From an uncultured Bacteroidales bacterium (GTDB taxonomy: Bacteria > Bacteroidota > Bacteroidia > Bacteroidales > WCHB1-69), in contig ONCM01000005.1 of NCBI GenBank assembly GCA_900316305.1, positions 1-64,000 of the forward strand: 64,000 nt of DNA, read 5' to 3'. Shown here one piece after another: positions 1-64,000 of this stretch. Made by a program: the position numbers and the translations under genes. The notes beneath the pieces are model-generated. The model was not told the DNA's origin and ran no database searches. It saw only the letters and a program-made list of their open reading frames with translations. Within the stretch, counting starts at the first letter, position 1. Each line of letters opens with the position of its first letter.

Positions 1-1120
<1,120 letters not shown>

Positions 1121-1629
1121 GTTAATTTCTTTTATCTTAAGTTGTCTGTCCTGGCCTCATCGCTTGCGAATCTCAAATTCCTCTCTCTTGAGTATTTGCT
1201 ACATTCTTTCATTCTTTCAATGAACAATCCCCTGTTGACAACCCCTCTCTCGCGTCCGTCCCATATCGTCGTCGTTTGGGATTGCAAAAATAGAATTTTT
1301 CCATTACATACATCTCACCCGACGCACTTTTTTTCACTTTTTCTGCATTTTTCTTGTAACTTGAAAAAACGCCTTTTTTCGACCTCACGGGCGGGTCTGA
1401 GACGGAAATTTTCGCAGATTTTCGGACTTTCTCCGCAAAAATCGAATTTCAAACCCTTCGGAAACGGTGTAATTTTTGTGGATTTTAGTGTATCTTTTTG
1501 AATTACTTGTTTTTACAATTTTTCACCAATCGTATCTATTTGATTATTTGATAATTAGCAAAAACAAGGCATTGTTTTTATGGTATTTGATTACTAAACA
1601 TTAATACTATATATACAATATTAATTCTT
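1121..1629 (-). promoter_or_regulatory. rrn leader and promoter region
   Basis: This gap of about 500 bases between the 16S gene and murF-alr holds no convincing protein gene. On the minus strand a TATTTTTG box (1292-1285) fits the Bacteroidota -7 consensus TAnnTTTG and would give a leader of about 150-160 nt before the 16S 5' end. The leader contains a TTCATTGAAAG stretch (near 1220) resembling the antitermination leader motif seen before Bacteroidota 16S genes. Upstream of the box (1300-1629) the DNA is rich in A and T tracts, as expected for an rRNA promoter. No clear -33 TTG was found at the usual spacing, so the exact promoter is inferred. Confidence 0.55.
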
Positions 1630-4086
1630 TTATTCCTGCACATACACGCGGGGCACTCGACGGGAAATGCGGGTCATCAGTTCATAACTGATAAGCCCGG
1701 CAGCCTCTGCCATCTCGGTAACCGTATTGCCCTCGCCATAGACGATGACCTCATCACCTTCGTGGACGCGGAGACCTGTGACATCCAACATACACATGTC
1801 CATGCAAATCTTACCGATGACCGGCACCTTCTGTCCTTGCACCAAGACTTTGCCGCGACCATTGCACAGCTCACGCGGATAACCGTCAGCATAACCAATA
1901 GGGATGATGGCCACTTGCGTATCGCGCCGCAGCTTCCATGTACGGTTGTATCCGATGGTCTCGCCCGCCGGAATCCGTTTGATTTGGGTAACCACCGTCT
2001 TGAGGGTAACCACATTGTGCAGCATGGGCGCCATTTCCGGTATCTCGGAACAGCCATAGAGCTGGATTCCCAGACGCACCATATCAAACTGCGCCTCCGG
2101 AAAACGGATAATGCCGGCACTATTGAGGATGTGGCGCAGAATTTTGTAGTCAAAAGCGGCACAGATCTTATCGGTCATGCGACCGAAAAGCGCAATTTGC
2201 CGACGGGTGAAGGCGTCTTCGGCCGGGTCTTCAGCAGCAGCAAGGTGTGAGAAAACCGATGCAATATGCAATTTCGGATTACGCTTCACGATGTCTATGA
2301 GACGGGGAAGATCTTCCATATCGAAGCCCAGACGATGCATACCCGTATCTACCTTAATATGGATATTGAACTGCGAAATTTCCGGATGACGTGCCAACAC
2401 CTCTTCCAATTGCTGCAGATAGTAGAAGTTGAAGATTTCCGGTTCCAAACGATGGTTCACCATCACCTCAAAGCTATGCGCCTCAGCCCCAAGCACAATA
2501 ATCGGAGTGTCGATACGGCGCTTGCGCAAACGCACACCCTCATCCGTATAAGCCACGGCAAGGTAATCAACACCTTGGTCCAACAAGGTATTCACCAATT
2601 CCACATCGCCCAAACCGTAGGAAGAGGCTTTCACCATCGCCACCATCTTCGTATCGGGACGCAGACGATTACGATGGTAATTGAGATTGTAGGCTAACGC
2701 GGGCAAATTGACCTGCATGATGGTCAAGTGCGTTTTATGTTGTAACGCATTGACAATCTGCTCAAAATGGAAATTACGGGCACCTTTCACCAAAATAATT
2801 TCGTATGAAATAGGTAAATTGGGAAGATGTTCCAACAAATCAGCCGTATCATGGAAGAAAAGTTGCTCTTCAAGATCGAAAATATCCCGATAGGATTCAA
2901 AAACAGAACCCACTGCTACCAATCTGGCAATGTGGTGCCGTTTCAACTGGGCATTCAACCTCCGGAAATCGTCCTCAGTCAAGCGTCCGACCTGCTCGAA
3001 ATCAGAGATAATGAGCGTCTTCTTGCCCATTTGAGTCTGCGTGTCCAAAAAGTTGAGTGCAGCGGATAACGAATTGATATCCAGACTGTATGTATCATTT
3101 ACGATGACGGAATGGTTGCGACCCTCCAAAATTTCCAGTCTCATGCTGATGTGCGTAAGGCGTCCCAACCGGCTGTTAATCTCTTCCGGTTTGAAACCAA
3201 CATATAACAACGTGACAATCACATGAGTGACATTCTCCAAAGAGGCACTGTCGATGAAGGGCACAGTATAATCAAAGCCGTCGAGGGTGATGACCGTTCC
3301 GCCATTGTCCGCTGTCCGCATCTGTACCGGATACGTGCTATGCGCGTCACCCCAAGAGATAATCTTAAGATGGGCATATTCCGGCAATTGCAAAACCATA
3401 TTAAGCTCTTGATTATCATTATGATAAATCAACACTTCCACATTTTGGAAGAGTTTGAGCTTTTCGATGATTTTGCGGACATTGTTTTGGAAGAACTGGG
3501 CATGCGCAGCACCGATATTAGTCAAAATACCGATGGTGGGATCGATAATATCCGCCAAAGTTCGCATTTCGTTGGGCCGGGAGATACCCGCCTCAAAAAC
3601 GGCGATATCATGTTGGTCGGACATTTTCCAGACGGAAAGCGGCACCCCGAGACGTGAATTGTAGCTATCAGGACTTTTCACCACCCGAAATTTTTCATCC
3701 AAGATGGAAGTCAGCCACTCCTTGACGATGGTTTTGCCATTGCTGCCTGTAATGCCAATCACGGGGTAGTGGAATTTCTGGCGATGTCGCTGTGCCAATC
3801 GCTGCAAGGCCGTCACAGAATCCTCCACAAAGAGAAAGTTGGCTTTTTCGCACGTCGCATAGCTCTCCATCACTTTGGTTATCACAAAGTTGCGAACGCC
3901 CATTTGATATAAAGAGGGGATAAACAGGTGTCCGTCATTCTTTTCTGTTTCAATAGCGAAGAAGAGCGTGTGCTCAGGCAACAGCACCTTGCGGCTGTCG
4001 ATGGCCAACTCGGTGATTTGTGCATCAGGTGTGCCCAAGATGGTTTCTTGAGGCTCTATATATCTTATTATTTCAGAAAGTTGCAT
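1630..4086 (-). CDS. murF-alr: bifunctional UDP-MurNAc-tripeptide:D-Ala-D-Ala ligase / alanine racemase
   Basis: An 818-residue fusion of two peptidoglycan precursor enzymes. Residues 1-455 are MurF: ATP P-loop GITGSNGKT at 111-119 and the VKGARNFHFE segment near 433-442. Residues about 456-818 are alanine racemase: the PLP lysine is K486 in MVKASSYGLGD, and the C-terminal catalytic region has GYNRTW. Alr makes D-alanine from L-alanine and MurF adds D-Ala-D-Ala to the UDP-MurNAc tripeptide, so the fusion joins D-Ala supply to its use in the cytoplasm. This fusion is known in Bacteroidota. The gene is transcribed alone, divergently from truA, from a TACTTTTG box at 4120-4113. Confidence 0.95.
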   Translation of the reverse strand: MQLSEIIRYIEPQETILGTPDAQITELAIDSRKVLLPEHTLFFAIETEKNDGHLFIPSLYQMGVRNFVITKVMESYATCEKANFLFVEDSVTALQRLAQRHRQKFHYPVIGITGSNGKTIVKEWLTSILDEKFRVVKSPDSYNSRLGVPLSVWKMSDQHDIAVFEAGISRPNEMRTLADIIDPTIGILTNIGAAHAQFFQNNVRKIIEKLKLFQNVEVLIYHNDNQELNMVLQLPEYAHLKIISWGDAHSTYPVQMRTADNGGTVITLDGFDYTVPFIDSASLENVTHVIVTLLYVGFKPEEINSRLGRLTHISMRLEILEGRNHSVIVNDTYSLDINSLSAALNFLDTQTQMGKKTLIISDFEQVGRLTEDDFRRLNAQLKRHHIARLVAVGSVFESYRDIFDLEEQLFFHDTADLLEHLPNLPISYEIILVKGARNFHFEQIVNALQHKTHLTIMQVNLPALAYNLNYHRNRLRPDTKMVAMVKASSYGLGDVELVNTLLDQGVDYLAVAYTDEGVRLRKRRIDTPIIVLGAEAHSFEVMVNHRLEPEIFNFYYLQQLEEVLARHPEISQFNIHIKVDTGMHRLGFDMEDLPRLIDIVKRNPKLHIASVFSHLAAAEDPAEDAFTRRQIALFGRMTDKICAAFDYKILRHILNSAGIIRFPEAQFDMVRLGIQLYGCSEIPEMAPMLHNVVTLKTVVTQIKRIPAGETIGYNRTWKLRRDTQVAIIPIGYADGYPRELCNGRGKVLVQGQKVPVIGKICMDMCMLDVTGLRVHEGDEVIVYGEGNTVTEMAEAAGLISYELMTRISRRVPRVYVQE

Positions 4087-4112
4087 TCTGACATAGGCTT
4101 ATAATGATGCGG

Positions 4113-4160
4113 CAAAAGTACAAAATTATCCTACAAATAAGGATAAAAATCGTACTTTTG
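4113..4160. promoter_or_regulatory. divergent -7 boxes for murF-alr and truA
   Basis: Two TACTTTTG boxes matching the Bacteroidota -7 consensus face away from each other: minus strand 4120-4113, 27 bases before the murF-alr start, and plus strand 4153-4160, 22 bases before the truA ATG at 4182. No clear TTG element at the -33 position was identified for either. Confidence 0.6.
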
Positions 4161-4181
4161 CAGCCTGTTTTTTGGAAAGAC

Positions 4182-4928
4182 ATGCGTTACTTCATCCATC
4201 TGGCTTATAACGGTTCTGCGTTTTTCGGTTGGCAGATTCAGCCGAACCACCCGTCGGTGCAGGAGACTCTGGAGAACTGTCTCTCGCTGCTGCTGCACGA
4301 GGAGCGCGTAGCTGTCACCGGCTGCGGGCGCACCGACACCGGCGTGCATGCCTCTTCCTTCTATACGCACTTCGACACCGAAAAACAGTTTTCTCCGGAG
4401 GAATGCCAACAACTGGTGCAGAAGCTCAACAGTTTCCTCCCCAAGGAGATTGTCATTTTTGATTTATTCGAAGTGGCCCCAGACTTGCACGCCCGCTTCG
4501 ATGCCGAGAGCCGCACTTACCAATACCACGTTTGCACCCACAAGAACCCTTTCAAAACAGAATTTACCTATCACTGCCACCGCGCCATCGACGTGGAGAA
4601 GATGAACGAGGCGGCGGCGTTACTCCTTCAGAATGAAGATTTTACCAGTTTTTCAAAGGTACATACGCAAGTCAACAATTTCATTTGCCATGTCACGGAA
4701 GCACATTGGGACCGTGTGGATGACGAGCTCATCTTCACTGTCACGGCAAACCGTTTCCTGCGCAACATGGTGCGGGCGTTAGTGGGCACGCTGTTGGAAG
4801 TCGGGTTCGGAAAGATCACCGTTCAAGACTTTCAAAACATTATCAACCAGAAAGATAGACGGGCAGCCAGAACTTCTGCCCCTGCGAATGCACTATTTTT
4901 GACGGAAGTGCGTTATCCTCGAATGTAG
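4182..4928 (+). CDS. truA: tRNA pseudouridine(38-40) synthase TruA
   Basis: Converts uridines 38-40 in the anticodon arm of tRNAs to pseudouridine. The 248-residue product has the TruA signature GCGRTDTGVHA at 47-57, with D52 as the catalytic aspartate, and later family segments such as RNMVRALVGTLLEVG near 190-205. The start at 4182 (MRYFIHLAYNGSAF) is chosen because it gives the normal TruA N-terminus and lies downstream of the TACTTTTG box at 4153-4160. An in-frame ATG at 4104 would place that promoter inside the gene. Single gene; the next gene is separated by a repeat. Confidence 0.95.
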   Translation: MRYFIHLAYNGSAFFGWQIQPNHPSVQETLENCLSLLLHEERVAVTGCGRTDTGVHASSFYTHFDTEKQFSPEECQQLVQKLNSFLPKEIVIFDLFEVAPDLHARFDAESRTYQYHVCTHKNPFKTEFTYHCHRAIDVEKMNEAAALLLQNEDFTSFSKVHTQVNNFICHVTEAHWDRVDDELIFTVTANRFLRNMVRALVGTLLEVGFGKITVQDFQNIINQKDRRAARTSAPANALFLTEVRYPRM

Positions 4929-4963
4929 AATGTAGAATGATGAATGATGAATAATAATATCTT

Positions 4964-5050
4964 CCTTGAGCAGCCTCGGAGAGGCAAAACGCGCGAAGCG
5001 CAATTAACCCCATACAAGGCGAAGCCGCAGTGTGGGGTTGGTGCGATAAA
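4964..5050 (+). repeat. intergenic double-hairpin repeat (variant)
   Basis: A short hairpin (CCTCGGAGAGG) is followed by a GAAGCGC segment and a longer hairpin (AACCCCATAC ... GTGTGGGGTT) with a GCGAAGC core. The layout resembles the elements at 22048-22102 and 44558-44613, although the sequence differs. It lies between truA and the beta-helix lipoprotein gene and may serve as a transcription end. Immediately before it (4925-4955) are short imperfect GAATGTA/GAATGAT iterations. Confidence 0.5.
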
Positions 5051-5075
5051 AGACAATTGGACATTATAAGTAAGA

Positions 5076-6542
5076 ATGAAAAGAACAATAATATTTGCAA
5101 CATACTTAATACTGGTGGTAGCACTGTCTCTCACCCTTCCTTCCTGTCACCGGAACAACAACATTGAAGGGGCAAAGCTCGAGTTTTCCGCTGACACAGT
5201 GATGTTCGACACGGTGTTCACGACCATCACGTCGAGCACGCGGTCGTTCACAGTGCGCAACACAACGGGCTCGCCCGTGGAGGTTGATATCGTGCTGGCT
5301 GGCGGCAAACAGTCGTATTACAGCATGAATGTCGATGGTGTGCCTGGCACAGAGTTCCGTGGTGTGGAGATTCCCGCGCACGACAGCATTTTCGTCTTTG
5401 TAAAGGTCAACATCAACCCCACAAACCAGAATCTGCCCTATTTAGTGACCGATTCGGTGATGTTTTACCAGAAAAACCGCACACAGTCGGTGCAATTGGT
5501 GGCCTTCGGGCAGGATGCACACTTCATCGTCCCCGACCATACGGGCGGCAGTCTCCACTACAAGATTGTCGCGCACGAGCACGAGCATGTGCACTGGACC
5601 AACGACAAACCGTGGGTGATCTATGGTTGGGCGGTGGTCGATTCTTTGGGCAAGCTCACCATTGACCCGGGCACGCAGGTGTATGTGCACAGTGGCGGTG
5701 GCATCTGGGTCTATCGCTATGGTAACATCCATATCAACGGCACATTGGACGAGCCCGTGACCATCACCGGCGACCGTCTGGAGCCATTCTTCGCCAACGA
5801 CTATGCGCAATGGAACTCGCTGTGGATCAACGAAGGATCTGAAGACAACCTCATCGAGAATGCCATCATTTCCAACGCCTCGTACGGCATCCATTTGGAA
5901 TCGTTGGAAGAATATACGGGCAACAAAACCATCATCAACAATTCCGTCATCCACAACAATCAAGTGATGGGCATCCGGGCGGAGGGCGCGCGTCTGGAAA
6001 TGACCAACTGTCAGGTCAGCAACAACGGACAGTACAGTTTGGCCCTGTTGGTGGGCGATTTCACCCTCAACCATGTGACAGTGGCCAACTACTTCACGCA
6101 GGACGTGCGCAAGACACCCGCCGTCGCGCTGACCAACAATTTCACCAAGACAGAAGTAATTGGTGGTGAAGTGGTTAATATCACATACCTTGGCGATGCG
6201 AATGCCACGTTCAACAACTGCATCATCTATGGTGCGTTAGAGAACGAATTCGCCACCGGCACCAAGAACGGAGCGGAACTCAACTACACTTTCCACAACT
6301 GCATTGTGCGAAGGGACAGCATTAACAACAGTCATTATATCAACTGTTTCAACCAAAATCCTAAGTTCATCGCCACGTACGGTCAGAACTACAATCTGCA
6401 GGAAGACTCCCCTGCCATTGATGCGGGCATGGAAGGCCTGGGCATCAACACCGACATCCTCGGACGCCTGCGCAACGGCGTGCCCGACATCGGGGCCTAC
6501 GAATACTACCCGATACCGGAGGAAAAGGTTGCGAGACGATGA
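5076..6542 (+). CDS. beta-helix lipoprotein (right-handed parallel beta-helix repeats)
   Basis: 488 residues. The N-terminus is a lipoprotein signal peptide with lipobox LPSC, so C24 is the lipidated residue. Residues about 30-150 form an immunoglobulin-like or choice-of-anchor type domain (FRGVEIPAHDSIFVFVKV). From about 190 onward there are repeated strands such as GGIWVYRYGNIHINGTLDEPVTI, LIENAIISNASYGIHLE and NNSVIHNNQVMGIRAEGARLEM, typical of right-handed parallel beta-helix (pectate-lyase-like or NosD-like) proteins. It ends with the DILGRLRNGVPDIGAYEY motif common in Bacteroidota beta-helix proteins. Presumably surface or periplasmic. Substrate unknown; it may bind or cleave polysaccharide, but no catalytic site could be assigned. 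Confidence 0.8.
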   Translation: MKRTIIFATYLILVVALSLTLPSCHRNNNIEGAKLEFSADTVMFDTVFTTITSSTRSFTVRNTTGSPVEVDIVLAGGKQSYYSMNVDGVPGTEFRGVEIPAHDSIFVFVKVNINPTNQNLPYLVTDSVMFYQKNRTQSVQLVAFGQDAHFIVPDHTGGSLHYKIVAHEHEHVHWTNDKPWVIYGWAVVDSLGKLTIDPGTQVYVHSGGGIWVYRYGNIHINGTLDEPVTITGDRLEPFFANDYAQWNSLWINEGSEDNLIENAIISNASYGIHLESLEEYTGNKTIINNSVIHNNQVMGIRAEGARLEMTNCQVSNNGQYSLALLVGDFTLNHVTVANYFTQDVRKTPAVALTNNFTKTEVIGGEVVNITYLGDANATFNNCIIYGALENEFATGTKNGAELNYTFHNCIVRRDSINNSHYINCFNQNPKFIATYGQNYNLQEDSPAIDAGMEGLGINTDILGRLRNGVPDIGAYEYYPIPEEKVARR

Positions 6543-6548
6543 AACGAT

Positions 6549-6605
6549 GTAAAGACGCGCCATGGCACGTCTCTACAATTAGACGCAAAATTTTGCGTCT
6601 CTACG
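6549..6605. repeat. two adjacent GTAGAGACG-type palindromes
   Basis: 6549-6576 is a near-perfect palindrome of the form GTAAAGACGCGCCATGGC...GTCTCTAC. 6579-6605 is a second palindrome built on AGACGCAAAATTTTGCGTCT. The first is nearly identical to the element at 10201-10228, and both share their arms with 35328-35355. They sit between the beta-helix gene and the lysS promoter and may end transcription from the former. Confidence 0.75.
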
Positions 6606-6620
6606 ATTCCCTAAAAATTG

Positions 6621-6628
6621 TATCTTTG
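6621..6628 (+). promoter_or_regulatory. -7 box of lysS
   Basis: TATCTTTG matches the Bacteroidota TAnnTTTG consensus. It lies 25 bases before the chosen lysS ATG and rules out earlier in-frame starts. Confidence 0.65.
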
Positions 6629-6653
6629 CCGCTCAATTGAAAATAGAGATACG

Positions 6654-8372
6654 ATGAGCGTTGAATTATCAGAACAGGAAATTATCCGCAGGAAGAAATT
6701 ACAGGATCTGCTCGATTTGGGCATCAACCCCTACCCCGCCGCCACCTACGAGGTGAACGTCACCACGGCTGAGATTTTGGAGAACTACCCGAAGGACAAC
6801 AGTCTTTATCAAGAGGTCAGCATCGCCGGACGTATTATGAGCCAGCGCATTATGGGCGCTGTTTCGTTCTATGTGCTGCAAGATGCCGTCGGCAAAATCC
6901 AGGTTTATGCCAAACGTGACGAAATTTGTCCCGGCGAGGACAAGACGATGTACAACAACGTGTTCAAGAAATTGGACATCGGCGACATCATCGGCGTGAA
7001 GGGCTTCGTGTTCACCACGCAGACCGGCGAGATCAGCATCCACGTGAAGGAATTCACCATCCTCTGCAAGTCGGTGTGCCCGCTGCCCATCGTCAAGGAG
7101 AAAGACGGTGTGGTGTATGACGCCTTCCAGAATCCCGAACAACGCTACCGCCAGCGTTACATCGACCTCATCGTAAACCCGCAGATCAAGGATACGTTCA
7201 TCAAGCGTACGCTGTTGGTCAACACTATGCGTAACTACCTGAACGAGAAGGGCTATCTCGAAGTGGAGACCCCGATTCTGCAACCGTTGTATGGCGGTGC
7301 GGCGGCCCGTCCCTTCAAGACCCACCACAACACGCTGGACATGACGCTCTATCTGCGTATTGCTGACGAGCTCTATCTTAAGAAACTGATTGTGGGCGGT
7401 TTCAATGGTGTGTATGAGTTCTCCAAAGACTTCCGCAACGAGGGCATGGACCGTTTCCACAACCCCGAGTTCACCCAGATGGAGCTGTACGTGCCGTACA
7501 AGGACTACAACTGGATGATGGACACCGTGGAGGAGATGGTCGAGCGTATCGCCCTCGCACTGCACGGCACCACGAAAGTGCAAGTTGGTGACAACGTCAT
7601 CGACTTCAAGCGTCCGTGGAAACGCTATACCATGTTCGAGGCCATCGAGCATTTCACTGGCACGGACATTTCAGAGATGACCGAGGAGCAGCTCGCCGCT
7701 TTCGCCAAAACACAAGGCGTGGAGGTCGATAGCACCATGGGCAAGGGCAAGCTCATCGATGAAATTTTCGGCGAGGCCTGCGAATCAAAGCTCATCCAAC
7801 CGACCTTCATCTACGACTATCCGATCGAGATGTCCCCGCTGACCAAGAAGCACCGCAGCAAACCCGGTCTCACCGAGCGTTTCGAGGCGATGTGCAACGG
7901 CAAGGAGATCTGCAACGCCTACTCCGAACTCAACGACCCGCTCGACCAGCGCAAGCGTTTCGAGGACCAACTGGAACTCGGCAAGCGCGGCGACACCGAA
8001 TCGATGGTCTTGGACGAGGACTTCCTCCGTTCCCTCGAAATCGGTATGCCCCCGACAGCTGGTCTGGGCATCGGTATCGACCGTTTGGCAATGATCATGA
8101 CCAATTCTCCTTCCATTCAGGACGTGCTCTTCTTCCCGCAGATGCGCCCTGAGAAGAAACAAGAGGTTAGCAAAGACGAAGAATTCACCGCTTTAGGCAT
8201 GGACGCCGCGTGGATTCCCGCACTCAAAAAGCTGAACATCCTGACAGTTGACCAACTGAAGGCTGCGAACCCGAACAAGTTGCTGAACGACCTCGGCGGT
8301 CTGCGCAAGAAGCTGAAATTGGAGGTTCCCGCCGCTAAATTGGAGGATATTCAGGGCTGGATTGGAAAATAA
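6654..8372 (+). CDS. lysS: lysyl-tRNA synthetase (class II) with C-terminal extension
   Basis: Charges tRNA-Lys with lysine. 572 residues from the ATG at 6654 ([10 protein letters not shown]). An N-terminal OB-fold anticodon-binding domain spans about 55-150. Class II motif 2 is [16 protein letters not shown] near 260-275, and motif 3 is [12 protein letters not shown] followed by [11 protein letters not shown] near 470-500. After the usual end of LysS there is an extra segment of about 70 residues (500-572, [20 protein letters not shown]...), rich in helix-hairpin-helix-like GL..L..L patterns. Similar tails occur in Bacteroidota LysS; the role is not known to me. Monocistronic, followed by the tRNA-Leu promoter. 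Confidence 0.96.
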
Positions 8373-8404
8373 AATTTATTTGTCGGTGGTATCAAAAAAA
8401 AGTG

Positions 8405-8412
8405 TATTTTTG
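8405..8412 (+). promoter_or_regulatory. -7 box of tRNA-Leu
   Basis: TATTTTTG, 13 bases before the first base of tRNA-Leu, fits the Bacteroidota -7 consensus. Confidence 0.6.
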
Positions 8413-8424
8413 CCGCCGATTTGA

Positions 8425-8511
8425 GCCGAAGTGGCGGAATAGGTAGACGCGTTGGTCTCAAAAACCAATGAGGTAACACTCGTACCGGTTCGATCCCGGT
8501 CTTCGGTACCA
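8425..8511 (+). tRNA. tRNA-Leu (anticodon CAA)
   Basis: The acceptor stem GCCGAAG (8425-8431) pairs with CTTCGGT (8501-8507). The D arm has GTGGCGGAATAGGTAGAC, the anticodon stem TTGGT/ACCAA encloses loop CTCAAAA with anticodon CAA, a class II variable arm (TGAGGTAACACTCG) follows, and the T arm is ACCGGTTCGATCCCGGT. The terminal CCA is encoded (8509-8511). The long variable arm and CAA anticodon identify a leucine tRNA reading UUG. Confidence 0.95.
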
Positions 8512-8514
8512 ACA

Positions 8515-8548
8515 AAAAAGCACTTAATCAGACGATTAGGTGCTTTTT
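8515..8548. terminator. bidirectional terminator between convergent tRNAs
   Basis: Arms AAAAAGCACTTAATC (8515-8529) and GATTAGGTGCTTTTT (8534-8548) with an AGAC loop form a stem flanked by A and T tracts. It can stop transcription from tRNA-Leu on the plus strand and from the opposing tRNA-Ala on the minus strand. Confidence 0.85.
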
Positions 8549-8571
8549 CTTTTTCCAAACTTTCCTTTTTG

Positions 8572-8644
8572 TGGAGCCGACGGGAGTCGGACCCGCGACC
8601 TCATGCTTGCGGAGCATGCGCTCTACCAACTGAGCTACGACCCC
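8572..8644 (-). tRNA. tRNA-Ala (anticodon CGC), non-canonical C33 and C55
   Basis: The reverse complement folds as a 73-nt tRNA: acceptor GGGGTCG/CGGCTCC with the alanine identity pair G3-U70, D arm GCTC...GAGC, anticodon stem CATGC/GCATG with loop TCCGCAA, and T arm GCGGG-TCCGACT-CCCGT. Counting the 7-base loop places anticodon CGC at 34-36, so alanine (GCG). Two near-universal bases differ: position 33 is C instead of U, and position 55 is C instead of U. CCA is not encoded. It may be a diverged working tRNA or a decaying copy. Confidence 0.82.
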
Positions 8645-8659
8645 TTGATTTTCGGGCAG

Positions 8660-8688
8660 CAAAAATACAAAAATATTGTGTATCTTTG
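8660..8688. promoter_or_regulatory. divergent -7 boxes for tRNA-Ala and the lytic transglycosylase
   Basis: On the minus strand TATTTTTG (8667-8660) lies 16 bases before the first base of tRNA-Ala. On the plus strand TATCTTTG (8681-8688) lies 42 bases before the transglycosylase ATG at 8731. Both fit TAnnTTTG. Confidence 0.6.
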
Positions 8689-8730
8689 CCACTAAAACTG
8701 GAGCATAAGAAAAAACCGATAACAACCATT

Positions 8731-9714
8731 ATGACAATGAGAAAGAACATGAACATCATCACCACTTGTCTGCTGGCAGCTACCTTGACTGTGACATGTT
8801 GCTGGGCCATCACGAAGAACAACACGGAAAATGATCCGACTCCGAACCAATATTCCAACACTATCACGGCTCCGCTTGTGCCGCAAAGCATGACTTTTGC
8901 CGGTGAGGAAGTGCCGCTGGACACCTATTGGGTGCATGAGGCCCTGGATCGCGAACTCATCATCAACTGCTACCAGCACTCAAAGACGCTGCGTATCCTC
9001 AAACTCTCAACCCGAATTTTCCCGACCATTGAGAAAATCCTGAAGGAGGAGGGCGTGCCGGATGATTTCAAGTACCTCTGCGTGGCGGAGAGCGGACTGG
9101 AGAATGTTACCTCGCCTGCAAGTGCCGGCGGTTACTGGCAGTTCATCCCCTCCACCGCCAAAGTCTATGGACTGGAGGTCTCCAACGACGTGGATGAGCG
9201 GTGCAATCTGGAGAAATCGACCCGCGCCGCGTGCCGCTATCTCAAGAAGATGAAGAACCAGTTTGGCAGCTGGACCATGGCGGCAGCCGGCTACAACCGT
9301 GGCGATGGCGGTCTGCAAGCCGCTGTCGATGACCAACAGGTGCACAACTACTGGGATTTATGGCTCAACAGCGAAACCTCCCGCTATGTTTACCGTATTC
9401 TCTCATTCAAGCTCATTTTTGAAAACCCGCAAGAGTATGGAGTGAAGCTCTGTCCTTCCCAGATGTATCATCCTATTGAGACCAAGACTGTTAAGGTGAC
9501 CACTACGATTCCCAGCCTGCCGCGCTTCGCCGAACAGCACGGCGTCACCTACCGCGAACTGCGCAACCTCAACCCATGGATTCGCAACAACCGGCTGACC
9601 GTCGCTGCTGGAAAAACCTACGAAATCGAAATCCCCCAACATCCGAAATCGAATTATCGCGATTTGTTCAGACATTGTGACAATCCGTACCTTAATCTCG
9701 GGGCAACAGAATAA
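8731..9714 (+). CDS. lytic transglycosylase (SLT/MltD type) with LysM-like tail
   Basis: Cleaves the glycan strands of peptidoglycan. 327 residues from ATG 8731; ATG 8737 is also possible. A hydrophobic N-terminal segment (MNIITTCLLAATLTVTCCWA) serves as signal peptide or anchor. The SLT domain spans about 85-240: the catalytic glutamate is E120 in CVAESGLEN, followed by SPASAGGYWQF and AAGYNRGDGG, classic SLT motifs. The C-terminal part (about 255-310: VTTTIPSLPRFAEQHGVTYR...RNLNPW) resembles a LysM peptidoglycan-binding repeat. An in-frame reading extends back to 8452 but runs through both tRNA genes, so those starts are rejected. Confidence 0.92.
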   Translation: MTMRKNMNIITTCLLAATLTVTCCWAITKNNTENDPTPNQYSNTITAPLVPQSMTFAGEEVPLDTYWVHEALDRELIINCYQHSKTLRILKLSTRIFPTIEKILKEEGVPDDFKYLCVAESGLENVTSPASAGGYWQFIPSTAKVYGLEVSNDVDERCNLEKSTRAACRYLKKMKNQFGSWTMAAAGYNRGDGGLQAAVDDQQVHNYWDLWLNSETSRYVYRILSFKLIFENPQEYGVKLCPSQMYHPIETKTVKVTTTIPSLPRFAEQHGVTYRELRNLNPWIRNNRLTVAAGKTYEIEIPQHPKSNYRDLFRHCDNPYLNLGATE

Positions 9715-9724
9715 TTCAGCTTCT

Positions 9725-9752
9725 ATAACCTATAACCAATAACCTATAACCT
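9725..9752 (+). repeat. heptamer-type CCTATAA repeat, copy 1
   Basis: A run built from ATAACCTATAACC and ATAACCTATAACC with an AATAACC joint ends two bases before the phosphatase ATG. It is identical over 28 bases, in the same direction, to 10233-10260 on the other side of that gene. Confidence 0.85.
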
Positions 9753-9754
9753 TT

Positions 9755-10204
9755 ATGTACAGAATTCTCTTTATCTGTCACGGGAATATTTGTCGGAGTC
9801 CGATGGCCGAGTTCGTGCTGAAACAAAAAGTGTCGGAGTTGGGGCGTTCCGACGAGTTTGAAATCGCCTCCGCCGCAACGAGCCGCGAGGAGATTGGAAA
9901 CCCTGTCTATCCGCCTGCCCGGAGAATGCTGCAGACACACGGTATCTCGTGCGCTGGCAAGACCGCCCGCCAGATGACCCGCGCTGACTACGCCTATTAC
10001 GACTACATCATCGCAATGGACCGCAACAACCTGCGCAACCTGGAACGCCTGATCGGTCCGGATGTGGATCACAAAATCTCCCTGCTGATGGACTACACCA
10101 ACACCCCCCGCGACGTCGCCGACCCGTGGTACACCGGTGATTTCCAGGCCACGTGGGACGATGTGCAAGAGGGTTGTGACGGACTACTGCAAGAAATACT
10201 GTAG
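9755..10204 (+). CDS. low molecular weight protein-tyrosine phosphatase
   Basis: 149 residues, the normal size for the LMW-PTP family. The phosphate-binding loop C-x5-R is at C8-R14 (CHGNICRS), with the nucleophile C8 close to the N-terminus. The general-acid motif DPWYTGDF lies near residue 122. It removes phosphate from tyrosine or related phospho-substrates; in Bacteroidota such enzymes are often tied to polysaccharide export, but no partner kinase lies nearby here. The gene is bracketed by identical 28-bp repeats, and its stop codon lies inside a palindrome repeat (10201-10228). Confidence 0.93.
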   Translation: MYRILFICHGNICRSPMAEFVLKQKVSELGRSDEFEIASAATSREEIGNPVYPPARRMLQTHGISCAGKTARQMTRADYAYYDYIIAMDRNNLRNLERLIGPDVDHKISLLMDYTNTPRDVADPWYTGDFQATWDDVQEGCDGLLQEIL

Positions 10205-10228
10205 AGACGCGCCATGGCACGTCTCTAC
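10201..10228. repeat. GTAGAGACG palindrome
   Basis: A 28-bp near-perfect palindrome (arms GTAGAGACG and CGTCTCTAC around CGCCATGGCA). It overlaps the stop codon of the phosphatase gene. Related copies are at 6549-6576 and 35328-35355. Its position after a gene suggests a role in ending or protecting the transcript. Confidence 0.85.
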
Positions 10229-10232
10229 CTCA

Positions 10233-10260
10233 ATAACCTATAACCAATAACCTATAACCT
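10233..10260 (+). repeat. heptamer-type CCTATAA repeat, copy 2
   Basis: 28 bases identical to 9725-9752, in the same direction. It ends directly against the stop codon of the convergent prolyl oligopeptidase gene. Confidence 0.85.
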
Positions 10261-12390
10261 CTAGTATTTCGGAGTCACCCCCATATTGTAGAACATGAAC
10301 GAGAAGATATCGACGACCTCGTCGATGGTCTTGTCGAGGGGTTTGCCGCCGCCATGACCCGCGTTGCTCTCAATGCGGATGAGATGCGGCTTGTCACCGA
10401 TGTCGCTGTTCTGCAAGGCCGCTGCATACTTGAAAGAGTGCGCGGGAACGACTCGGTCGTCGTGGTCGGCAGTGGTCACTAAAATGGCCGGATACTCCTT
10501 GCCGTTCTGGATAGAGTGCAACGGGGAATATTTGTAGAGGTACTCGAACATCTCCTTGCTGTCCTCGCTGGTGCCGTAATCGACTGCCCAGTAACGACCG
10601 ATGGTGAACTTGTGGTAGCGCAGCATGTCCATGACACCCACCTGCGGGATAGCCACTGCGAAGAGGTCGGGACGTTGGTTCACGACCGCACCGACTAGCA
10701 GACCGCCGTTGGAGCCACCCTGCAAGGCTAACTTCTCCTTACATGTATATTTCTGGCTGATAAGGTATTCCGCTGCCGCGATACAGTCATCGAAGACGTT
10801 CTGCTTCTTCATCTTCGTGCCAGCCTCATGCCACTCCTTGCCATATTCGCCGCCGCCGCGCAAATTCACGATGGCCAACACACCACCCTGCTCTAACCAT
10901 GCGACGCGCGTCGCGCTGAAGCTCGGGGTGAGCGAAATATTGAAACCGCCGTAACCATAAAGCAGCGTCGGGTTGTTGCCGTCCATCTTGATGCCCTTCT
11001 TGTGGGTGATGAACATCGGAACCTTCGTGCCGTCCTTCGAGGTAAAGAACTTCTGCTCGGTCACGTACTCATCGGAGTTGAACTTGATTTCGGATTTTTT
11101 ATACAGGGTTGATTTGTTGTTCTTCACATCGTAGCGGTAAATTGCCGCCGGGGTGATGTAGGAAGTCACAGTGTAGAAGGTTTCCGTGTCTTCCGCTTCA
11201 CCACTGAAACCGCTGATGGTGCCGAGGATGTCGTTATCGAGGTTGCAGAGGAATTTGCCGTTTTCGTCGAAAATCTTCACCACGGAGTGGGCATCCTTGG
11301 TGTAGTTGGCGATGAGTCGCCCGCCGATATGGCTCACGCCTGTCAGCACTTCACCCTTGGTGGCGGGGATAACATCCGTCCAGCCCATCGTCGTGAGGCT
11401 GCCAATCGGGATGCTGATGACCTGATACTCCGGCGCATTGTGGTTGGTCATCACGAGGAAATGGCCATCGATTTCGTCAATCACCGCGTAATCGTCCGTA
11501 AAATCTGTTACCGCTTTGATAAACTGCGCTTTCGGGTCATCCAAATCTTTGTAATACAAGCAATTGCCAGAAGTGGATTCGCTGCCGTAAATCACCAAGT
11601 AGCGTTTGTTGACGACTTCGGCGCTGAAGCCGATGTTCGGGTTGGTGGGGTCTTCGTAAGCTAACTGGTCGGCCTTCTGGTCGGTGCCGACTTTGTGGTA
11701 ATAGAGCTTGCCGTTCTCGTTCACGCCGGAAAGTTCGTTTTTCGGTTTCGGGTAGCGACTGTAGAAAAAGCCGTCGCCTTTCCACGCGATGCCGGAGAAC
11801 TTCACCCACATAAGGTGATCGTCCAGCACCTTGCCCGTCTCGATGTCCTTGACGTAGATTTCCTGCCAGTCACTACCGTTGCGCGAGATGGCGTAGCCGA
11901 GATACTTGCCGTCGTCGGAAATGCCGAGCGTGGAAAGCGCCACGGTACCGTCGCCGGAAAGTTTGTTGGGGTCGAGCAGCTCCACGGCCTTGCCATCAAG
12001 AGAGTTTTTGTAGTAGAGCACGCTCTGGTTCTGCAGACCGTCGTTGCGGTAGAAGAAATAGCGGTCGCCTTTCTTCCACGGCGCACCCTCCTTCGGGTAG
12101 TTGAGAAGCTCCTTCAGGTGCTGTTTCATCTTCTCGCGGTAGGGGATCTGCGCCAAGAACTTGTTGGTCACTTCGTTCTGGGCTTTCACCCAGTTGGCTG
12201 TTTCCTCGGAATAGTCGTCCTCCAGCCAACGGTAAGGATCAGGCACGGCCACCCCGAAATAGTGATCGACGGTGTCGCACTTCTTGGTTTCGGGATAGGT
12301 CACAGGTTCGATTTTCGGTTGTTTCTTGTTGCACGCAGCCAGTACGATAACGGCGCTGAGTGCCAAAACACAGATGCTGTTTCTTTTCAT
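10261..12390 (-). CDS. prolyl oligopeptidase (S9A), lipoprotein
   Basis: Serine peptidase that cuts after proline in short peptides. 709 residues from the ATG at 12390, chosen because it gives a lipoprotein signal MKRNSICVLALSAVIVLAAC; an upstream in-frame ATG at 12420 adds ten residues before it. An N-terminal beta-propeller (about 70-430) starts with the family motif DPYRWLEDDYSEET. The C-terminal alpha/beta hydrolase holds the triad: Ser in GGSNGGLL (about 560), Asp in DHDDRVVP (about 641) and His in GHGGGKP (about 677). The lipobox suggests periplasmic or surface anchoring. A TATCTTTG box at 12469-12462 serves as promoter. Confidence 0.94.
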   Translation of the reverse strand: MKRNSICVLALSAVIVLAACNKKQPKIEPVTYPETKKCDTVDHYFGVAVPDPYRWLEDDYSEETANWVKAQNEVTNKFLAQIPYREKMKQHLKELLNYPKEGAPWKKGDRYFFYRNDGLQNQSVLYYKNSLDGKAVELLDPNKLSGDGTVALSTLGISDDGKYLGYAISRNGSDWQEIYVKDIETGKVLDDHLMWVKFSGIAWKGDGFFYSRYPKPKNELSGVNENGKLYYHKVGTDQKADQLAYEDPTNPNIGFSAEVVNKRYLVIYGSESTSGNCLYYKDLDDPKAQFIKAVTDFTDDYAVIDEIDGHFLVMTNHNAPEYQVISIPIGSLTTMGWTDVIPATKGEVLTGVSHIGGRLIANYTKDAHSVVKIFDENGKFLCNLDNDILGTISGFSGEAEDTETFYTVTSYITPAAIYRYDVKNNKSTLYKKSEIKFNSDEYVTEQKFFTSKDGTKVPMFITHKKGIKMDGNNPTLLYGYGGFNISLTPSFSATRVAWLEQGGVLAIVNLRGGGEYGKEWHEAGTKMKKQNVFDDCIAAAEYLISQKYTCKEKLALQGGSNGGLLVGAVVNQRPDLFAVAIPQVGVMDMLRYHKFTIGRYWAVDYGTSEDSKEMFEYLYKYSPLHSIQNGKEYPAILVTTADHDDRVVPAHSFKYAAALQNSDIGDKPHLIRIESNAGHGGGKPLDKTIDEVVDIFSFMFYNMGVTPKY

Positions 12391-12461
12391 TGCTTTATTA
12401 TTATAATATTGTATATCCATAACTTGCAGAACTACAAAAGATGAAGTCCATTTTGCGGCTG

Positions 12462-12469
12462 CAAAGATA
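12462..12469 (-). promoter_or_regulatory. -7 box of the prolyl oligopeptidase gene
   Basis: On the minus strand TATCTTTG, 71 bases before the ATG at 12390. The rest of 12421-12657 is AT-rich and shows no gene. Confidence 0.55.
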
Positions 12470-12657
12470 ATAAAGTTGTCTTTAACTACCGGCTTTTATT
12501 CCAAACAGAAACCGACGAAAAATATGATTCCGTTTCTTTCACGCACTACTTGCCACAAGTAGAATAATATAATTTACTGATTATCTTAATTTTACACTCA
12601 AAAGGAATCTGGTTAAAATATTTTTTCAATAGAGAGTTGTTGAAAACAAAAAAAGTG

Positions 12658-12665
12658 TATTTTTG
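12658..12665 (+). promoter_or_regulatory. -7 box of rpmH
   Basis: TATTTTTG, with a TTG at 12637-12639 (18 bases between), close to the Bacteroidota -33/-7 spacing. It lies 37 bases before the rpmH ATG. Confidence 0.7.
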
Positions 12666-12702
12666 CAGCCCTAAAAATTAAAAATAAAAAACCAATAATA
12701 AT

Positions 12703-12861
12703 ATGAAAAGAACATACCAACCCTCAAACACGCGCCGCAGAAATAAACACGGGTTTAGAGAGAGAATGTCCACCGCCAACGGTCGCAGAGTTTTAGCGGC
12801 TCGCAGAGCAAAAGGCAGAAAGAAACTCACCGTGTCTGATGAAAGTCTGGGCAGAAAATAA
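12703..12861 (+). CDS. rpmH: 50S ribosomal protein L34
   Basis: A 52-residue, highly basic protein starting [18 protein letters not shown], continuing with [21 protein letters not shown] and ending DESLGRK. This is the L34 family over its whole core; the acidic tail after the core is typical of Bacteroidota L34. Structural protein of the large ribosomal subunit. It has its own promoter (12658-12665) and a terminator directly downstream (12887-12917). The usual neighbours rnpA and yidC are not present. Confidence 0.97.
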
Positions 12862-12886
12862 TCCGCACAACAATAGGATTATGAAA

Positions 12887-12917
12887 TAAAAAGAAGGCGT
12901 TGGTCTTCTTTTTTTTT
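12887..12917 (+). terminator. rho-independent terminator of rpmH
   Basis: The stem AAAAAGAAG/CTTCTTTTT with an 8-base loop (GCGTTGGT) is followed by a long T run, 25 bases after the rpmH stop. Confidence 0.85.
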
Positions 12918-12918
12918 G

Positions 12919-12926
12919 TATTTTCG
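12919..12926 (+). promoter_or_regulatory. -7 box of the SurA-type gene
   Basis: TATTTTCG, one mismatch to TAnnTTTG, lies directly after the rpmH terminator and 33 bases before the next ATG. Confidence 0.45.
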
Positions 12927-12959
12927 CCATTTTTTTATGAGCGATAAAACAAGAGCAAA

Positions 12960-14312
12960 ATGAGAAAGATCATATTGAGCCTATTGCTGACGGGCGTGGT
13001 GTTTTGCCTACACGCGCAGGGTGGCGGCGGCGTCTCGATTGATGGCATTGTGGCCGTCATCGGGAAGTCCATCATCATGCGCTCTGATCTGGAAAAGCAC
13101 TACAAGGACTATACCGCCCAGTACCGTACGGTGGAGGATCCCGAGGATGTCTATTGCACCATTCTGGAGAATCTGGTTTTCAACAAACTGATGGTCAACC
13201 AGGCGGAACTCGACAGTATTGAAGTCACCGATGAAGAGGTGGACTACCGGCTGAATTCCCGTATCCAGTACTTCTTGCAGCAGACCGGCGGCGACGTGAA
13301 GTTTATCGAGAATTACTTCAACAAGTCCATGGCTGAGATCAAGAAGGATATGCGGGAGATGATGTACGAGCAGGCGCTGATCGAGCAGGTGCAGTCCAAC
13401 ATCACGGGCAGCATCACCGTCACGCCATCGGAGGTGCATCAGTTCGCCGCCAAAATCGGTCCCGACAGCATGCCGATCGTGAGCACCACCTACCAGTTCG
13501 GGGAGATCGTGAAGATCCCGCCTGTGAGCGAGGAGGAGATTGCGGAGGTAACGAACCGGCTGAACACCTACCGTGAGCGCGTGCTGCGCGGCGAGAAGTT
13601 CGGTGCCCTCGCGAGACTCTACTCCGATGACCCCGGCAGTGCCTCCAAAGGCGGTGATCTGGGATTTGTGGAACGCGGTAGCCTTTACCCTGAATTTGAA
13701 GCAGTGGCCTTCAACCTCAAATCGGGCGAAATTTCTCAAGTCGTGAAGACCCAAGCCGGATACCACATCATCCAAATGATCGAGCGCCGCGGCGAATCTA
13801 TCCGCGTGGCGCATATTCTCATTCAACCGAAACCCTCCACCGAAGAACAGGTGAAAGCCATCACCTACCTTGACAGCGTCAGAGCCGTCATCATCGCGGA
13901 AAAGATGCCGTTGGAAGAAGCGGCGATGAAATTCTCCGAAGGCATCACCAAACTCAACGGCGGCATGGTGGTGAACCCTTACAACAGCTCTTTGTCTTTC
14001 GACCGCCAGTCAATGGATGATGCCACTTACACCACCGTCAGCAAACTCATCCCGGGCGAATATTCGGAATGCGTGCCCTTTGTCAACGACGACGGCGTGA
14101 TGGCTTACCGACTGATTTATCTGAAAGAGAAAGTCTCCGAACACAAAGCTAACCTGGTGGAAGACTACGACATGATCAAGAACGCCGCTCTGGAGCAGAA
14201 GAAATACGATGCCATGGAAAAATGGGTCTTGGAAAAAGTAAAAGTGACGAACATCAAAATTGCTGAACAATATAAGTTTTGTCCGTTCGTTAGCAAGTGG
14301 CAAATTCCGTAA
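12960..14312 (+). CDS. SurA-type periplasmic peptidyl-prolyl isomerase
   Basis: A periplasmic folding factor for outer-membrane proteins. 450 residues with a signal peptide (MRKIILSLLLTGVVFCLHAQ, cleavage after Q20). Next is a SurA-like N-terminal region (IDGIVAVIGKSIIMRSDLE) and two parvulin (PpiC) domains: about 178-277 (ARLYSDDPGSASKGGDLGFV, AGYHIIQMIERRGE) and about 284-390 (RVAHILIQPKP, LNGGMVVNPY). The second domain looks more degenerate at the GGD segment. It probably heads an operon with the MoxR ATPase (30-base gap) and the histidine kinase. Confidence 0.9.
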   Translation: MRKIILSLLLTGVVFCLHAQGGGGVSIDGIVAVIGKSIIMRSDLEKHYKDYTAQYRTVEDPEDVYCTILENLVFNKLMVNQAELDSIEVTDEEVDYRLNSRIQYFLQQTGGDVKFIENYFNKSMAEIKKDMREMMYEQALIEQVQSNITGSITVTPSEVHQFAAKIGPDSMPIVSTTYQFGEIVKIPPVSEEEIAEVTNRLNTYRERVLRGEKFGALARLYSDDPGSASKGGDLGFVERGSLYPEFEAVAFNLKSGEISQVVKTQAGYHIIQMIERRGESIRVAHILIQPKPSTEEQVKAITYLDSVRAVIIAEKMPLEEAAMKFSEGITKLNGGMVVNPYNSSLSFDRQSMDDATYTTVSKLIPGEYSECVPFVNDDGVMAYRLIYLKEKVSEHKANLVEDYDMIKNAALEQKKYDAMEKWVLEKVKVTNIKIAEQYKFCPFVSKWQIP

Positions 14313-14342
14313 AACTTGAAACCTTAGATTATAAATATAGAT

Positions 14343-15329
14343 ATGGATTTAAATACGAAAACAGACATTGAAGCGATTGAATCGTTTGTAGAGAAATATA
14401 AAACCCTGCGTCAGGAGATTGCGAAAGTAATTGTGGGACAGGATGATGTGGTGAAGAACGTGCTGATGGCGATGTTCAGCCGCAGCCACGCCTTGCTGAT
14501 TGGTGTGCCCGGTCTGGCCAAAACCTTGATGATCACCACCATCGCCAAAGCGGTGGACATGACATACAACCGTATCCAGTTCACGCCCGACTTGATGCCT
14601 TCTGACATCATGGGTGCGGAGATTCTGGACGACAACCGCAACTTCAAGTTCGTGAAGGGACCTATTTTCGCGAACATCGTGTTGGCCGACGAGATCAACC
14701 GTACGCCCCCGAAAACGCAGTCCGCACTGTTGGAAGCCATGCAGGAGCGTTCCGTCAGTATGAACGGTACCACCTACGACCTGCCGAATCCGTTTTTCGT
14801 GTTGGCCACCCAGAACCCTATCGAGCAGGAGGGTACCTACCCGCTGCCGGAAGCCCAACAGGACCGCTTCATGTTCAACATCATGTTGGACTACCCGAGC
14901 ACCACGGAAGAGGTCGAGATTGTGAAGCGCACCATCCACGGCGACATGGTGGAGCCGCAGCGCGTCCTGACTGTGGAAGAGATCGTCTTCTACCAGAAGC
15001 TGTTGCAAAAGGTGCCCATTCCGGAGAACGTCTATCGCTATGCGGTGAACCTCTCCACCCTGACCCGTCCGGGTACGGAGAAGGCACACGCTTGGGCCAA
15101 CAACTACCTTTCTTGGGGTGCTGGTCCCCGTGCATCGCAGTTCCTGATCATCGGCGCACGCACGCACGCCGTCCTGAACGGCAAGTACTCGCCTGATATT
15201 GAGGATGTACGCGCCGTGGCCTACAACATCCTGCGTCACAGAATCATCAGAAACTACAAAGCGGAAGCCGAAGGCGTGACGATTGAGCAAATCATCGACA
15301 AGCTGTTGCTGGCCGCCGACACCCAATAA
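14343..15329 (+). CDS. MoxR family AAA+ ATPase
   Basis: 328 residues. Walker A is GVPGLAKT at 54-61 and Walker B is LADEINRTPP near 115-124, followed by the MoxR signature KTQSALLEAMQE. The sensor segment is ATQNPIEQEGTYPLPEAQ, and the C-terminal lid ends DKLLLAADTQ. MoxR proteins act as chaperone-like ATPases, often with DUF58 and VWA (Bat) proteins. Those partners are missing here: the next gene, two bases downstream, is a histidine kinase, so its client is not evident from the context. Confidence 0.93.
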   Translation: MDLNTKTDIEAIESFVEKYKTLRQEIAKVIVGQDDVVKNVLMAMFSRSHALLIGVPGLAKTLMITTIAKAVDMTYNRIQFTPDLMPSDIMGAEILDDNRNFKFVKGPIFANIVLADEINRTPPKTQSALLEAMQERSVSMNGTTYDLPNPFFVLATQNPIEQEGTYPLPEAQQDRFMFNIMLDYPSTTEEVEIVKRTIHGDMVEPQRVLTVEEIVFYQKLLQKVPIPENVYRYAVNLSTLTRPGTEKAHAWANNYLSWGAGPRASQFLIIGARTHAVLNGKYSPDIEDVRAVAYNILRHRIIRNYKAEAEGVTIEQIIDKLLLAADTQ

Positions 15330-15331
15330 CG

Positions 15332-16834
15332 ATGAACCGGCTGCGACAACCTTTTTGGAAGTGGCTGTTGTTTGCCTCCGCGATGGTGATTTTCACCGTC
15401 ATCATCATCTATTCCAACAAGCTGATCAAGAAAATCGCCCAAGAGGAGCGGCAACGTATTGAGATCTGGGCCGGTGCCATCACCTATAAAACCCAGCTCA
15501 TCAACGAAACGGAACGGCTTTTCGACTCCATCCGAATCGAAGAGGGGAACCAAGCCTCCATCTTTGCCAAAGCAGTGAAGAAAGTGGCGGAAGCTTCTCT
15601 ATATGAGGATATTACCTTCTATCAAGACATCATCTCCGCCAACAAGACGGTGCCCACCATCATTGCCGGACGCAACGGCAACATCGATGCCGCCATCAAC
15701 GTGCCCGATAGTATTGCCAACAAACGCAACGTCAAGGAGTTAGGCGATGCCATTTATGATTTTGACAGCTTGAAACTGTCCTATTACCAGCGCGACTACG
15801 TGATGGTCTATTACAAAAACTCGCACATTTACGGCGATTTCCGGGAGATGATCGACAACCTACTGGAGTCTTTCTTCGAGGAGACGGTCATCAACTCCGC
15901 TTCCGTGCCAGTCATCATCACCGACAGCACCCAAATCAACATCATCGCGGCAGGCAATATCGACTCCACCGTCCTTTCAGCCCCCTTCAAGGTTAATGCC
16001 AGACTGGAGAAGATGCGCGAGGAGAACGACCCCATCGTGCTGGACTGGCTGGATCATGGGAAATGTTATGTCTTCTACGAAGAGTCCTCGGTGTTGAAAC
16101 AGTTGCGACTCTTTCCTTATATCCAATATGGTATTATTTTCGTCTTCATCCTGGTGGGCTACCTGCTGTTCAGCGTGACCAAACGTTCGGAGGAAAACCG
16201 CGTTTGGGTAGGCATGTCTAAGGAGACCGCTCACCAGCTGGGCACCCCGATTTCTTCCCTGATGGCTTGGACGGAATTACTAAAGGAAATGCCTGTGGAT
16301 CAATCCATTCCTATGGAAATCAGCAAGGATGTGCATCGATTGGAGACCATCGCGCAACGGTTCTCGAAAATCGGTTCCGTACCCGTTTTGGAAGACACCG
16401 ACATCGTCCCTATCATTGAAGATTTCACCAATTATCTGCAAACCCGCATCTCCTCGATGGTGAACATCCATTTCGAGAAACCCGATCATCCCATCGTGCT
16501 GCCCCTGAACAAGCAGCTTTTCGAGTGGGTCATCGAGAATTTGTGCAAGAACTCCGCCGACGCCATGAACGGCAAAGGCGACATCACCATCACCATCACA
16601 GAAGAGAAGAACAAGGTATATGTGGATGTAACGGACACGGGCAAAGGCATTCCGGCGAAGATGCAGCGGCGGATTTTCTCTCCGGGCTACACCTCCAAGA
16701 GCCGCGGCTGGGGTCTCGGCCTAACCTTGGCGAAACGCATCATCCAAAATTACCATCGTGGTAAGCTGTTCGTCAAATCCTCCGTCATCGACCAAGGAAC
16801 CACGATGCGTATCCAACTCAAGAAAAGAGACTAA
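15332..16834 (+). CDS. membrane sensor histidine kinase
   Basis: 500 residues. One transmembrane helix near 10-28 and another near 260-283 bracket an extracytoplasmic sensor region. The phosphoacceptor H-box is ETAHQLGTPISS with H301. The kinase core carries the N-box ENLCKNSADAM, the G1 box DTGKGIP and the F/G2 box FSPGYTSKSRGWGLGL. No HAMP domain and no response regulator gene next door were seen, so this is probably an orphan kinase. Two bases after moxR, so likely co-transcribed and possibly translationally coupled. Confidence 0.92.
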   Translation: MNRLRQPFWKWLLFASAMVIFTVIIIYSNKLIKKIAQEERQRIEIWAGAITYKTQLINETERLFDSIRIEEGNQASIFAKAVKKVAEASLYEDITFYQDIISANKTVPTIIAGRNGNIDAAINVPDSIANKRNVKELGDAIYDFDSLKLSYYQRDYVMVYYKNSHIYGDFREMIDNLLESFFEETVINSASVPVIITDSTQINIIAAGNIDSTVLSAPFKVNARLEKMREENDPIVLDWLDHGKCYVFYEESSVLKQLRLFPYIQYGIIFVFILVGYLLFSVTKRSEENRVWVGMSKETAHQLGTPISSLMAWTELLKEMPVDQSIPMEISKDVHRLETIAQRFSKIGSVPVLEDTDIVPIIEDFTNYLQTRISSMVNIHFEKPDHPIVLPLNKQLFEWVIENLCKNSADAMNGKGDITITITEEKNKVYVDVTDTGKGIPAKMQRRIFSPGYTSKSRGWGLGLTLAKRIIQNYHRGKLFVKSSVIDQGTTMRIQLKKRD

Positions 16835-16843
16835 TACCTTTAC

Positions 16844-17740
16844 TTACTGATATATATACGAGTATAGCAACAAGCTATCCGTCGTAAGTGACATATCATT
16901 GTATTTCAGCAAATGCATTTTGGTTGGATACTTCTTGTAATAGTCGTAGGAATACGTATATGAATGGGTGTATGTTTGAAAATTGGTCTCATCCGTAATA
17001 TACACGCTCGTCACATTGTTACTGCTGCAAAACGGGGAGTGCGGATACTGATCCAACATCAAATGATCCACATACAGGGTAAAGAAATTCTTTTTAGGAT
17101 TGATATTCTGATCATACATGTAGGTATATGTCAACTTTTGAACGCCATCGGGGCGGTTGATGGACATTTTCATGTATTTGATGTTGTCACCTTCCCAGAT
17201 AAAATCAACTTCAGCCGCCGTGTAGTCGTATGTCCCTTTTGAATCGCCATTGGAATAGAGACAAGCGACGGGAGCGGGGTCTTCCATCGGGAACAGACAG
17301 GTCAAGAAATCACAGGCGGGACGGTCAAACGACTTGTCCAAAGTTTTTTGCACGGAAAGATGCGACAGCTTTTTTTTGTCGTACGACAACGCATAGCTCT
17401 CTATCAGCTGATCTCCATAATACGTATTAATGTTGGTCAGCGTCTTCCCGTCATACACGAAATCGCTGTGCATTTTGTCCATCACGATGCTTGACAGGCG
17501 GTTTTTATCGTAATGATAAATCTGGGAATAATCTACATTCCCGTTTTTCTTGTAATAATCAATTCTTTCCAGATGGTCGGTGCTCCACGACCACTGCTCT
17601 TGAAGATAGTGCATGTCGGCCTCGCTATACACCTTGGCCAACCGCCATTTCGGGTTAAACACCCCCAGTTCATCCTTGTCGCATGAGGTAAAAACCGTCA
17701 TCAACAAAACTGTCAAACACAACAAACCTAATTTCTTCAT
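16844..17740 (-). CDS. hypothetical lipoprotein with YD-like beta repeats
   Basis: 298 residues from the ATG at 17740, chosen because it opens a lipoprotein signal (lipobox FTSC, C20). The body has repeated strands such as YHYDKNRLSSIVMD and FVYDGKTLTNINTYYGDQLIESYALSYDKKKL, resembling the YD/RHS-like sheets of Bacteroidota surface lipoproteins (DUF4595-like). I do not recognise a function. A TATTTTTG box at 17808-17801 serves as its promoter. It converges with the histidine kinase gene with a 9-base gap. Confidence 0.7.
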   Translation of the reverse strand: MKKLGLLCLTVLLMTVFTSCDKDELGVFNPKWRLAKVYSEADMHYLQEQWSWSTDHLERIDYYKKNGNVDYSQIYHYDKNRLSSIVMDKMHSDFVYDGKTLTNINTYYGDQLIESYALSYDKKKLSHLSVQKTLDKSFDRPACDFLTCLFPMEDPAPVACLYSNGDSKGTYDYTAAEVDFIWEGDNIKYMKMSINRPDGVQKLTYTYMYDQNINPKKNFFTLYVDHLMLDQYPHSPFCSSNNVTSVYITDETNFQTYTHSYTYSYDYYKKYPTKMHLLKYNDMSLTTDSLLLYSYIYQ

Positions 17741-17800
17741 TATAAACATGTTTATTCTTACCAAACAGAAGTATTCACGATGAATTAAAAAAATCGGGTG

Positions 17801-17848
17801 CAAAAATACATATAATATCATTTCGTATTTTCAAAAAATGTACTTTTG
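17801..17848. promoter_or_regulatory. divergent -7 boxes for the lipoprotein and the C69 dipeptidase
   Basis: Minus-strand TATTTTTG (17808-17801) lies 60 bases before the lipoprotein start. Plus-strand TACTTTTG (17841-17848) lies 45 bases before the dipeptidase ATG. Confidence 0.6.
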
Positions 17849-17893
17849 CAACGCAATTTGCAGGAAAATATTGGTAAACATAAATAAAATCTT

Positions 17894-19590
17894 ATGAGGA
17901 AAAATTTTGTATTCACATTGTTATGCAGTCTGTTGGCCTTCAGCAGTGCCATGGCCTGCACGAATTTCATCGTCACGAAGGGGGCCAGCAAAGACGGTTC
18001 CTGCTTTCTGACGTATGCGGCTGACTCCCATCAGCTTTACGGAGAATTATACTATCGTCCGGCGGCCAACTATCCTGCCGGTTCGATGATGGATGTCATC
18101 GAATGGGACACGGGCAAGAAGCTCGGCCAGATTCCACAGGTGGCGCACACCTATTCGGTGATCGGCAACATGAACGAGTTCCAGCTGGCCATAGGCGAGA
18201 CGACCTACGGTGGCATTGAGGAGTTGGAGCAAGGCCAAGGTCTCATCGACTACGGTTCCTTGATTTACATCACGTTACAACGGGCCAAGAACGCCCGCGA
18301 AGCCATCAAGGTGATGTCGGAACTGCTTGACGCTTACGGCTATGCCAGCGAAGGCGAATCCTTCTCCATCGTGGATCCCAACGAAGCTTGGATCATGGAT
18401 CTGATCGGCAAGGGTGAAAAGATGGTCGATGCGAAAGGGAAATTGATGAAAGGCTGGACGCCAACCAATCGCGCATCACCACTTTCCCGCTGCGCGACGG
18501 CAAGACCTCCATCACGAACCGTGAGTTGGACAAGATCTTCCTTCCCGGCATTGAGACGGTCTATTCTTACGACGTGATCTCCTTCGCCCGCATGAAAGGG
18601 CTCTATCCGAAGGATCCGAAGCAAGCTCCCGATGCGGAGTTCAGCTTCTGCGACACCTACAACCCTATCACGTTCGACGGTGCACGCTTCTGCGACGCCC
18701 GTGTGTGGGCTTTTTTCAACCACGTGAACCACGCCGAAATGGCTCAATATGAGGATTATGCCCGTGGTGACAACCTCAAACACCGTATGCCGCTGTGGAT
18801 CAAACCTGCCAACAAGAACCAAATCGACGCCCTGTTCATGATGCGGATGATGCGCGATCACTACGAAGGCACCTCCATGGACATGAGCAAAGACCTCGGC
18901 GCCGGCCCTTACGCCTGTCCGTACCGTTGGCGTCCCATGACCTGGTCGGTGGATGGCAAAAACTACATCCATGAGCGCGCTACTGCCACGCAACAGACTG
19001 GTTTCGTGTTCCTTGCACAATGCCGTAGCTGGCTGCCCGACATGTTCGGCGGTATCTACTGGTTCGGTGTTGATGATGCCGGCTCCAACTGCTTTGTGCC
19101 GATGTTCTGTGGTATCACGGATATTCCGAAGGAATATGCGGAAGGGAACGGCTCCATGGTAGAGTATTCCCCAACTTCTGCATTCTGGACCTTCACAAAG
19201 GTGAGCAACTTCGTCTATACCCGCTATAGTGACATGATCAAACACGTGAACGAGAAACAGGACTATTGGGAAGGCAAGTTCGTGAAAGAGATCGATCAGA
19301 TGTCCGGCAAGATGAAAGAGCTGTGCGCCCAGAATCCTGATGCTGCCCGCAAAGAGCTCAACGCCTATTCCATCCGCGCGGCCCACAGTGTTTGTCAAGA
19401 ATGGAACCGCCTGTTCGAGTATCTTTTGGTTAAATACCACGATGGCAACGTCAAGAAAGAGGAAAACGGCAAATTTGTCACCAACGGCAACGAAAAACCG
19501 CAAGTGGTGTTCCCTGACCAACCCAAATGGCCCGATAACTGGTACAGAATGATCGTCAACGACTGCGGAAAGAACATTCAGGCGAAGTAA
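17894..19590 (+). pseudogene. C69 family dipeptidase, internal deletion with frameshift
   Basis: The first frame (17894 to about 18460) encodes a signal peptide ending AMA, then the N-terminal nucleophile C22 of an Ntn hydrolase (ACTNFIVTKGASKDGS), through SFSIVDPNEAWIMDLIGKG. The next frame (about 18457-19590) continues with ANQSRITTFPLRDGK to the normal C-terminus. At the join the usual segment around VWVAVRIPD...AH is absent, so a deletion of about 40 bases, not a multiple of three, seems to have removed 13-15 residues and shifted the frame. The rest of both halves is intact, so the lesion is recent or an assembly error. Intact members cleave dipeptides in the periplasm. Confidence 0.85.
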
Positions 19591-19666
19591 TCACGCTGAT
19601 TCCGCACCCGAATTATTGCATAAAAATATTAATTAACCTTTAGGTATTACCAAATCACAATTTTAT

Positions 19667-19674
19667 TATTTTTG
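19667..19674 (+). promoter_or_regulatory. -7 box just before a terminator hairpin
   Basis: TATTTTTG fits the consensus and would drive the LRR gene at 19744. The hairpin at 19676-19711 begins one base after it, so a transcript from this box would start inside the hairpin's first arm. Confidence 0.4.
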
Positions 19675-19675
19675 C

Positions 19676-19711
19676 CCGCTGTTATGTTAGACACATGACA
19701 GCGGTTTTTTT
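19676..19711 (+). terminator. terminator after the dipeptidase pseudogene
   Basis: A twelve-base stem CCGCTGTTATGT / ACATGACAGCGG (one G-T pair) with loop TAGAC is followed by a run of seven T. It lies 86 bases after the dipeptidase stop. Confidence 0.85.
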
Positions 19712-19743
19712 ATAAGTTGTAAATTATAATTGTCTTTCTGACG

Positions 19744-20163
19744 ATGTTAACTGGAACTATGAACATGGAAGAATGCACAAAATCACCCTATATCTTCCCT
19801 CGCAATGGAGGATATTATATCCAATTTCCTGACAACATCACGGTTGTTCAGGAATGTGGTTGTCTTGGAGCGGATGTGGAGACCATCATCCTCCCCGAGA
19901 CTGTTCACACGATAGAACGTGGGGCCTTCATGGGCGCCCAAATCAAAAGCATCATCCTGCCCGACAGTTTGACGGTCATCGGTGACGATGCCTTCGCTGC
20001 CTGCGTGCACCTGGAGAAGATCTTCCTGCCGCCACATCTGACCAAGATCGGTGCGCGGGCCTTCATGGGCTGCGTCAGCCTAGCACCCGTAAGCATCCCC
20101 GAGAGTGTGCAGTTTATCGGCGAAGACGCCTTCGCCTTCTGCAAGAACATGCAACGCCGCTAG
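19744..20163 (+). CDS. small BspA-type leucine-rich repeat protein
   Basis: 139 residues (ATGs at 19762 and 19768 are alternatives). It carries about three BspA-like LRR_5 repeats: ETIILPETVHTIERGAFMG, KSIILPDSLTVIGDDAFAAC, KIFLPPHLTKIGARAFMGC and a final partial VSIPESVQFIGEDAFAFC. No signal peptide is visible, unlike secreted BspA proteins, and it lacks a sorting domain, so this may be a trimmed relative or a cytoplasmic protein. The last codons lie inside the terminator stem at 20145-20185. Confidence 0.7.
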   Translation: MLTGTMNMEECTKSPYIFPRNGGYYIQFPDNITVVQECGCLGADVETIILPETVHTIERGAFMGAQIKSIILPDSLTVIGDDAFAACVHLEKIFLPPHLTKIGARAFMGCVSLAPVSIPESVQFIGEDAFAFCKNMQRR

Positions 20164-20185
20164 CCGTTGCATGTTCGGCGTTTTT
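20145..20185 (+). terminator. terminator overlapping the end of the LRR gene
   Basis: A perfect 12-base stem GAACATGCAACG / CGTTGCATGTTC with an 8-base loop that contains the stop codon, followed by GGCGTTTTT. The coding sequence itself forms the left arm. Confidence 0.8.
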
Positions 20186-20223
20186 CATCGCGAAAAACGG
20201 TCTCCGTGAAAACGAAAAAAGTG

Positions 20224-20231
20224 TATCTTTG
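20224..20231 (+). promoter_or_regulatory. -7 box of the cyclophilin-pheS unit
   Basis: TATCTTTG, 30 bases before the cyclophilin ATG at 20262. Confidence 0.65.
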
Positions 20232-20261
20232 CCGTTTGTTTGTAAATTGAGATATTCGTTT

Positions 20262-20999
20262 ATGAAAAAGGCAATGGTCTATTGTATTATGTTGAGTGTC
20301 ATGGTTTTATCATCATGCTCATCACCTAAAAAAGTGAAAACGGACAAAGAGTCCGCCACGCCGGAATCCACCGTGCAGAAAACCCTTAACAATAATACAG
20401 ATAAAATGACACAAGTTTTGCTCAAAACCACGTACGGCGACATCACCATCGCCCTGTATGATGAAACACCCGAGCACAAAGCCAACTTTTTAAAACTCGT
20501 CAATGACCATTTTTATGATGGCTTGCTGTTCCACCGCATCATCCAAGGATTCATGATCCAAGGCGGCGACCCTGACTCCAAGAACGCCAAACCCGGCCAG
20601 ATGCTTGGTTCCGGTGACCTGGGATACACCATCCCCGCCGAGTTCGTGAGCGGTCGTTTTCACAAACGCGGTGCCGTGGCAGCAGCCCGTGAGGGAGACC
20701 AAGTGAACCCGCAGAAAGCCTCCTCCGGCTCCCAGTTCTACATCGTGGACGGCACTGTCTATGACAACGAAAAAATGAATATGATTTCCCAGCGCACCGG
20801 CATCATTTTCAGCCCTGAACAGGTGGAAGCCTATACCACCATTGGTGGAGCACCTTGGCTTGACGACAACTACACCGTGTTCGGCGAAGTGGTCAGCGGC
20901 ATGGACGTGGTCGATAAAATTGCTGCCCAGAAAAAGGACCGCAATGACCGACCGTTGGAGGATATTAAGATCGTTAGCGCAAAAATAGTTAAGAAATAA
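20262..20999 (+). CDS. cyclophilin-type peptidyl-prolyl isomerase, lipoprotein
   Basis: 245 residues from ATG 20262 (MKKAMVYCIMLSVMVLSSC, lipobox LSSC, C19). The cyclophilin domain starts near 58 (VLLKTTYGDITIALYDETPEHKANF) and carries the hallmark FHRIIQGFMIQGGDP and SGSQFYIVDG segments. An insertion with EKMNMISQRTGIIFSPEQ lies before the C-terminal GEVVSGMDVVDKI. Likely periplasm-facing, catalysing proline isomerisation. Only three bases separate it from pheS, so the two are probably one transcript. Confidence 0.93.
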   Translation: MKKAMVYCIMLSVMVLSSCSSPKKVKTDKESATPESTVQKTLNNNTDKMTQVLLKTTYGDITIALYDETPEHKANFLKLVNDHFYDGLLFHRIIQGFMIQGGDPDSKNAKPGQMLGSGDLGYTIPAEFVSGRFHKRGAVAAAREGDQVNPQKASSGSQFYIVDGTVYDNEKMNMISQRTGIIFSPEQVEAYTTIGGAPWLDDNYTVFGEVVSGMDVVDKIAAQKKDRNDRPLEDIKIVSAKIVKK

Positions 21000-21002
21000 A
21001 TT

Positions 21003-22028
21003 ATGAGAAGCATAGAAGAAATAAGAGCTGAAATAGAAAATTTCACAATTGATAACGCCGACAGTTTGGAGCAGTTCCGTCTCCGATTTTTAAGCAAGAA
21101 GAGCGAGATTCAGGCGTTATTCGGAGAAATCAAGAACCTGGCGCAGGAAAACCGCAAGGAATTCGGCCAGTTAGTAAACGAGCTGCGGGATTTGGCCCAG
21201 AGCCATTATGATGAGTTCAAGGCTACTATTGGCGCTGCCACAGCCCAAAAGGCCGCCGCTATTCCCGACATCACCCGTCCCGCCGCGCAACAAGCCGTCG
21301 GTTCCATGCACCCGATTTCCATCATGATGAACGAGGTGCGCCGGATTTTCGAAGACATCGGCTTCTCCGCCGTGGAAGGTCCCGACATCGAGGACGATTG
21401 GCATGTGTTCACCGCCCTCAACTTCGCGGAAGAACATCCTGCCCGTGATATGCAGGACACCTTCTTCATCGAGCTGCACCCCGACGTGCTGCTCCGCACG
21501 CACACCTCCTCACTGCAGGTGCGCACCATGGAGAAGAAACAACCGCCCATCCGCGTGATTTGTCCCGGCCGCGTGTTCCGAAACGAGGCCATCACCTCCC
21601 GTGCACACTGCATCTTCCATCAGGTGGAAGGTCTCTATGTAGCTGAGAAAGTGTCGTTTGCCGACATGAAGCAGACGCTTCTCTACTTCGCCCAACGCAT
21701 GTTCGGCGATGAAGTGCGCATCCGTTTGCGTCCTTCTTACTTCCCGTTCACGGAACCTTCCGCAGAGATGGATATCTCCTGTAACATCTGCGGCGGTGCC
21801 GGCTGCAACCTCTGCAAGCACACCGGTTGGGTGGAGATTCTCGGCTGCGGCATGGTCGATCCCAACGTGTTGGAAAACTGCGGCATCGACAGCACCAAAT
21901 ATAGCGGCTTCGCCTTCGGTCTCGGCATCGAGCGCATGACAATGCTCAAGTACAAGACCAACGACATCCGTCTCTACTTCGAAAACGACGTCCGCTTTCT
22001 GCAACAGTTCAAGGCCGCAACACGTTAA
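21003..22028 (+). CDS. pheS: phenylalanyl-tRNA synthetase alpha subunit
   Basis: Catalytic subunit of the (alpha-beta)2 class II enzyme that charges tRNA-Phe. 341 residues: an N-terminal coiled coil (1-85), motif 1 HPISIMMNEVRRIFEDIGF, motif 2 CPGRVFRNEAITSRAHCIFH, and motif 3 FAFGLGIERMTMLKY near 305-320. A cysteine-rich loop CNICGGAGCNLCKHTGWVEI lies before it, as in many PheS. pheT is not adjacent, which is common in Bacteroidota. Co-directional with the cyclophilin gene, three bases downstream. Confidence 0.97.
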   Translation: MRSIEEIRAEIENFTIDNADSLEQFRLRFLSKKSEIQALFGEIKNLAQENRKEFGQLVNELRDLAQSHYDEFKATIGAATAQKAAAIPDITRPAAQQAVGSMHPISIMMNEVRRIFEDIGFSAVEGPDIEDDWHVFTALNFAEEHPARDMQDTFFIELHPDVLLRTHTSSLQVRTMEKKQPPIRVICPGRVFRNEAITSRAHCIFHQVEGLYVAEKVSFADMKQTLLYFAQRMFGDEVRIRLRPSYFPFTEPSAEMDISCNICGGAGCNLCKHTGWVEILGCGMVDPNVLENCGIDSTKYSGFAFGLGIERMTMLKYKTNDIRLYFENDVRFLQQFKAATR

Positions 22029-22047
22029 AGACAATAGTGTTTCCAAA

Positions 22048-22102
22048 AGGGCTGAAAGCCCGACACGTGTCAACCTAGGGTGAAGCGAAACGGAACCCTA
22101 GG
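22048..22102 (+). repeat. 55-bp double-hairpin repeat, copy 1
   Basis: A short hairpin GGGCTGAAAGCCC, a spacer with CGACACGTGT, and a longer hairpin CCTAGGGT...ACCCTAGG with a GAAGCGAAACGG core. The copy at 44558-44613 differs at about four positions (mostly A/G), and the preceding TTCCAA is also shared. It lies between pheS and the DUF2723 gene. Confidence 0.85.
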
Positions 22103-22133
22103 ATTATAAGAAAAACATCAAAAATAAACAATA

Positions 22134-25100
22134 ATGACCAAAACACAAAAACGAATTAACAACCTGATCGGTCTGATCATCGGTATAGTGGCTTCAGCCG
22201 TCTATATCATGACCGCCGAGCCTACCGTATCATGGTGGGATTGCGGTGAATACATCGCCACCACCTCGAAACTGCTCATCGGTCACCCGCCTGGAGCACC
22301 CACATTCCAGATTATCGGACGCATTGCCACGCTCTTTGCCGGCGGTGATGTCACCAAGATGGCATTCTGTGTGAACTGCTTATCTGCAATATGCAGCGGC
22401 ATGACGATTATGTTACTCTATTTCAGCTTAGTACGTCTTGCCCGCAAACTGGTTGCCAAATGGGGCGAACTCAACACGCCGCGTTTCATCGCGATTCTCG
22501 GAACCGCCATCGTCGGCGCTTTAACGTACACATTCTCAGATACTTTTTGGTTTTCAGCTGTGGAAGGTGAGGTCTATGCTATGTCCTCGTTCTTCACCGC
22601 TCTTGTATTCTGGTGCATCTTGAAATGGGACGAAGAGTACGAAAACCCGAAGGCCAACGTCAACCCCAACCGTTGGATTGTGCTGATTGCCTATCTGGTG
22701 GGCCTCTCCATCGGTGTTCACTTGTTGAACTTGTTGGCATTGCCGGCCATCGGTTTGATCATTTATTACCGCCTCTCCCCGAAGGCCACCGGCATGGGTG
22801 CCGTGCTCGCCTTCGCCCTTATGTCTTTCGCATTCGGCATCTTCTGCTCGCCGATGTGGATGATTCTGATCTGGCTGTGCGTAACCACTCCGCTGCTTAT
22901 CCTCTGCGGCAAACGTGGTGCTTTGACTTCAAAAGCGGAATGGGGCGTCTCCCTCGCACTGCTCCTTTCCGTTGCCATGCTCGGCTTCATTCTCTGGGGT
23001 GTTGTGCCTCAACTGGTCAACCTCTCCGGAAAGTTCGACCTCTTCTTCGTGAACACCCTGCACATGCCGTTCAACTCTGGCGTGATCTTCTTCTTCCTGT
23101 TGGTCTTCGCCCTCATCGGTTGGGGCATCTGGTACGGCTACAAGCGTAATAAACCGGTGTTTTCCATCAGCGCTTTCTCTCTGTTGATGCTGATTATCGG
23201 CTACTCCACCTTCATGACCTTGGTAATCCGCTCCAACGCCAACCCGACCATCGACGAGAACAGTCCTGAAGACGCCGTCTCCCTGCTCTCCTACCTCAAC
23301 CGTGAGCAGTACGGCTCCAATCCGCTAGTGTATGGCCAAAGCTACAACACCCGCGTGATCAACATGAAGGACGGCAGTCCTGTCTATTACCGCAACGAAG
23401 AGACAAAACGTTACGAGGTTTCCAATCCGCGTAAGGGTGACACGCCCGAATATGACCCCAAAGGTTGCATGTTCTTCCCGCGTATGTGGTCCTCTGAGAA
23501 ACAATCTCAATACATCGATTGGCTGAACAATCGTTACAACTCTGACAGTCCTTCCGACAGAGAAAACCGCAAATCTCTGGCACGCGGCAATGCGCCCACC
23601 TGGCAACAGAACCTGAAGTTCTTCCACACCTATCAGCTGGGATACATGTACTGGCGTTATTTTATGTGGAACTTCTCCGGTCGTCAGAATGACATCCAGG
23701 GACACGGCGACTACCAAAACGGCAACTGGATTTCCGGCATTGGCGCCATCGACAACCCGATGGTTGGCAATTTGAAGGATATGCCGAGTGCCATGGAACG
23801 TCCGGGACACAACAAATACTACCTGCTCCCGCTGTTATTAGGCCTTGTCGGTCTGATTTTCCAAACCAAACAGGATTCCAAACACTCCTTCGTGGTGTTC
23901 ATGCTCTTCGTCATGACCGGTTTGGCCATTGCCATTTACTTAAATATGTATGCTTTCCAGCCTCGTGAGCGTGACTACGCTTTCGCCGCCTCCTTCTATG
24001 CTTTCGCCATGTGGGTGGGCTTCGGCGTGCTGGGCATCTACCGTCTGTTTGAGAAGCTGCAAAGCAAGAACGCTCAGGTCGCTGGCGCTGTGCTGACAAC
24101 TGTCATCTGCGTCGGTCTGGTGCCTTGCGTGATGGCTAAGGAAAACTGGCACGACCATGACCGTTCCAACCGTTACACCGCTCTGGCTGTGGCGAAAAAC
24201 TACCTCGACTCATGCGAACCGAACGCCATCCTCTTCACCCTCGGCGACAACGATACCTTCCCACTTTGGTACGCCCAGGAGGTCGAAGGTTACCGTACTG
24301 ATGTGCGCGTCTGTAACCTCATGCTGCTGAGTACCGGCTGGTATGTGGATCAGATGAAGCGCAAAGCATACGAGTCCGACCCGCTGCCTATCTCCATGAC
24401 GTGGGATCAATACAAAGACGGTACCCGCGATGTGCTTTACCTGGAGGCCGCCGGCAACCAATATGTTGACCTGAAAGCGGTGATGGACTATGTGAAATCC
24501 TCCAATTTCGATAACGAAAGGAGCCTATTCCTGCTGAGCCAGAAGAATGGTTATCGCAGCAACGGTCGCGCCATCCCGGGAAGCTTCTCCTTGGCCGTCG
24601 ATAAAGCTAAAGTGCTAGCCAACGGCACGGTGAACCCCAAAGATTCCGATCTCGTGGTGGACAGACTGATGTGGAACTTGAAATCCAATAGCGTGAACCC
24701 GCTTACCAAGGCATACATCATAATGATGGACATTTTGGTGAACAACAACTGGGAACGCCCGATTTACTACGCATCCACGGCTGGTTCCGAAGCTTATCTC
24801 GGCTTGGAAGACTACTTCCAACTTGAAGGTTTCGCTTACCGTCTCGTGCCTATCCGCAGCAACAGCCGTTCTTACGGCGAGACCGGTCGCATCAACTCCG
24901 AACGTCTTTACAACAACCTCATGAATGTCTTTGACGACCACAGCCGTCTGGATCCCATCAAGAACCCGGCAGGCACACAGCATGAGGCTTATCCGTATGC
25001 TTGGGGTGGATTTAACGACCCGACCGTTTATCACAGTGAGGACAACACCCGTCTGGTTCCGCTGATGCGCAGACTCTACAGCCGTCTTGCTGAACAACTC

Positions 25101-25760
25101 ATGGCTGAAGGCGACAAAGATAAAGCCCTCGAAGTGCTGGTACACGGCAACGAAGTGCTGCCCGATTTCAACTTCCCGTATGTCTCTGTGATGTCCTATA
25201 TTTCCGGATATACCTACAGCTGTCTCACCTACATGGAAGACTTTTTCAGAATTGGCACTAAAGAAGCGAACGATAAAGGTATGGAGATGGCCAATAAGAT
25301 ATGGGACGACCAAGTTGCGCTCTTCAACTGGTACAACAACAGTGATGAACGCACCCTCAACTATCGCAGCAACGACATCCACTATGACATCCTGTTCCTG
25401 CATTATATGATGAACAATGTGAAGTATCCTTCCAATGAGCTTGCGAAACGCTACAAAGAGCTGAAGATGGACAAGGTGGCCGACAACTATCTCAAAACCT
25501 TGCAATCCACGATTTCCAACCAGCTTCGCAAGGCTGATTTCGACCAGCAAGCCGTTGCAGGTGCTTTCCAAGAGATGCATCAACTGCAGGAAATTGCGCA
25601 AATGATTGGCGACAACCAGACCGCGCAAAAGATTCAAAGTGTTGCCGCTTCTCATCTTGATATGATGAACAACGTGTCAAGAGAGATGGGGGCTGCCTTC
25701 CGTCAATTCTACAATAGTTTAGACAAACCGGAACAACCCATTGAAGAGGACTCATTATGA
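22134..25760 (+). CDS. DUF2723 family large membrane protein
   Basis: 1208 residues. The N-terminal half has many membrane helices and the family hallmark near 30-65: AEPTVSWWDCGEYIATTSKL then GHPPGAPTFQIIGRIAT. This is the DUF2723 domain, related to GT-C glycosyltransferases of the protein O-mannosyltransferase type. The second half (about 690-1200) is soluble with NAILFTLGDNDTFPLWYAQEVEGYR, a conserved Bacteroidota segment, and a helical C-terminus. It probably transfers a sugar from a lipid carrier at the outer face of the inner membrane, but the acceptor is not known. The last four bases overlap elbB. Confidence 0.88.
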   Translation: MTKTQKRINNLIGLIIGIVASAVYIMTAEPTVSWWDCGEYIATTSKLLIGHPPGAPTFQIIGRIATLFAGGDVTKMAFCVNCLSAICSGMTIMLLYFSLVRLARKLVAKWGELNTPRFIAILGTAIVGALTYTFSDTFWFSAVEGEVYAMSSFFTALVFWCILKWDEEYENPKANVNPNRWIVLIAYLVGLSIGVHLLNLLALPAIGLIIYYRLSPKATGMGAVLAFALMSFAFGIFCSPMWMILIWLCVTTPLLILCGKRGALTSKAEWGVSLALLLSVAMLGFILWGVVPQLVNLSGKFDLFFVNTLHMPFNSGVIFFFLLVFALIGWGIWYGYKRNKPVFSISAFSLLMLIIGYSTFMTLVIRSNANPTIDENSPEDAVSLLSYLNREQYGSNPLVYGQSYNTRVINMKDGSPVYYRNEETKRYEVSNPRKGDTPEYDPKGCMFFPRMWSSEKQSQYIDWLNNRYNSDSPSDRENRKSLARGNAPTWQQNLKFFHTYQLGYMYWRYFMWNFSGRQNDIQGHGDYQNGNWISGIGAIDNPMVGNLKDMPSAMERPGHNKYYLLPLLLGLVGLIFQTKQDSKHSFVVFMLFVMTGLAIAIYLNMYAFQPRERDYAFAASFYAFAMWVGFGVLGIYRLFEKLQSKNAQVAGAVLTTVICVGLVPCVMAKENWHDHDRSNRYTALAVAKNYLDSCEPNAILFTLGDNDTFPLWYAQEVEGYRTDVRVCNLMLLSTGWYVDQMKRKAYESDPLPISMTWDQYKDGTRDVLYLEAAGNQYVDLKAVMDYVKSSNFDNERSLFLLSQKNGYRSNGRAIPGSFSLAVDKAKVLANGTVNPKDSDLVVDRLMWNLKSNSVNPLTKAYIIMMDILVNNNWERPIYYASTAGSEAYLGLEDYFQLEGFAYRLVPIRSNSRSYGETGRINSERLYNNLMNVFDDHSRLDPIKNPAGTQHEAYPYAWGGFNDPTVYHSEDNTRLVPLMRRLYSRLAEQLMAEGDKDKALEVLVHGNEVLPDFNFPYVSVMSYISGYTYSCLTYMEDFFRIGTKEANDKGMEMANKIWDDQVALFNWYNNSDERTLNYRSNDIHYDILFLHYMMNNVKYPSNELAKRYKELKMDKVADNYLKTLQSTISNQLRKADFDQQAVAGAFQEMHQLQEIAQMIGDNQTAQKIQSVAASHLDMMNNVSREMGAAFRQFYNSLDKPEQPIEEDSL

Positions 25761-26410
25761 AAAAATTTGCAGTAATACTGTGCGGCTGCGGCACATTGGA
25801 CGGCAGCGAAATCCACGAATCGGTGATGACCTTGTTAGCCATTGACCGCAACGGTGGTGAGTATCAGATTTTTGCCCCGAACGATTGGCAGTATCATGTG
25901 GTGAACCACGTCACGGGCGAGCCCATGAACGAGAAGCGCAACATGTTGCTGGAAGCGGCCCGCATTGCACGCGGCAACGTGAAACCCATCGAAGAGTGTC
26001 GTGTGGAGGACTTCGATGCTGTGGTGTTCCCCGGCGGCAACGGTTCTGCCAAGAACCTCTTCACTTACGCCCTCGAGGGCGCATCCTGCAGCGTACGCGA
26101 GGATGTGGCCAATGTTATCCGCGCCTTCCACAACGCTGGCAAACCCGTGGGCGCCCTCTGTATCGCACCCGTGATGATTGCCAAAGTACTGGGTGATGTC
26201 ACCATCACCGTTGGCAGCGACCCCGGCACTATCCGCAACGTGGAATCCTTCGGCACGAAGCACGAAGTCACTGTTCAGAAGGGTGTGTGCGCCGACAAGG
26301 CCAACAAAGTGTTCACCACGCCCTGCTACATGCTTCCTGCCCGCATCGGTGACATCGCCGACTGCGCAGATAACCTTGTGAAAGCAATGCTTTCAGCTAT
26401 TAGCTATTAG
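25757..26410 (+). CDS. elbB: ElbB-type glyoxalase (DJ-1/PfpI superfamily)
   Basis: 217 residues of the ElbB family in the DJ-1/PfpI superfamily. It starts MKKFAVILCGCGTLDGSEIHE. The putative nucleophile is C135 in GALCIAPVMIAK, and the conserved EDFDAVVFPGGNGSAKNL segment lies near 91-108. The family is named for isoprenoid biosynthesis in E. coli, but glyoxalase III-like activity is the better-supported role. The ATG overlaps the DUF2723 stop (ATGA). The last residues AISY come from the repeat at 26395-26470. Confidence 0.9.
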   Translation: MKKFAVILCGCGTLDGSEIHESVMTLLAIDRNGGEYQIFAPNDWQYHVVNHVTGEPMNEKRNMLLEAARIARGNVKPIEECRVEDFDAVVFPGGNGSAKNLFTYALEGASCSVREDVANVIRAFHNAGKPVGALCIAPVMIAKVLGDVTITVGSDPGTIRNVESFGTKHEVTVQKGVCADKANKVFTTPCYMLPARIGDIADCADNLVKAMLSAISY

Positions 26411-26470
26411 CCGTTGGCTATTGGCTATTGGTCAAAAGCTAATAGCCAATAGCTAAAAGCCAAAAGCCAA
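26395..26470. repeat. TTGGCTA/TAGCCAA heptamer-type repeat
   Basis: Imperfect iterations of AGCTATT, TTGGCTA and their complements (TAGCCAA, AGCCAAA) fill the whole gap between elbB and aroK. The two halves are partly complementary and could fold back on each other. The run supplies the last codons and the stop of elbB and ends directly before the aroK ATG. A similar run lies at 39207-39246. Confidence 0.85.
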
Positions 26471-26947
26471 ATGAGCACCATTGTCATCGTCGGTTTTCCG
26501 GGTGCGGGTAAAAGCACCATCGGCAGAAAACTTGCCGACAAGCTGAATATGACTTTTATAGACCTCGACTTATATATTGAGGAAAAATATCACACGGCGA
26601 TTCCCCTGCTTTTCCAAAAGTACGGGGAATCGGCGTTTCGTACGTTGGAGTATGCCGCCTTACAGGAGGTACTCAACACCGAAAATGCCGTCATTGCGAC
26701 AGGAGGCGGTACTGCTTGCCATGAAAACGCCATGTCCCTGATTAATGCACACACACACAGCGTTTATCTGAAACTCACAGAAGACCAGTTGGTTGATCAT
26801 CTTCTCCATTCTAAAAAGAAACGTCCGCTGACCAACCATCTCAGCGAACCAGAGCTCCGCGAATACGTGCGGAAAAACTTGGCTGCCAGAGAACCGTATT
26901 ACCTGCAAGCACAGGAAATCTGGACACTGGATTCATTACCCTTGTAG
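26471..26947 (+). CDS. aroK: shikimate kinase
   Basis: Phosphorylates shikimate in the aromatic amino acid pathway. 158 residues, slightly short for the family. Walker A is GFPGAGKS at 8-15, the shikimate-binding aspartate segment is FIDLDLYIE, the ATGGGTACHE glycine motif lies near 77-86, and the lid is KKRPLTNHL. Its start follows directly on the repeat; no separate promoter is seen, so it may be read through from elbB. Confidence 0.94.
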   Translation: MSTIVIVGFPGAGKSTIGRKLADKLNMTFIDLDLYIEEKYHTAIPLLFQKYGESAFRTLEYAALQEVLNTENAVIATGGGTACHENAMSLINAHTHSVYLKLTEDQLVDHLLHSKKKRPLTNHLSEPELREYVRKNLAAREPYYLQAQEIWTLDSLPL

Positions 26948-26982
26948 CCTGTTTTCGATAGGAATTATACGCCAAAAAATCG

Positions 26983-26990
26983 TATTTTTG
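26983..26990 (+). promoter_or_regulatory. -7 box of gldB
   Basis: TATTTTTG, 22 bases before the gldB ATG. Confidence 0.65.
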
Positions 26991-27012
26991 CCGCCTCGAA
27001 AAAAAGGAAAAT

Positions 27013-28050
27013 ATGAAGAAAAACATCTTATCGCTCCTCTGTATCCTGCTGATAATCTGCATAGGGTTGGTTGGATGCAAGAAGAATGCTTCCGTAAATG
27101 TCACCAAGCCGAAACTGACGGAAGAACAATTGAATTATGCCAAGAACGTGGAAATTAAGATCCTGCGCTACGAACAGGATCTGTTCAATATCGACCAAAA
27201 GAACATAGCGGCTGAATTTGCCGCTATGTATGGCAAATACCCCGACAACATCATTGCCAGAGGTGCGTGGAAAAATGAGGAGATGCTCCAGTCTATCAAA
27301 GAATTCATCAACGATCCCGTGATTAATGAAATCTACAAAGACACTGAGGCCCAATATGCTGACATGAGCTGGTTCCAACAAGAAATCACCCCGGCCATGA
27401 CCCTCTATCTGACGCACTTCCCCGACGAGAAAGTTCCGGATTTCTGCACACTGGTGTCGGGCATCGACTTTCAGATGCCGCAGGTTTTCGGCTATGACAA
27501 CACTATTTTCATCTGTCTGGACATGTATCTCGGCAAGGATTACAAGCACTATGCACAGGCCGGCATGCCGAAATACATCGCCGCCCGCTGCGACAAGAAA
27601 TACATGGCCACGGATTGTTTCTCCAAAGCGCTTGTTTACAGAAACCTTCCAGACAAAACGCTGGTCACCCTCCTGGACAACATGGTGGATGCCGGCAAGC
27701 GGATGCTCTTCACGCAGACCATGTTCCCGACCACCAAGCCGGAGGACATTCTCGGATACACGCCAGAGCAGTACAAATGGGCAACTTCGCATGAAGCCGC
27801 CGCATGGCACCACCTTGTGGAGAAAAACATGGTGTATAACAACAATGAGAACGTGATCCGCCAGATGATGGACGAGACGCCTTTCACCCGCGATTTCGGC
27901 AACGATTCCCCTGGCCGGATGGGCGTTTTCATCGGATTTCAGATTGTGCAAAGCTACATGAAGACACACCCCGGCACCACTCTTCAGAGCCTGATGTTAA
28001 TGACAGACAGCCAGAAATTACTGAAAGAATCGGGGTATAAGCCCAATTAA
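27013..28050 (+). CDS. gldB: GldB-family lipoprotein
   Basis: 345 residues with lipobox LVGC (C22). The body matches the GldB family (VEIKILRYEQDLFNID, SGIDFQMPQVFGYDNTIFICLDMYLGKDYKHY, YIAARCDKKYMATDC). GldB is a lipoprotein needed for gliding motility in Flavobacterium and is also present in many non-gliding Bacteroidales, where its job is unclear. No other gld or por genes stand next to it. Own promoter at 26983-26990. Confidence 0.87.
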   Translation: MKKNILSLLCILLIICIGLVGCKKNASVNVTKPKLTEEQLNYAKNVEIKILRYEQDLFNIDQKNIAAEFAAMYGKYPDNIIARGAWKNEEMLQSIKEFINDPVINEIYKDTEAQYADMSWFQQEITPAMTLYLTHFPDEKVPDFCTLVSGIDFQMPQVFGYDNTIFICLDMYLGKDYKHYAQAGMPKYIAARCDKKYMATDCFSKALVYRNLPDKTLVTLLDNMVDAGKRMLFTQTMFPTTKPEDILGYTPEQYKWATSHEAAAWHHLVEKNMVYNNNENVIRQMMDETPFTRDFGNDSPGRMGVFIGFQIVQSYMKTHPGTTLQSLMLMTDSQKLLKESGYKPN

Positions 28051-28140
28051 TAGATTGACAATTAAGAAGATAGTTGTTTATCAACAATTAACTATTGATA
28101 AATATTTTGTAATGTCTGACATTTCGTCTTGAAACGGTTG

Positions 28141-28148
28141 TATTTTTG
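28141..28148 (+). promoter_or_regulatory. -7 box of ssb
   Basis: TATTTTTG, 24 bases before the ssb ATG. Confidence 0.65.
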
Positions 28149-28172
28149 CCGTGAACTTAAAAACTTAATATT

Positions 28173-28634
28173 ATGTCAGGAATTAACAAAGTAATCTTAG
28201 TGGGTTATTTAGGAAAAGACCCGGAAATCAGAACTTTTGAGAACGGCACCAAGAAGGCGAGCTTCTCGCTGGCGACGACCGAGTACCGCAAGGACAAAGA
28301 TGGCAACCGCATCGAAATGACCGAGTGGCACAACATCATCATGTGGCGCAACTTGGCGGAATTGGCGGAAAAGTACCTTTCCAAGGGACGCCAGATCTAC
28401 GTGGAGGGCCGACTGCGCACCCGCAACTGGGACGACGCGAACGGCGTGAAACGTTACATCACCGAGGTGGAGGCCAACTCCTTCACCTTCCTGTCTCCCA
28501 AGGAGAACAGCACCCCAACGGTGACGCAAGTGCCCAACCAGACCGTAGTGGTGGCTCCACCGCCACAACCACAGCCTGTGCCGCCGGAACCCAAGGTACC
28601 GGAAGAGAATTTCTCGGATGATTTACCATTCTGA
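28173..28634 (+). CDS. ssb: single-stranded DNA-binding protein
   Basis: 153 residues. An OB-fold domain (1-110) opens MSGINKVILVGYLGKDPEIR and contains SFSLATTEYRKD, EMTEWHNIIMWRNLAE and GRQIYVEGRLRTR. A proline- and valine-rich linker (about 118-143) leads to the acidic tip ENFSDDLPF, the partner-binding C-terminus of SSB. Acts in replication, recombination and repair. A strong terminator follows. Confidence 0.97.
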   Translation: MSGINKVILVGYLGKDPEIRTFENGTKKASFSLATTEYRKDKDGNRIEMTEWHNIIMWRNLAELAEKYLSKGRQIYVEGRLRTRNWDDANGVKRYITEVEANSFTFLSPKENSTPTVTQVPNQTVVVAPPPQPQPVPPEPKVPEENFSDDLPF

Positions 28635-28645
28635 TGTAGAACGAA

Positions 28646-28678
28646 CAACGGCGGTCAAATGACCGCCGTTGGTTTGTT
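28646..28678 (+). terminator. terminator of ssb
   Basis: A perfect 12-base stem CAACGGCGGTCA / TGACCGCCGTTG with a two-base loop, followed by GTTTGTT. Confidence 0.8.
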
Positions 28679-28689
28679 AATTTAACAGA

Positions 28690-28826
28690 AAGAGTCTTTC
28701 GTCTTGACACAATTACTGGCCACAGCATTGCCGTAGCGGCGCGAAGAATTCCCCTTCTATTTTAGAAGGGGTGCCCGGAGGGCGGGGTAGTAATATAAAA
28801 GATTGGCCGTCAGGCCATCATTATAA
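28690..28826 (+). repeat. left inverted repeat of the DUF559 unit
   Basis: An arm of about 135 bases that aligns with the reverse complement of 29261-29396. Shared blocks in order: CTTTCGTC, CTGGCCAC(A/G)GCA, GAATTCCCCTTC, GAAGGGGTGCCCG(G/A)AGGGCGGGGTAG, ATGGCCGTC(here TTGGCCGTC) and ATCATTAT. The core 28747-28800 holds two small hairpins (CCCCTTC...GAAGGGG and GCCCGGAGGGC). It ends 20 bases before the DUF559 ATG. Confidence 0.85.
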
Positions 28827-28846
28827 AAATCAGAAAAACAAAAAAT

Positions 28847-29263
28847 ATGACTATTATCAACGACATCAAAATCAAAGACAACTATGTCCGTAATCTCCCT
28901 GAAAACAAGGAACTCTCAATCTACGCACGTATAAATCGCAAGGCCGGAAACATGGCCGAAATAGCGTTCTGGATGCAAGTTCATAAGAAGAAGTTTCACG
29001 GTCTTGACTTTGACAGACAGAAAGTCATCGGCAACTATATCGTTGACTTTTTCGTGAAAAAGCTTGGACTTGTAGTTGAGATTGATGGTGGCTCACATAA
29101 CGAGAAAACAGAATACGATGCAAAAAGAGACATATACTTAAAAGGTCTCGGGCTGAAAGTCTTCCATACAACGGATTTTGACGTACTTCAGCATGTGAAT
29201 ATTGCGTTGGATGATTTGAGGAAGTTCATTGTTGAGAATTACGAGTATGAAAATATTGAATAA
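28847..29263 (+). CDS. DUF559 (Vsr-like) endonuclease domain protein
   Basis: 138 residues. The PD-(D/E)XK-type core of the DUF559/Vsr-like family is visible: FHGLDFDRQKVIGNYIVDFF, then LVVEIDGGSH with the catalytic-site acid and glycine motif near 79-88, YDAKRDIYLKGLGLKVF, and a C-terminal helix. The N-terminus (residues 1-40, KAGNMAEIAFW) matches the family's short helical start. Likely a small nuclease; its physiological role is not established. The gene is framed by long inverted repeats whose right arm begins at the stop codon, so gene and repeats look like one mobile or repeat-propagating unit. Confidence 0.88.
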   Translation: MTIINDIKIKDNYVRNLPENKELSIYARINRKAGNMAEIAFWMQVHKKKFHGLDFDRQKVIGNYIVDFFVKKLGLVVEIDGGSHNEKTEYDAKRDIYLKGLGLKVFHTTDFDVLQHVNIALDDLRKFIVENYEYENIE

Positions 29264-29396
29264 TGATAGCTGGACGGCCATTGTATCCCCCTACCCCGCC
29301 CTTCGGGCACCCCTTCCCCAAGGGAAGGGGAATTCCGCTCACTCCGGCACGGGAGTGCCGTGGCCAGAAAGCATTTACATTACGACGAAAGAGTCC
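29261..29396 (-). repeat. right inverted repeat of the DUF559 unit
   Basis: The reverse complement aligns with 28690-28826 with small gaps and about three of four bases equal. The core 29283-29334 is the best-kept part. The arm begins with the TAA stop of the DUF559 gene, so gene end and repeat are contiguous. From 29397 to 29548 no gene is seen. Confidence 0.85.
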
Positions 29397-29548
29397 GTTT
29401 TTTCGACAAAACTGTCTCTGAAGATTCATCACCCGCTCTTTTCAGCCAAGCAGAACGTCAGTATCATTTCCTGTTAACGCAGTACGAATGAAAAACAATC
29501 ATTCATGGTGGCAACTGCCATCTTCCTCACAATGGTGCTGAAGGCCCC

Positions 29549-29602
29549 AATTCCCCTTCTATTTTAGAAAGAGTACCCTAAGGGCGGGATAGTAATATAA
29601 AA
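29549..29602 (+). repeat. third, solitary copy of the DUF559-unit repeat core
   Basis: The first 21 bases (AATTCCCCTTCTATTTTAGA plus A) are identical to the left arm core (28747 onward). The rest, AGAGTACCCTAAGGGCGGGA, differs at several positions and then returns to identity with TAGTAATATAAAA. It has the same direction as the left arm and no gene attached. Confidence 0.85.
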
Positions 29603-29638
29603 TATCAAGAATCCTTGTGAAAAAAAATGATGGCCATC

Positions 29639-29923
29639 TCAATTCCGTGATTTGTAGTGTACTTTTTTCACGTTCTCCAACTGACAGTTTAACTCCTCTG
29701 CACTCCAATGTTTCCCCTTTTTCTTTTTGTTAAAAAAAGGAAAACCATCCTCAATCCACTTCTGGCGATACGATTCAAAAGTGAAACCGTTGGATTCATC
29801 ATCAAATCCAAATTCGAAGCCACAACATGGACAGATGACATAGGTCGGATATCCATACTCATCATATGGCACATCAGGCAACGCCTCGTAACCACATACG
29901 GGACATATTCTAAGGTTTTCCAT
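29639..29923 (-). CDS. small cysteine-rich (CPCC-type) zinc-ribbon protein
   Basis: 94 residues. Two cysteine knuckles, CPVCGYEALP near 8-17 and CPCCGFEFGFDD near 32-43, would make a zinc ribbon. Then FTFESYRQKWIEDGFPFF and a basic C-terminus. This resembles the cysteine-rich CPCC family, some of which are immunity proteins of contact-dependent or polymorphic toxins; no toxin gene lies nearby. Function unknown. It sits between the repeat copy and alaS, and both it and alaS read leftward. Confidence 0.65.
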   Translation of the reverse strand: MENLRICPVCGYEALPDVPYDEYGYPTYVICPCCGFEFGFDDESNGFTFESYRQKWIEDGFPFFNKKKKGKHWSAEELNCQLENVKKVHYKSRN

Positions 29924-29970
29924 TATATAATTATAATAATGAAGCCTCTGATATCAAATCAACAAAACAC

Positions 29971-32583
29971 TTACTGCAACTTTTCTTTCGCCAGCTTCAG
30001 CGCCTCGGCGACCGCGTCGGTGATGCCCGCGGGGTTCTTGCCGCCGGCCATGGCCAGCGTCGGGTGACCGCCGCCACCGCCTTGGATCAGCTTGCCGGCC
30101 GCACGCACCAATGTGGGCGCATCGACCTTTTCGGTCAGATTTGTGCTGATGGCAACCGCCAAATTCGGCTTGCCGTCGTGCACGCTGCCCAAAACCACCA
30201 CGTGGTTGTCGCCCTCGCGCAACTGCAGGGCAACTTGACGCAGCATGTCGGCGGAATAATCAGTGACCTTAGACATGAAGAGTACCCCGTTGACGTCTTC
30301 GGCATTTTCCATCAAAGATTTGCCGAACTCTATGGCCATCTGACGGTCAATGTCCTCCATCTTCTTGCGCAACATCTGGCAATCGTCCTGCAACTTCTGC
30401 ACCGACTGCATCAGGTTGGAGGCGTTCAGCATAGCCTTCAATTGCGCAATGGTATTCTGATCGTCGTAAACGAGTTGTTCAGCAGCCTCGCCCGTCACGG
30501 CTTCAATACGGCGTACACCAGCGGCAACGGCACCCTCGGAAACAATCTTGAAGAGACCGATGTTGCCCGTTGCAGAGGTATGCGTACCGCCGCAAAGTTC
30601 CACCGCGTCACCGAACTGGATCACGCGGACGGTCTTGCCGTACTTTTCGCCGAACAATGCAATGGCTCCGCGCTCGCGAGCCTCCTCAATCGGCACATCG
30701 ACGAATTCCTGCAAGGGTAAGTTCTGACGGATCATGGCGTTGACCATCTGCTCTGCCTTGCGCAGCTCCTCGTCCGTCACCTTGGCGAAGTGTGAGAAGT
30801 CGAAACGCAGGCGGTCGGAGGCCACCATAGAGCCCTTCTGCTCCACGTGCGTGCCTAACACTGCGCGCAATGCATGATCAAGCAAGTGCGTGGCTGAGTG
30901 GTTGTTAGCCGTCTTCTGACGCTTCACCTCATCAATATGCGCCGTGAAATCAGCTGTCACATCGTTCGGAATCTTGTTGGCGTGATGGATGACCAAGTTG
31001 TTCTCTTTTGTGGTGTTGTAAATCTCGACCGTCTCCGTGCCATTGGTCAGCACGCCGGTGTCACCCACCTGACCGCCGGATTCCGCATAGAACGGGGTCT
31101 TGTCGAGGACAATCTGGAAGTAGGTCTTATTTTTTGCGGTTACTTGTCTGTATTTCACAATCTTACAAGCGCAAGAGGGTTCTTTGTAGCCCACGAATAC
31201 GGTAGGATTCTCCTGCGGGATCAGCTCCATCCAGTCACCAGCAGAGATAGAGGTGGCAGCGCGAGAGCGCTCCTTCTGTTGACGCAAACCCTCGGCAAAA
31301 CCGTCCATATCCACGGTCAAGTTCTTCTCGGAAGCCATCAGGCAGGTCAAGTCAATCGGGAAACCGTAAGTATCAAACAGTTCGAAAGCAAAATCACCAT
31401 CAATAACGGTGCTGTCTTTCATCTTTTTGACATAGTTTTCGAACTTCAGGATACCGGAGTCGAGGGTCTTGAGGAAGGAGTTCTCCTCCTCACGGATAAC
31501 GTTCTCGATCAGCTGTTGTTGCGCTTTGATTTCCGGGAACTGGTGCCCCATCTGTGCCACAAGGTCAGCCACCAACGCGTACATAAAGGGTTCCTTGAAG
31601 TTCAGGAAAGTGAAACCGTAGCGAATGGCACGACGCAGGATACGACGAATCACGTAACCGGCTCCCGTATTGGAAGGCAGCTGTCCGTCGGCGATGGCGA
31701 AGGTGACGGCACGAAGGTGGTCAGCCACCACGCGCAGAGCCACATCCACATCGTGTTTCTCACCGTACTTCACGCCAGCATTCTGTGCAATCTTTTGGAT
31801 AATCGGCTGGAAAACATCCGTGTCGTAATTGGATTTCTTGTTCTGAACCGCCATGCAAAGACGCTCGAAGCCCATACCCGTATCCACATGCTTAGCCGCC
31901 AGCGGGTGCAACTCGCCGGAAACCACACGGTTAAACTGCATAAACACGAGATTCCAGATTTCGATAACCAACGGATTGTCCTTGTTCACCAGCTCGGCAC
32001 CGGGAACCTTGGCACGTTCCTCTTCATCGCGGAGGTCGATATGGATTTCGGAGCAGGGACCGCACGGACCGGTGTCGCCCATCTCCCAGAAGTTGTCTTT
32101 CTTGTTGCCCCTCAGGATGCGATCTTCAGGCAGGAATGCTTTCCAAAAATCGTATGCTTCCTGATCGAAAGCGGTACCGTCTTTCTCGTCGCCAGCGAAA
32201 ACCGTGGCATAGAGACGGGATTTGTCGAGCTTCATCACCTCGGTGAGGAACTCCCACGCGTAGGCGATGGCCTCTTTCTTGAAATAGTCGCCGAACGACC
32301 AGTTTCCGAGCATCTCGAACATGGTGTGGTGGTAGGTGTCGCGACCGACCTCCTCCAGATCGTTATGCTTACCCGAAACGCGCAGACACTTCTGCGAATC
32401 GGCCACGCGCGGGTACTCACGGGCAACATTGCCGAGGAAAATATCCTTAAACTGGTTCATACCGGCATTCGTGAACATCAATGTCGGGTCATTCTTCACC
32501 ACCATCGGAGCGGAAGGCACGATATGGTGGTCTTTGGACTTGAAAAAGTCCAGAAAAGCGGTTCTTATTTCGTTAGATGTCAT
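29971..32583 (-). CDS. alaS: alanyl-tRNA synthetase
   Basis: Charges tRNA-Ala and edits mischarged serine or glycine. 870 residues from the ATG at 32583 (MTSNEIRTAFLDFFKSKDHH), chosen over an upstream in-frame start that would lie before the promoter. The aminoacylation domain opens with PSAPMVVKNDPTLMFTNAGM. The editing domain has HSATHLLDHALRA (HxxxH) and later VELCGGTHTSATGNIG, which completes the zinc site. The C-Ala domain ends GGGGGHPTLAMAGGKNP. Its promoter is TACTTTTG at 32610-32603, back to back with that of the next gene. The tRNA-Ala in this window is its expected substrate. Confidence 0.97.
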   Translation of the reverse strand: MTSNEIRTAFLDFFKSKDHHIVPSAPMVVKNDPTLMFTNAGMNQFKDIFLGNVAREYPRVADSQKCLRVSGKHNDLEEVGRDTYHHTMFEMLGNWSFGDYFKKEAIAYAWEFLTEVMKLDKSRLYATVFAGDEKDGTAFDQEAYDFWKAFLPEDRILRGNKKDNFWEMGDTGPCGPCSEIHIDLRDEEERAKVPGAELVNKDNPLVIEIWNLVFMQFNRVVSGELHPLAAKHVDTGMGFERLCMAVQNKKSNYDTDVFQPIIQKIAQNAGVKYGEKHDVDVALRVVADHLRAVTFAIADGQLPSNTGAGYVIRRILRRAIRYGFTFLNFKEPFMYALVADLVAQMGHQFPEIKAQQQLIENVIREEENSFLKTLDSGILKFENYVKKMKDSTVIDGDFAFELFDTYGFPIDLTCLMASEKNLTVDMDGFAEGLRQQKERSRAATSISAGDWMELIPQENPTVFVGYKEPSCACKIVKYRQVTAKNKTYFQIVLDKTPFYAESGGQVGDTGVLTNGTETVEIYNTTKENNLVIHHANKIPNDVTADFTAHIDEVKRQKTANNHSATHLLDHALRAVLGTHVEQKGSMVASDRLRFDFSHFAKVTDEELRKAEQMVNAMIRQNLPLQEFVDVPIEEARERGAIALFGEKYGKTVRVIQFGDAVELCGGTHTSATGNIGLFKIVSEGAVAAGVRRIEAVTGEAAEQLVYDDQNTIAQLKAMLNASNLMQSVQKLQDDCQMLRKKMEDIDRQMAIEFGKSLMENAEDVNGVLFMSKVTDYSADMLRQVALQLREGDNHVVVLGSVHDGKPNLAVAISTNLTEKVDAPTLVRAAGKLIQGGGGGHPTLAMAGGKNPAGITDAVAEALKLAKEKLQ

Positions 32584-32602
32584 ACTCGTAAAAATTAAGC
32601 GG

Positions 32603-32640
32603 CAAAAGTACAAATTTTTTCACAAAATTTTTTACCTTTG
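32603..32640. promoter_or_regulatory. divergent -7 boxes for alaS and the flippase-like gene
   Basis: Minus-strand TACTTTTG (32610-32603), 20 bases before the alaS ATG; plus-strand TACCTTTG (32633-32640), 29 bases before the ATG at 32669. Confidence 0.65.
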
Positions 32641-32668
32641 CCGTTCGATTTTGAACGATTCCGAAAAT

Positions 32669-33739
32669 ATGGGAAAACTGAAGAAATTATTACCCGATAT
32701 TCTCAAGACCATCCTTTTCGTGGGATTGGGAGTACTCTTTATATGGCTATCTGTCAAAGATTTAAGCAAAGAGGACATCCAGATGATATTCTCCTCTATG
32801 GCGTTGGTTAACAACCCGCGCGGATGGTTTTTCATCGGGTTGTCAGTGGCCGCCATCGTGGCGGCGGACCTCATCCGTGCCGCCCGTGCGGAACTCCTGC
32901 TCAAATCCATCCATTACAAACCGCGGTTCTCCATGATGTTCTATTCGGTGATGGTCTGCTATATCGCCAACCTTGCCCTACCCCGTCTCGGCGAGATTCT
33001 CCGCTGCACCTTCCTCCAACGCTACGAGAACATCCCCTTCCAAAAATCCCTCGGCACGGTCATCCTCGAACGCGCCGTCGATGTGGTCTGCTGGCTCTTC
33101 CTGCTCATCATCGCCATGCTGCTGAACAACGGTCTGATATCCCAACTTGTGGTAGATCAGAGCACTGGAACTACCTTACAGGAATGGTTTGCCCAAAAGG
33201 GGCTTAGCTACGTGGGCAACTACCTGCTGTACATCATTATCGCCATCATCGTGCTGATCGTGGTACTCGTCCGCGTCACGCGCAACTGGTGGCAGAAGAA
33301 ACCCACACTCGTCAAGATTGCCGACTTCTTCAAAGGCATCTGGCGCGGTTTCGTCTCCATTAAGGATATTCCCAACCCGTGGCATTTCGTCTTCTGGACC
33401 GTCGCCATGTGGATCAGCTACTTCCTTGGGGTCTATTTCTTCTTCCACTCCCTACCCTATCTGCAAGATATCGGACCCGGCGCAGCCTTCTCCGTGTTAG
33501 TCTTCGGCACCATCGCCTTCATCATCTCCCAAGGCGGCTTGGGCGCCTACCCGCTCATCACCGCTGGCATCGTCATGCTTTACGGCATTCCTTACACACA
33601 AGGCTTGGCCGCCGGCTGGATTGGTTGGATCCTGCAAACTGCTGTTTCATTGGTATTTGGACTCGCCTCCTTAATTGTGACCTCCTTCTACAAACGTCAC
33701 GATGCATCGATAATTCCCGATCAAAATGAGCAAGCCTGA
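32669..33739 (+). CDS. lysylphosphatidylglycerol synthase TM region / flippase-like protein (UPF0104)
   Basis: 356 residues from ATG 32669 ([14 protein letters not shown]). About eight membrane helices, with family segments [27 protein letters not shown] and [18 protein letters not shown]. The C-terminus has [23 protein letters not shown], typical of the UPF0104 family, which is related to the membrane part of MprF and to AglD-like proteins and probably moves or modifies lipid-linked substrates. The following heptose-nucleotide gene rfaE2 overlaps it by 14 bases, so the two are co-expressed and may both serve the cell envelope. Confidence 0.88.
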
Positions 33740-34214
33740 CCTCCATATCGAACAGAAAATCGTCTCGCGGGACTATTTCCGCGAACACGCCCTTAAACTG
33801 CACCAGCAGAAGATTGTCTTTACGAATGGTTGTTTTGATGTGCTGCACTTCGGGCATGTGCATTATCTGCTGGAAGCCAGAAAGTTGGGAGATATTTTAG
33901 TCATCGGGTTAAACAGCGATGATTCGGTACGAAGACTGAAAGGACCGTCACGGCCGATCAACAGCGAAAAAGAACGGGCCTTCGTGTTGGCGGCACTTGC
34001 CTGTGTCGATTATGTGACACTGTTTGAGGAAGATACGCCCGAAGAACTCATAAAAGTAGTGAAACCCGATGTGCTCGTGAAAGGCGGCGACTACGCCCTC
34101 GACCAGATTGTGGGCGCGGATTTCGTGAAAGCCAACGGCGGCACAGTCACCACCATCCCCTTTGTGGAAGGATTTTCCTCCACTCAGATTATCGAACAAT
34201 TAAAAACCAAATAA
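33726..34214 (+). CDS. rfaE2: D-glycero-beta-D-manno-heptose 1-phosphate adenylyltransferase
   Basis: 162 residues of the cytidylyltransferase-like nucleotidyltransferase family. The HxGH motif is H41-FG-H44 in [16 protein letters not shown], and the end motif is [11 protein letters not shown]. It makes ADP-heptose from heptose 1-phosphate and ATP for the inner core of lipopolysaccharide. It is the stand-alone form (kinase domain separate), and gmhA of the same pathway is at 47277-47855. Overlaps its upstream neighbour by 14 bases; its stop overlaps the next ATG by one base (34214). Confidence 0.94.
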
Positions 34215-35323
34215 TGAAGAAGTTAACCATTATCCTACTGTCATTCTTCGCCACCACCCTGATGGCGCAAAACCCGGATGTCACCGCTTATTCCCAGAAC
34301 ATCGCGCTGGCGGACGCACAGAGCGTCCGATTTGACATTCCTAGACAGATCGCTTCTTATCCCCTTATATCAGAAACTTACGAAATTCCCGCATACAGTC
34401 TATATCAAAAGTATTGGGACACGACGCATCTGAGAAGCACGATTCTGGAGATTCCTTTCTCCAATGACCGGCTGATGCTGATGCTGGTGCAGGATGCCAA
34501 CAACCCGTTTGTGATGCCTTGTCAGTTCGAGAAAATCCGCACTGCGTACGGCGAAACCAAGAACGGCGGATTTCACCCCGGCATCGACTTGAAAACCGAA
34601 CCGCAAACACTCGTCAAGAGCTGTTTCGATGGCGTGGTGCGCATGGCCAACAGCTACGGCGACTACGGCGTTACCGTGGTGGTGCGCCATTACAACGGCC
34701 TGGAAACCGTCTATGCCCACCTCGACAAAGTGTGTGTGAAACCCAACCAGATCGTCAAGGCAGGACAGGTGATCGGGCAGACCGGCACTACCGGCAACAC
34801 CAAAGAGTGCATTCTGCACTTCGAAACCCGCTTCCTGAACGAGTATTTCGACCCCGAGCTGGTCATCGATTTTGAAGAAGAGGACGTGCTGCAAAACAAC
34901 ATGGCGTTGATGTCACGCGACTTCATCATCCTGCCGATCAACGAGGTAGGGAGTTGGAAACCTTCTGCACCCAAGCCTTCTGCCGCTGCGCCATCCATCA
35001 AACCAGAAGTGGCTCAACAACCGAAACAGGAAGCGAAAACAGAGCCCAAGCAGGAGATAAAAACGCCTGTTCAGGAAAGTACAGCTGATTTGGACGCGAT
35101 GTCTCCAGAGAATTCAGGTACACCCACTCCACAACCCCAAGCCCAGCCGAAACCTCAACCTCAGCCTGAATCAACTGAGGCCGTCTATCACACAGTCGCT
35201 GCTGGCGAGAATCTCTATCGCATCTCCGTGAAATACAACACCACCGTCGATAAAATCCTCAAACTCAACAATCTAAAGAACGCAGATAAAATTATCGAAG
35301 GGCAAAAGATTCGGGTGAGATAA
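34214..35323 (+). CDS. M23-family peptidoglycan peptidase-like protein with LysM
   Basis: 369 residues. A signal peptide ends at MAQ19. The M23 (LytM) domain spans about 105-215 with zinc ligands H121 and D125 (HPGID), the catalytic-site H169 (YAHLD) and the last ligand H202 (LHFET). The HxH motif of active members reads I200-L-H202 here, so the second catalytic histidine is lost and activity is doubtful. A proline/glutamine/lysine-rich linker (about 250-320) precedes a C-terminal LysM (YHTVAAGENLYRISVKYNTT). It may cut or only bind and regulate at peptidoglycan cross-links. Confidence 0.88.
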   Translation: MKKLTIILLSFFATTLMAQNPDVTAYSQNIALADAQSVRFDIPRQIASYPLISETYEIPAYSLYQKYWDTTHLRSTILEIPFSNDRLMLMLVQDANNPFVMPCQFEKIRTAYGETKNGGFHPGIDLKTEPQTLVKSCFDGVVRMANSYGDYGVTVVVRHYNGLETVYAHLDKVCVKPNQIVKAGQVIGQTGTTGNTKECILHFETRFLNEYFDPELVIDFEEEDVLQNNMALMSRDFIILPINEVGSWKPSAPKPSAAAPSIKPEVAQQPKQEAKTEPKQEIKTPVQESTADLDAMSPENSGTPTPQPQAQPKPQPQPESTEAVYHTVAAGENLYRISVKYNTTVDKILKLNNLKNADKIIEGQKIRVR

Positions 35324-35327
35324 CTCT

Positions 35328-35355
35328 GTAGAGACGTTTCATGAAACGTCTCTAC
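35328..35355. repeat. GTAGAGACG palindrome, variant
   Basis: A perfect palindrome with arms GTAGAGACGTTTCA / TGAAACGTCTCTAC, five bases after the M23 stop. It shares its outer nine bases with the copies at 6549 and 10201, with a different centre. Likely transcription end or transcript-protecting structure. Confidence 0.85.
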
Positions 35356-35418
35356 AATGGGAAAACAAGAAATAATCACGAAATTAGGATTCCGTGGAGC
35401 CGCCATAATATGACGGCT

Positions 35419-36678
35419 CTACTCTTCTTTAAACGCAAAGATGAACGCTACAGCGACGACCAGCGCATAACCCGCAAACACGAACCATGCGTTCGACCAG
35501 CCCTGCATGATGGCGGTCGGCTCAGCATGATGTCTTAATGGATTGAAAACAAAATGGTTAAGTACCGCTTGAGCACCGAATGTGCCGATAGTGGCACCAA
35601 TGCCGTTGGTCATCAGCATAAACAGCCCTTGTGCCGATGAGCGGATAGAAGCATCCGTCTGCTGATCGACAAACAGCGAGCCGCTGATGTTGAAGAAGTC
35701 GAATGCGACACCATAGACGATGCAGGAGAGGATGAACAACCACACGCCAGGTCCCGGGTTGCCCAAACCGAAGAATGCGAAACGCAACACCCAGGCAAAC
35801 ATGGCGATCAGCATCACCTTCTTAATGCCAAATTTCTTCAAGCAGAAGGGAATCAACAAGATACACAACGTTTCGGAGATTTGAGAAAGGGAAATCAGCA
35901 TATTGGCATGCTTCACCCCAAAGGTGTCTGCATATTCAGGGATATGGCCAAAGCTATGCAAAAACGGGTTGGCGAAACCGTTTGTAATCTGTAACGAAAC
36001 GCCCAAAAGCATAGAGAAGATGAAGAACACCGCCATCTTTCTCTGTTTGAAAAGCGTGAACGCCCGCAGACCGAACATATCCACCACTGATGTAACCTTG
36101 CCGTCGTTGTTGCTATGGCATGCCGGCAACGTGAACGCATAGAGACCCAATGCAAGCCCGATGCCGCCGCTCATCACGAACTGCGACGCCGTGTGCTGGA
36201 AACCCAACAAATCAACACACCACATGGAGATGATGAAACCGATGGTGCCGAACACACGAATCGGCGGGAAATGTTTCACACGATCAAGTCCAGCCTCTTC
36301 CAATGCGTAGTAGGCCACCGAGTTGGAAAGCGCAATAGTGGGCATATAGAACGCCACACCGATGGTATAAAGCGTGAACAGCGGTCCAAACTGCACCGCG
36401 TCACCTGCCCCCAATCCATACAATCCAGCACAGATCATCGCCGCACCGGAAATCAAATGACTGATACCCAACATCTTCTGTGCTTGAATCCATCGGTCAG
36501 CAACAATACCGATGATTGCGGGCATAAAAATGGAGACAATGCCCTGTATCGAATAGAAAATGCCGATTTGACGGCCCAATCCGTGCGTATGCAGATAGGT
36601 GCCCATGCAGGTCAGATATGCCCCCCAGATGGCAAACTGGAGGAAATTCATCAGAATAAGTCTGGCTTTTATGTTCAT
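35419..36678 (-). CDS. MFS nucleoside transporter (NupG/XapB type)
   Basis: 419 residues from ATG 36678; an in-frame ATG at 36705 is possible. About twelve membrane helices. The N-terminal pattern MNFLQFAIWGAYLTCMGTYL and PAIIGIVADRWIQAQ are characteristic of the nucleoside:H+ symporter family. It imports nucleosides across the inner membrane with protons. Last gene of a probable minus-strand operon after the outer-membrane protein and FAH hydrolase genes. A role with the hydrolase is not evident. Confidence 0.88.
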   Translation of the reverse strand: MNIKARLILMNFLQFAIWGAYLTCMGTYLHTHGLGRQIGIFYSIQGIVSIFMPAIIGIVADRWIQAQKMLGISHLISGAAMICAGLYGLGAGDAVQFGPLFTLYTIGVAFYMPTIALSNSVAYYALEEAGLDRVKHFPPIRVFGTIGFIISMWCVDLLGFQHTASQFVMSGGIGLALGLYAFTLPACHSNNDGKVTSVVDMFGLRAFTLFKQRKMAVFFIFSMLLGVSLQITNGFANPFLHSFGHIPEYADTFGVKHANMLISLSQISETLCILLIPFCLKKFGIKKVMLIAMFAWVLRFAFFGLGNPGPGVWLFILSCIVYGVAFDFFNISGSLFVDQQTDASIRSSAQGLFMLMTNGIGATIGTFGAQAVLNHFVFNPLRHHAEPTAIMQGWSNAWFVFAGYALVVAVAFIFAFKEE

Positions 36679-36721
36679 AATGTTCAATTTAGTTTCACGT
36701 TTCAAGTTTCAGGTCAACGGT

Positions 36722-37333
36722 CTATTTCACCTTAAAATCAAATAAGCACTCATCCTCCAGATAGCCCTGAAGGTGGTCATTAATGTGCACCGGCCCCACG
36801 CCTACGGGCGTTCCCGTGAACAGGATGTCGCCCATCTTCAAGGTCATGAAGCGGGAAACGTAGGAAATGAGCGTATCGATGGAGAAGAGCATCTCCTTGG
36901 TGTGGCCGGCCTGCACTTTCTCGCCATTCAGCAGCAAGTGGAAGTGGAGGTCCTGCACGTCCGCAAAACGGGTTTTGGGGACAAACTTGCCGACCACCGC
37001 CGATCCGTCGAAGGCTTTGGCAATCTCCCACGGTTCTCCGTCGGCCATGCACTTGCGCTGGAGGTCGCGGGCGGTGAAATCCACGCCCAATCCAATCTCA
37101 TCATAGTACTTATGGGCAAACTTTTGGTCAATGCACTTTCCCAACCGATTGATTTTCACGATAACCTCGGTTTCATAGTGCACCTCCTCCGAAAAATCCG
37201 GCAGGAAAAACGGACGGTTGCATCGGGTGATGGCAGATTCCGGTTTCAGGAAGAAAACCGGCTGCTTCGGCACCGAATGTTGCAGTTCCGCCGCATGAGC
37301 CGCATAATTACGACCAATACAGATAAACTTCAT
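36722..37333 (-). CDS. fumarylacetoacetate hydrolase (FAH) family protein
   Basis: 203 residues, the short single-domain form of the family (acylpyruvate hydrolase or oxaloacetate decarboxylase type). Opening KFICIGRNYAAHAAEL, metal ligands in HYETEVIVKINR (E54, E56) and the GLGVDFTARDLQ segment with the third acid. The end DILFTGTPVGVGPV is a family hallmark. Acts on small 1,3-diketo acids; the precise substrate cannot be told. Five bases after the outer-membrane protein gene, so in one transcript. Confidence 0.92.
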   Translation of the reverse strand: MKFICIGRNYAAHAAELQHSVPKQPVFFLKPESAITRCNRPFFLPDFSEEVHYETEVIVKINRLGKCIDQKFAHKYYDEIGLGVDFTARDLQRKCMADGEPWEIAKAFDGSAVVGKFVPKTRFADVQDLHFHLLLNGEKVQAGHTKEMLFSIDTLISYVSRFMTLKMGDILFTGTPVGVGPVHINDHLQGYLEDECLFDFKVK

Positions 37334-37338
37334 AATGA

Positions 37339-38118
37339 TTAGAAGAAGTTGATATTGAGAGCTATTTCCACACAGCCTAAATTGGCGCGCTGGTCCAGCT
37401 TGCTCAAACTGTTCTGAGCCTTGCCTTTGCCTTTGAAATAGTTAGTGAACGACTGCACATAGTTGACCATAACACCCGCACGCATGGTAGGGGTCACCGA
37501 ATATTCGAACCCGACACCCAAAATGAATGCCTCCTTAAACAGGGCCGTTTCGTCAGAAACTTGTTTTTCACGAGACCAAAGCTCGGTACCAAAGGTATAA
37601 CTGTCCGTATTCGTTGAATATAAGTTAAAACTGTGCATCAGACCCGCATTTCCGCAAACATAGAAGTTGTTGATCGAATTGGTCTTCATCGTAATCATCG
37701 TCGGAATGGTGAGATAGATGGAACGGTAGGTGCGCTGTGTGAGAATACCGGCGGCGTGGGTTGGCGACTCAAAATCAATCGGAATATTGATATTGTCTAA
37801 AAACTGCATTTTACCACCAGCATGTTCTCCAAAAATACCCGTAGAAAAGTAGAAATTCTTCTTTTCTGTCAGATTGACATTGAGATTAACACCATAGCGC
37901 ATGCCCATGATGACCCCATTGTTTTCGTAGCCTTCCGTATGCGGATACATCCACGAAATAGTCGGAGCAAATGTCACCCCGAAATTGAGGCGGGAACCAA
38001 ATCCGGGATCTTTGTTGTAAGTAGAAGACATTTTTCCGTAAGAAGAAACAGGATCTTGCGCATACATGACGGTTATACCTGCCACAATCATCAACACGGT
38101 TAACAAAATCTTTTTCAT
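37339..38118 (-). CDS. outer-membrane beta-barrel protein (PorT-like)
   Basis: 259 residues from ATG 38118, giving a clear signal peptide (MKKILLTVLMIVAGITVMYAQ). Alternating aromatic strands follow: FGVTFAPTISWMYPHTEGYEN, KNFYFSTGIFGEHAGG, AFILGVGFEYSVTPTMRAGVMV, with a terminal ALNINFF. The final phenylalanine fits an outer-membrane barrel. Similar in type to PorT/OmpW-like small barrels of Bacteroidota; specific role unknown. Own promoter at 38170-38163, followed by FAH and MFS genes. Confidence 0.78.
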   Translation of the reverse strand: MKKILLTVLMIVAGITVMYAQDPVSSYGKMSSTYNKDPGFGSRLNFGVTFAPTISWMYPHTEGYENNGVIMGMRYGVNLNVNLTEKKNFYFSTGIFGEHAGGKMQFLDNINIPIDFESPTHAAGILTQRTYRSIYLTIPTMITMKTNSINNFYVCGNAGLMHSFNLYSTNTDSYTFGTELWSREKQVSDETALFKEAFILGVGFEYSVTPTMRAGVMVNYVQSFTNYFKGKGKAQNSLSKLDQRANLGCVEIALNINFF

Positions 38119-38162
38119 AATATGTTCTTTTATAATATTCCAAACAACGTTAAAATCGTCGG

Positions 38163-38170
38163 CAAAAATA
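38163..38170 (-). promoter_or_regulatory. -7 box of the OMP-FAH-MFS operon
   Basis: TATTTTTG on the minus strand, 44 bases before the ATG at 38118. A short T-rich stretch separates it from the rluD-type stop. Confidence 0.6.
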
Positions 38171-38210
38171 CAATTTTTCTTTGCCCTGTCAGGGCTGCTT
38201 AAAGACAACA

Positions 38211-39254
38211 CTAATTATTTTTGTAGCCTCTCCATTTTTCGATTACGGCCGCGAAGTCTTCAGGCAATTCCGACTCAAACAAGATATTCTTGCCCGTAAT
38301 GGGATGTTTGAAACCCAGCGACTTGGCGTGCAAAGCTTGACGTGGCATAAGGTTGAAACAGTTACGGATGAACTGCTGGTATTTGGTAAAGGTGGTGCCT
38401 TTGAGAATGCGATTGCCGCCGTATGCCTCATCGTTGAAGAGCGGGTGCCCGATATGCTGCATGTGGACACGAATCTGGTGCGTGCGGCCGGTTTCCAACT
38501 GACACTCTACCAGCGTCACATACCCAAAACGCTCCACTACTTTCCAATGCGTGACTGCGTGCTTGCCTTGGTCGCTGCCTTCAGGGAAGACGGTCATCAC
38601 CATGCGATCCTTGGGGTTGCGCCCCACATTGCCCACAATCGTACCGGAATCCTCCTCCATGTCGCCCCAGACCAAGGCCCAGTACTTGCGTTCCAAATCG
38701 TGATCGAAGAAAGTCTTGGCCAAGCGCATCTGCGCCAGCTCGTTCTTGGTCACTGCGAGCAGTCCGGAGGTGTTCTTGTCGATACGATGCACCAACAACG
38801 GCTTCATCGGGGAGCCGTCCTCCAATTTCTGATCCTGCAGATAGTAGTACAGCGCATTGACCAGCGTGCCGGTATAGTTTCCGTAAGCCGGATGCACCAC
38901 CATGCCCGCCTCCTTGTTGACAATCAGCAAGTCATTATCCTCATAAACGATGTTCAGCGGGATATTTTCGGGCAAAATCTCCGTGTCGTTGGGCGGATTC
39001 GGCATCAAAACCGAGATGGTGTCGCCAGGACGCACCTTGTAGTTCTGCTTCACGGGTTTGCCGTTCACCAGAATACAATCCGCCTTCGCCGCCTGCTGCA
39101 CTTTGTTGCGCGACGTGTTGGCTATCAGGTTGAAAAGGTATTTGTCGATGCGGAGCATCTCCGTCCCCGCCGTCACCTCAAACCGAAAATGTTCGTATAA
39201 TTCGTCGTTGGCCGTTGGCTGTTGGCTATTGGCTGTTGGCATTTGGTCCGTCAT
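38211..39254 (-). CDS. RluA-family large-subunit rRNA pseudouridine synthase (RluD type)
   Basis: 347 residues. An S4 RNA-binding domain spans about 34-85 (LRIDKYLFNLIANTSRNKV, ILVNGKPVK). The catalytic domain holds HRIDKNTSGLLAV with catalytic D159 and the family ends RTHQIRVHMQHIGHPLFND and MPRQALHAKSLGF. Makes pseudouridines in 23S rRNA. Odd point: residues about 5-16 (MPTANSQQPTAN) are encoded by a heptamer-type repeat (39207-39246), and no later in-frame start fits the domain, so the repeat is probably translated. Three bases after the CAP-like gene, likely in its operon. Confidence 0.92.
   Translation of the reverse strand: MTDQMPTANSQQPTANDELYEHFRFEVTAGTEMLRIDKYLFNLIANTSRNKVQQAAKADCILVNGKPVKQNYKVRPGDTISVLMPNPPNDTEILPENIPLNIVYEDNDLLIVNKEAGMVVHPAYGNYTGTLVNALYYYLQDQKLEDGSPMKPLLVHRIDKNTSGLLAVTKNELAQMRLAKTFFDHDLERKYWALVWGDMEEDSGTIVGNVGRNPKDRMVMTVFPEGSDQGKHAVTHWKVVERFGYVTLVECQLETGRTHQIRVHMQHIGHPLFNDEAYGGNRILKGTTFTKYQQFIRNCFNLMPRQALHAKSLGFKHPITGKNILFESELPEDFAAVIEKWRGYKNN
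39207..39246. repeat. TTGGCTA/TTGGCTG heptamer-type repeat inside coding sequence
   Basis: Iterations GTTGGCC, GTTGGCT, GTTGGCTATTGGCT and GTTGGCATTTGG, the same family as 26395-26470. On the minus strand they encode the PTANSQQPTAN stretch at the N-terminus of the RluD-type protein. Confidence 0.8.
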
Positions 39255-39257
39255 AAG

Positions 39258-41729
39258 TTACCTATTGCATGCTTTGCAGATAATTTTCTTCGCGGCTTCG
39301 TTCTCCAAGATACAGGACGGCAATTTATCGACAAGACCGCACAAACGAGGGGCGTTCTTATCGGCTCCTAACTGCACTGCTTTGGTGAAAAGTCCGCTCA
39401 AGTAGGTCTCCTCACGGTGCGCCGCCAAGGAGATATAGGAGAAAATGAAGTCCTCGGAAATCGTCGGGTCATCGAGGAACGGGGTCATCAGAGAGAGGGA
39501 ATAGGTGTATTCGTTACGTTTGTTGAAGTAGGAAGCCAACTTGAAGGCGTTCTTCCAGCTATCCATTTTCTCATTGCGTATCTCCTTGATTTTGAGATAT
39601 GTGTTGGTAAGCAATGCGGTGGTTTCCGTATTGGCCGGCATCGTATCCAAGTAGTTAATCACCTTGAACTGGTATTCGAGGTTCATGCTGTTCACGCGAT
39701 CCTTGGGGACAGCAGGAATGCTGTAGAGCCGGTCAATGGAGGCCTGCGTCTTGGCGATGTCGGGGATGCTGTTGATCTTGGCAGCCATCACGTCGCACAA
39801 GGTGGTGTTGAACAGCAGCAACTGGTTGGCTGTGTTCAGATTGTAAATCTTCGTCATCTGCTCGACCATGACCGGGGTGAGCTTGGAACTCTTGTAATAC
39901 TGCGCATATAACTTGTTGTTCAACAGCGTCTGATACTCTTTCTTGAACGGAATATTCATCTTCTCCAAAGAAGAAGAGGAGAATTTGCCGTTTTCGACTT
40001 GTTTCAGGATGTAATTTTCAACAGACATGGCGAAACCAATCTGTTTCGGATCTTTGACAGCGTTGTTGAATTTCCAAAGGGCGAAAGTCTCTTCCGCGGT
40101 TGGGGAGTCTGCATAGTAGGTCACCATCTGACGGAGTTCCATCGTGCGCAACGGTGCCAGATAGGCGGAATCCAACTCCTTGGCAGCATAGCGGTTATAC
40201 AGGCGCAACTCCTTGGCAGCCTCTTCCAACGTCTTGAAACTCAAATCGTAATATTCAGGATGTTGGGTAATCTTCTCTTTGAATTCGTCCCAGCAATAGT
40301 CATAAACCAACTGGATTTCCATGCCGGGAAAATAGCGTTGCAGGTCTTTCTTGATGGCATTGGCACGCTTCTCCTGGATGGTCTTGTAAGACGGATCCTG
40401 ATAGTAGTCGGGAGAGATGTGGGAGATGAGCTCCACGCTGGTGACTTTATACGGCGGCAGATCAGGGTCTTTCACGTCAAGGTTGAAGTTGGCGGCTGTG
40501 TAGTCGGTTTTCTTGGCATCATAGACAAACGCTGTGCTGACCTTGCCGTCTTCTGGGGAAATCGTCCATTCGCCGGTACTCTTAACCCCGTTCATGTCTT
40601 TCACAAAGTTGATTTTTTCGGTATAATCCGCCCCTTTGCTCTCAATGCTCTTGCCAATCACGGTGCGACAGACGCGGTTGCCCTCTTTCAGCACCAAGAC
40701 ATACAGTTCCAGATTCTTGTTACCATCCACCTCGGCCGGCAGATCGCCGATTTTGGCAATGAGCTTACCCGATTTGAGGTTGGCGTTCTCGTTGAGGGTC
40801 ATCAGCTTCTCAAACGTGATCGGCTTGGTCACCACCCCACGGTGATAGAGGTCATAATCTACTTGATGGTTGTCGCATTCATACTGTCCCTCTTGGATAA
40901 TATCGATAGCGATGGCGTCGCCCTCCTTACCGATAAGACGTTTCAACTCCTTGTAATTGTCACAGTTAAGGTAGATTTCACCATTTTTGTTGACGGTGAC
41001 ATACTCGGACAGCGCCTCCAGACCCGGTTCCGTCGCGCACTTCTTGCACACCTTCTCGTCGTAGCCTTTCAAACCGGCCTGTCCCTTCGTGTAAGGAAGA
41101 TCTTTAGCCCCGAAATCGGCTTTATAGCGGTTGAACGTACGGTCGTTGCCCAGCACGAGGGAGATATACATGCTTTTCATCGCCACGTCAGTATTGTAGC
41201 CGAAACCCATGTAAGTGTATTGCTCGTTGAGCATCACGTCGGCCGTTTTCACGTTCTTGAGGATGGACTGCACGAGTGCGAGACAAAGGTCATAGTACGT
41301 ATATTCCGTCTCGCCCATATAAGCTTTCGCCTTGGCCACCAACTCGTCACCGTTGCCCGCCATCCCATATTTGCGCAAGCGGAAATAGGTGGTCTTGTAT
41401 GGGGCGTTGTTCTCCAAGGTCTTCTCATCCTTAGAAGCCTGATAATCAGCTTGGAACTGTGCTGTTGAATCCAAAGCGACATCATGCTTGAATTTCGGGA
41501 GATAGCGGTATTCGGCACGCGCGAGATCCACCATGTCCGTGAAACACTGGTACAGGGTTTTCTCGTCGTAATTGTTCGGCGCAAAATTCCGCGCATATTT
41601 GGCATTTTCTTTCAATGCGGAGGGATCAAACCCGCTGTATTGATTTTCAGTTTGAGCGTAAGATAAAACACTGAAAAACAACACCATAGAAAAAATCGAG
41701 AGTGTAGATTTTATATTCATAGATGACAA
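39258..41729 (-). CDS. large secreted protein with CAP-like N-terminal domain
   Basis: 823 residues (ATG 41720 also possible). Signal peptide ends near YAQ (LFFSVLSYAQ). Residues about 40-220 look like a divergent CAP/SCP domain: DMVDLARAEYRYLPKFKHDVALDSTAQFQADYQA and EQYTYMGFGYNTDVAMKSMYISLVLG. A region with DYTAANFNLDVKDPDLPPYKV follows, then an alpha-helical repeat region to the C-terminus (CILENEAAKKIICKACNR). No sorting domain recognised. Function unknown; conserved in type among Bacteroidota. Promoter TACATTTG at 41762-41755; the RluD-type gene follows after three bases. Confidence 0.72.
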   Translation of the reverse strand: MSSMNIKSTLSIFSMVLFFSVLSYAQTENQYSGFDPSALKENAKYARNFAPNNYDEKTLYQCFTDMVDLARAEYRYLPKFKHDVALDSTAQFQADYQASKDEKTLENNAPYKTTYFRLRKYGMAGNGDELVAKAKAYMGETEYTYYDLCLALVQSILKNVKTADVMLNEQYTYMGFGYNTDVAMKSMYISLVLGNDRTFNRYKADFGAKDLPYTKGQAGLKGYDEKVCKKCATEPGLEALSEYVTVNKNGEIYLNCDNYKELKRLIGKEGDAIAIDIIQEGQYECDNHQVDYDLYHRGVVTKPITFEKLMTLNENANLKSGKLIAKIGDLPAEVDGNKNLELYVLVLKEGNRVCRTVIGKSIESKGADYTEKINFVKDMNGVKSTGEWTISPEDGKVSTAFVYDAKKTDYTAANFNLDVKDPDLPPYKVTSVELISHISPDYYQDPSYKTIQEKRANAIKKDLQRYFPGMEIQLVYDYCWDEFKEKITQHPEYYDLSFKTLEEAAKELRLYNRYAAKELDSAYLAPLRTMELRQMVTYYADSPTAEETFALWKFNNAVKDPKQIGFAMSVENYILKQVENGKFSSSSLEKMNIPFKKEYQTLLNNKLYAQYYKSSKLTPVMVEQMTKIYNLNTANQLLLFNTTLCDVMAAKINSIPDIAKTQASIDRLYSIPAVPKDRVNSMNLEYQFKVINYLDTMPANTETTALLTNTYLKIKEIRNEKMDSWKNAFKLASYFNKRNEYTYSLSLMTPFLDDPTISEDFIFSYISLAAHREETYLSGLFTKAVQLGADKNAPRLCGLVDKLPSCILENEAAKKIICKACNR

Positions 41730-41754
41730 TTTTATTAATTCGAATTTGATTTAG

Positions 41755-41762
41755 CAAATGTA
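41755..41762 (-). promoter_or_regulatory. -7 box of the CAP-like gene
   Basis: TACATTTG on the minus strand, 25 bases before the ATG at 41729. Confidence 0.55.
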
Positions 41763-41853
41763 CAATATTTTTAAAAGCAACAAGCTCGGTTAATTATTTT
41801 TAATATTAATCATGTAACTGCACACCGCGTAACCGCGCAACCCAAAAAAAATG

Positions 41854-41861
41854 TATTTTTG
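41854..41861 (+). promoter_or_regulatory. -7 box of typA
   Basis: TATTTTTG, 25 bases before the typA ATG at 41887. It rules out an in-frame ATG at 41851 that lies before it. Confidence 0.65.
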
Positions 41862-41886
41862 CAAGTTTTTTCAAAAAATCTATAAA

Positions 41887-43701
41887 ATGCAGAATATCAG
41901 GAATATCGCCATCATCGCACACGTTGACCACGGCAAAACTACCCTCGTGGACAGAATTTTATACCAATCCCATCTCTTCCGCGAGAACCAACAAGTACAG
42001 GATTTAGTGCTGGATAACAACGATTTGGAGCGTGAGCGCGGTATCACTATTTTGTCCAAGAATGTTTCAGTAAGATATAAAGGTGTCAAAATCAACGTGA
42101 TAGACACTCCAGGCCACAGTGACTTTGGCGGCGAAGTGGAGCGTGTGCTCAACATGGCCGACGGCGTGCTCCTCGTGGTCGATGCCTTCGAAGGACCCAT
42201 GCCGCAGACCCGCTTCGTGACCCAGAAGGCCATCGAACTCGGCCTCAAACCCATCGTGGTCATCAACAAGGTCGATAAGCCCAACTGCCATCCCGACCTC
42301 GCGCAAGAGGCCGTCTTCGAACTCATGTTCAACCTCGGCGCAAGCGACGAACAACTGGATTTCCCGACGGTTTACGGCTCTGCCAAGAACGGCTGGATGG
42401 GTCCCGACTGGAACAACCCCACGACCGACATTTCCTACCTCCTCGACACCATCATCGAGCATATCCCCGCCCCGAAAGTGGAGCCCGGCAACCTGCAGAT
42501 GATGATCTCCTCCCTCGACTACTCCTCCTACGTGGGACGTATCGCCGTGGGTCGTGTGAAACGCGGCACCATCCAATGGGGACAGAATGTCTCGCTGGTG
42601 AAACGCGACGGTTCCGTGCAAACTTCCAAAATCAAGGAACTCTATGTGTTTGAGGGACTTGGCAAAGAAAAATACAAAGAGCCTGTACAGGCTGGCGAAA
42701 TTTGCGCCCTGCTCGGCCTCGACGACTTCGAAATTGGTGACACCGTGGCGGATTTCGAGAATCCTGAACAGCTGCCGCCCATCAAGGTGGATGAGCCGAC
42801 CATGAGTATGCTCTTCACCATCAACAACTCCCCGTTCTTCGGAAAAGAGGGCAAATACGTCACTTCCAGACACTTGCGCGACCGTCTTTTCGCCGAATTG
42901 GAGAAAAATCTGGCCATGCGCATCGAGGAGACCGACTCTCCCGACCGTCTGAACGTCTTCGGACGCGGCATCCTGCACCTCTCCATCCTCATTGAGACGA
43001 TGCGCCGTGAGGGTTACGAGCTGCAAGTAGGTCAGCCTCAGGTGATTATCAAAGAGATTGACGGTCAGAAATGCGAGCCTGTGGAGCAACTCACCGTGCT
43101 GGTGCCCGAGGAGATGTCGAGCCGAGTCATCGACTATGTCTCCAGAAGAAAGGGCGAGCTCATGTCGATGGACACCGTCAACGACCGTGTGCACCTCAAC
43201 TTCACGATTCCGTCCCGCGGTCTGATCGGGTTGACCAACCAGCTGCTGACAGCTACGGAGGGCGAAGCCATCATCTCGCACCGTTTCATCGAATTCCAAC
43301 CCTGGAAGGGCGAAATCGCGGGCCGTCACGCCGGTTCTCTCATCGCTATGGAAACGGGTCAAGCATACGCCTACTCGTTGAACAAACTGCAAGACCGCGG
43401 CCGCTTCTTCATCGAACCCAACGACCAGGTCTATGCCGGACAAATCATCGGCGAGCACATCCGTCAGGGAGATTTGGTGATTAACGTCTGCAAGTCCAAG
43501 AAGCTGTCCAACATGCGTGCCGCCGGTTCTGACGAGAAGCTGGTGCTCGCGCCCGCCATCAAGTATTCGCTGGAGCAGTACATGGAGTTCATCGCCAAGG
43601 ACGAATATCTGGAAATCACTCCGCAGAGTCTGCGTGTGCGCAAGATCATCCTCGACGAGACCGAGCGCAAGCGCGCCGAAAAACGGACATCCGACAACTA
43701 A
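41887..43701 (+). CDS. typA: ribosome-associated GTPase TypA/BipA
   Basis: 604 residues, a translational GTPase of EF-G type that helps large-subunit assembly under stress. G1 is AHVDHGKTT at 11-19, G2 is in [13 protein letters not shown]3 is [12 protein letters not shown] and G4 is NKVDKPN. Beta-barrel and EF-G III/V-like domains follow, ending with the typical [20 protein letters not shown]. Followed after 24 bases by the methyltransferase gene, perhaps on the same transcript. Confidence 0.97.
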
Positions 43702-43725
43702 TATTATTGTATTATCCCATCAATC

Positions 43726-44550
43726 ATGCAGAAAGAGGTCTTTTTCGAGCACCTTTGCGAGGAATTGCGCCAGAACCGGGGGCTATATCCTTACTACAAG
43801 CTGACGGACGGGTCGCCTTCGCGCCAGCAGTTCCGCAAGTCCTACTTCATTCAGCGGCTAGACTATCTCGACCGCCACGTTGACCTCGAAAAGCATCCGA
43901 AAATCTGGGACTGCGGCTGCGGTTACGGCACCACGGGCTTCTATTTCGCCATGAAGGGACAGCCCGTCTTCGGCACCACGTTGGAGTACTATCCCGAACA
44001 GTGGGAAGCCCGCCGCCAGTACTGGAGTCAGTTCGGCGACTCCTCCCTCTGCACCTTCCAATACGCCAACCTTTTCGACCAGGAGTTGGAGGAGAACAGC
44101 TTCGACTACATCATCCTGCAAGACACGCTCCACCATATTGAACCCCTCGACGAAGCGTTGAAAATCTTCCACAAGGTGCTGAAACCGGACGGAAAACTGA
44201 TTCTCATTGAAGAAAACGGCGGCTGTTGGGTGAAAAGCGCAATGCTTTTTGTCCAGCGCGGCAACAAACGGGTCATCTCCATGTACGACGAGACCCTCCA
44301 AAAAGAGGTCCTGATGGGCAACGAGAACATCCGTCCCGAAAAACTTTGGCGTAAGCACTTCGAAAAAGCAGACTTCGTGATGGACGAAAACAGCCTCCAA
44401 TACATCCGTTTCCTGCCTTCCTATCGTTTCAACGAAGATAATCTGCAAAAAAACATCGAAAAAGAGCAGCGCATTTGGAAAAAAAATGCATTTTTGCGCC
44501 GCCATGCCTTCTGGGGAATTAATATGGTGTTTAGTAAGAGGATGAGATAA
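43726..44550 (+). CDS. SAM-dependent methyltransferase (class I)
   Basis: 274 residues. Motif I is WDCGCGYGTTGF at 61-72, the acidic loop is TTLEYYPEQ, and motif IV/post-IV is SFDYIILQDTLHHIEPLDEALKIFHKVLKPDGKLIL (split here as a family pattern near 124-160). The substrate is not recognisable; the form resembles ubiquinone/sugar-O-methyltransferase type. Located between typA and the double-hairpin repeat. Confidence 0.85.
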   Translation: MQKEVFFEHLCEELRQNRGLYPYYKLTDGSPSRQQFRKSYFIQRLDYLDRHVDLEKHPKIWDCGCGYGTTGFYFAMKGQPVFGTTLEYYPEQWEARRQYWSQFGDSSLCTFQYANLFDQELEENSFDYIILQDTLHHIEPLDEALKIFHKVLKPDGKLILIEENGGCWVKSAMLFVQRGNKRVISMYDETLQKEVLMGNENIRPEKLWRKHFEKADFVMDENSLQYIRFLPSYRFNEDNLQKNIEKEQRIWKKNAFLRRHAFWGINMVFSKRMR

Positions 44551-44557
44551 TTCCAAG

Positions 44558-44613
44558 AGGGCTGAAGGCCCGACACGTGTTAACCTAGGGTGAAGCGAAG
44601 CGGAGCCCTAGGG
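44558..44613 (+). repeat. 55-bp double-hairpin repeat, copy 2
   Basis: Short hairpin GGGCTGAAGGCCC, then CGACACGTGT, then long hairpin CCTAGGGT...GCCCTAGGGT with core GAAGCGAAGCGG. About four substitutions from 22048-22102; the preceding TTCCAA is also shared. Lies between the methyltransferase and sppA genes. Confidence 0.85.
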
Positions 44614-44640
44614 TATATGAATGACAAAAAATTCATCATT

Positions 44641-46452
44641 ATGAACGAAAATATCGAACAACAAAACAACAAACCCGAAACCCGTTCACGCAAGTTCTGG
44701 CGCGTAGTGCTGGGTTCCATGGTGGGCTTCGTGCTCGCCTCCATCATCACCTCCATCCTGGGCATCCTCATGTTTCTGGGGATGATTGCTTCTTTCGAGA
44801 AGATGGGCTCATCCAACTCCACCACCACCGTCAAGGACAACAGCGTCCTGGTGCTGGACCTCTCCTCTTCCATTGAGGAGCGTGCGGTGGAAATGCCCTT
44901 CGATTTCGGAGGTTATTCAACGCAAAGTCTGGGTCTGGACAAGATCCTGGCCGCCATCGAACATGCGGCTTCTGATCCGAAAATCAAAGGTATCTATCTG
45001 AAATCCCAAACCGTGGGTGGAGCTCCGGCTACCAACAAGGCCATCCGCGACGCGTTGATGGAGTTCAAGAAATCTTCCGGAAAATTCATCTACGCCTATA
45101 GCGACATTTACACCCAAAACGGCTACTATATGGCTTCTGTGGCGGACAAAGTGTTGCTGAACCCCTCCGGAGACCTCGCCTTGAGAGGTTACGCTTTCCA
45201 GGTGATGTTCTACAAGAACCTGCTTGACAAAATGGATATAGATGTGCAGATTTTCCGTCACGGACAGTTCAAAAGCGCTGTGGAGCCTTACTTCCTCGAC
45301 AAAATGAGCGACGCCAACCGCGAACAAATGTCCACCTTGGCCAACTCCCTCTGGACCGTCTTCTTGCAGGACGTTTCCAAATCACGCAAAATCCCGGCAG
45401 AAGAGCTGAATAACATCGCCGACAACCTGCTCTGCTCCTCCCCGAACGAAGCCCTCAACCTGAAACTGGTTGACAAGCTGGCCTACGCGGATGAGGCGGA
45501 GAAGATGATCAAAGAGAAAATGAATCTGGGCACCGACGACAAGCCCAACTACGTTTCCGTCAACAGTTACGCAAAAAGTATCGCCAAAAAGAACGAAAGC
45601 GGCACCAAAGTGGCGGTTTTCTATGCCTTTGGCGAAATTAAAGACGGTAAAAACGACAGCGGTATCTATTCGGAAACCTTCATCAAAGAGTTCAGAAAAG
45701 TATATAAAGACAAAGACGTGAAAGCCATCGTGTTGCGTGTCAATTCTCCTGGTGGCAGCGCGTTAGCCTCTGAAAACATCTGGCACGAGATTGAAAAAGC
45801 CAAAGCTGAAGGCAAGAAGGTGGTGGTCTCCATGGGCGACTACGCGGCTTCCGGCGGTTACTACATTTCCTGCAACGCCGACTACATCATTGCGGAGCCC
45901 AACACCATCACCGGCTCCATCGGCGTCTTCGGCATGGTACCCTCTGCACAGAAATTCCTCAAGAACAAGATCGGCATCACCATGGATGAAGTCGAAACCA
46001 ACAAACATTCCGCCCCCGGCGGCCTCTATGCGCCCATGGACGAACTGGAGAGCGAGAGAATGCAGGCTTCTGTGGAGGACATTTACGCCACCTTCACGAA
46101 ACGTGTGGCTGACGGCCGTCATCTCCGCATAAGCTATGTGGACAGCATCGGACAGGGCCGTGTGTGGGCCGGCAGTGACGCCCTCAACCTCGGTCTGGTC
46201 GATGAGCTCGGCTCCCTCGACAAGGCCATCAAGAAAGCGGCTGCGTTGGCGCAACTTAGCGACTACAAAATCTGCCGTTATCCAGAGCAGAAAGATTGGT
46301 TCTCCACACTCTTCTCCATGAAAGACGACGCTGTGGATGCTGCCGTGCGCCAGAAAATGGGACCTTTCTACAACCTCTTCAACGAAATGAATCAAGTGTT
46401 GGAATGCGAAGGGGTTCAGGCCCGTATGCCGATGAGCATCATCATTCAATAA
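44641..46452 (+). CDS. sppA: signal peptide peptidase SppA (67K type)
   Basis: 603 residues from ATG 44641; earlier in-frame starts at 44590 and 44617 run through the repeat. One membrane helix near 19-50 anchors it in the inner membrane. Two tandem SppA domains follow: the first carries the catalytic lysine K170 in ADKVLLNP, the second the serine S404 in GDYAASGGYYIS, with the family motif VNSPGGSALASE upstream. Cleaves remnant signal peptides in the membrane. Followed after 21 bases by the 5-alpha-reductase homologue. Confidence 0.95.
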   Translation: MNENIEQQNNKPETRSRKFWRVVLGSMVGFVLASIITSILGILMFLGMIASFEKMGSSNSTTTVKDNSVLVLDLSSSIEERAVEMPFDFGGYSTQSLGLDKILAAIEHAASDPKIKGIYLKSQTVGGAPATNKAIRDALMEFKKSSGKFIYAYSDIYTQNGYYMASVADKVLLNPSGDLALRGYAFQVMFYKNLLDKMDIDVQIFRHGQFKSAVEPYFLDKMSDANREQMSTLANSLWTVFLQDVSKSRKIPAEELNNIADNLLCSSPNEALNLKLVDKLAYADEAEKMIKEKMNLGTDDKPNYVSVNSYAKSIAKKNESGTKVAVFYAFGEIKDGKNDSGIYSETFIKEFRKVYKDKDVKAIVLRVNSPGGSALASENIWHEIEKAKAEGKKVVVSMGDYAASGGYYISCNADYIIAEPNTITGSIGVFGMVPSAQKFLKNKIGITMDEVETNKHSAPGGLYAPMDELESERMQASVEDIYATFTKRVADGRHLRISYVDSIGQGRVWAGSDALNLGLVDELGSLDKAIKKAAALAQLSDYKICRYPEQKDWFSTLFSMKDDAVDAAVRQKMGPFYNLFNEMNQVLECEGVQARMPMSIIIQ

Positions 46453-46473
46453 TATCCACTCAATCTCTACATT

Positions 46474-47283
46474 ATGTCTTCTGAATTCCTCACCTCCGCC
46501 TTCAGCATCTATCTATGGGTAATGATTGGTGTTGCCATAATTGTCTTTTTCGCCCTCTACCACATCAAGGCGGGATATGGCATGTTCGTATCCGACAAAT
46601 GGGGCAAAACCATCAACAACAAAGTCGCTTGGTTCCTGATGGAGTTCCCCATCTTCCTCGCCATGATCATCATTTGGCTGCTTTCGCCGCACCGTTTCGA
46701 CATCGTGCCGATGGTGTTTCTGCTGATTTTCGAAATCCACTATTTCCAGCGGTCCATCATCTTCCCTTGGCTCATGAAGGGAAAGACCAGCCGTATGTCA
46801 CTGAGTGTCATGTTTTGCGGTATCGTCTTCAACATCCTGAACGCCATGATGCAGGGCTACTGGATCTTCTTTGAATCCTACAACCAAGACTATCACGCTT
46901 TCGGACTTTCCTATACGGATATTGCCTGGCTTTGGTCGCCGTGGTTCATCATCGGCACCATCCTTTTCTTCATCGGCTTTTACGTCAACCTGCGTTCGGA
47001 CTACATCATCCGGCATCTGCGCAAAAGCGACGAAGACACCAAACACTATCTGCCGGAAGGCTTTATGTTTGAATACGTTACGAGCGCCAACTATTTAGGC
47101 GAACTGACGGAATGGTTAGGATTCGCCATCCTCACCTGGTCCATGTCCGGACTGGTGTTCTTCATCTGGACCTTCGCCAATCTGGTACCGCGCGCCGACG
47201 CCATCTACAAGCGCTACCGCACGGAATTCGCCGAGATTATGGATAGAAAGAAACTGAAGCGGGTGTTCCCGTTCATCTACTGA
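46474..47283 (+). CDS. steroid 5-alpha-reductase family membrane protein
   Basis: 269 residues with several membrane helices. Matches the SRD5A (3-oxo-5-alpha-steroid 4-dehydrogenase) family: GYGMFVSDKWGKTINNKVAW then LMEFP with E57, HYFQRSIIFPWLMKG, and the C-terminal NYLGELTEWLGFAILTWS and ADAIYKRYRTEF. Family members reduce delta-4 double bonds of 3-oxo steroids with NADPH. Bacterial relatives could act on host or dietary steroids, or on other enone lipids. Follows sppA by 21 bases and overlaps the end of gmhA by seven bases on the opposite strand. Confidence 0.88.
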   Translation: MSSEFLTSAFSIYLWVMIGVAIIVFFALYHIKAGYGMFVSDKWGKTINNKVAWFLMEFPIFLAMIIIWLLSPHRFDIVPMVFLLIFEIHYFQRSIIFPWLMKGKTSRMSLSVMFCGIVFNILNAMMQGYWIFFESYNQDYHAFGLSYTDIAWLWSPWFIIGTILFFIGFYVNLRSDYIIRHLRKSDEDTKHYLPEGFMFEYVTSANYLGELTEWLGFAILTWSMSGLVFFIWTFANLVPRADAIYKRYRTEFAEIMDRKKLKRVFPFIY

Positions 47284-47855
47284 CCGAACATCGCGGACTC
47301 CACGAGTTCGCAGATAATATGACCAATCATGATGTGGCTTTCTTGGATACGGGGCGTATCCTTGGAGGCCACATTCAGTAAGATGTCGGCCAGATATTTC
47401 ATCGTGCCGCCTGTCTCGCCGGTCATGGCAATGACCTTCACGCCCATCTCCTTGGCCGCCTCAAAAGCCAAGAGGATGTTTTTGGAATTGCCGGAGGTGG
47501 AGATGCCCACGATAACGTCGCCGGCTTTGGCGGTACCGCGCAAGAGTCGCGAGAAGATGTGGTCATAACCGTAGTCGTTGCCCACGGCGGTGAGGTAGGA
47601 GGTGTTGCAGTGGAGGGCTTCAGCGTTGAGCGGTGGCCGGTCGAAGTAGAAGCGGCCGGAGAGCTCCGCAGCGAGGTGCTGTGCATCGGCCGCACTGCCG
47701 CCATTGCCGCAAAAGTGGATCTTGCCGCCATTGCGCAGCGAATCGACCATCATCGCCGCCGCCTGCTGGATGCGGGCGAGGAATTCAGGGTTATTCAAAA
47801 TCGCCTGCTTCACGGCGATGGATTGTTCGATGGATTGGGATATACGGGGATTCAT
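47277..47855 (-). CDS. gmhA: phosphoheptose isomerase (SIS domain)
   Basis: 192 residues from ATG 47855 (MNPRISQSIEQSIAVKQAIL). Typical GmhA: IHFCGNGGSAADAQHLAAELSGRF near 48-71, then ISTSGNSKNIL and a C-terminal QESHIMIGHIICELVE. Converts sedoheptulose 7-phosphate to heptose 7-phosphate, the first step toward ADP-heptose. Partner rfaE2 is at 33726-34214. Upstream in-frame reading to 47927 lacks support. Convergent with the steroid-reductase gene. Confidence 0.94.
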   Translation of the reverse strand: MNPRISQSIEQSIAVKQAILNNPEFLARIQQAAAMMVDSLRNGGKIHFCGNGGSAADAQHLAAELSGRFYFDRPPLNAEALHCNTSYLTAVGNDYGYDHIFSRLLRGTAKAGDVIVGISTSGNSKNILLAFEAAKEMGVKVIAMTGETGGTMKYLADILLNVASKDTPRIQESHIMIGHIICELVESAMFGQ

Positions 47856-47929
47856 TATAAGCAATTTTTTGAAAACGGCGCGAAAATACGAATTTTCGGG
47901 ATATGTCCTGAGAATGATGATTTTCACAA

Positions 47930-48868
47930 TTAAACAATCAAACGGCCCAACCGTTCCTTTATCATTGTTCTATACTCCATTTTCATCTCCTGAGGGAGAA
48001 AAGAACGCTCAATCCAATCATACCAAGATTTTTCCGCTGCATGGAATTTTTTCAGCATGTTTTGGATTACTTTTTCATCCAAACCACTGTTAATCATGGC
48101 ATTCCTAAAATCTTGAAACTTGATTTTCTTCTTTCGGGCATTGAGTGTTAATGCCAGCTCTTCCGTGTCGGAGGGCATTACCAAAAGCGTGTTTAACAAA
48201 TCATACGCAGGGGCAAGTTGATAATTATCCGGAATTGGGCTGTACATCGAAAAATTCTTCAGATGCATGTCGCTGTTTCCTGTAATCCATGAAAACAGGA
48301 CGATTTCCCAAAATCGTTCAAGGTCGAGTTTGGGAGCGGAAGAATAGTGCAGAATCAGTTTGGCAACCTGTTCGTACGACCCTCTATATTTGTTCTCTGT
48401 CAGCTTTTCCGAGAGTTGACACATATCCTCCATCGGAAGTTTTGCCCCTTTCGCCGTTCTGTCCACCCTTCGTGTCAAATAGCATAACTTACCGTCCGAA
48501 AATCGTACAAGGATATGCGGAACAACTTGGATTTTAACCACTTCGGCCAGATGCATCGTCAAATCCTCCAATTCAGGTAAATAAGGATAAAGCTCCGTTT
48601 GAGGTTTGAGAATGAAACGTCCCCACAATCCGACAATGGTAAATCGGGACTCATGTTGCAGCTTTTCGATGTCCATGGACAGTTTCGCCTGCACACCCGT
48701 CACGGCCGTCTGACTGCGCACCACTTCTTTGGCTAGCTCCTTGATTTCCGTATGACGATACGGGAATCCCGGAACGGTGGTCGTGCCGAAGAAGCGTTTC
48801 GCGCACTGGGGATGGTATTCCATCATTCCCTCATCCAATTCTTGATAACAACACAAACACTTTGCCAT
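47930..48868 (-). CDS. hipT: HipT-type serine/threonine kinase toxin (HipA C-terminal part)
   Basis: 312 residues: HipA kinase core without the usual N-terminal subdomain, which is the separate gene next to it. An N-terminal C4-C7 / H19-C22 knuckle (CLCCYQELDEG, HPQC) may bind zinc. The Gly-rich loop is TAVTGVQAKLS near 53-63; the Ser-x-Ser of HipT loops reads A-V-T, so only a threonine remains. Catalytic GNSDMHLKNFSMY is near 206-218, and metal-site PAYDLLNT follows. Likely phosphorylates a tRNA synthetase or similar target. Three bases after hipS. Confidence 0.88.
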   Translation of the reverse strand: MAKCLCCYQELDEGMMEYHPQCAKRFFGTTTVPGFPYRHTEIKELAKEVVRSQTAVTGVQAKLSMDIEKLQHESRFTIVGLWGRFILKPQTELYPYLPELEDLTMHLAEVVKIQVVPHILVRFSDGKLCYLTRRVDRTAKGAKLPMEDMCQLSEKLTENKYRGSYEQVAKLILHYSSAPKLDLERFWEIVLFSWITGNSDMHLKNFSMYSPIPDNYQLAPAYDLLNTLLVMPSDTEELALTLNARKKKIKFQDFRNAMINSGLDEKVIQNMLKKFHAAEKSWYDWIERSFLPQEMKMEYRTMIKERLGRLIV

Positions 48869-48871
48869 AAA

Positions 48872-49201
48872 TTACTGATTTTCAAGGTTAGTAATATCTA
48901 CAATGCTCACTGCGCCGATACAGTCTTTACAGCAAGCAAGCAATAGCGACATTCGATCACGAGGATTGATTTTCCAGTTGGCTTGGGCGATGTCTAACAG
49001 CCACCCTTCGGGAATAAGCCCATCAAAAAATGGAAACAGGACGTTGCTTGTGTAGGGTTTTGACTGCACCGGTATCGTCAAACTGATGGGAGTTCCGTTC
49101 TCTGCAACATACGATTCAGTATAGGCGAACGTATAACCGTTTTCGTCCTCCGTTAGAATCCCCGCCAATGTATCCAGAAAATAGACTTCTGCCTGCTTCA
49201 T
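48872..49201 (-). CDS. hipS: HipS-type protein (HipA N-terminal subdomain)
   Basis: 109 residues matching HipA N-terminal subdomain 1: VYFLDTLAGILTEDENGYTFAYTESYV, then SLTIPVQSKPYTSNVLFPFFDGLIPEGW and DRMSLLLACCKDCIGAVSIVD. In the known HipBST operons this separate piece is the actual antitoxin. Overlaps hipB by four bases and lies three bases before hipT, so the three are made together. Confidence 0.88.
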   Translation of the reverse strand: MKQAEVYFLDTLAGILTEDENGYTFAYTESYVAENGTPISLTIPVQSKPYTSNVLFPFFDGLIPEGWLLDIAQANWKINPRDRMSLLLACCKDCIGAVSIVDITNLENQ

Positions 49202-49413
49202 AGCTCACCCCTTTCCTTTCTGACTGGCCCTAATTCCGCGCCAAACATATCCAGTACTATGTTCACCTTGTCCATCCGCAGTGTGGGTTTCCCTTGTTCC
49301 AAATCGCGCACAAACCGAAGTCCAACCCCGGATTTCTCCGACAAATCCACCTGGGTCAGATGATACATTTTGCGCTGTTCTTTCACAAACTTCGACAGTT
49401 TTGTTTCGTTCAT
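49198..49413 (-). CDS. hipB: HipB-type XRE helix-turn-helix regulator
   Basis: 71 residues with an XRE helix-turn-helix: SKFVKEQRKMYHLTQVDLSEKSGVGLRFVRDLEQG at 7-41 (helix 2 TQVDLSEKSG, recognition helix VGLRFVRDLE). Binds the operators just upstream of its own start and should repress the operon. In E. coli HipB recognises two TATCC half-sites facing each other eight bases apart; here TATAC-N8-GTATA has the same geometry. Its stop overlaps the hipS ATG. Confidence 0.9.
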   Translation of the reverse strand: MNETKLSKFVKEQRKMYHLTQVDLSEKSGVGLRFVRDLEQGKPTLRMDKVNIVLDMFGAELGPVRKERGEL

Positions 49414-49416
49414 AAT

Positions 49417-49514
49417 TATATGCTTTCGGGTATAAAACCGTTAAAAAACCTAATATTATACGCTATCGGGTATAAAATTATTGTAATTATCGAATTTATA
49501 CCTTTTCGGGTGCA
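49417..49514 (-). promoter_or_regulatory. three HipB-type operators, exactly 40 bp apart
   Basis: Plus-strand reading: O1 TATATGCTTTCGGGTATA (49417-49434), O2 TATACGCTATCGGGTATA (49457-49474), O3 TATACCTTTTCGGGTGCA (49497-49514). Each is a TATAC-N8-GTATA palindrome (O2 perfect; O1 and O3 diverged in one arm). Starts are 40 bp apart. O3 overlaps the -7 box; O1 lies four bases before the hipB ATG. Spacing of about four helical turns would put bound repressors on one face of the DNA. Confidence 0.85.
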
Positions 49515-49520
49515 AAAATA
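49513..49520 (-). promoter_or_regulatory. -7 box of the hipBST operon
   Basis: TATTTTTG on the minus strand, overlapping the end of operator O3, which fits autorepression. About 100 bases before the hipB ATG. Confidence 0.65.
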
Positions 49521-49570
49521 CAAAAAAATATGATACGCCAATAACGGCGCGAGTGACGGTGAAAAGCACA

Positions 49571-49620
49571 CCATTCGAAATCCACTGCAAATTGCAGTAT
49601 ATTTCGAATGAACAATTTGG
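49571..49620. repeat. palindromic direct repeat, copy A
   Basis: Contains nested arms ATTCGAAAT/ATTTCGAAT and ACTGCAA/TTGCAGT around one base, then GAACAATTTGG. Matches 50127-50171 in the same direction at roughly four of five bases. Nature unknown; it could be an element end, an attachment site or a terminator. Confidence 0.75.
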
Positions 49621-49975
49621 CTTGGCACCTTAGGAAAAAGTCAGTGTTAGATTATTCTTACCTTAGATTTAGAAATATGGTTTAGGGCACTAGTCTGAGT
49701 ATCTTGACAGCAAACGCCTACCCTTCCGCCGAACAACTCCGAAGTAACACTGATGCAGGTCCGATGTAACACTGACATGGGGTTGTGATTCGCTGATTCA
49801 GGTCAAGTCGGATATTGGGCTTTCGCAATTGTCCTTGTTTTTTGTTCTTGTATTCTTGTTGACCAATTGCGGATAATACTATATGTTCCGATTGCCAAGT
49901 TGTTGAAGAAAAGAATTAAGAAAAACGAGATATTCTGACTCACAAGCGTTTGCTAAAAGTGGTAGGCAAGAGAAA

Positions 49976-50095
49976 ATGCAGCTATACAACCTAATTGCAA
50001 ACGGTTACTGGAAACTGGGTGTGGTTGAAGCACTCCGCAGAGGTGAATTGGTATTTGCCGTGCCTAATTTGGCAGAATATTTGTTGAACCAGTAA
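49976..50095 (+). pseudogene. short reading frame, probable gene remnant
   Basis: 39 residues from ATG 49976: MQLYNLIANGYWKLGVVEAL, then RRGELVFAVPNLAEYLLNQ. The frame is open upstream to a TGA near 49905 and reads RYSDSQAFAKSGRQEK, so this looks like the C-terminal end of a larger lost gene. Not recognised as a family. No promoter or start signals beyond the ATG. It lies between the two repeat copies. Confidence 0.35.
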
Positions 50096-50126
50096 TTGTG
50101 CGAGAACATTTAAGAAGTGAGTTGTT

Positions 50127-50171
50127 GGAAATCTACTGCAATTTGCAATATATTTCTAATGAACAATCTAG
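50127..50171. repeat. palindromic direct repeat, copy B
   Basis: GGAAATCTACTGCAATTTGC and following ATATTTCTAATGAACAATCT align with copy A (49576-49620) with a handful of substitutions that break some palindrome pairs. Confidence 0.7.
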
Positions 50172-50257
50172 TTCGGATTTATTTTGAGTGATGCAAAAGA
50201 CTCATTATCTTACATCGAAAAAATAGATGCATAATCCCTGTTATTTCAAAAAAATTG

Positions 50258-50265
50258 TACTTTTG
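50258..50265 (+). promoter_or_regulatory. -7 box of the glycan operon
   Basis: TACTTTTG, 28 bases before the ATG at 50294. No other promoter was seen within the next seven genes, which are packed 0-23 bases apart. Confidence 0.65.
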
Positions 50266-50293
50266 CAGTTTGTTTAATTATATTCGAATATCA

Positions 50294-51406
50294 ATGGGCA
50301 AAAACGAAACGATTACCGTAACCTCCCCTTTACTCCCCTCCCTGGACGAGTTCATCCCGTATCTGCAACAGATTTGGGACAGCAAGTGGATTACCAACAA
50401 TGGTCAGTTCCACAAGCAGTTGGAAGCCGCCCTTGCCGAATACCTCGGGGTGGAATTCGTGTCGTTGTTCACCAATGGCACGCTTCCGCTGATCACCGCT
50501 CTGCAGGCCTTGGGCATCAAGGGCGAGGTAATCACCACCCCCTACAGCTTTGTGGCCACCACCCATGCCCTGTGGTGGAACGGTATCAAGCCCGTTTTTG
50601 TAGATATTGACCCGAATACATGCAATCTGAATCCGGACAAGATTGAGGCGGCGATTACGGAGAAGACCACAGCCATCATGCCGGTGCATTGTTACGGCGT
50701 GCCATGCGACACGGAGCGAATTCAGACCATTGCTGACAAGCATGGCTTGAAAATCATCTACGATGCAGCGCATGCTTTTGGGGTCAGGGTAAACGGCGAA
50801 AGCATACTGAATGCGGGCGACATGGCCACGTTAAGTTTCCACGCCACCAAGGTCTTCAATACGGTGGAGGGTGGTGCGCTCGTCTGCCATGATGCGGAGA
50901 CGAAGAAGCAGATCGACTTTCTGAAGAACTTCGGTTTTGCAGGGGAGACCTCAGTGGTAGCGCCAGGTATCAACAGCAAGATGGACGAAATCCGGGCGGC
51001 CTACGGCTTGCTCAACCTCCAGCAGGTGGACAAGGCCATTGAGGCGAGAAAGAAAGTGGCCGAATACTATCGTGCGGCACTCCGTCCCGTGAAAGGCGTG
51101 CGCGTGTTTGATGACATGCCGGGCGTGCGGCACAACTATTCGTACTTCCCCATCCTGATCAATGCGGAGGAGTACGGCATGACCCGTGATGAGCTGTACT
51201 TCAAGATGAGAGAACAGAATGTGCTGGGACGCAGATACTTCTACCCGCTTATCAGCACTTTTGACACCTATAAAAATTTGGAATCCTCCACTCCTGCCAA
51301 CCTTCCGGTAGCCACCCGCATCGCCGACGAGGTGATCTGCCTTCCGATGTACTACGGTCTGACGGAAGAGGACTTGGAGAGGGTTGTGGGGTGTATTGTG
51401 AAATGA
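50294..51406 (+). CDS. DegT/DnrJ/EryC1/StrS sugar aminotransferase
   Basis: 370 residues from ATG 50294 (MGKNETITVTSPLLPSLDEF); the in-frame ATG at 50255 lies before the promoter. PLP-dependent aminotransferase of nucleotide-activated keto sugars. FTNGTLPLITALQALG, EVITTPYSFVATTHAL, YDAAHAFGVRVNG and SFHATKVFNTVEGG, with the PLP lysine K186, follow the family order. Closest in type to dTDP-4-keto-6-deoxyhexose aminotransferases (FdtB/VioA-like), but the sugar is not fixed by sequence alone. First gene of the operon. Confidence 0.92.
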   Translation: MGKNETITVTSPLLPSLDEFIPYLQQIWDSKWITNNGQFHKQLEAALAEYLGVEFVSLFTNGTLPLITALQALGIKGEVITTPYSFVATTHALWWNGIKPVFVDIDPNTCNLNPDKIEAAITEKTTAIMPVHCYGVPCDTERIQTIADKHGLKIIYDAAHAFGVRVNGESILNAGDMATLSFHATKVFNTVEGGALVCHDAETKKQIDFLKNFGFAGETSVVAPGINSKMDEIRAAYGLLNLQQVDKAIEARKKVAEYYRAALRPVKGVRVFDDMPGVRHNYSYFPILINAEEYGMTRDELYFKMREQNVLGRRYFYPLISTFDTYKNLESSTPANLPVATRIADEVICLPMYYGLTEEDLERVVGCIVK

Positions 51407-51421
51407 TAATAAGATACGTTT

Positions 51422-52201
51422 ATGAATATACAACGACAAAAGATGTTGGACATACTGCGTGAACTGAAGGAAGTACACGGAGTGTATGCCATAAAAGCGG
51501 AATTTGAGGCGGAAGGGGCAAGAAAAGACGAGTTGATCGGCTTGCGAGAACTGATTCTGAAAGCCGATCTGAACTTTGTCATCAAAATCGGTGGCTGTGA
51601 AGCTGTGCATGATATGGACCAGTGCAAGCTTTTAGGTGCCACCGGTGTGATGGCTCCCATGATTGAGACGCCCTTTGCCATGACCAAGTTCATTTCTGCC
51701 GCTAAGCGTGTTTATGGAGATGAAATATCTGATATAGAATGGATTATCAATGCAGAGACTAAAACATGTTTGGCCAATTATCCGGATATTGTCCAAACGG
51801 GCAAAGACTTTTTGAAGACCGTCACGGTCGGCAGGAGTGACCTTTCCGCATCCATGGGTATTCAGAAGAAAGATATTGAGACCCAACCTGTTTTCGATGC
51901 AACCCACCAATTGCTGACCCTGTCGCGGGCGGCGGGTTTCACCACGAATTTCGGTGGCAACATCGGAATAGAGAGCATCCCGTTCATCATCCGGATGAGC
52001 GATGTAGCAGACCGTTTCGAAACACGTAAGGTGGTCATCCGGATGAACACTGACGAGCGGAAACTCAAACAAGCTATTGCCAAGGCGTTGGAGTTCGAGT
52101 TGATGTATCTGCTCAACAAAAGTGCCTGTTACGGGGCCATGGCCAATGAGGATGCGCAGCGAATCACTCGTATGCGAAACCAGATACAATCAGCTTTGTA
52201 G
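51422..52201 (+). CDS. HpcH/HpaI-type aldolase
   Basis: 259 residues of the HpcH/HpaI aldolase/citrate lyase family. KAEFEAEGARKDELIGL, then FVIKIGGCEAVHDMDQCKLLG and MAPMIETPFAMTKFISA (metal-binding glutamate region), and VGRSDLSASMG and GIESIPFIIRMS later. Family members join or split pyruvate-type units and aldehydes. In a glycan operon this is unusual; a sugar-acid or nonulosonate-like precursor would be a reasonable guess but is not shown. Between the DegT and kinase genes, four bases before the latter. Confidence 0.85.
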   Translation: MNIQRQKMLDILRELKEVHGVYAIKAEFEAEGARKDELIGLRELILKADLNFVIKIGGCEAVHDMDQCKLLGATGVMAPMIETPFAMTKFISAAKRVYGDEISDIEWIINAETKTCLANYPDIVQTGKDFLKTVTVGRSDLSASMGIQKKDIETQPVFDATHQLLTLSRAAGFTTNFGGNIGIESIPFIIRMSDVADRFETRKVVIRMNTDERKLKQAIAKALEFELMYLLNKSACYGAMANEDAQRITRMRNQIQSAL

Positions 52202-52204
52202 GAT

Positions 52205-53227
52205 ATGAAGAAGGTCGTCACATTTGGGGAAATCATGCTGAAGCTTTCCACGTTGGACCACCAGCGTTTCATACAGGCAAGTCAGATGAATGTGGAATAT
52301 GCCGGGGCTGAGGCTAACGTCGCCGTCTCTTTGGCGAACTTCGGCCTCCCTGTCTCGTATGTAACAAAGGTTCCTGAAAATGACTTCGGGCAAGCCGCCT
52401 GCAACACGTTGAAAGCCTACGGAGTGGACACAAACTTCGTGGCCAAGGGAGGTGACCGCTTGGGTATCTATTTTGCCGAGAAGGGAGCCTCACAACGTCC
52501 CTCGAAAGTCGTCTATGACCGTAAAAATTCCGCTATCGCTACTGCTGAGGCAGACGATTTCAACTGGCGGACCATTTTTGAAGACGCACAATGGTTCCAT
52601 TTCACGGGAATCACACCCGCCCTTGGACCGAACGTGGCCGAGATTTGTTTACAAGCTTGCAAACAGGCGAAGAAAATGGGATTGACCGTATCCTGCGATT
52701 TGAACTACCGTTCCAAATTGTGGAGTAGAGAGGATGCCCGACAAACCATGAGCCGTCTGGCAGAATACATTGATATCTGTATCGCCAATGAATCCGACAT
52801 TTCCGACGTTTTCGGCATAGCATCGGAGCAAAACGATATAGAACACGGGAAATTGGACGTTGAAACGTATGATGCTATTGCTGCGGAACTAATGGGGAAA
52901 TTTCCCTTCCGCATGGTCGCCATCACAAAGCGGGAGTCGTTGTCAGCGGATGACAATAACTGGTCAGCCTCGCTGTATATGCGAGGAGAGTGCTTTCATA
53001 GCCGTCGGTACCACATCCACATTGTAGATCGGATTGGTAGCGGCGACTCCTTTGCGGCAGGGTTGATTTTCGGATTGGTAAACGGCTACGAACCTCAACG
53101 AGTGATAGACTTCGCCACCGCCGCCAGCTGTTTGAAACACAGCGTGGAGGGCGACTTCAACTTGGTCAGCAAGGCAGAGGTGGAGTCACTTGTAAACAAC
53201 AATTATACAGGAAGAATACAACGATAA
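52205..53227 (+). CDS. PfkB-family sugar kinase (2-keto-3-deoxygluconate kinase type)
   Basis: 340 residues. N-terminal FGEIMLKLSTLDHQRFIQ and YAGAEANVAVSLANFGLP, in the middle WFHFTGITPALGPN and SCDLNYRSKLW, and the PfkB C-terminal signature VDRIGSGDSFAAGLIFG with the catalytic aspartate. The NYRSKLW pattern is typical of KDG kinases. It would phosphorylate a 2-keto sugar acid, which fits a neighbour aldolase making or splitting such an acid. Four-base gap to the next gene. Confidence 0.88.
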   Translation: MKKVVTFGEIMLKLSTLDHQRFIQASQMNVEYAGAEANVAVSLANFGLPVSYVTKVPENDFGQAACNTLKAYGVDTNFVAKGGDRLGIYFAEKGASQRPSKVVYDRKNSAIATAEADDFNWRTIFEDAQWFHFTGITPALGPNVAEICLQACKQAKKMGLTVSCDLNYRSKLWSREDARQTMSRLAEYIDICIANESDISDVFGIASEQNDIEHGKLDVETYDAIAAELMGKFPFRMVAITKRESLSADDNNWSASLYMRGECFHSRRYHIHIVDRIGSGDSFAAGLIFGLVNGYEPQRVIDFATAASCLKHSVEGDFNLVSKAEVESLVNNNYTGRIQR

Positions 53228-53231
53228 GATT

Positions 53232-54392
53232 ATGATACCTATTTCTAAAGTCGCTAATTCCATTGAGCCTTCCTTGATCCGGAGCATCTTCAATCTGGCG
53301 AAACAGATGGACGATGTGGTGGATTTCACATTGGGGGATCCCGATGTGCAGCCGCATACGGCCATCAAGGAGGCGGCCTGTGACGCGATCCGGGCAGGCA
53401 GAACCCGCTATTCGCAGAATGCGGGCCTGTTGGAGTTGCGACAGACAATCAGCAAATACTATATGCGTCAGGAAGGCTTTCAATATGACCCTGTAACCGA
53501 AATAATGGTCTCGGTTGGCGCTATGGAAGGTCTCTACCTGGCATTTCTCTCCATATTGAATGAGGGCGACGAGGTGATTATTCCGGCACCCTACTACGTG
53601 AATTACGTGCAGATGGTACAGATGTGCCATGCCACGCCGGTGATCGTGGACCATCCCGACAAAGAGGAGCTCAGTTTCAGCATTGAGGATGTTGAAAAGG
53701 CCATCACGCCCAAAACCAAAGCGTTGATTATCAACACGCCGTCCAATCCGTCGGGAAAAATCATCCCGCAGGAGAAGATAGAGGCCTTGGCAGCTTTAGC
53801 GAAAAAATACGACCTGACTGTCATCTCCGATGAGGTCTATAAATGTTTGATCTACGATAACACCCACTTCAGAAGCATTGTGGCGATAGAGGGTATGCGG
53901 GAGAGAACGGTACTCATTAACAGCCTGTCGAAGGAGTTTTGCATGACGGGGTACCGCATCGGGTACGTGCTGGCACCCGCCGAACTGATTGCGGCGATGA
54001 CCAAGCTGCAGGAGAATGTGGCCGCGTGTGCTCCCCTGCCCTCCCAATATGCTGCCATTGAGGCGCTGAGCGGGAAAGAAGACTATTCCAAAAACATGGT
54101 GGACATCTTCACCGAACGGCGGAATGTGTTGTATGAAGGGTTGAAGGATGTACCCAAACTGCGTTGCCATGCACCCGAGGCCACATTTTACATGATGGTG
54201 GATATTTCGCAGACAGGGATGACCTCGTTAGAGTTCGCCCATGCGTTGCTGAAAAATGCCCATGTGGCGGTCGTCCCCGGCATTGCCTACGGGAAAAGTT
54301 GCGACAAGTATGTTCGTATCGCGTTCACCCTGGAGGCCGACAGAATCCGGGAAGGGGTGAAACGTATCACTAATTATATGCATTCAATTTAA
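53232..54392 (+). CDS. class I/II aminotransferase (AspAT-like)
   Basis: 386 residues. Fold type I PLP enzyme: LGDPDVQPHTAIKEA, then SVGAMEGLYLAFLSILNEGDEV, NTPSNPSGKIIPQ, VISDEVYKCLIYD and the PLP lysine K234 in NSLSKEFCMTGYRIGYV, and VRIAFTLEADRI at the end. Transfers amino groups between amino acids and keto acids. In this operon it may supply an amino acid to be attached by the ATP-grasp enzyme downstream. Distinct from the DegT enzyme at the head of the operon. Confidence 0.9.
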   Translation: MIPISKVANSIEPSLIRSIFNLAKQMDDVVDFTLGDPDVQPHTAIKEAACDAIRAGRTRYSQNAGLLELRQTISKYYMRQEGFQYDPVTEIMVSVGAMEGLYLAFLSILNEGDEVIIPAPYYVNYVQMVQMCHATPVIVDHPDKEELSFSIEDVEKAITPKTKALIINTPSNPSGKIIPQEKIEALAALAKKYDLTVISDEVYKCLIYDNTHFRSIVAIEGMRERTVLINSLSKEFCMTGYRIGYVLAPAELIAAMTKLQENVAACAPLPSQYAAIEALSGKEDYSKNMVDIFTERRNVLYEGLKDVPKLRCHAPEATFYMMVDISQTGMTSLEFAHALLKNAHVAVVPGIAYGKSCDKYVRIAFTLEADRIREGVKRITNYMHSI

Positions 54393-54399
54393 GCTAATT

Positions 54400-55599
54400 A
54401 TGAAGAAAGTGTTGATGTTAGGCGGATCTTTGTATCAGACCTACGCCGTGAAAGAGGCGGTGCGGTTGGGATACTATGTGATCACTTGTGACTATTTGCC
54501 CGGGAACCCCGGACACAAATTTGCGCACGAATACCATAATGTGAGTACGACGGATAAGGAAGCGGTGTTGGCCTTGGCGAAGGAGTTGCAAGTGGATGGG
54601 GTCGTGGCATATGCCTCCGATCCTGCAGCACCAACGGCCGCATACGTATGTGAGCAATTAGGTTTGCCCACGTCGCCGTACAAGTCAGTGGAGATTCTTT
54701 CCAACAAGGATCTGTTCCGGGATTTTCTCCAAAAAAACGGATTTACGTGTCCTAAGGCCAAAGGTTACGACACCTATGAGGAGGCTTTGAAAGATATTGA
54801 TGAGTATAGACTACCTGTGATGGTGAAACCAGTGGATTCCTCCGGAAGCAAGGGGATCAACAAGTTGACCGACTGGAGCCAGTTAGCGGCCTTTGTGGAG
54901 GATGCTTTACACTATTCGCGCCGGAAGCGCTTTCTGATAGAGGAGTTCATTGTCAAAAAAGGACATCAGATTTCCGGGGATGCGTTCTCCGTGGATGGCA
55001 GACTGGCCTTCTATTGTTTCGGGAACGAGTTCTACGACCCTAATTGCGACAAGGATTTTGCCCCGTTGGGCGAATGTTGGCCGTTCCAGATGGATCAGAG
55101 ATACATAACCGATCTAGCGGAACAGTTGCAGCGTTTGATGTCGTTGCTGAACATGAAGTCGAACGCATACAATGTGGAAGCCATTGTAGGTGAAGACGAT
55201 AAGGTCTATCTTTTGGAGGTTGGCGCACGCAGCGGGGGCAGTTTGATCCCGCAAGTGACGGAATATGCCACGGGGGTCAATATGGTGACCTACGTGATCA
55301 AAGCCGCCATGGGGGAGGACTGTTCGGATTTGAAGTTAGTGGAGCCGACGGGCTATTGGTCGAACTACATGGTGCATCCGGTGGAAACGGGCACCTATGT
55401 GGAGACCTGGTTCGACGAGACGTTCAAGAAGCGGTATTTGAAGGATTTCGTCACCGACACCAAGCCGGGCGAGGAGGTACACAAGTTCCGCGGGGCGCAA
55501 GACTGCACAGGCGAGCTGATTCTCCGCTATGACAGCGAGGAGGAGATGATGCAGGTGATCAAGGACATGGACAAGTATGTGAAAGTGGTGGTGAAATAA
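54400..55599 (+). CDS. ATP-grasp family ligase
   Basis: 399 residues. N-terminal Rossmann-like VLMLGGSLYQTYAVKEAVRLG (20-residue pattern near 4-24), then ATP-grasp core LPVMVKPVDSSGSKGI, FLIEEFIVKKGHQISGDAFS and VYLLEVGARSGGSLIP with the metal-binding glutamate region. C-terminal tail forms a typical carboxylate-amine ligase subdomain. Such enzymes join a carboxylic acid to an amine or thiol using ATP. Partner amine and acid are unknown; an amino acid made by the upstream aminotransferase is a candidate. Confidence 0.88.
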   Translation: MKKVLMLGGSLYQTYAVKEAVRLGYYVITCDYLPGNPGHKFAHEYHNVSTTDKEAVLALAKELQVDGVVAYASDPAAPTAAYVCEQLGLPTSPYKSVEILSNKDLFRDFLQKNGFTCPKAKGYDTYEEALKDIDEYRLPVMVKPVDSSGSKGINKLTDWSQLAAFVEDALHYSRRKRFLIEEFIVKKGHQISGDAFSVDGRLAFYCFGNEFYDPNCDKDFAPLGECWPFQMDQRYITDLAEQLQRLMSLLNMKSNAYNVEAIVGEDDKVYLLEVGARSGGSLIPQVTEYATGVNMVTYVIKAAMGEDCSDLKLVEPTGYWSNYMVHPVETGTYVETWFDETFKKRYLKDFVTDTKPGEEVHKFRGAQDCTGELILRYDSEEEMMQVIKDMDKYVKVVVK

Positions 55600-55613
55600 A
55601 ACGATTAGGTATT

Positions 55614-56054
55614 GTGAAAAAGGATATTGATTATATCAGAGCTACTTTAGACCTGGAGGCAGTACACACTCTCTTGCAGAAGTGCGACGAAGAATTTGTG
55701 CCGCCGTTATCCCAAACAATGAATTTGAAGCAATACGCTCAAAAGTTATCCGAATTCGCGCAGTTTGTTTTGGCACTCGACAAAGGGGAAGCAGCTGGTT
55801 TTGTCGCCTATTATCTTAATGATGAAGGACATTTCATCTATGTGCCACTTATTTGGGTGTCAAGGGAACATCAAAGAAAAGGAGTCGGTCAGAAACTGAT
55901 TGCACAATTGTCGGATCTTTCTTTAATAGGATATTCGTCCATACTTTTGGAAGTTCTAAAAACAAATACGACAGCACTTGCTTTCTACAAGAAAGAATTA
56001 TTTGAAGAGGAAGAGGATAGGGGGGATAAATTTTTGTTGAAAAAGAAAATATAG
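55614..56054 (+). CDS. GNAT N-acetyltransferase
   Basis: 146 residues from a GTG start at 55614 (VKKDIDYIRATLDLEA), 14 bases after the ATP-grasp stop. GNAT core near 60-125: AGFVAYYLNDEGHFIYVPLIWVSREHQRKGVGQKL with the acetyl-CoA-binding RKGVGQ, then SILLEVLKTNTTALAFYKK. Probably acetylates an amino sugar of the glycan. From here to about 57.1 kb the DNA is clearly richer in A and T than the genes before it, suggesting a different origin. Confidence 0.85.
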   Translation: MKKDIDYIRATLDLEAVHTLLQKCDEEFVPPLSQTMNLKQYAQKLSEFAQFVLALDKGEAAGFVAYYLNDEGHFIYVPLIWVSREHQRKGVGQKLIAQLSDLSLIGYSSILLEVLKTNTTALAFYKKELFEEEEDRGDKFLLKKKI

Positions 56055-56056
56055 GT

Positions 56057-57118
56057 ATGAAACATATATTTACTGTTTGGGGACATCTTACATTTTACAT
56101 TGCTAAAAAGATAATTGAGGTAGATCATTTGAATCCAAATGATTGTTTTCTTCTTCTTGGAAGGAATTATTCCATTCAAACGCAGTATCAGGCAATGTTT
56201 CCCAATCAAATACCTTTTAAGTATAGGGTTGAGGGGGAGAGCCAGTTCTCGCATAGGATATTTGCAGGGATAAATTTTATCAAGACCAATCAAAATATAC
56301 GAGTTTTTGACGAGCAGATTGATACTATAGTAAAGAATGATACATATATATACTATTCATCAAATTTATGTAATGACTATGGAAATTTGATAGTCTCCAA
56401 TAAAAAATGCCAAGGGTATTATATTACAGAAGATGGACTTGGTTCGTACAGACAGTATAACCCCGATTTTTTCTCGGGACCTTTAAAACGATTTACATAT
56501 TGGTTTCTGTGTTTGTTCTTTCCGCGTCTATTCAAGTATAAACATTATTTTATTGTGACGGATTCTCCAAAATTCAAAGGTTGTATTGCAACACTTCCAT
56601 TCTGCTTCCCTCTTCATCAGCAATATTTGCGAGTAATAGGATTGCCTTTTGAAGAGATTCACCTTGCGGTTGTTCCAGATGTACTCTTGTCTGTGGATCC
56701 TTTGCACCTTCATTGCAATATGAATGAAATCAGGGCCATTTATACCGATTTATTCAACTTTTTCAGAAAACGACAGTACAAAACTATTGCATTTAAGTTT
56801 CATCCGACATTTTATGCTGATGCAAATCAATCCATCAGAACTGAAATTACTAATTTGATTTACGAGGTTTTCCAAGGTAATCTTGTTGAACTAGCTCCTC
56901 AGATAGTTTTGGAAAATGTACTGATGTCATACAAATGTGATTTCTATTCGGACAGTTCTTCGGTTGGTATTTATGCCCATGAAATGGGTGTAACATGTTA
57001 TAGCATTCTCCCTATTGTTCGCAAATACAATCCAGAATATGGATTGAATATATCGGAATTGGTTAAAAGATTTTATATTGACATACCCGGTGAGGATAAC
57101 AACGCCATAAATCAATAA
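56057..57118 (+). CDS. sialyltransferase-like glycosyltransferase (GT52-type motifs)
   Basis: 353 residues, not matching an obvious named family by eye. It carries the three short motifs shared by bacterial sialyltransferases and polysialyltransferases: D/E-D/E-G at E125-D126-G127 (YYITEDGLGSY), HP at H249-P250 (AFKFHPTFY) and a serine cluster at S300-S302 (YSDSSSVG). Order and spacing fit families such as GT52. It may move a CMP-activated nonulosonic acid. The PseI-type synthase at 60640-61647 would supply such a sugar. AT-rich like its neighbour. Confidence 0.68.
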   Translation: MKHIFTVWGHLTFYIAKKIIEVDHLNPNDCFLLLGRNYSIQTQYQAMFPNQIPFKYRVEGESQFSHRIFAGINFIKTNQNIRVFDEQIDTIVKNDTYIYYSSNLCNDYGNLIVSNKKCQGYYITEDGLGSYRQYNPDFFSGPLKRFTYWFLCLFFPRLFKYKHYFIVTDSPKFKGCIATLPFCFPLHQQYLRVIGLPFEEIHLAVVPDVLLSVDPLHLHCNMNEIRAIYTDLFNFFRKRQYKTIAFKFHPTFYADANQSIRTEITNLIYEVFQGNLVELAPQIVLENVLMSYKCDFYSDSSSVGIYAHEMGVTCYSILPIVRKYNPEYGLNISELVKRFYIDIPGEDNNAINQ

Positions 57119-57122
57119 AACT

Positions 57123-58073
57123 ATGTCAACAGAAGAACCTGTTTTAGTCACTATCCGTTGTGCCGCATATAATCATGGGGCATACATCCGCCAAACTCTT
57201 GACGGATTTGTAAAGCAACAGACAAATTTCCGCTTTGAAGCTTTGGTACATGATGATGCGTCAACTGATAACACTGCCGATATTATTCGTGAATATGCAA
57301 ACAAATATCCAGACATCATCAAACCGTTTTATGAGACGGAAAACCAGTTTTTCAAACATAACGGAGTAATTGATCGTATCTTTGCTGCCAACACCCGTGG
57401 AAAATATCTTGCCATTTGCGAAGGCGATGATTTCTGGACAGACCCCCTGAAACTGCAAAAGCAAGTGGACTTTTTGGAAAGTCACCCCGATTACAATTTG
57501 GTATGCCACAATTGGAATGTTTATGACGGGGAATCATACTCGGAGTCTCCTGTTCACAGGAAATATCAGCAGCCATTCAGTTTCACATTTGCCACCCTGC
57601 CATGGGTCTGGATTACTAAAACGCTGACATTGTTGTTGCGGACCAGTTCGCTCGATTATGATATATTGAACAGATACACATTAAGCAGAGACGTACATTT
57701 TGTATATCATGCGCTGAATGGCAGCAAGGGTTATTATATGACCGAAATCATGGCCACATATCGTGTCCATTCGGGTGGCGTTTGGAGCAAACATGATACC
57801 AACGAGAAAAACAGAACGACATACAAGCTTTATAAGGAACTTTTTTCTTTCGAACCCAACAAAGCCGTGCGCAAACGCTATATGAACGCCACGCTGGCCT
57901 ATTTCAACGGATTGGCTTTCGGGAAAAAGACTTGGTGGCATGTTGGAACTAACGCAAAACTCTACTTCGAAGCGATTCGTAACATTTCGGATGCGAAAGA
58001 TATTGTCTTCTGTTTAGGTGGATTAGTCCCCACTAGCTTGGTCAAGTGGATAATGAAAACGTTTAAAGTGTAA
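57123..58073 (+). CDS. GT2-family glycosyltransferase
   Basis: 316 residues. A GT-A fold enzyme: VTIRCAAYNHGAYIRQTLDG opens, then the VHDDAST nucleotide-binding acids (D44, D45), and CEGDDFWTDPLKLQKQVDFL with the D102-D103 metal motif. Family transfers a sugar from a nucleotide donor onto a lipid-linked or protein acceptor. Likely cytoplasmic face of the inner membrane. Last gene of the operon, 19 bases before the YfhO-type gene. Confidence 0.9.
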   Translation: MSTEEPVLVTIRCAAYNHGAYIRQTLDGFVKQQTNFRFEALVHDDASTDNTADIIREYANKYPDIIKPFYETENQFFKHNGVIDRIFAANTRGKYLAICEGDDFWTDPLKLQKQVDFLESHPDYNLVCHNWNVYDGESYSESPVHRKYQQPFSFTFATLPWVWITKTLTLLLRTSSLDYDILNRYTLSRDVHFVYHALNGSKGYYMTEIMATYRVHSGGVWSKHDTNEKNRTTYKLYKELFSFEPNKAVRKRYMNATLAYFNGLAFGKKTWWHVGTNAKLYFEAIRNISDAKDIVFCLGGLVPTSLVKWIMKTFKV

Positions 58074-58092
58074 ATCAATAAAATTCAATACA

Positions 58093-60624
58093 ATGAAAGA
58101 AATTTTCAAGAAAAGTATCCCTTATTTGGCGGCAATAGTCGTCTTCATCTTTGTCTCGCTCTTTTTTGCGGCCCCACAGGTGTTCGAAAACAAGGTGCTC
58201 CAGGCTGGAGACCAAATTAGCGGTAAAGGCATGGCGCACGAGGTGAGCGAGTATTATGAAACCCAGGGCAAACACTCCTTTTGGACGGGCTCAATGTTCG
58301 GTGGAATGCCGACCTACCAGATCGGCGGGTATGAGTACCCCGCTCCTGCCGTTGACATTCCATACGGAAAAATCACACGTCTTGGTTTTGTAGGACTGAT
58401 GGCGTTGTTTATGGGCTATTTTATTGGATTCTTTATCCTGATGAGAGCATTTAAAATCAACGAGTGGCTCTCTATCGTGGGGGCTATTGCTCTCACGTTG
58501 TCCACCTATTTTATCTTGATTATTCCCGCTGGACACAATGCCAAAGTTGTCGGCATCGCCTTGCTTGCCCCCATCATCGGCGGTTTCTATCTCATCTTCC
58601 AGAAAAAATACGGATGGGGGGCCGTCATCACGCTCATTTATTCTTCCTTAGGTCTTATGACGCACCCTCAGATGACCTACTACATTTTCATGCTAATGGG
58701 GGTGTTATTCGTTGCAGAACTATTTATCCACATTCGGGAGAAACGCTGGAAAGACTTAATTGTTGGAACACTGTTGTTTGCCGTTTGCTTCGGCATTGGG
58801 GTGGGAACTCAGATTACGCCCTATATGGCCAACAAGGAATACGCCAAGGAGACCATGCGCGGAGGACATTCGGAGCTGGAGAAGGAGGCTGATGCCACGA
58901 ACAAGACGGAAGGCTTGGATTTGTCGTATATCACCCAATACAGTTATGGTATCGGCGAGACTGCTACGTTGCTGATTCCCGGCGCGAAAGGATATGCCTC
59001 CTCGTATGATGTGGGTACCAATTCCAAGATCTATCAGGCTATGATTCAAAACGGCATGCCCAAGCGACAAGCTGAAGAATACTGCAAAGGAATGCCTACC
59101 TACTGGGGCGGCGTGGAAGGAACATCTGGTCCCGTGTATGCGGGTGCCATTATCTGCTTTCTTTTTGTTTTGGGTTTGTTAATTGTCAAAGGGCCTTACA
59201 AATGGGCGTTGTTATTTGCTACCATCTTCGCAATTTTGCTCTCATGGGGTTACAACTTTATGCCTCTGCAAGAGTTTTTCGCCAACTATTTCCCAATGTA
59301 CACGAAATTCCGTGCGGTGGAATCCATCCTAATCGTAGCGGAAATCACCATACCTTTGCTTGGCTTTATGGCCTTGCGTGAGATTCTGGATAATAAGATG
59401 GAGAAAAAGCAGCTGACCAAAAACATCTATATTGCGGCTTCAGTGACGGGTGGATTGTGTCTGCTGACTTTCATTGCCAGCTTCTTCCTGAATTATTCTT
59501 GGGGTCGCGATGCCGACATCTTCGCCCAGTGGCCGGAATGGCTGTCCAGTGCAGTGCTGGCAGAACGAGCTTCCATCTTGCGTGCCAGTGCCATTCGTTC
59601 CCTCTTATTTGTGGCGATGGGCGCCGCCCTCGTATGGATGTTTGTGCAAGAAAAGCTCAAATTTGGTTATTTTGTCGCCATTTTAGGTATTTTGGTCTTG
59701 GTGGACATGTTGACTATTGATAAAAAATTCCTCAACGAAAACAATTTTGTCAGCGAGAAGACCATGAAGTCCTATTTCGCCAAGAAACCATGGGAAGAGG
59801 CCATTTTGGAGAAGGAGAAGGACAATCTCAGTTATCGTGTGTTCAATCTGACCGATCCGCAGGGACCGTTCAACGATGCCAGAACCTCCTACTATTTCAA
59901 ATCCGTTGGTGGTTATAACGCTGCCAAACTGCGCCGTTATCAAGATCTGATTGATGCGCATATCAGCTCGGAAATCAATCCGATGTACAAATCTATCGTG
60001 CAACAGGGGAACCGCTTGTCGTTGGTGCCCAGTGATTCGACAGATTACCCGGTGTTGAACATGATGAACATGAAATATGCCGTGTTGAATCCGGAAAATC
60101 CAGTCATTGTGGAGAATCCGAATGCGATGGGTAACGCATGGTTCGTGGATAACGTGCTGGTCGCCCAAAATCCCAACGAGGAGTCGGATGCGCTGAACAC
60201 GATCGACCTGCGCAATACGTTGGTAACGGATGTGAAATACCAGGAGTTTGTCAAGAACTTCCGTCCGCACCACGACAGCACAGCGAAGATCCAACTCACC
60301 AAATATGCGCCGGATTATGTGGAGTACGATTATAATGCCGCTGAAGACGGTATGGTCGTTTTCTCAGAAATCTACTACCCGTATGGCTGGAACGCCTATA
60401 TAGACGGTAAACCTGCTGACCACTTCCGTGCGAACTACACGTTGCGTGCCATGGGCGTGCCTGCGGGTTCGCACCACATCCGCTTCGAATTCCGTCCGGC
60501 TACGGTAGAGAAATGGGGCAAGCTGGCCATCGCAAGCAAGTATGTGATGAATTTAACAATTTTGAGTATTATTGGAGTGGCGATATACAGGGCGGTAAGA
60601 AGGAAGAAGGAGGTGAAATCATGA
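58093..60624 (+). CDS. YfhO-family membrane protein (predicted GT-C glycosyltransferase)
   Basis: 843 residues. About 13 membrane helices in the first 560 residues, with LQAGDQISGKGMAHEVSEYYETQGKH early on and FWTGSMFGGMPTYQIGGYEYP shortly after, the YfhO N-terminal signature. A soluble C-terminal domain (about 580-810) and a final membrane helix end RRKKEVKS. YfhO proteins are predicted lipid-linked-sugar glycosyltransferases. Fits the envelope-glycan context; substrate unknown. Convergent with pseI. Confidence 0.87.
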   Translation: MKEIFKKSIPYLAAIVVFIFVSLFFAAPQVFENKVLQAGDQISGKGMAHEVSEYYETQGKHSFWTGSMFGGMPTYQIGGYEYPAPAVDIPYGKITRLGFVGLMALFMGYFIGFFILMRAFKINEWLSIVGAIALTLSTYFILIIPAGHNAKVVGIALLAPIIGGFYLIFQKKYGWGAVITLIYSSLGLMTHPQMTYYIFMLMGVLFVAELFIHIREKRWKDLIVGTLLFAVCFGIGVGTQITPYMANKEYAKETMRGGHSELEKEADATNKTEGLDLSYITQYSYGIGETATLLIPGAKGYASSYDVGTNSKIYQAMIQNGMPKRQAEEYCKGMPTYWGGVEGTSGPVYAGAIICFLFVLGLLIVKGPYKWALLFATIFAILLSWGYNFMPLQEFFANYFPMYTKFRAVESILIVAEITIPLLGFMALREILDNKMEKKQLTKNIYIAASVTGGLCLLTFIASFFLNYSWGRDADIFAQWPEWLSSAVLAERASILRASAIRSLLFVAMGAALVWMFVQEKLKFGYFVAILGILVLVDMLTIDKKFLNENNFVSEKTMKSYFAKKPWEEAILEKEKDNLSYRVFNLTDPQGPFNDARTSYYFKSVGGYNAAKLRRYQDLIDAHISSEINPMYKSIVQQGNRLSLVPSDSTDYPVLNMMNMKYAVLNPENPVIVENPNAMGNAWFVDNVLVAQNPNEESDALNTIDLRNTLVTDVKYQEFVKNFRPHHDSTAKIQLTKYAPDYVEYDYNAAEDGMVVFSEIYYPYGWNAYIDGKPADHFRANYTLRAMGVPAGSHHIRFEFRPATVEKWGKLAIASKYVMNLTILSIIGVAIYRAVRRKKEVKS

Positions 60625-60639
60625 TTGTCAACAAGAAAT

Positions 60640-61647
60640 TCATTCTATCAATTCCCAACTCATCCTATCTCCTATCTCCAAATCACAGTTCACTTTTCGG
60701 CCGAGTAGATCTTGGAGATATTTTGGGTGGAGACCAAAGCCGGGACGTACCGAACGCACATTTTGTTCCGTTATAACGTCACCTTTCTTTAGCGGTTGGG
60801 CAACATATAACGATCGGGAATATTCACGACCTTTTATTATTGAAGGATCAGTGGGGTAATTCACTTCGCCCAACGCTTTTTCTATTTGGCGTATGCTTTC
60901 AACCATAGCCTTAAATTCGTGGGCTTCCATTGAAAACGCACTATCTGGACCACCTATATTACGGTTGATAATGAAGTGTTTCTCCACCACTTCGGCGCCC
61001 AACGCTACTGCCGCCATCGGCACCACGCTTCCTTTCGTGTGATCAGAAAGTCCGACTTTTACGCCAAAACGCTGCTTCATGTCGGGAATGGTTAATAGGT
61101 TGGCATCTTCGATGGGTGCTGGGTATGCGGAAGTGCATTTGAGCAACGTAATATCATTGCAACCTTCGCCTCGAATGGTATCCAATGCAAGCTGAATATC
61201 CTCTTCCATGGCAATGCCGGTGGACAGAATAATCGGTTTGTGTTTAGAGGCAATATACTTAATCAGCGGGATATCCGTAATCTCAAACGAAGCAATCTTG
61301 TATATGGGATTGTCTAAACTCTCCAACAAATCTACAGCAGTCTTGTCGAAAGGTGTCGAGAAGCATACAAGTCCCTCTTCCCGTGCCACACGGAATATTT
61401 CTTCGTGCCATTCCCAAGGGGTGTAGGCTTTTTGGTAAAGGGAATAAAAGGTCTCACCCTCCCACAGCCCTTTTCCAAGACGGAAATCGGGGGCATCACA
61501 ATTTAGCGTGAGCGTGTCAGCCGTATAAGTCTGAATTTTAATGGCATCAGCTCCTGCTTGTTTTGCGGCTTTAATGCTTTCTATAGCGGTTTGCTTGCTG
61601 CCGTTGTGATTGGCGGATAGTTCTGCTATAATAAACGTCTTCCTCAT
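60640..61647 (-). CDS. pseI: pseudaminic acid synthase (PseI/NeuB family)
   Basis: 335 residues. Condenses a 6-carbon amino sugar with phosphoenolpyruvate to give a nonulosonic acid. FIIAELSANHNGSKQTAIE and ADAIKIQTYTADTLTL open the TIM barrel. The LWEGETFYSLYQKAYTPWEW stretch is closer to PseI than to NeuB. Metal/substrate region GLSDHTKGSVVPMAAVALG and EKHFI follow. A C-terminal antifreeze-like (SAF) domain begins near 275 (EYSRSLYVAQPLKKGDVI). Overlaps the stop of the tandem-GNAT gene by four bases, so they are one unit. Confidence 0.9.
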   Translation of the reverse strand: MRKTFIIAELSANHNGSKQTAIESIKAAKQAGADAIKIQTYTADTLTLNCDAPDFRLGKGLWEGETFYSLYQKAYTPWEWHEEIFRVAREEGLVCFSTPFDKTAVDLLESLDNPIYKIASFEITDIPLIKYIASKHKPIILSTGIAMEEDIQLALDTIRGEGCNDITLLKCTSAYPAPIEDANLLTIPDMKQRFGVKVGLSDHTKGSVVPMAAVALGAEVVEKHFIINRNIGGPDSAFSMEAHEFKAMVESIRQIEKALGEVNYPTDPSIIKGREYSRSLYVAQPLKKGDVITEQNVRSVRPGFGLHPKYLQDLLGRKVNCDLEIGDRMSWELIE

Positions 61648-62654
61648 TGTAATCTCAATATGTAATAAATATACTCGTTGTCTCTGCTTTGTTCTTGATA
61701 GCCAAGTTTTTCGTGATATTTGATTGATCTAGGATTATCTTGTTTTACCTTGGCTGTAACCGTTTTGATACCCTGTTTGGATAAATCAGCCAAAATAATT
61801 CCTTCCCATTTTGCGGTTTCACCTTTAATTTTTGTGTTAGGGTTGGCGATAATTCCACGTTCCCATACTCCATCTTTTTCTTTGGTTAGGTTATACGTTC
61901 CCACCAGTAAACCATCTTTGTAAATAGCAAAGTAAAGTCTATCAGGATTTTCCTTTAAACGCTCTACAAACTGGAAATGGTTTTCTTCAGAAATCACTTC
62001 TGGATTCACCATCCATTTACGAACATCATCAAGGTTTCTCAAATTGAGAATCTCCAAATGTTGTTCTTGGGTGCAATTAACATAATTGACAATGTCATAC
62101 TGATCGTTGATGAAGGAGTGTAAAACAACGTCCTTGTATTTGCCTTCAAAACAACAATGGTCTTTCAATGTGGCTTCACGCACAAACCCATTTGCCTCAA
62201 GCATTGGATAAAGATGTGGACGCAAGTCAAAGGCGTAGGTGTAAATCTTATGTAGTTTCAGATCAGAAAAAGCAACCTTTTTGAGCATTGTCAAATAATT
62301 ACTCCAATGTTCGGCAAAGTAATCTTTCTCTAATTGGGTGTCCATAATAAAGGAAATCTCTGCATTACGGTCAATCCAATTGATATGGACCAGACCACCG
62401 TACCCTATGCAAACACCTTTTTCCAGATAGGAGAAGAGTATTTGGTCGGGTTTAGGATTATCGTACAGTTTGGACACCACGTTATCGAAATAACGTTGCT
62501 GGTCTTCTTCAGTGAGAGGCTTAGCTTGGCGTAAATGGTAAATCTGCTCGTTGCGCCACTTCATAATGAGGAATCGGTCTTCATAGCGGAGCGGGACTAT
62601 CAAGTGATCGCCAAGGTGGTGTTCTTGTTGGTGTAAGCAAGTATATGAAGGCAT
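61644..62654 (-). CDS. tandem GNAT protein, PseH-like C-terminal half
   Basis: 336 residues with two acetyltransferase-like halves. N-terminal half (about 15-180): IVPLRYEDRFLIMKWRNEQ, GYGGLVHINWIDRNAEISFI. C-terminal half (about 195-336): EHLEILNLRNLDDVRKWMVN, then ISEENHFQFVERLKENP and LVGTYNLTKEKDGVWERGII, a pattern like PseH (UDP-4-amino-sugar N-acetyltransferase of pseudaminic acid synthesis). Overlaps pseI by four bases. The fusion of two GNAT units in this pathway is unusual, and one half may be regulatory or act on another amine. Confidence 0.8.
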   Translation of the reverse strand: MPSYTCLHQQEHHLGDHLIVPLRYEDRFLIMKWRNEQIYHLRQAKPLTEEDQQRYFDNVVSKLYDNPKPDQILFSYLEKGVCIGYGGLVHINWIDRNAEISFIMDTQLEKDYFAEHWSNYLTMLKKVAFSDLKLHKIYTYAFDLRPHLYPMLEANGFVREATLKDHCCFEGKYKDVVLHSFINDQYDIVNYVNCTQEQHLEILNLRNLDDVRKWMVNPEVISEENHFQFVERLKENPDRLYFAIYKDGLLVGTYNLTKEKDGVWERGIIANPNTKIKGETAKWEGIILADLSKQGIKTVTAKVKQDNPRSIKYHEKLGYQEQSRDNEYIYYILRLQ

Positions 62655-62658
62655 TGTT

Positions 62659-64000
62659 TTATCTGTTATCTACACAATCCATTATTAGTTGCTGGCCTTT
62701 TTCTGTTAATCTATATTTCTGATCCGGATGATTAGGTTGCTCATACATTGAACTTATGATATCGTCATCTATCAAAGGGTCCATTATATTCTGTTTAAAA
62801 CGAGATCGGTTACCTATATTCATGCGGAACTGTATCTCTTTCATTGACATTGGTCCAACTTTCAAAACATTGAGTAAAAGCAGTGCTTTGTCCTCCTGTT
62901 TTGCAGAGAATACAATATTCCATCTCCTTGAACTTGATACGCTCTTATCTGAACTTGGTACATTTTCATCCTGAACTTGGTACACTTTTTCAACTCGTTC
63001 AATAACACATTGGTGATTCTTAGTCCGTTTGTTGTAATTAATACCCACCAAAATCACCTCTCCCACGTATTCCACAAGAGAATCGGTATAATGTTTTTCT
63101 TTTATCTGATTGATAGCAGTTACGGCCTTATTAATGTATTTCAGCTCAAGCACAAGAGCGGGCATATCCACATTTCGCCGAGGTACAAGCACCATGTCGG
63201 CGAAACCTTTGCCAGTTGGCAATTCCCGAATCATCATGTATTTGTTCTTGGCTGCATAATAGGCTAAGGCAAGTACACAAGCTAGCGAATTTTCATCATT
63301 ATATTGCAAGATACTGGTATTATCAGAATGGATGCGGTCTATTGCCTCTGCCACCCGTTCAGCCTCGCCATTGATGGTCCTTCGCAGTAGTTGCTCGGAT
63401 TGCTTCAAAGCATCCGAAACAACTCCCCATCCAGTATCTTCAACGGCATTTTCAAACTCTAATCCTATCTCCTTGTTGGGAATATAACACTCATTCGTGT
63501 CTCTATTATACGACAGATATCCCAAATGTATCAAGACAGTCAAAACATCATTCTTACTGTTGATAACATTCACGTCATTTTGGAAGTTCTTGGTATTTAC
63601 AACACAATTATCCCCTGCAAGCAGTTTTATCACATCATCTTTTAGTCCCTCGTAATTCATCTTAATGTAGTGTGATACCGTTTCGTAAGTTCCCGTATTC
63701 GACCAGTAACTTTCGAAATAGTGACGCTTAATTGCTCTGATAACTGACAAAGGGTTGTAAATTGATTTTTGTTCGCCTATCCGATATCCGTCATACCAGA
63801 TTCTGACTTGTTCTTTATCAATCTTGTTGCGGATACATAATTCCGAAACCTCTTCATCCGTGAAACCAAAACAAGCAGCCATCTCTCCTGGGGAAATCAT
63901 GGTATATTCCTCAAAATTATTCAGAGCCGACTGGGTTCTGTACTTTTTGATTGGCAGAATTCCCGTCATATAAACTCCCGCAAATACTGACAATGAATTG
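62659..64000 (-). CDS. AAA-ATPase-like / PD-(D/E)XK nuclease protein, partial (5' end missing)
   Basis: The last 447 or so codons of a larger gene; the frame is open to the window edge, so the N-terminal P-loop is outside. Visible: FAGVYMTGILPIKKY and NNFEEYTMISPGEMAACFGFTDEEV of the AAA-ATPase-like (PF09820) family, WYDGYRIGEQKSIYNPLSVI, and near the C-terminal third the PD-(D/E)XK core GKGFADMVLVP...MPALVLELKYI (formerly DUF1703). A winged-helix-like tail (SMKEIQFRMNIGNRSRFKQN to LTEKGQQLI) is extra compared with most members. Such genes are abundant, often multi-copy, in Bacteroidales. Function unknown. Confidence 0.85.
   Translation of the reverse strand, partial: NSLSVFAGVYMTGILPIKKYRTQSALNNFEEYTMISPGEMAACFGFTDEEVSELCIRNKIDKEQVRIWYDGYRIGEQKSIYNPLSVIRAIKRHYFESYWSNTGTYETVSHYIKMNYEGLKDDVIKLLAGDNCVVNTKNFQNDVNVINSKNDVLTVLIHLGYLSYNRDTNECYIPNKEIGLEFENAVEDTGWGVVSDALKQSEQLLRRTINGEAERVAEAIDRIHSDNTSILQYNDENSLACVLALAYYAAKNKYMMIRELPTGKGFADMVLVPRRNVDMPALVLELKYINKAVTAINQIKEKHYTDSLVEYVGEVILVGINYNKRTKNHQCVIERVEKVYQVQDENVPSSDKSVSSSRRWNIVFSAKQEDKALLLLNVLKVGPMSMKEIQFRMNIGNRSRFKQNIMDPLIDDDIISSMYEQPNHPDQKYRLTEKGQQLIMDCVDNR

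Follow-up and report, generated by a model that had tools for sequence, protein, structure and literature searches.

Organization of the locus

The window (the whole 64,000-nucleotide stretch of DNA that was analyzed, from an uncultured Bacteroidales bacterium) carries, between ssb and alaS, a small DUF559 gene enclosed by two inverted arms, each of which contains one intact copy of a short core repeat (Table 1). The sequence-only reading had described a Vsr-like nuclease gene and arms of about 135 bp forming inverted repeats over their whole length, the right one starting at the stop codon, and this description holds: the encoded protein matches Pfam DUF559 with an E value of 3.6e-24, and the arms align over their full length with small gaps, at a local score of 88 (the maximum in 300 shuffles being 27). 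In both intact cores the tail points at the gene. The third, gene-free core listed in that reading also exists, in the same orientation as the left core, but its fold has decayed; its DNA fold z is +0.83, whereas both intact cores score -2.8 to -3.4, and it was ruled out as an intact copy.

Table 1. Coordinates of the features of the DUF559 locus (numbering of the window)
Feature	Position	Strand	Basis
DUF559 endonuclease gene, 138 aa, Vsr / PD-(D/E)XK-like fold	28847..29263	+	Pfam match, conserved residues, structure model
Left inverted arm	28692..28824	+	aligned with the reverse complement of 29260-29395
Right inverted arm, starting at the stop codon	29260..29395	-	same arm alignment
Left triplex-type motif: hairpin CCCCTTCT/AGAAGGGG, second hairpin inserted (TG CCCGGAGGGC), predicted third strand GGGGTAGT	28751..28791	+	
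Right triplex-type motif, inverted: hairpin arms CCCCTTCC / GGAAGGGG, predicted third strand GGGGTAGG	29290..29331	-	
Third core copy, without gene, decayed	29549..29605	+	88% identity to the left core; no stable fold
Approximate stretch missing from the ssb-alaS interval of close relatives, ends approximate	28670..29960	.	

The 3.28-Mb genome of the window contains one standalone DUF559 gene and one weak match within a 451-residue frame, as well as numerous copies of the core. A BLAST search found 26 matches at E<=10, of which 22, including the three copies in the window, had E<2e-4, and a covariance model, built from 19 of the copies in this genome and applied only within the family of the window, found 31. 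One of these places (L004) is an inverted pair of cores separated by a short spacer, with the gene absent, which is what a gene-less derivative of the nuclease unit would look like. Several other gene-less cores of this genome (e.g., L008-L013, L015, L017, and L019) lie within composite repeats that have TTAGCAGTTAGTAGTTAG runs and a GGTCGAAGGACC palindrome on one side, and those at L008-L012 bear on the opposite side a module like AACCCCACACAAG..GCAGTGTGGGG. In the window itself, the stretch missing in relatives includes a 94-residue open reading frame (29639-29923, minus strand) with a sub-threshold resemblance to Lar restriction-alleviation proteins (Pfam E 0.0043, NCBIfam E 0.013).

The core as a triplex-type repeat

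The consensus of the 19 copies reads ATTCCCCTTCT-loop-AGAAGGGG-TGCCCGAAGGGC-GGGGTAGT. RNAalifold finds two hairpins in it, as had been read from the sequence, with the conserved GGGGTAG tail accounted for by neither; the core is better described as a hairpin and a G-rich third-strand tail, with a further hairpin set into a loop. Placed antiparallel to the purine arm, the tail GGGGTAGT has the bases that a purine-motif triplex requires, G where the arm has G and A or T where it has A. By reading, this rule fits 8/8 in each of the two intact cores of the window. Across 34 distinct cores of the family it is obeyed at 134 of 134 testable positions, testable positions being those beyond the anchoring GGGG, with two positions that have T in the purine arm lying outside the rule and left uncounted. 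The anchoring GGGG and the spacing carry no evidential weight, since both were built into the search pattern. Position 8 exhibits triple covariation, in that a change of the stem pair from T-A to C-G goes with a change of the tail from T/A to G (29/29 and 3/3, p = 2e-4).

The same relationship is found beyond the family. Near DUF559 genes, a third-strand match in 7 or more of 8 positions accompanies 117 of 125 hairpins, compared with 18% for shuffled tails, the best of about 30 offsets being taken for real and shuffled tails alike; hairpins farther away on the same contigs also have such a match in 45 of 61 cases. Near DUF559 genes the fit is 0.968 in the antiparallel and 0.873 in the parallel orientation. 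On the strength of these sequence patterns, the core looks able to fold as an intrastrand triplex.

Repeats of this kind, known as BoxC or PIT, were noticed in E. coli in the 1990s, and a 2015 survey by Holder et al. counted the G/C-rich triplex type in more than 260 prokaryotes (PMC4666352). According to the available part of that survey, E. coli K-12 has 23 copies of the motif; an E. coli oligonucleotide forms a stable triplex in vitro, whereas a stable triplex in vivo is unsupported; no transposase or integrase remnants lie at the E. coli sites; and the repeats are tied to genome instability in E. coli, the motif loci being unstable, with the mechanism left open (PMC4666352). The core resembles BoxC/PIT/TM elements in its C/G-rich hairpin and G-rich third strand, as well as in being dispersed and partly arranged in inverted pairs. 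C-rich and G-rich hairpin arms are present in the cores of the window, and the antiparallel third strand follows the purine rule. In contrast to the survey, which searched for loops of 1-6 nt, the second loop of the family cores has 12-18 nt in the examples considered and bears a hairpin, so that the family core is a variant rather than a strict BoxC/PIT/TM member. A further difference is that the repeat is here tied to DUF559, whereas the words "nuclease" and "endonuclease" are absent from the available text of the survey (PMC4666352).

The DUF559 protein

Ten residues are invariant in 61 DUF559 proteins (R31, E38, W42, Q58, G62, D67, F68, H84, D91, and R94 in the numbering of the window protein), and E78 and D80 are conserved at 90% or more. 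The structure model of the window protein (pLDDT 87.7) has as its best PDB match the Neisseria DUF559 structure 3hrl (Foldseek E 1e-6), followed by the catalytic domain of the homing endonuclease I-Bth0305I (Foldseek E 4e-4, TM 0.58/0.79). AbaSI, some mitoribosomal proteins, and Vsr (1vsr, Foldseek E 0.06) lie beyond the E mark of 0.001.

The window protein shares its catalytic-domain fold with the EDxHD enzyme I-Bth0305I, and a DUF559 gene has already been filed with the EDxHD group in one cyanobacterial paper, as far as its accessible part indicates (PMC9403480). Unlike a homing endonuclease of that type, the window gene is located in no visible intron or intein and is flanked by dispersed triplex-type repeats. 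The Vsr-like fold is likewise shared with Vsr and with Caulobacter VsrA, which contains a DUF559 domain (PMC12907096, available part), the difference being that the context of the window gene is a dispersed repeat. Metal-dependent hydrolytic nucleases are not known to form a covalent intermediate, nor are nucleases of the Vsr/EDxHD fold known to form one with DNA; any spread by such an enzyme would consequently need host repair or replication.

Association of DUF559 genes with the repeats

The covariance model finds the core in 78 of 104 genomes of the family of the window, and 58 of the 104 have a DUF559 match. Among the loci compared, standalone DUF559 genes of the class found in the window (frame of at most 210 residues, E between 1e-28 and 1e-17) number 20. 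In 14 of these the core is present, inverted, on both sides with its tail always toward the gene, and in two it is present on one side (L048, at a contig end, and L052, where two genes stand in a row). The core of the window is absent from the remaining four, three of which have other C/G palindromes close by when inspected by eye. The other DUF559 classes of the family (fused, or with E below 1e-28) are without the core of the window; different C/G palindromes are located near some of them.

For a comparison across phyla, a contig scan with a six-protein alignment was used to select the best 80 of 585 relatives, which, judged by their titles, represent at least 14 phyla, archaea included. Of 72 DUF559 genes, 55 have a C/G-rich hairpin within 300 nt (40 of them on both sides), compared with 31 of 1326 control windows, eight of the 80 loci being excluded from this test; none by this definition is found near the other 17 of the 72. 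The hairpins are concentrated at the gene: the nearest 300-nt bin contains 119, and the nine bins beyond it contain 2-8 each. An inverted-repeat score of at least 36 is reached at 36 of 71 DUF559 genes and at 4 of 1261 control positions on the same contigs, and a score of at least 45 at 25 of 71 and at none of 1261, with nine of the 80 loci excluded because their flanks were too short. Thus the repeats, which the sequence-only reading had supposed might accompany DUF559 genes elsewhere, occur in further genomes and adjoin such genes far above chance.

Ten DUF559 loci (Neisseria, Methylobacterium, Sphingomonas, Synechocystis, Azospirillum, Pseudanabaena, Qipengyuania, Sinorhizobium, Photobacterium, and Deinococcus), chosen from 32 matching records of a plasmid collection, all have C/G-rich palindromes beside the gene as judged by eye, and four have an inverted-repeat score above 50. 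The identity of the nucleases covaries with the similarity of their repeats (Mantel r 0.34, p = 5e-4, 60 loci), also among pairs below 50% identity, for which rho is 0.20 with pairs that are non-independent. That DUF559 is linked with triplex-type repeats appears close to certain.

Individual loci differ in their arrangement. In Sphingomonas parapaucimobilis (L091, 2977-3387), the DUF559 gene lies between sufB and sufC, inside the suf operon. In Neisseria gonorrhoeae (L089), the species from which the solved structure 3hrl comes, long repeats that are direct, not inverted, flank DUF559 when viewed by eye, with a C/G palindrome within.

Copy number of the repeats and presence of the nuclease

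Gene-bearing genomes are richer in repeats, although not strictly so. In the family, the median number of cores is 24 in 33 genomes with a window-class standalone DUF559 gene and 3.5 in 66 genomes without one (genus-stratified permutation, p = 5e-4), genomes with only another DUF559 class being entered as without, counts near 60 per genome being read as at least 60, and, of six coreless genomes, one that has the gene (G101) being entered as 0 and five remaining outside the count. Against a strict dose relationship, 16 family genomes have at least 15 cores but no window-class standalone gene, some of them with another DUF559 class or a fragment, and six genomes have the gene but at most six cores.

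The contrast recurs in two larger samples, whose p values take no account of kinship and whose counts may include one or two copies that flank the gene itself. Among 156 genomes of Cyanobacteriota, the motif is present in 46 of 77 with a strong DUF559 match (E of 2e-19 or better) and in 9 of 79 without (odds ratio 11.5), and at least five copies are found in 22 of 77 and 1 of 79, respectively. Among 184 genomes of Gammaproteobacteria, the class around the genome of L160 (Microbulbifer halophilus), the corresponding values are 32 of 41 with DUF559 and 18 of 143 without (odds ratio 24.7), and 22 of 41 and 11 of 143 for at least five copies. In a set of 30 DUF559 genomes, searched across phyla with one motif pattern that misses other motif types, the pattern matches in 16, with up to 268 copies, and in none of the other 14; the reversed pattern matches in none.

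E. coli provides a further case, with ycjD as its DUF559 gene. DNA of ycjD is present in 3365 of 5426 complete E. coli genomes. Beside it (L221, about 3497-3533) lies a 37-nt motif with a C/G hairpin and a G-rich third strand, whose second loop is TTA, as in type A of Holder et al. in the accessible part of their paper, the two being likened by form and not letter by letter; genomes that have any such motif have it in a median of 19 places. In 60 rows spaced evenly over 5422 records, one of them a plasmid, the median is 22 motif places in 37 chromosomes with ycjD (14-33) and 4 in 22 without (2-23), the ycjD place itself being counted. Since the lineages are clonal, this contrast represents few independent comparisons. 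A clean empty site at sapF-fabI was not found in the two strains without ycjD that were inspected, MS20645 (L282) and O157:H7 C1-057 (L283); in both, the place next to fabI that sapF-ycjD takes up in K-12 is occupied by a TetR-RND efflux operon.

Alleles without the unit, in-frame insertions, and their ends

Alleles of the ssb-alaS interval without the unit, proposed earlier as a check on mobility, were found in relatives. Of 29 ssb loci, 12 have alaS beside ssb, and in the other 17 alaS gave no match, because the contig ends or the gene order differs. The gap measures 74-164 nt in 11 of the 12, compared with 1336 bp in the window, with no DUF559 match and no core in that stretch. In the twelfth (L185) the two genes are separated by about 850 nt of different sequence, in which DUF559 likewise gave no match. 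The extra stretch of the window may represent more than one event, since it also holds the small open reading frame and the third core, and the difference could in principle reflect loss in the relatives. The gene-less inverted pair at L004 is present in genome G000 and absent from G008, where the flanks are 94% and 93% identical and about 36 bp of other sequence occupy its position. A second hairpin repeat, GTAGAGACGC..GCGTCTCTAC, abuts the end of the L004 pair (L004 1653-1680) and is kept in the genome lacking the pair as well (G008 contig C112, near 32155).

In 34 of the best 80 of 585 relatives, the DUF559 domain lies in an open frame of at least 300 residues. Nine of these frames, scanned with Pfam, place it between or beside domains of HsdR, HsdM-type methylases (two), HisF, Dxr, and CbiC, with the rest being EPSP synthase/NUDIX, an SMC/AAA-like protein, and a type ISP enzyme; cases with an N-terminal DUF559 may be run-on frames and not insertions. 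Compared with solved homologues, the insert comprises 141 residues in one HsdR (L102, 264->441 vs 267->303) and 144 residues in one HsdM (L132, 462->614 vs 448->456). Both are in frame, with the palindromes translated at their edges.

The ends of solo motifs do not follow a transposon pattern. Direct repeats of at least 9 nt at the edges occur in only 3 of 141, so a classical transposon with target-site duplications was rejected as a general rule, although one case is clear: a single triplex-type motif inside hsdM (L132, 10342-10372) has a perfect 23-nt direct repeat on its flanks, like a fresh insertion with a long duplication. Among the alleles compared, no transposition event with precise ends was seen.

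Proposed mechanism and alternative explanations

The unit in the window is probably one copy of a selfish two-part system, comprising a DUF559 nuclease and an intrastrand-triplex repeat that the nuclease would spread. In the proposed mechanism, the Vsr/EDxHD-type nuclease would recognize the folded repeat or the inverted pair and cut there; repair or replication by the host would then place a further copy of the repeat at a new site, either together with the gene or alone. Cores that stand singly without the gene, and inverted pairs like the one at L004, would be non-autonomous copies that depend on a nuclease acting in trans, much as REPINs depend on RAYTs. Copying in the manner of homing is preferred to transposition of the DDE kind, given that target-site duplications are no general feature and that no covalent intermediate is known for the fold. 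The pairing of gene and repeat across bacteria and archaea suggests that the DUF559 family is the missing agent that spreads the long-known triplex repeats.

Whether DUF559 and triplex repeats together constitute one pan-prokaryotic selfish class, in which a nuclease spreads a DNA-triplex repeat, seems to us evenly balanced. If true, such a class would explain why BoxC/PIT repeats range from E. coli to archaea, and would also explain the in-frame insertion of nucleases into restriction-modification and other genes. It would also give a role to DUF559, a widespread domain of unknown function, and would imply a separate, independent origin of the REP/RAYT strategy, based on a different enzyme fold. 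With a dedicated nuclease, the spread of the repeats becomes open to direct test in E. coli K-12, where ycjD and the repeats occur together. Literature joining DUF559 or ycjD to BoxC/PIT triplex repeats, or DUF559 to "inverted repeats" or "REP sequences", was not found in a search with most subscription journals outside its scope.

The causality might also be reversed, with the repeats spreading through instability of their own during replication or repair, and DUF559 acting as a free-standing homing endonuclease that targets them; since the repeat would be its target, the gene would keep landing between inverted copies. We consider this unlikely, even though several observations agree with it. 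The best fold match after the DUF559 structure is a homing endonuclease, I-Bth0305I, which, in the accessible part of its description, is said to dimerize on a target of nearly 60 bp (PMC3943268), gene-less inverted pairs exist, and the E. coli motif loci are reported to be unstable. Reverse causality alone, however, leaves unexplained both the higher copy number in gene-bearing genomes and the fact that the type of repeat tracks the similarity of the nucleases.

It is very unlikely that DUF559 is instead a Vsr-like enzyme of repair or structure processing, selected where repeats are frequent, with the association arising from co-selection or local regulation. Such a role is in keeping with Caulobacter VsrA, read as a mismatch-repair enzyme and argued, in the available part of the paper, to function in very-short-patch repair (PMC12907096), and with Vsr being a fold match, if a weaker one. 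A housekeeping helper, however, need not sit between inverted repeats in distant phyla, nor in frame inside hsdR and hsdM with translated repeat edges.

A hairpin lying just beyond a gene is often a terminator, but the idea that the palindromes are terminators or mRNA hairpins decorating a cargo gene moved by another enzyme is scarcely credible, given that third-strand rules are kept with triple covariation, that hairpins (by a slightly narrower definition) are found beside only 38 of 710 predicted control genes on the same contigs, and that earlier work, as cited in the available part of the survey, found E. coli motifs without promoter or terminator activity (PMC4666352).

Comparison with other repeat systems

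In the preferred reading, of a nuclease that spreads its repeat, a parallel is provided by REP elements and RAYTs, the latter being tyrosine transposases linked to GTAG-tagged REPs, according to the accessible part of the source (PMC3733652). The sequence-only reading had drawn this comparison, and it stands as a good analogy: in both systems short palindromes, some of them in inverted pairs, flank one copy of the gene, and many dispersed copies are gene-less. It does not extend to membership, since the window enzyme has a Vsr/PD-(D/E)XK fold and belongs to DUF559, not to the tyrosine transposases, and the window repeat is of the triplex type. GTAG does occur in the tail of the core, where the third-strand rules call for it as well. 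The resemblance, as far as this comparison goes, is one of function and not of descent.

DDE transposons and MITEs differ from the present repeats in that, as described above, no target-site duplication is general at the motif ends. Rickettsia palindromic elements are palindromes inserted in frame within protein genes; the in-frame inserts described here differ in that they also contain a nuclease domain. DUF559 lies in frame at recurring hsdR/hsdM positions in a number of loci (L101, L102, L103, L105, L107, L112, L115, L121, L132, L147, and others), and same-site inserts in several phyla may have been inherited along with the restriction genes. The translated palindromes that edge these inserts are exemplified by PSPSGRGAGGEG.
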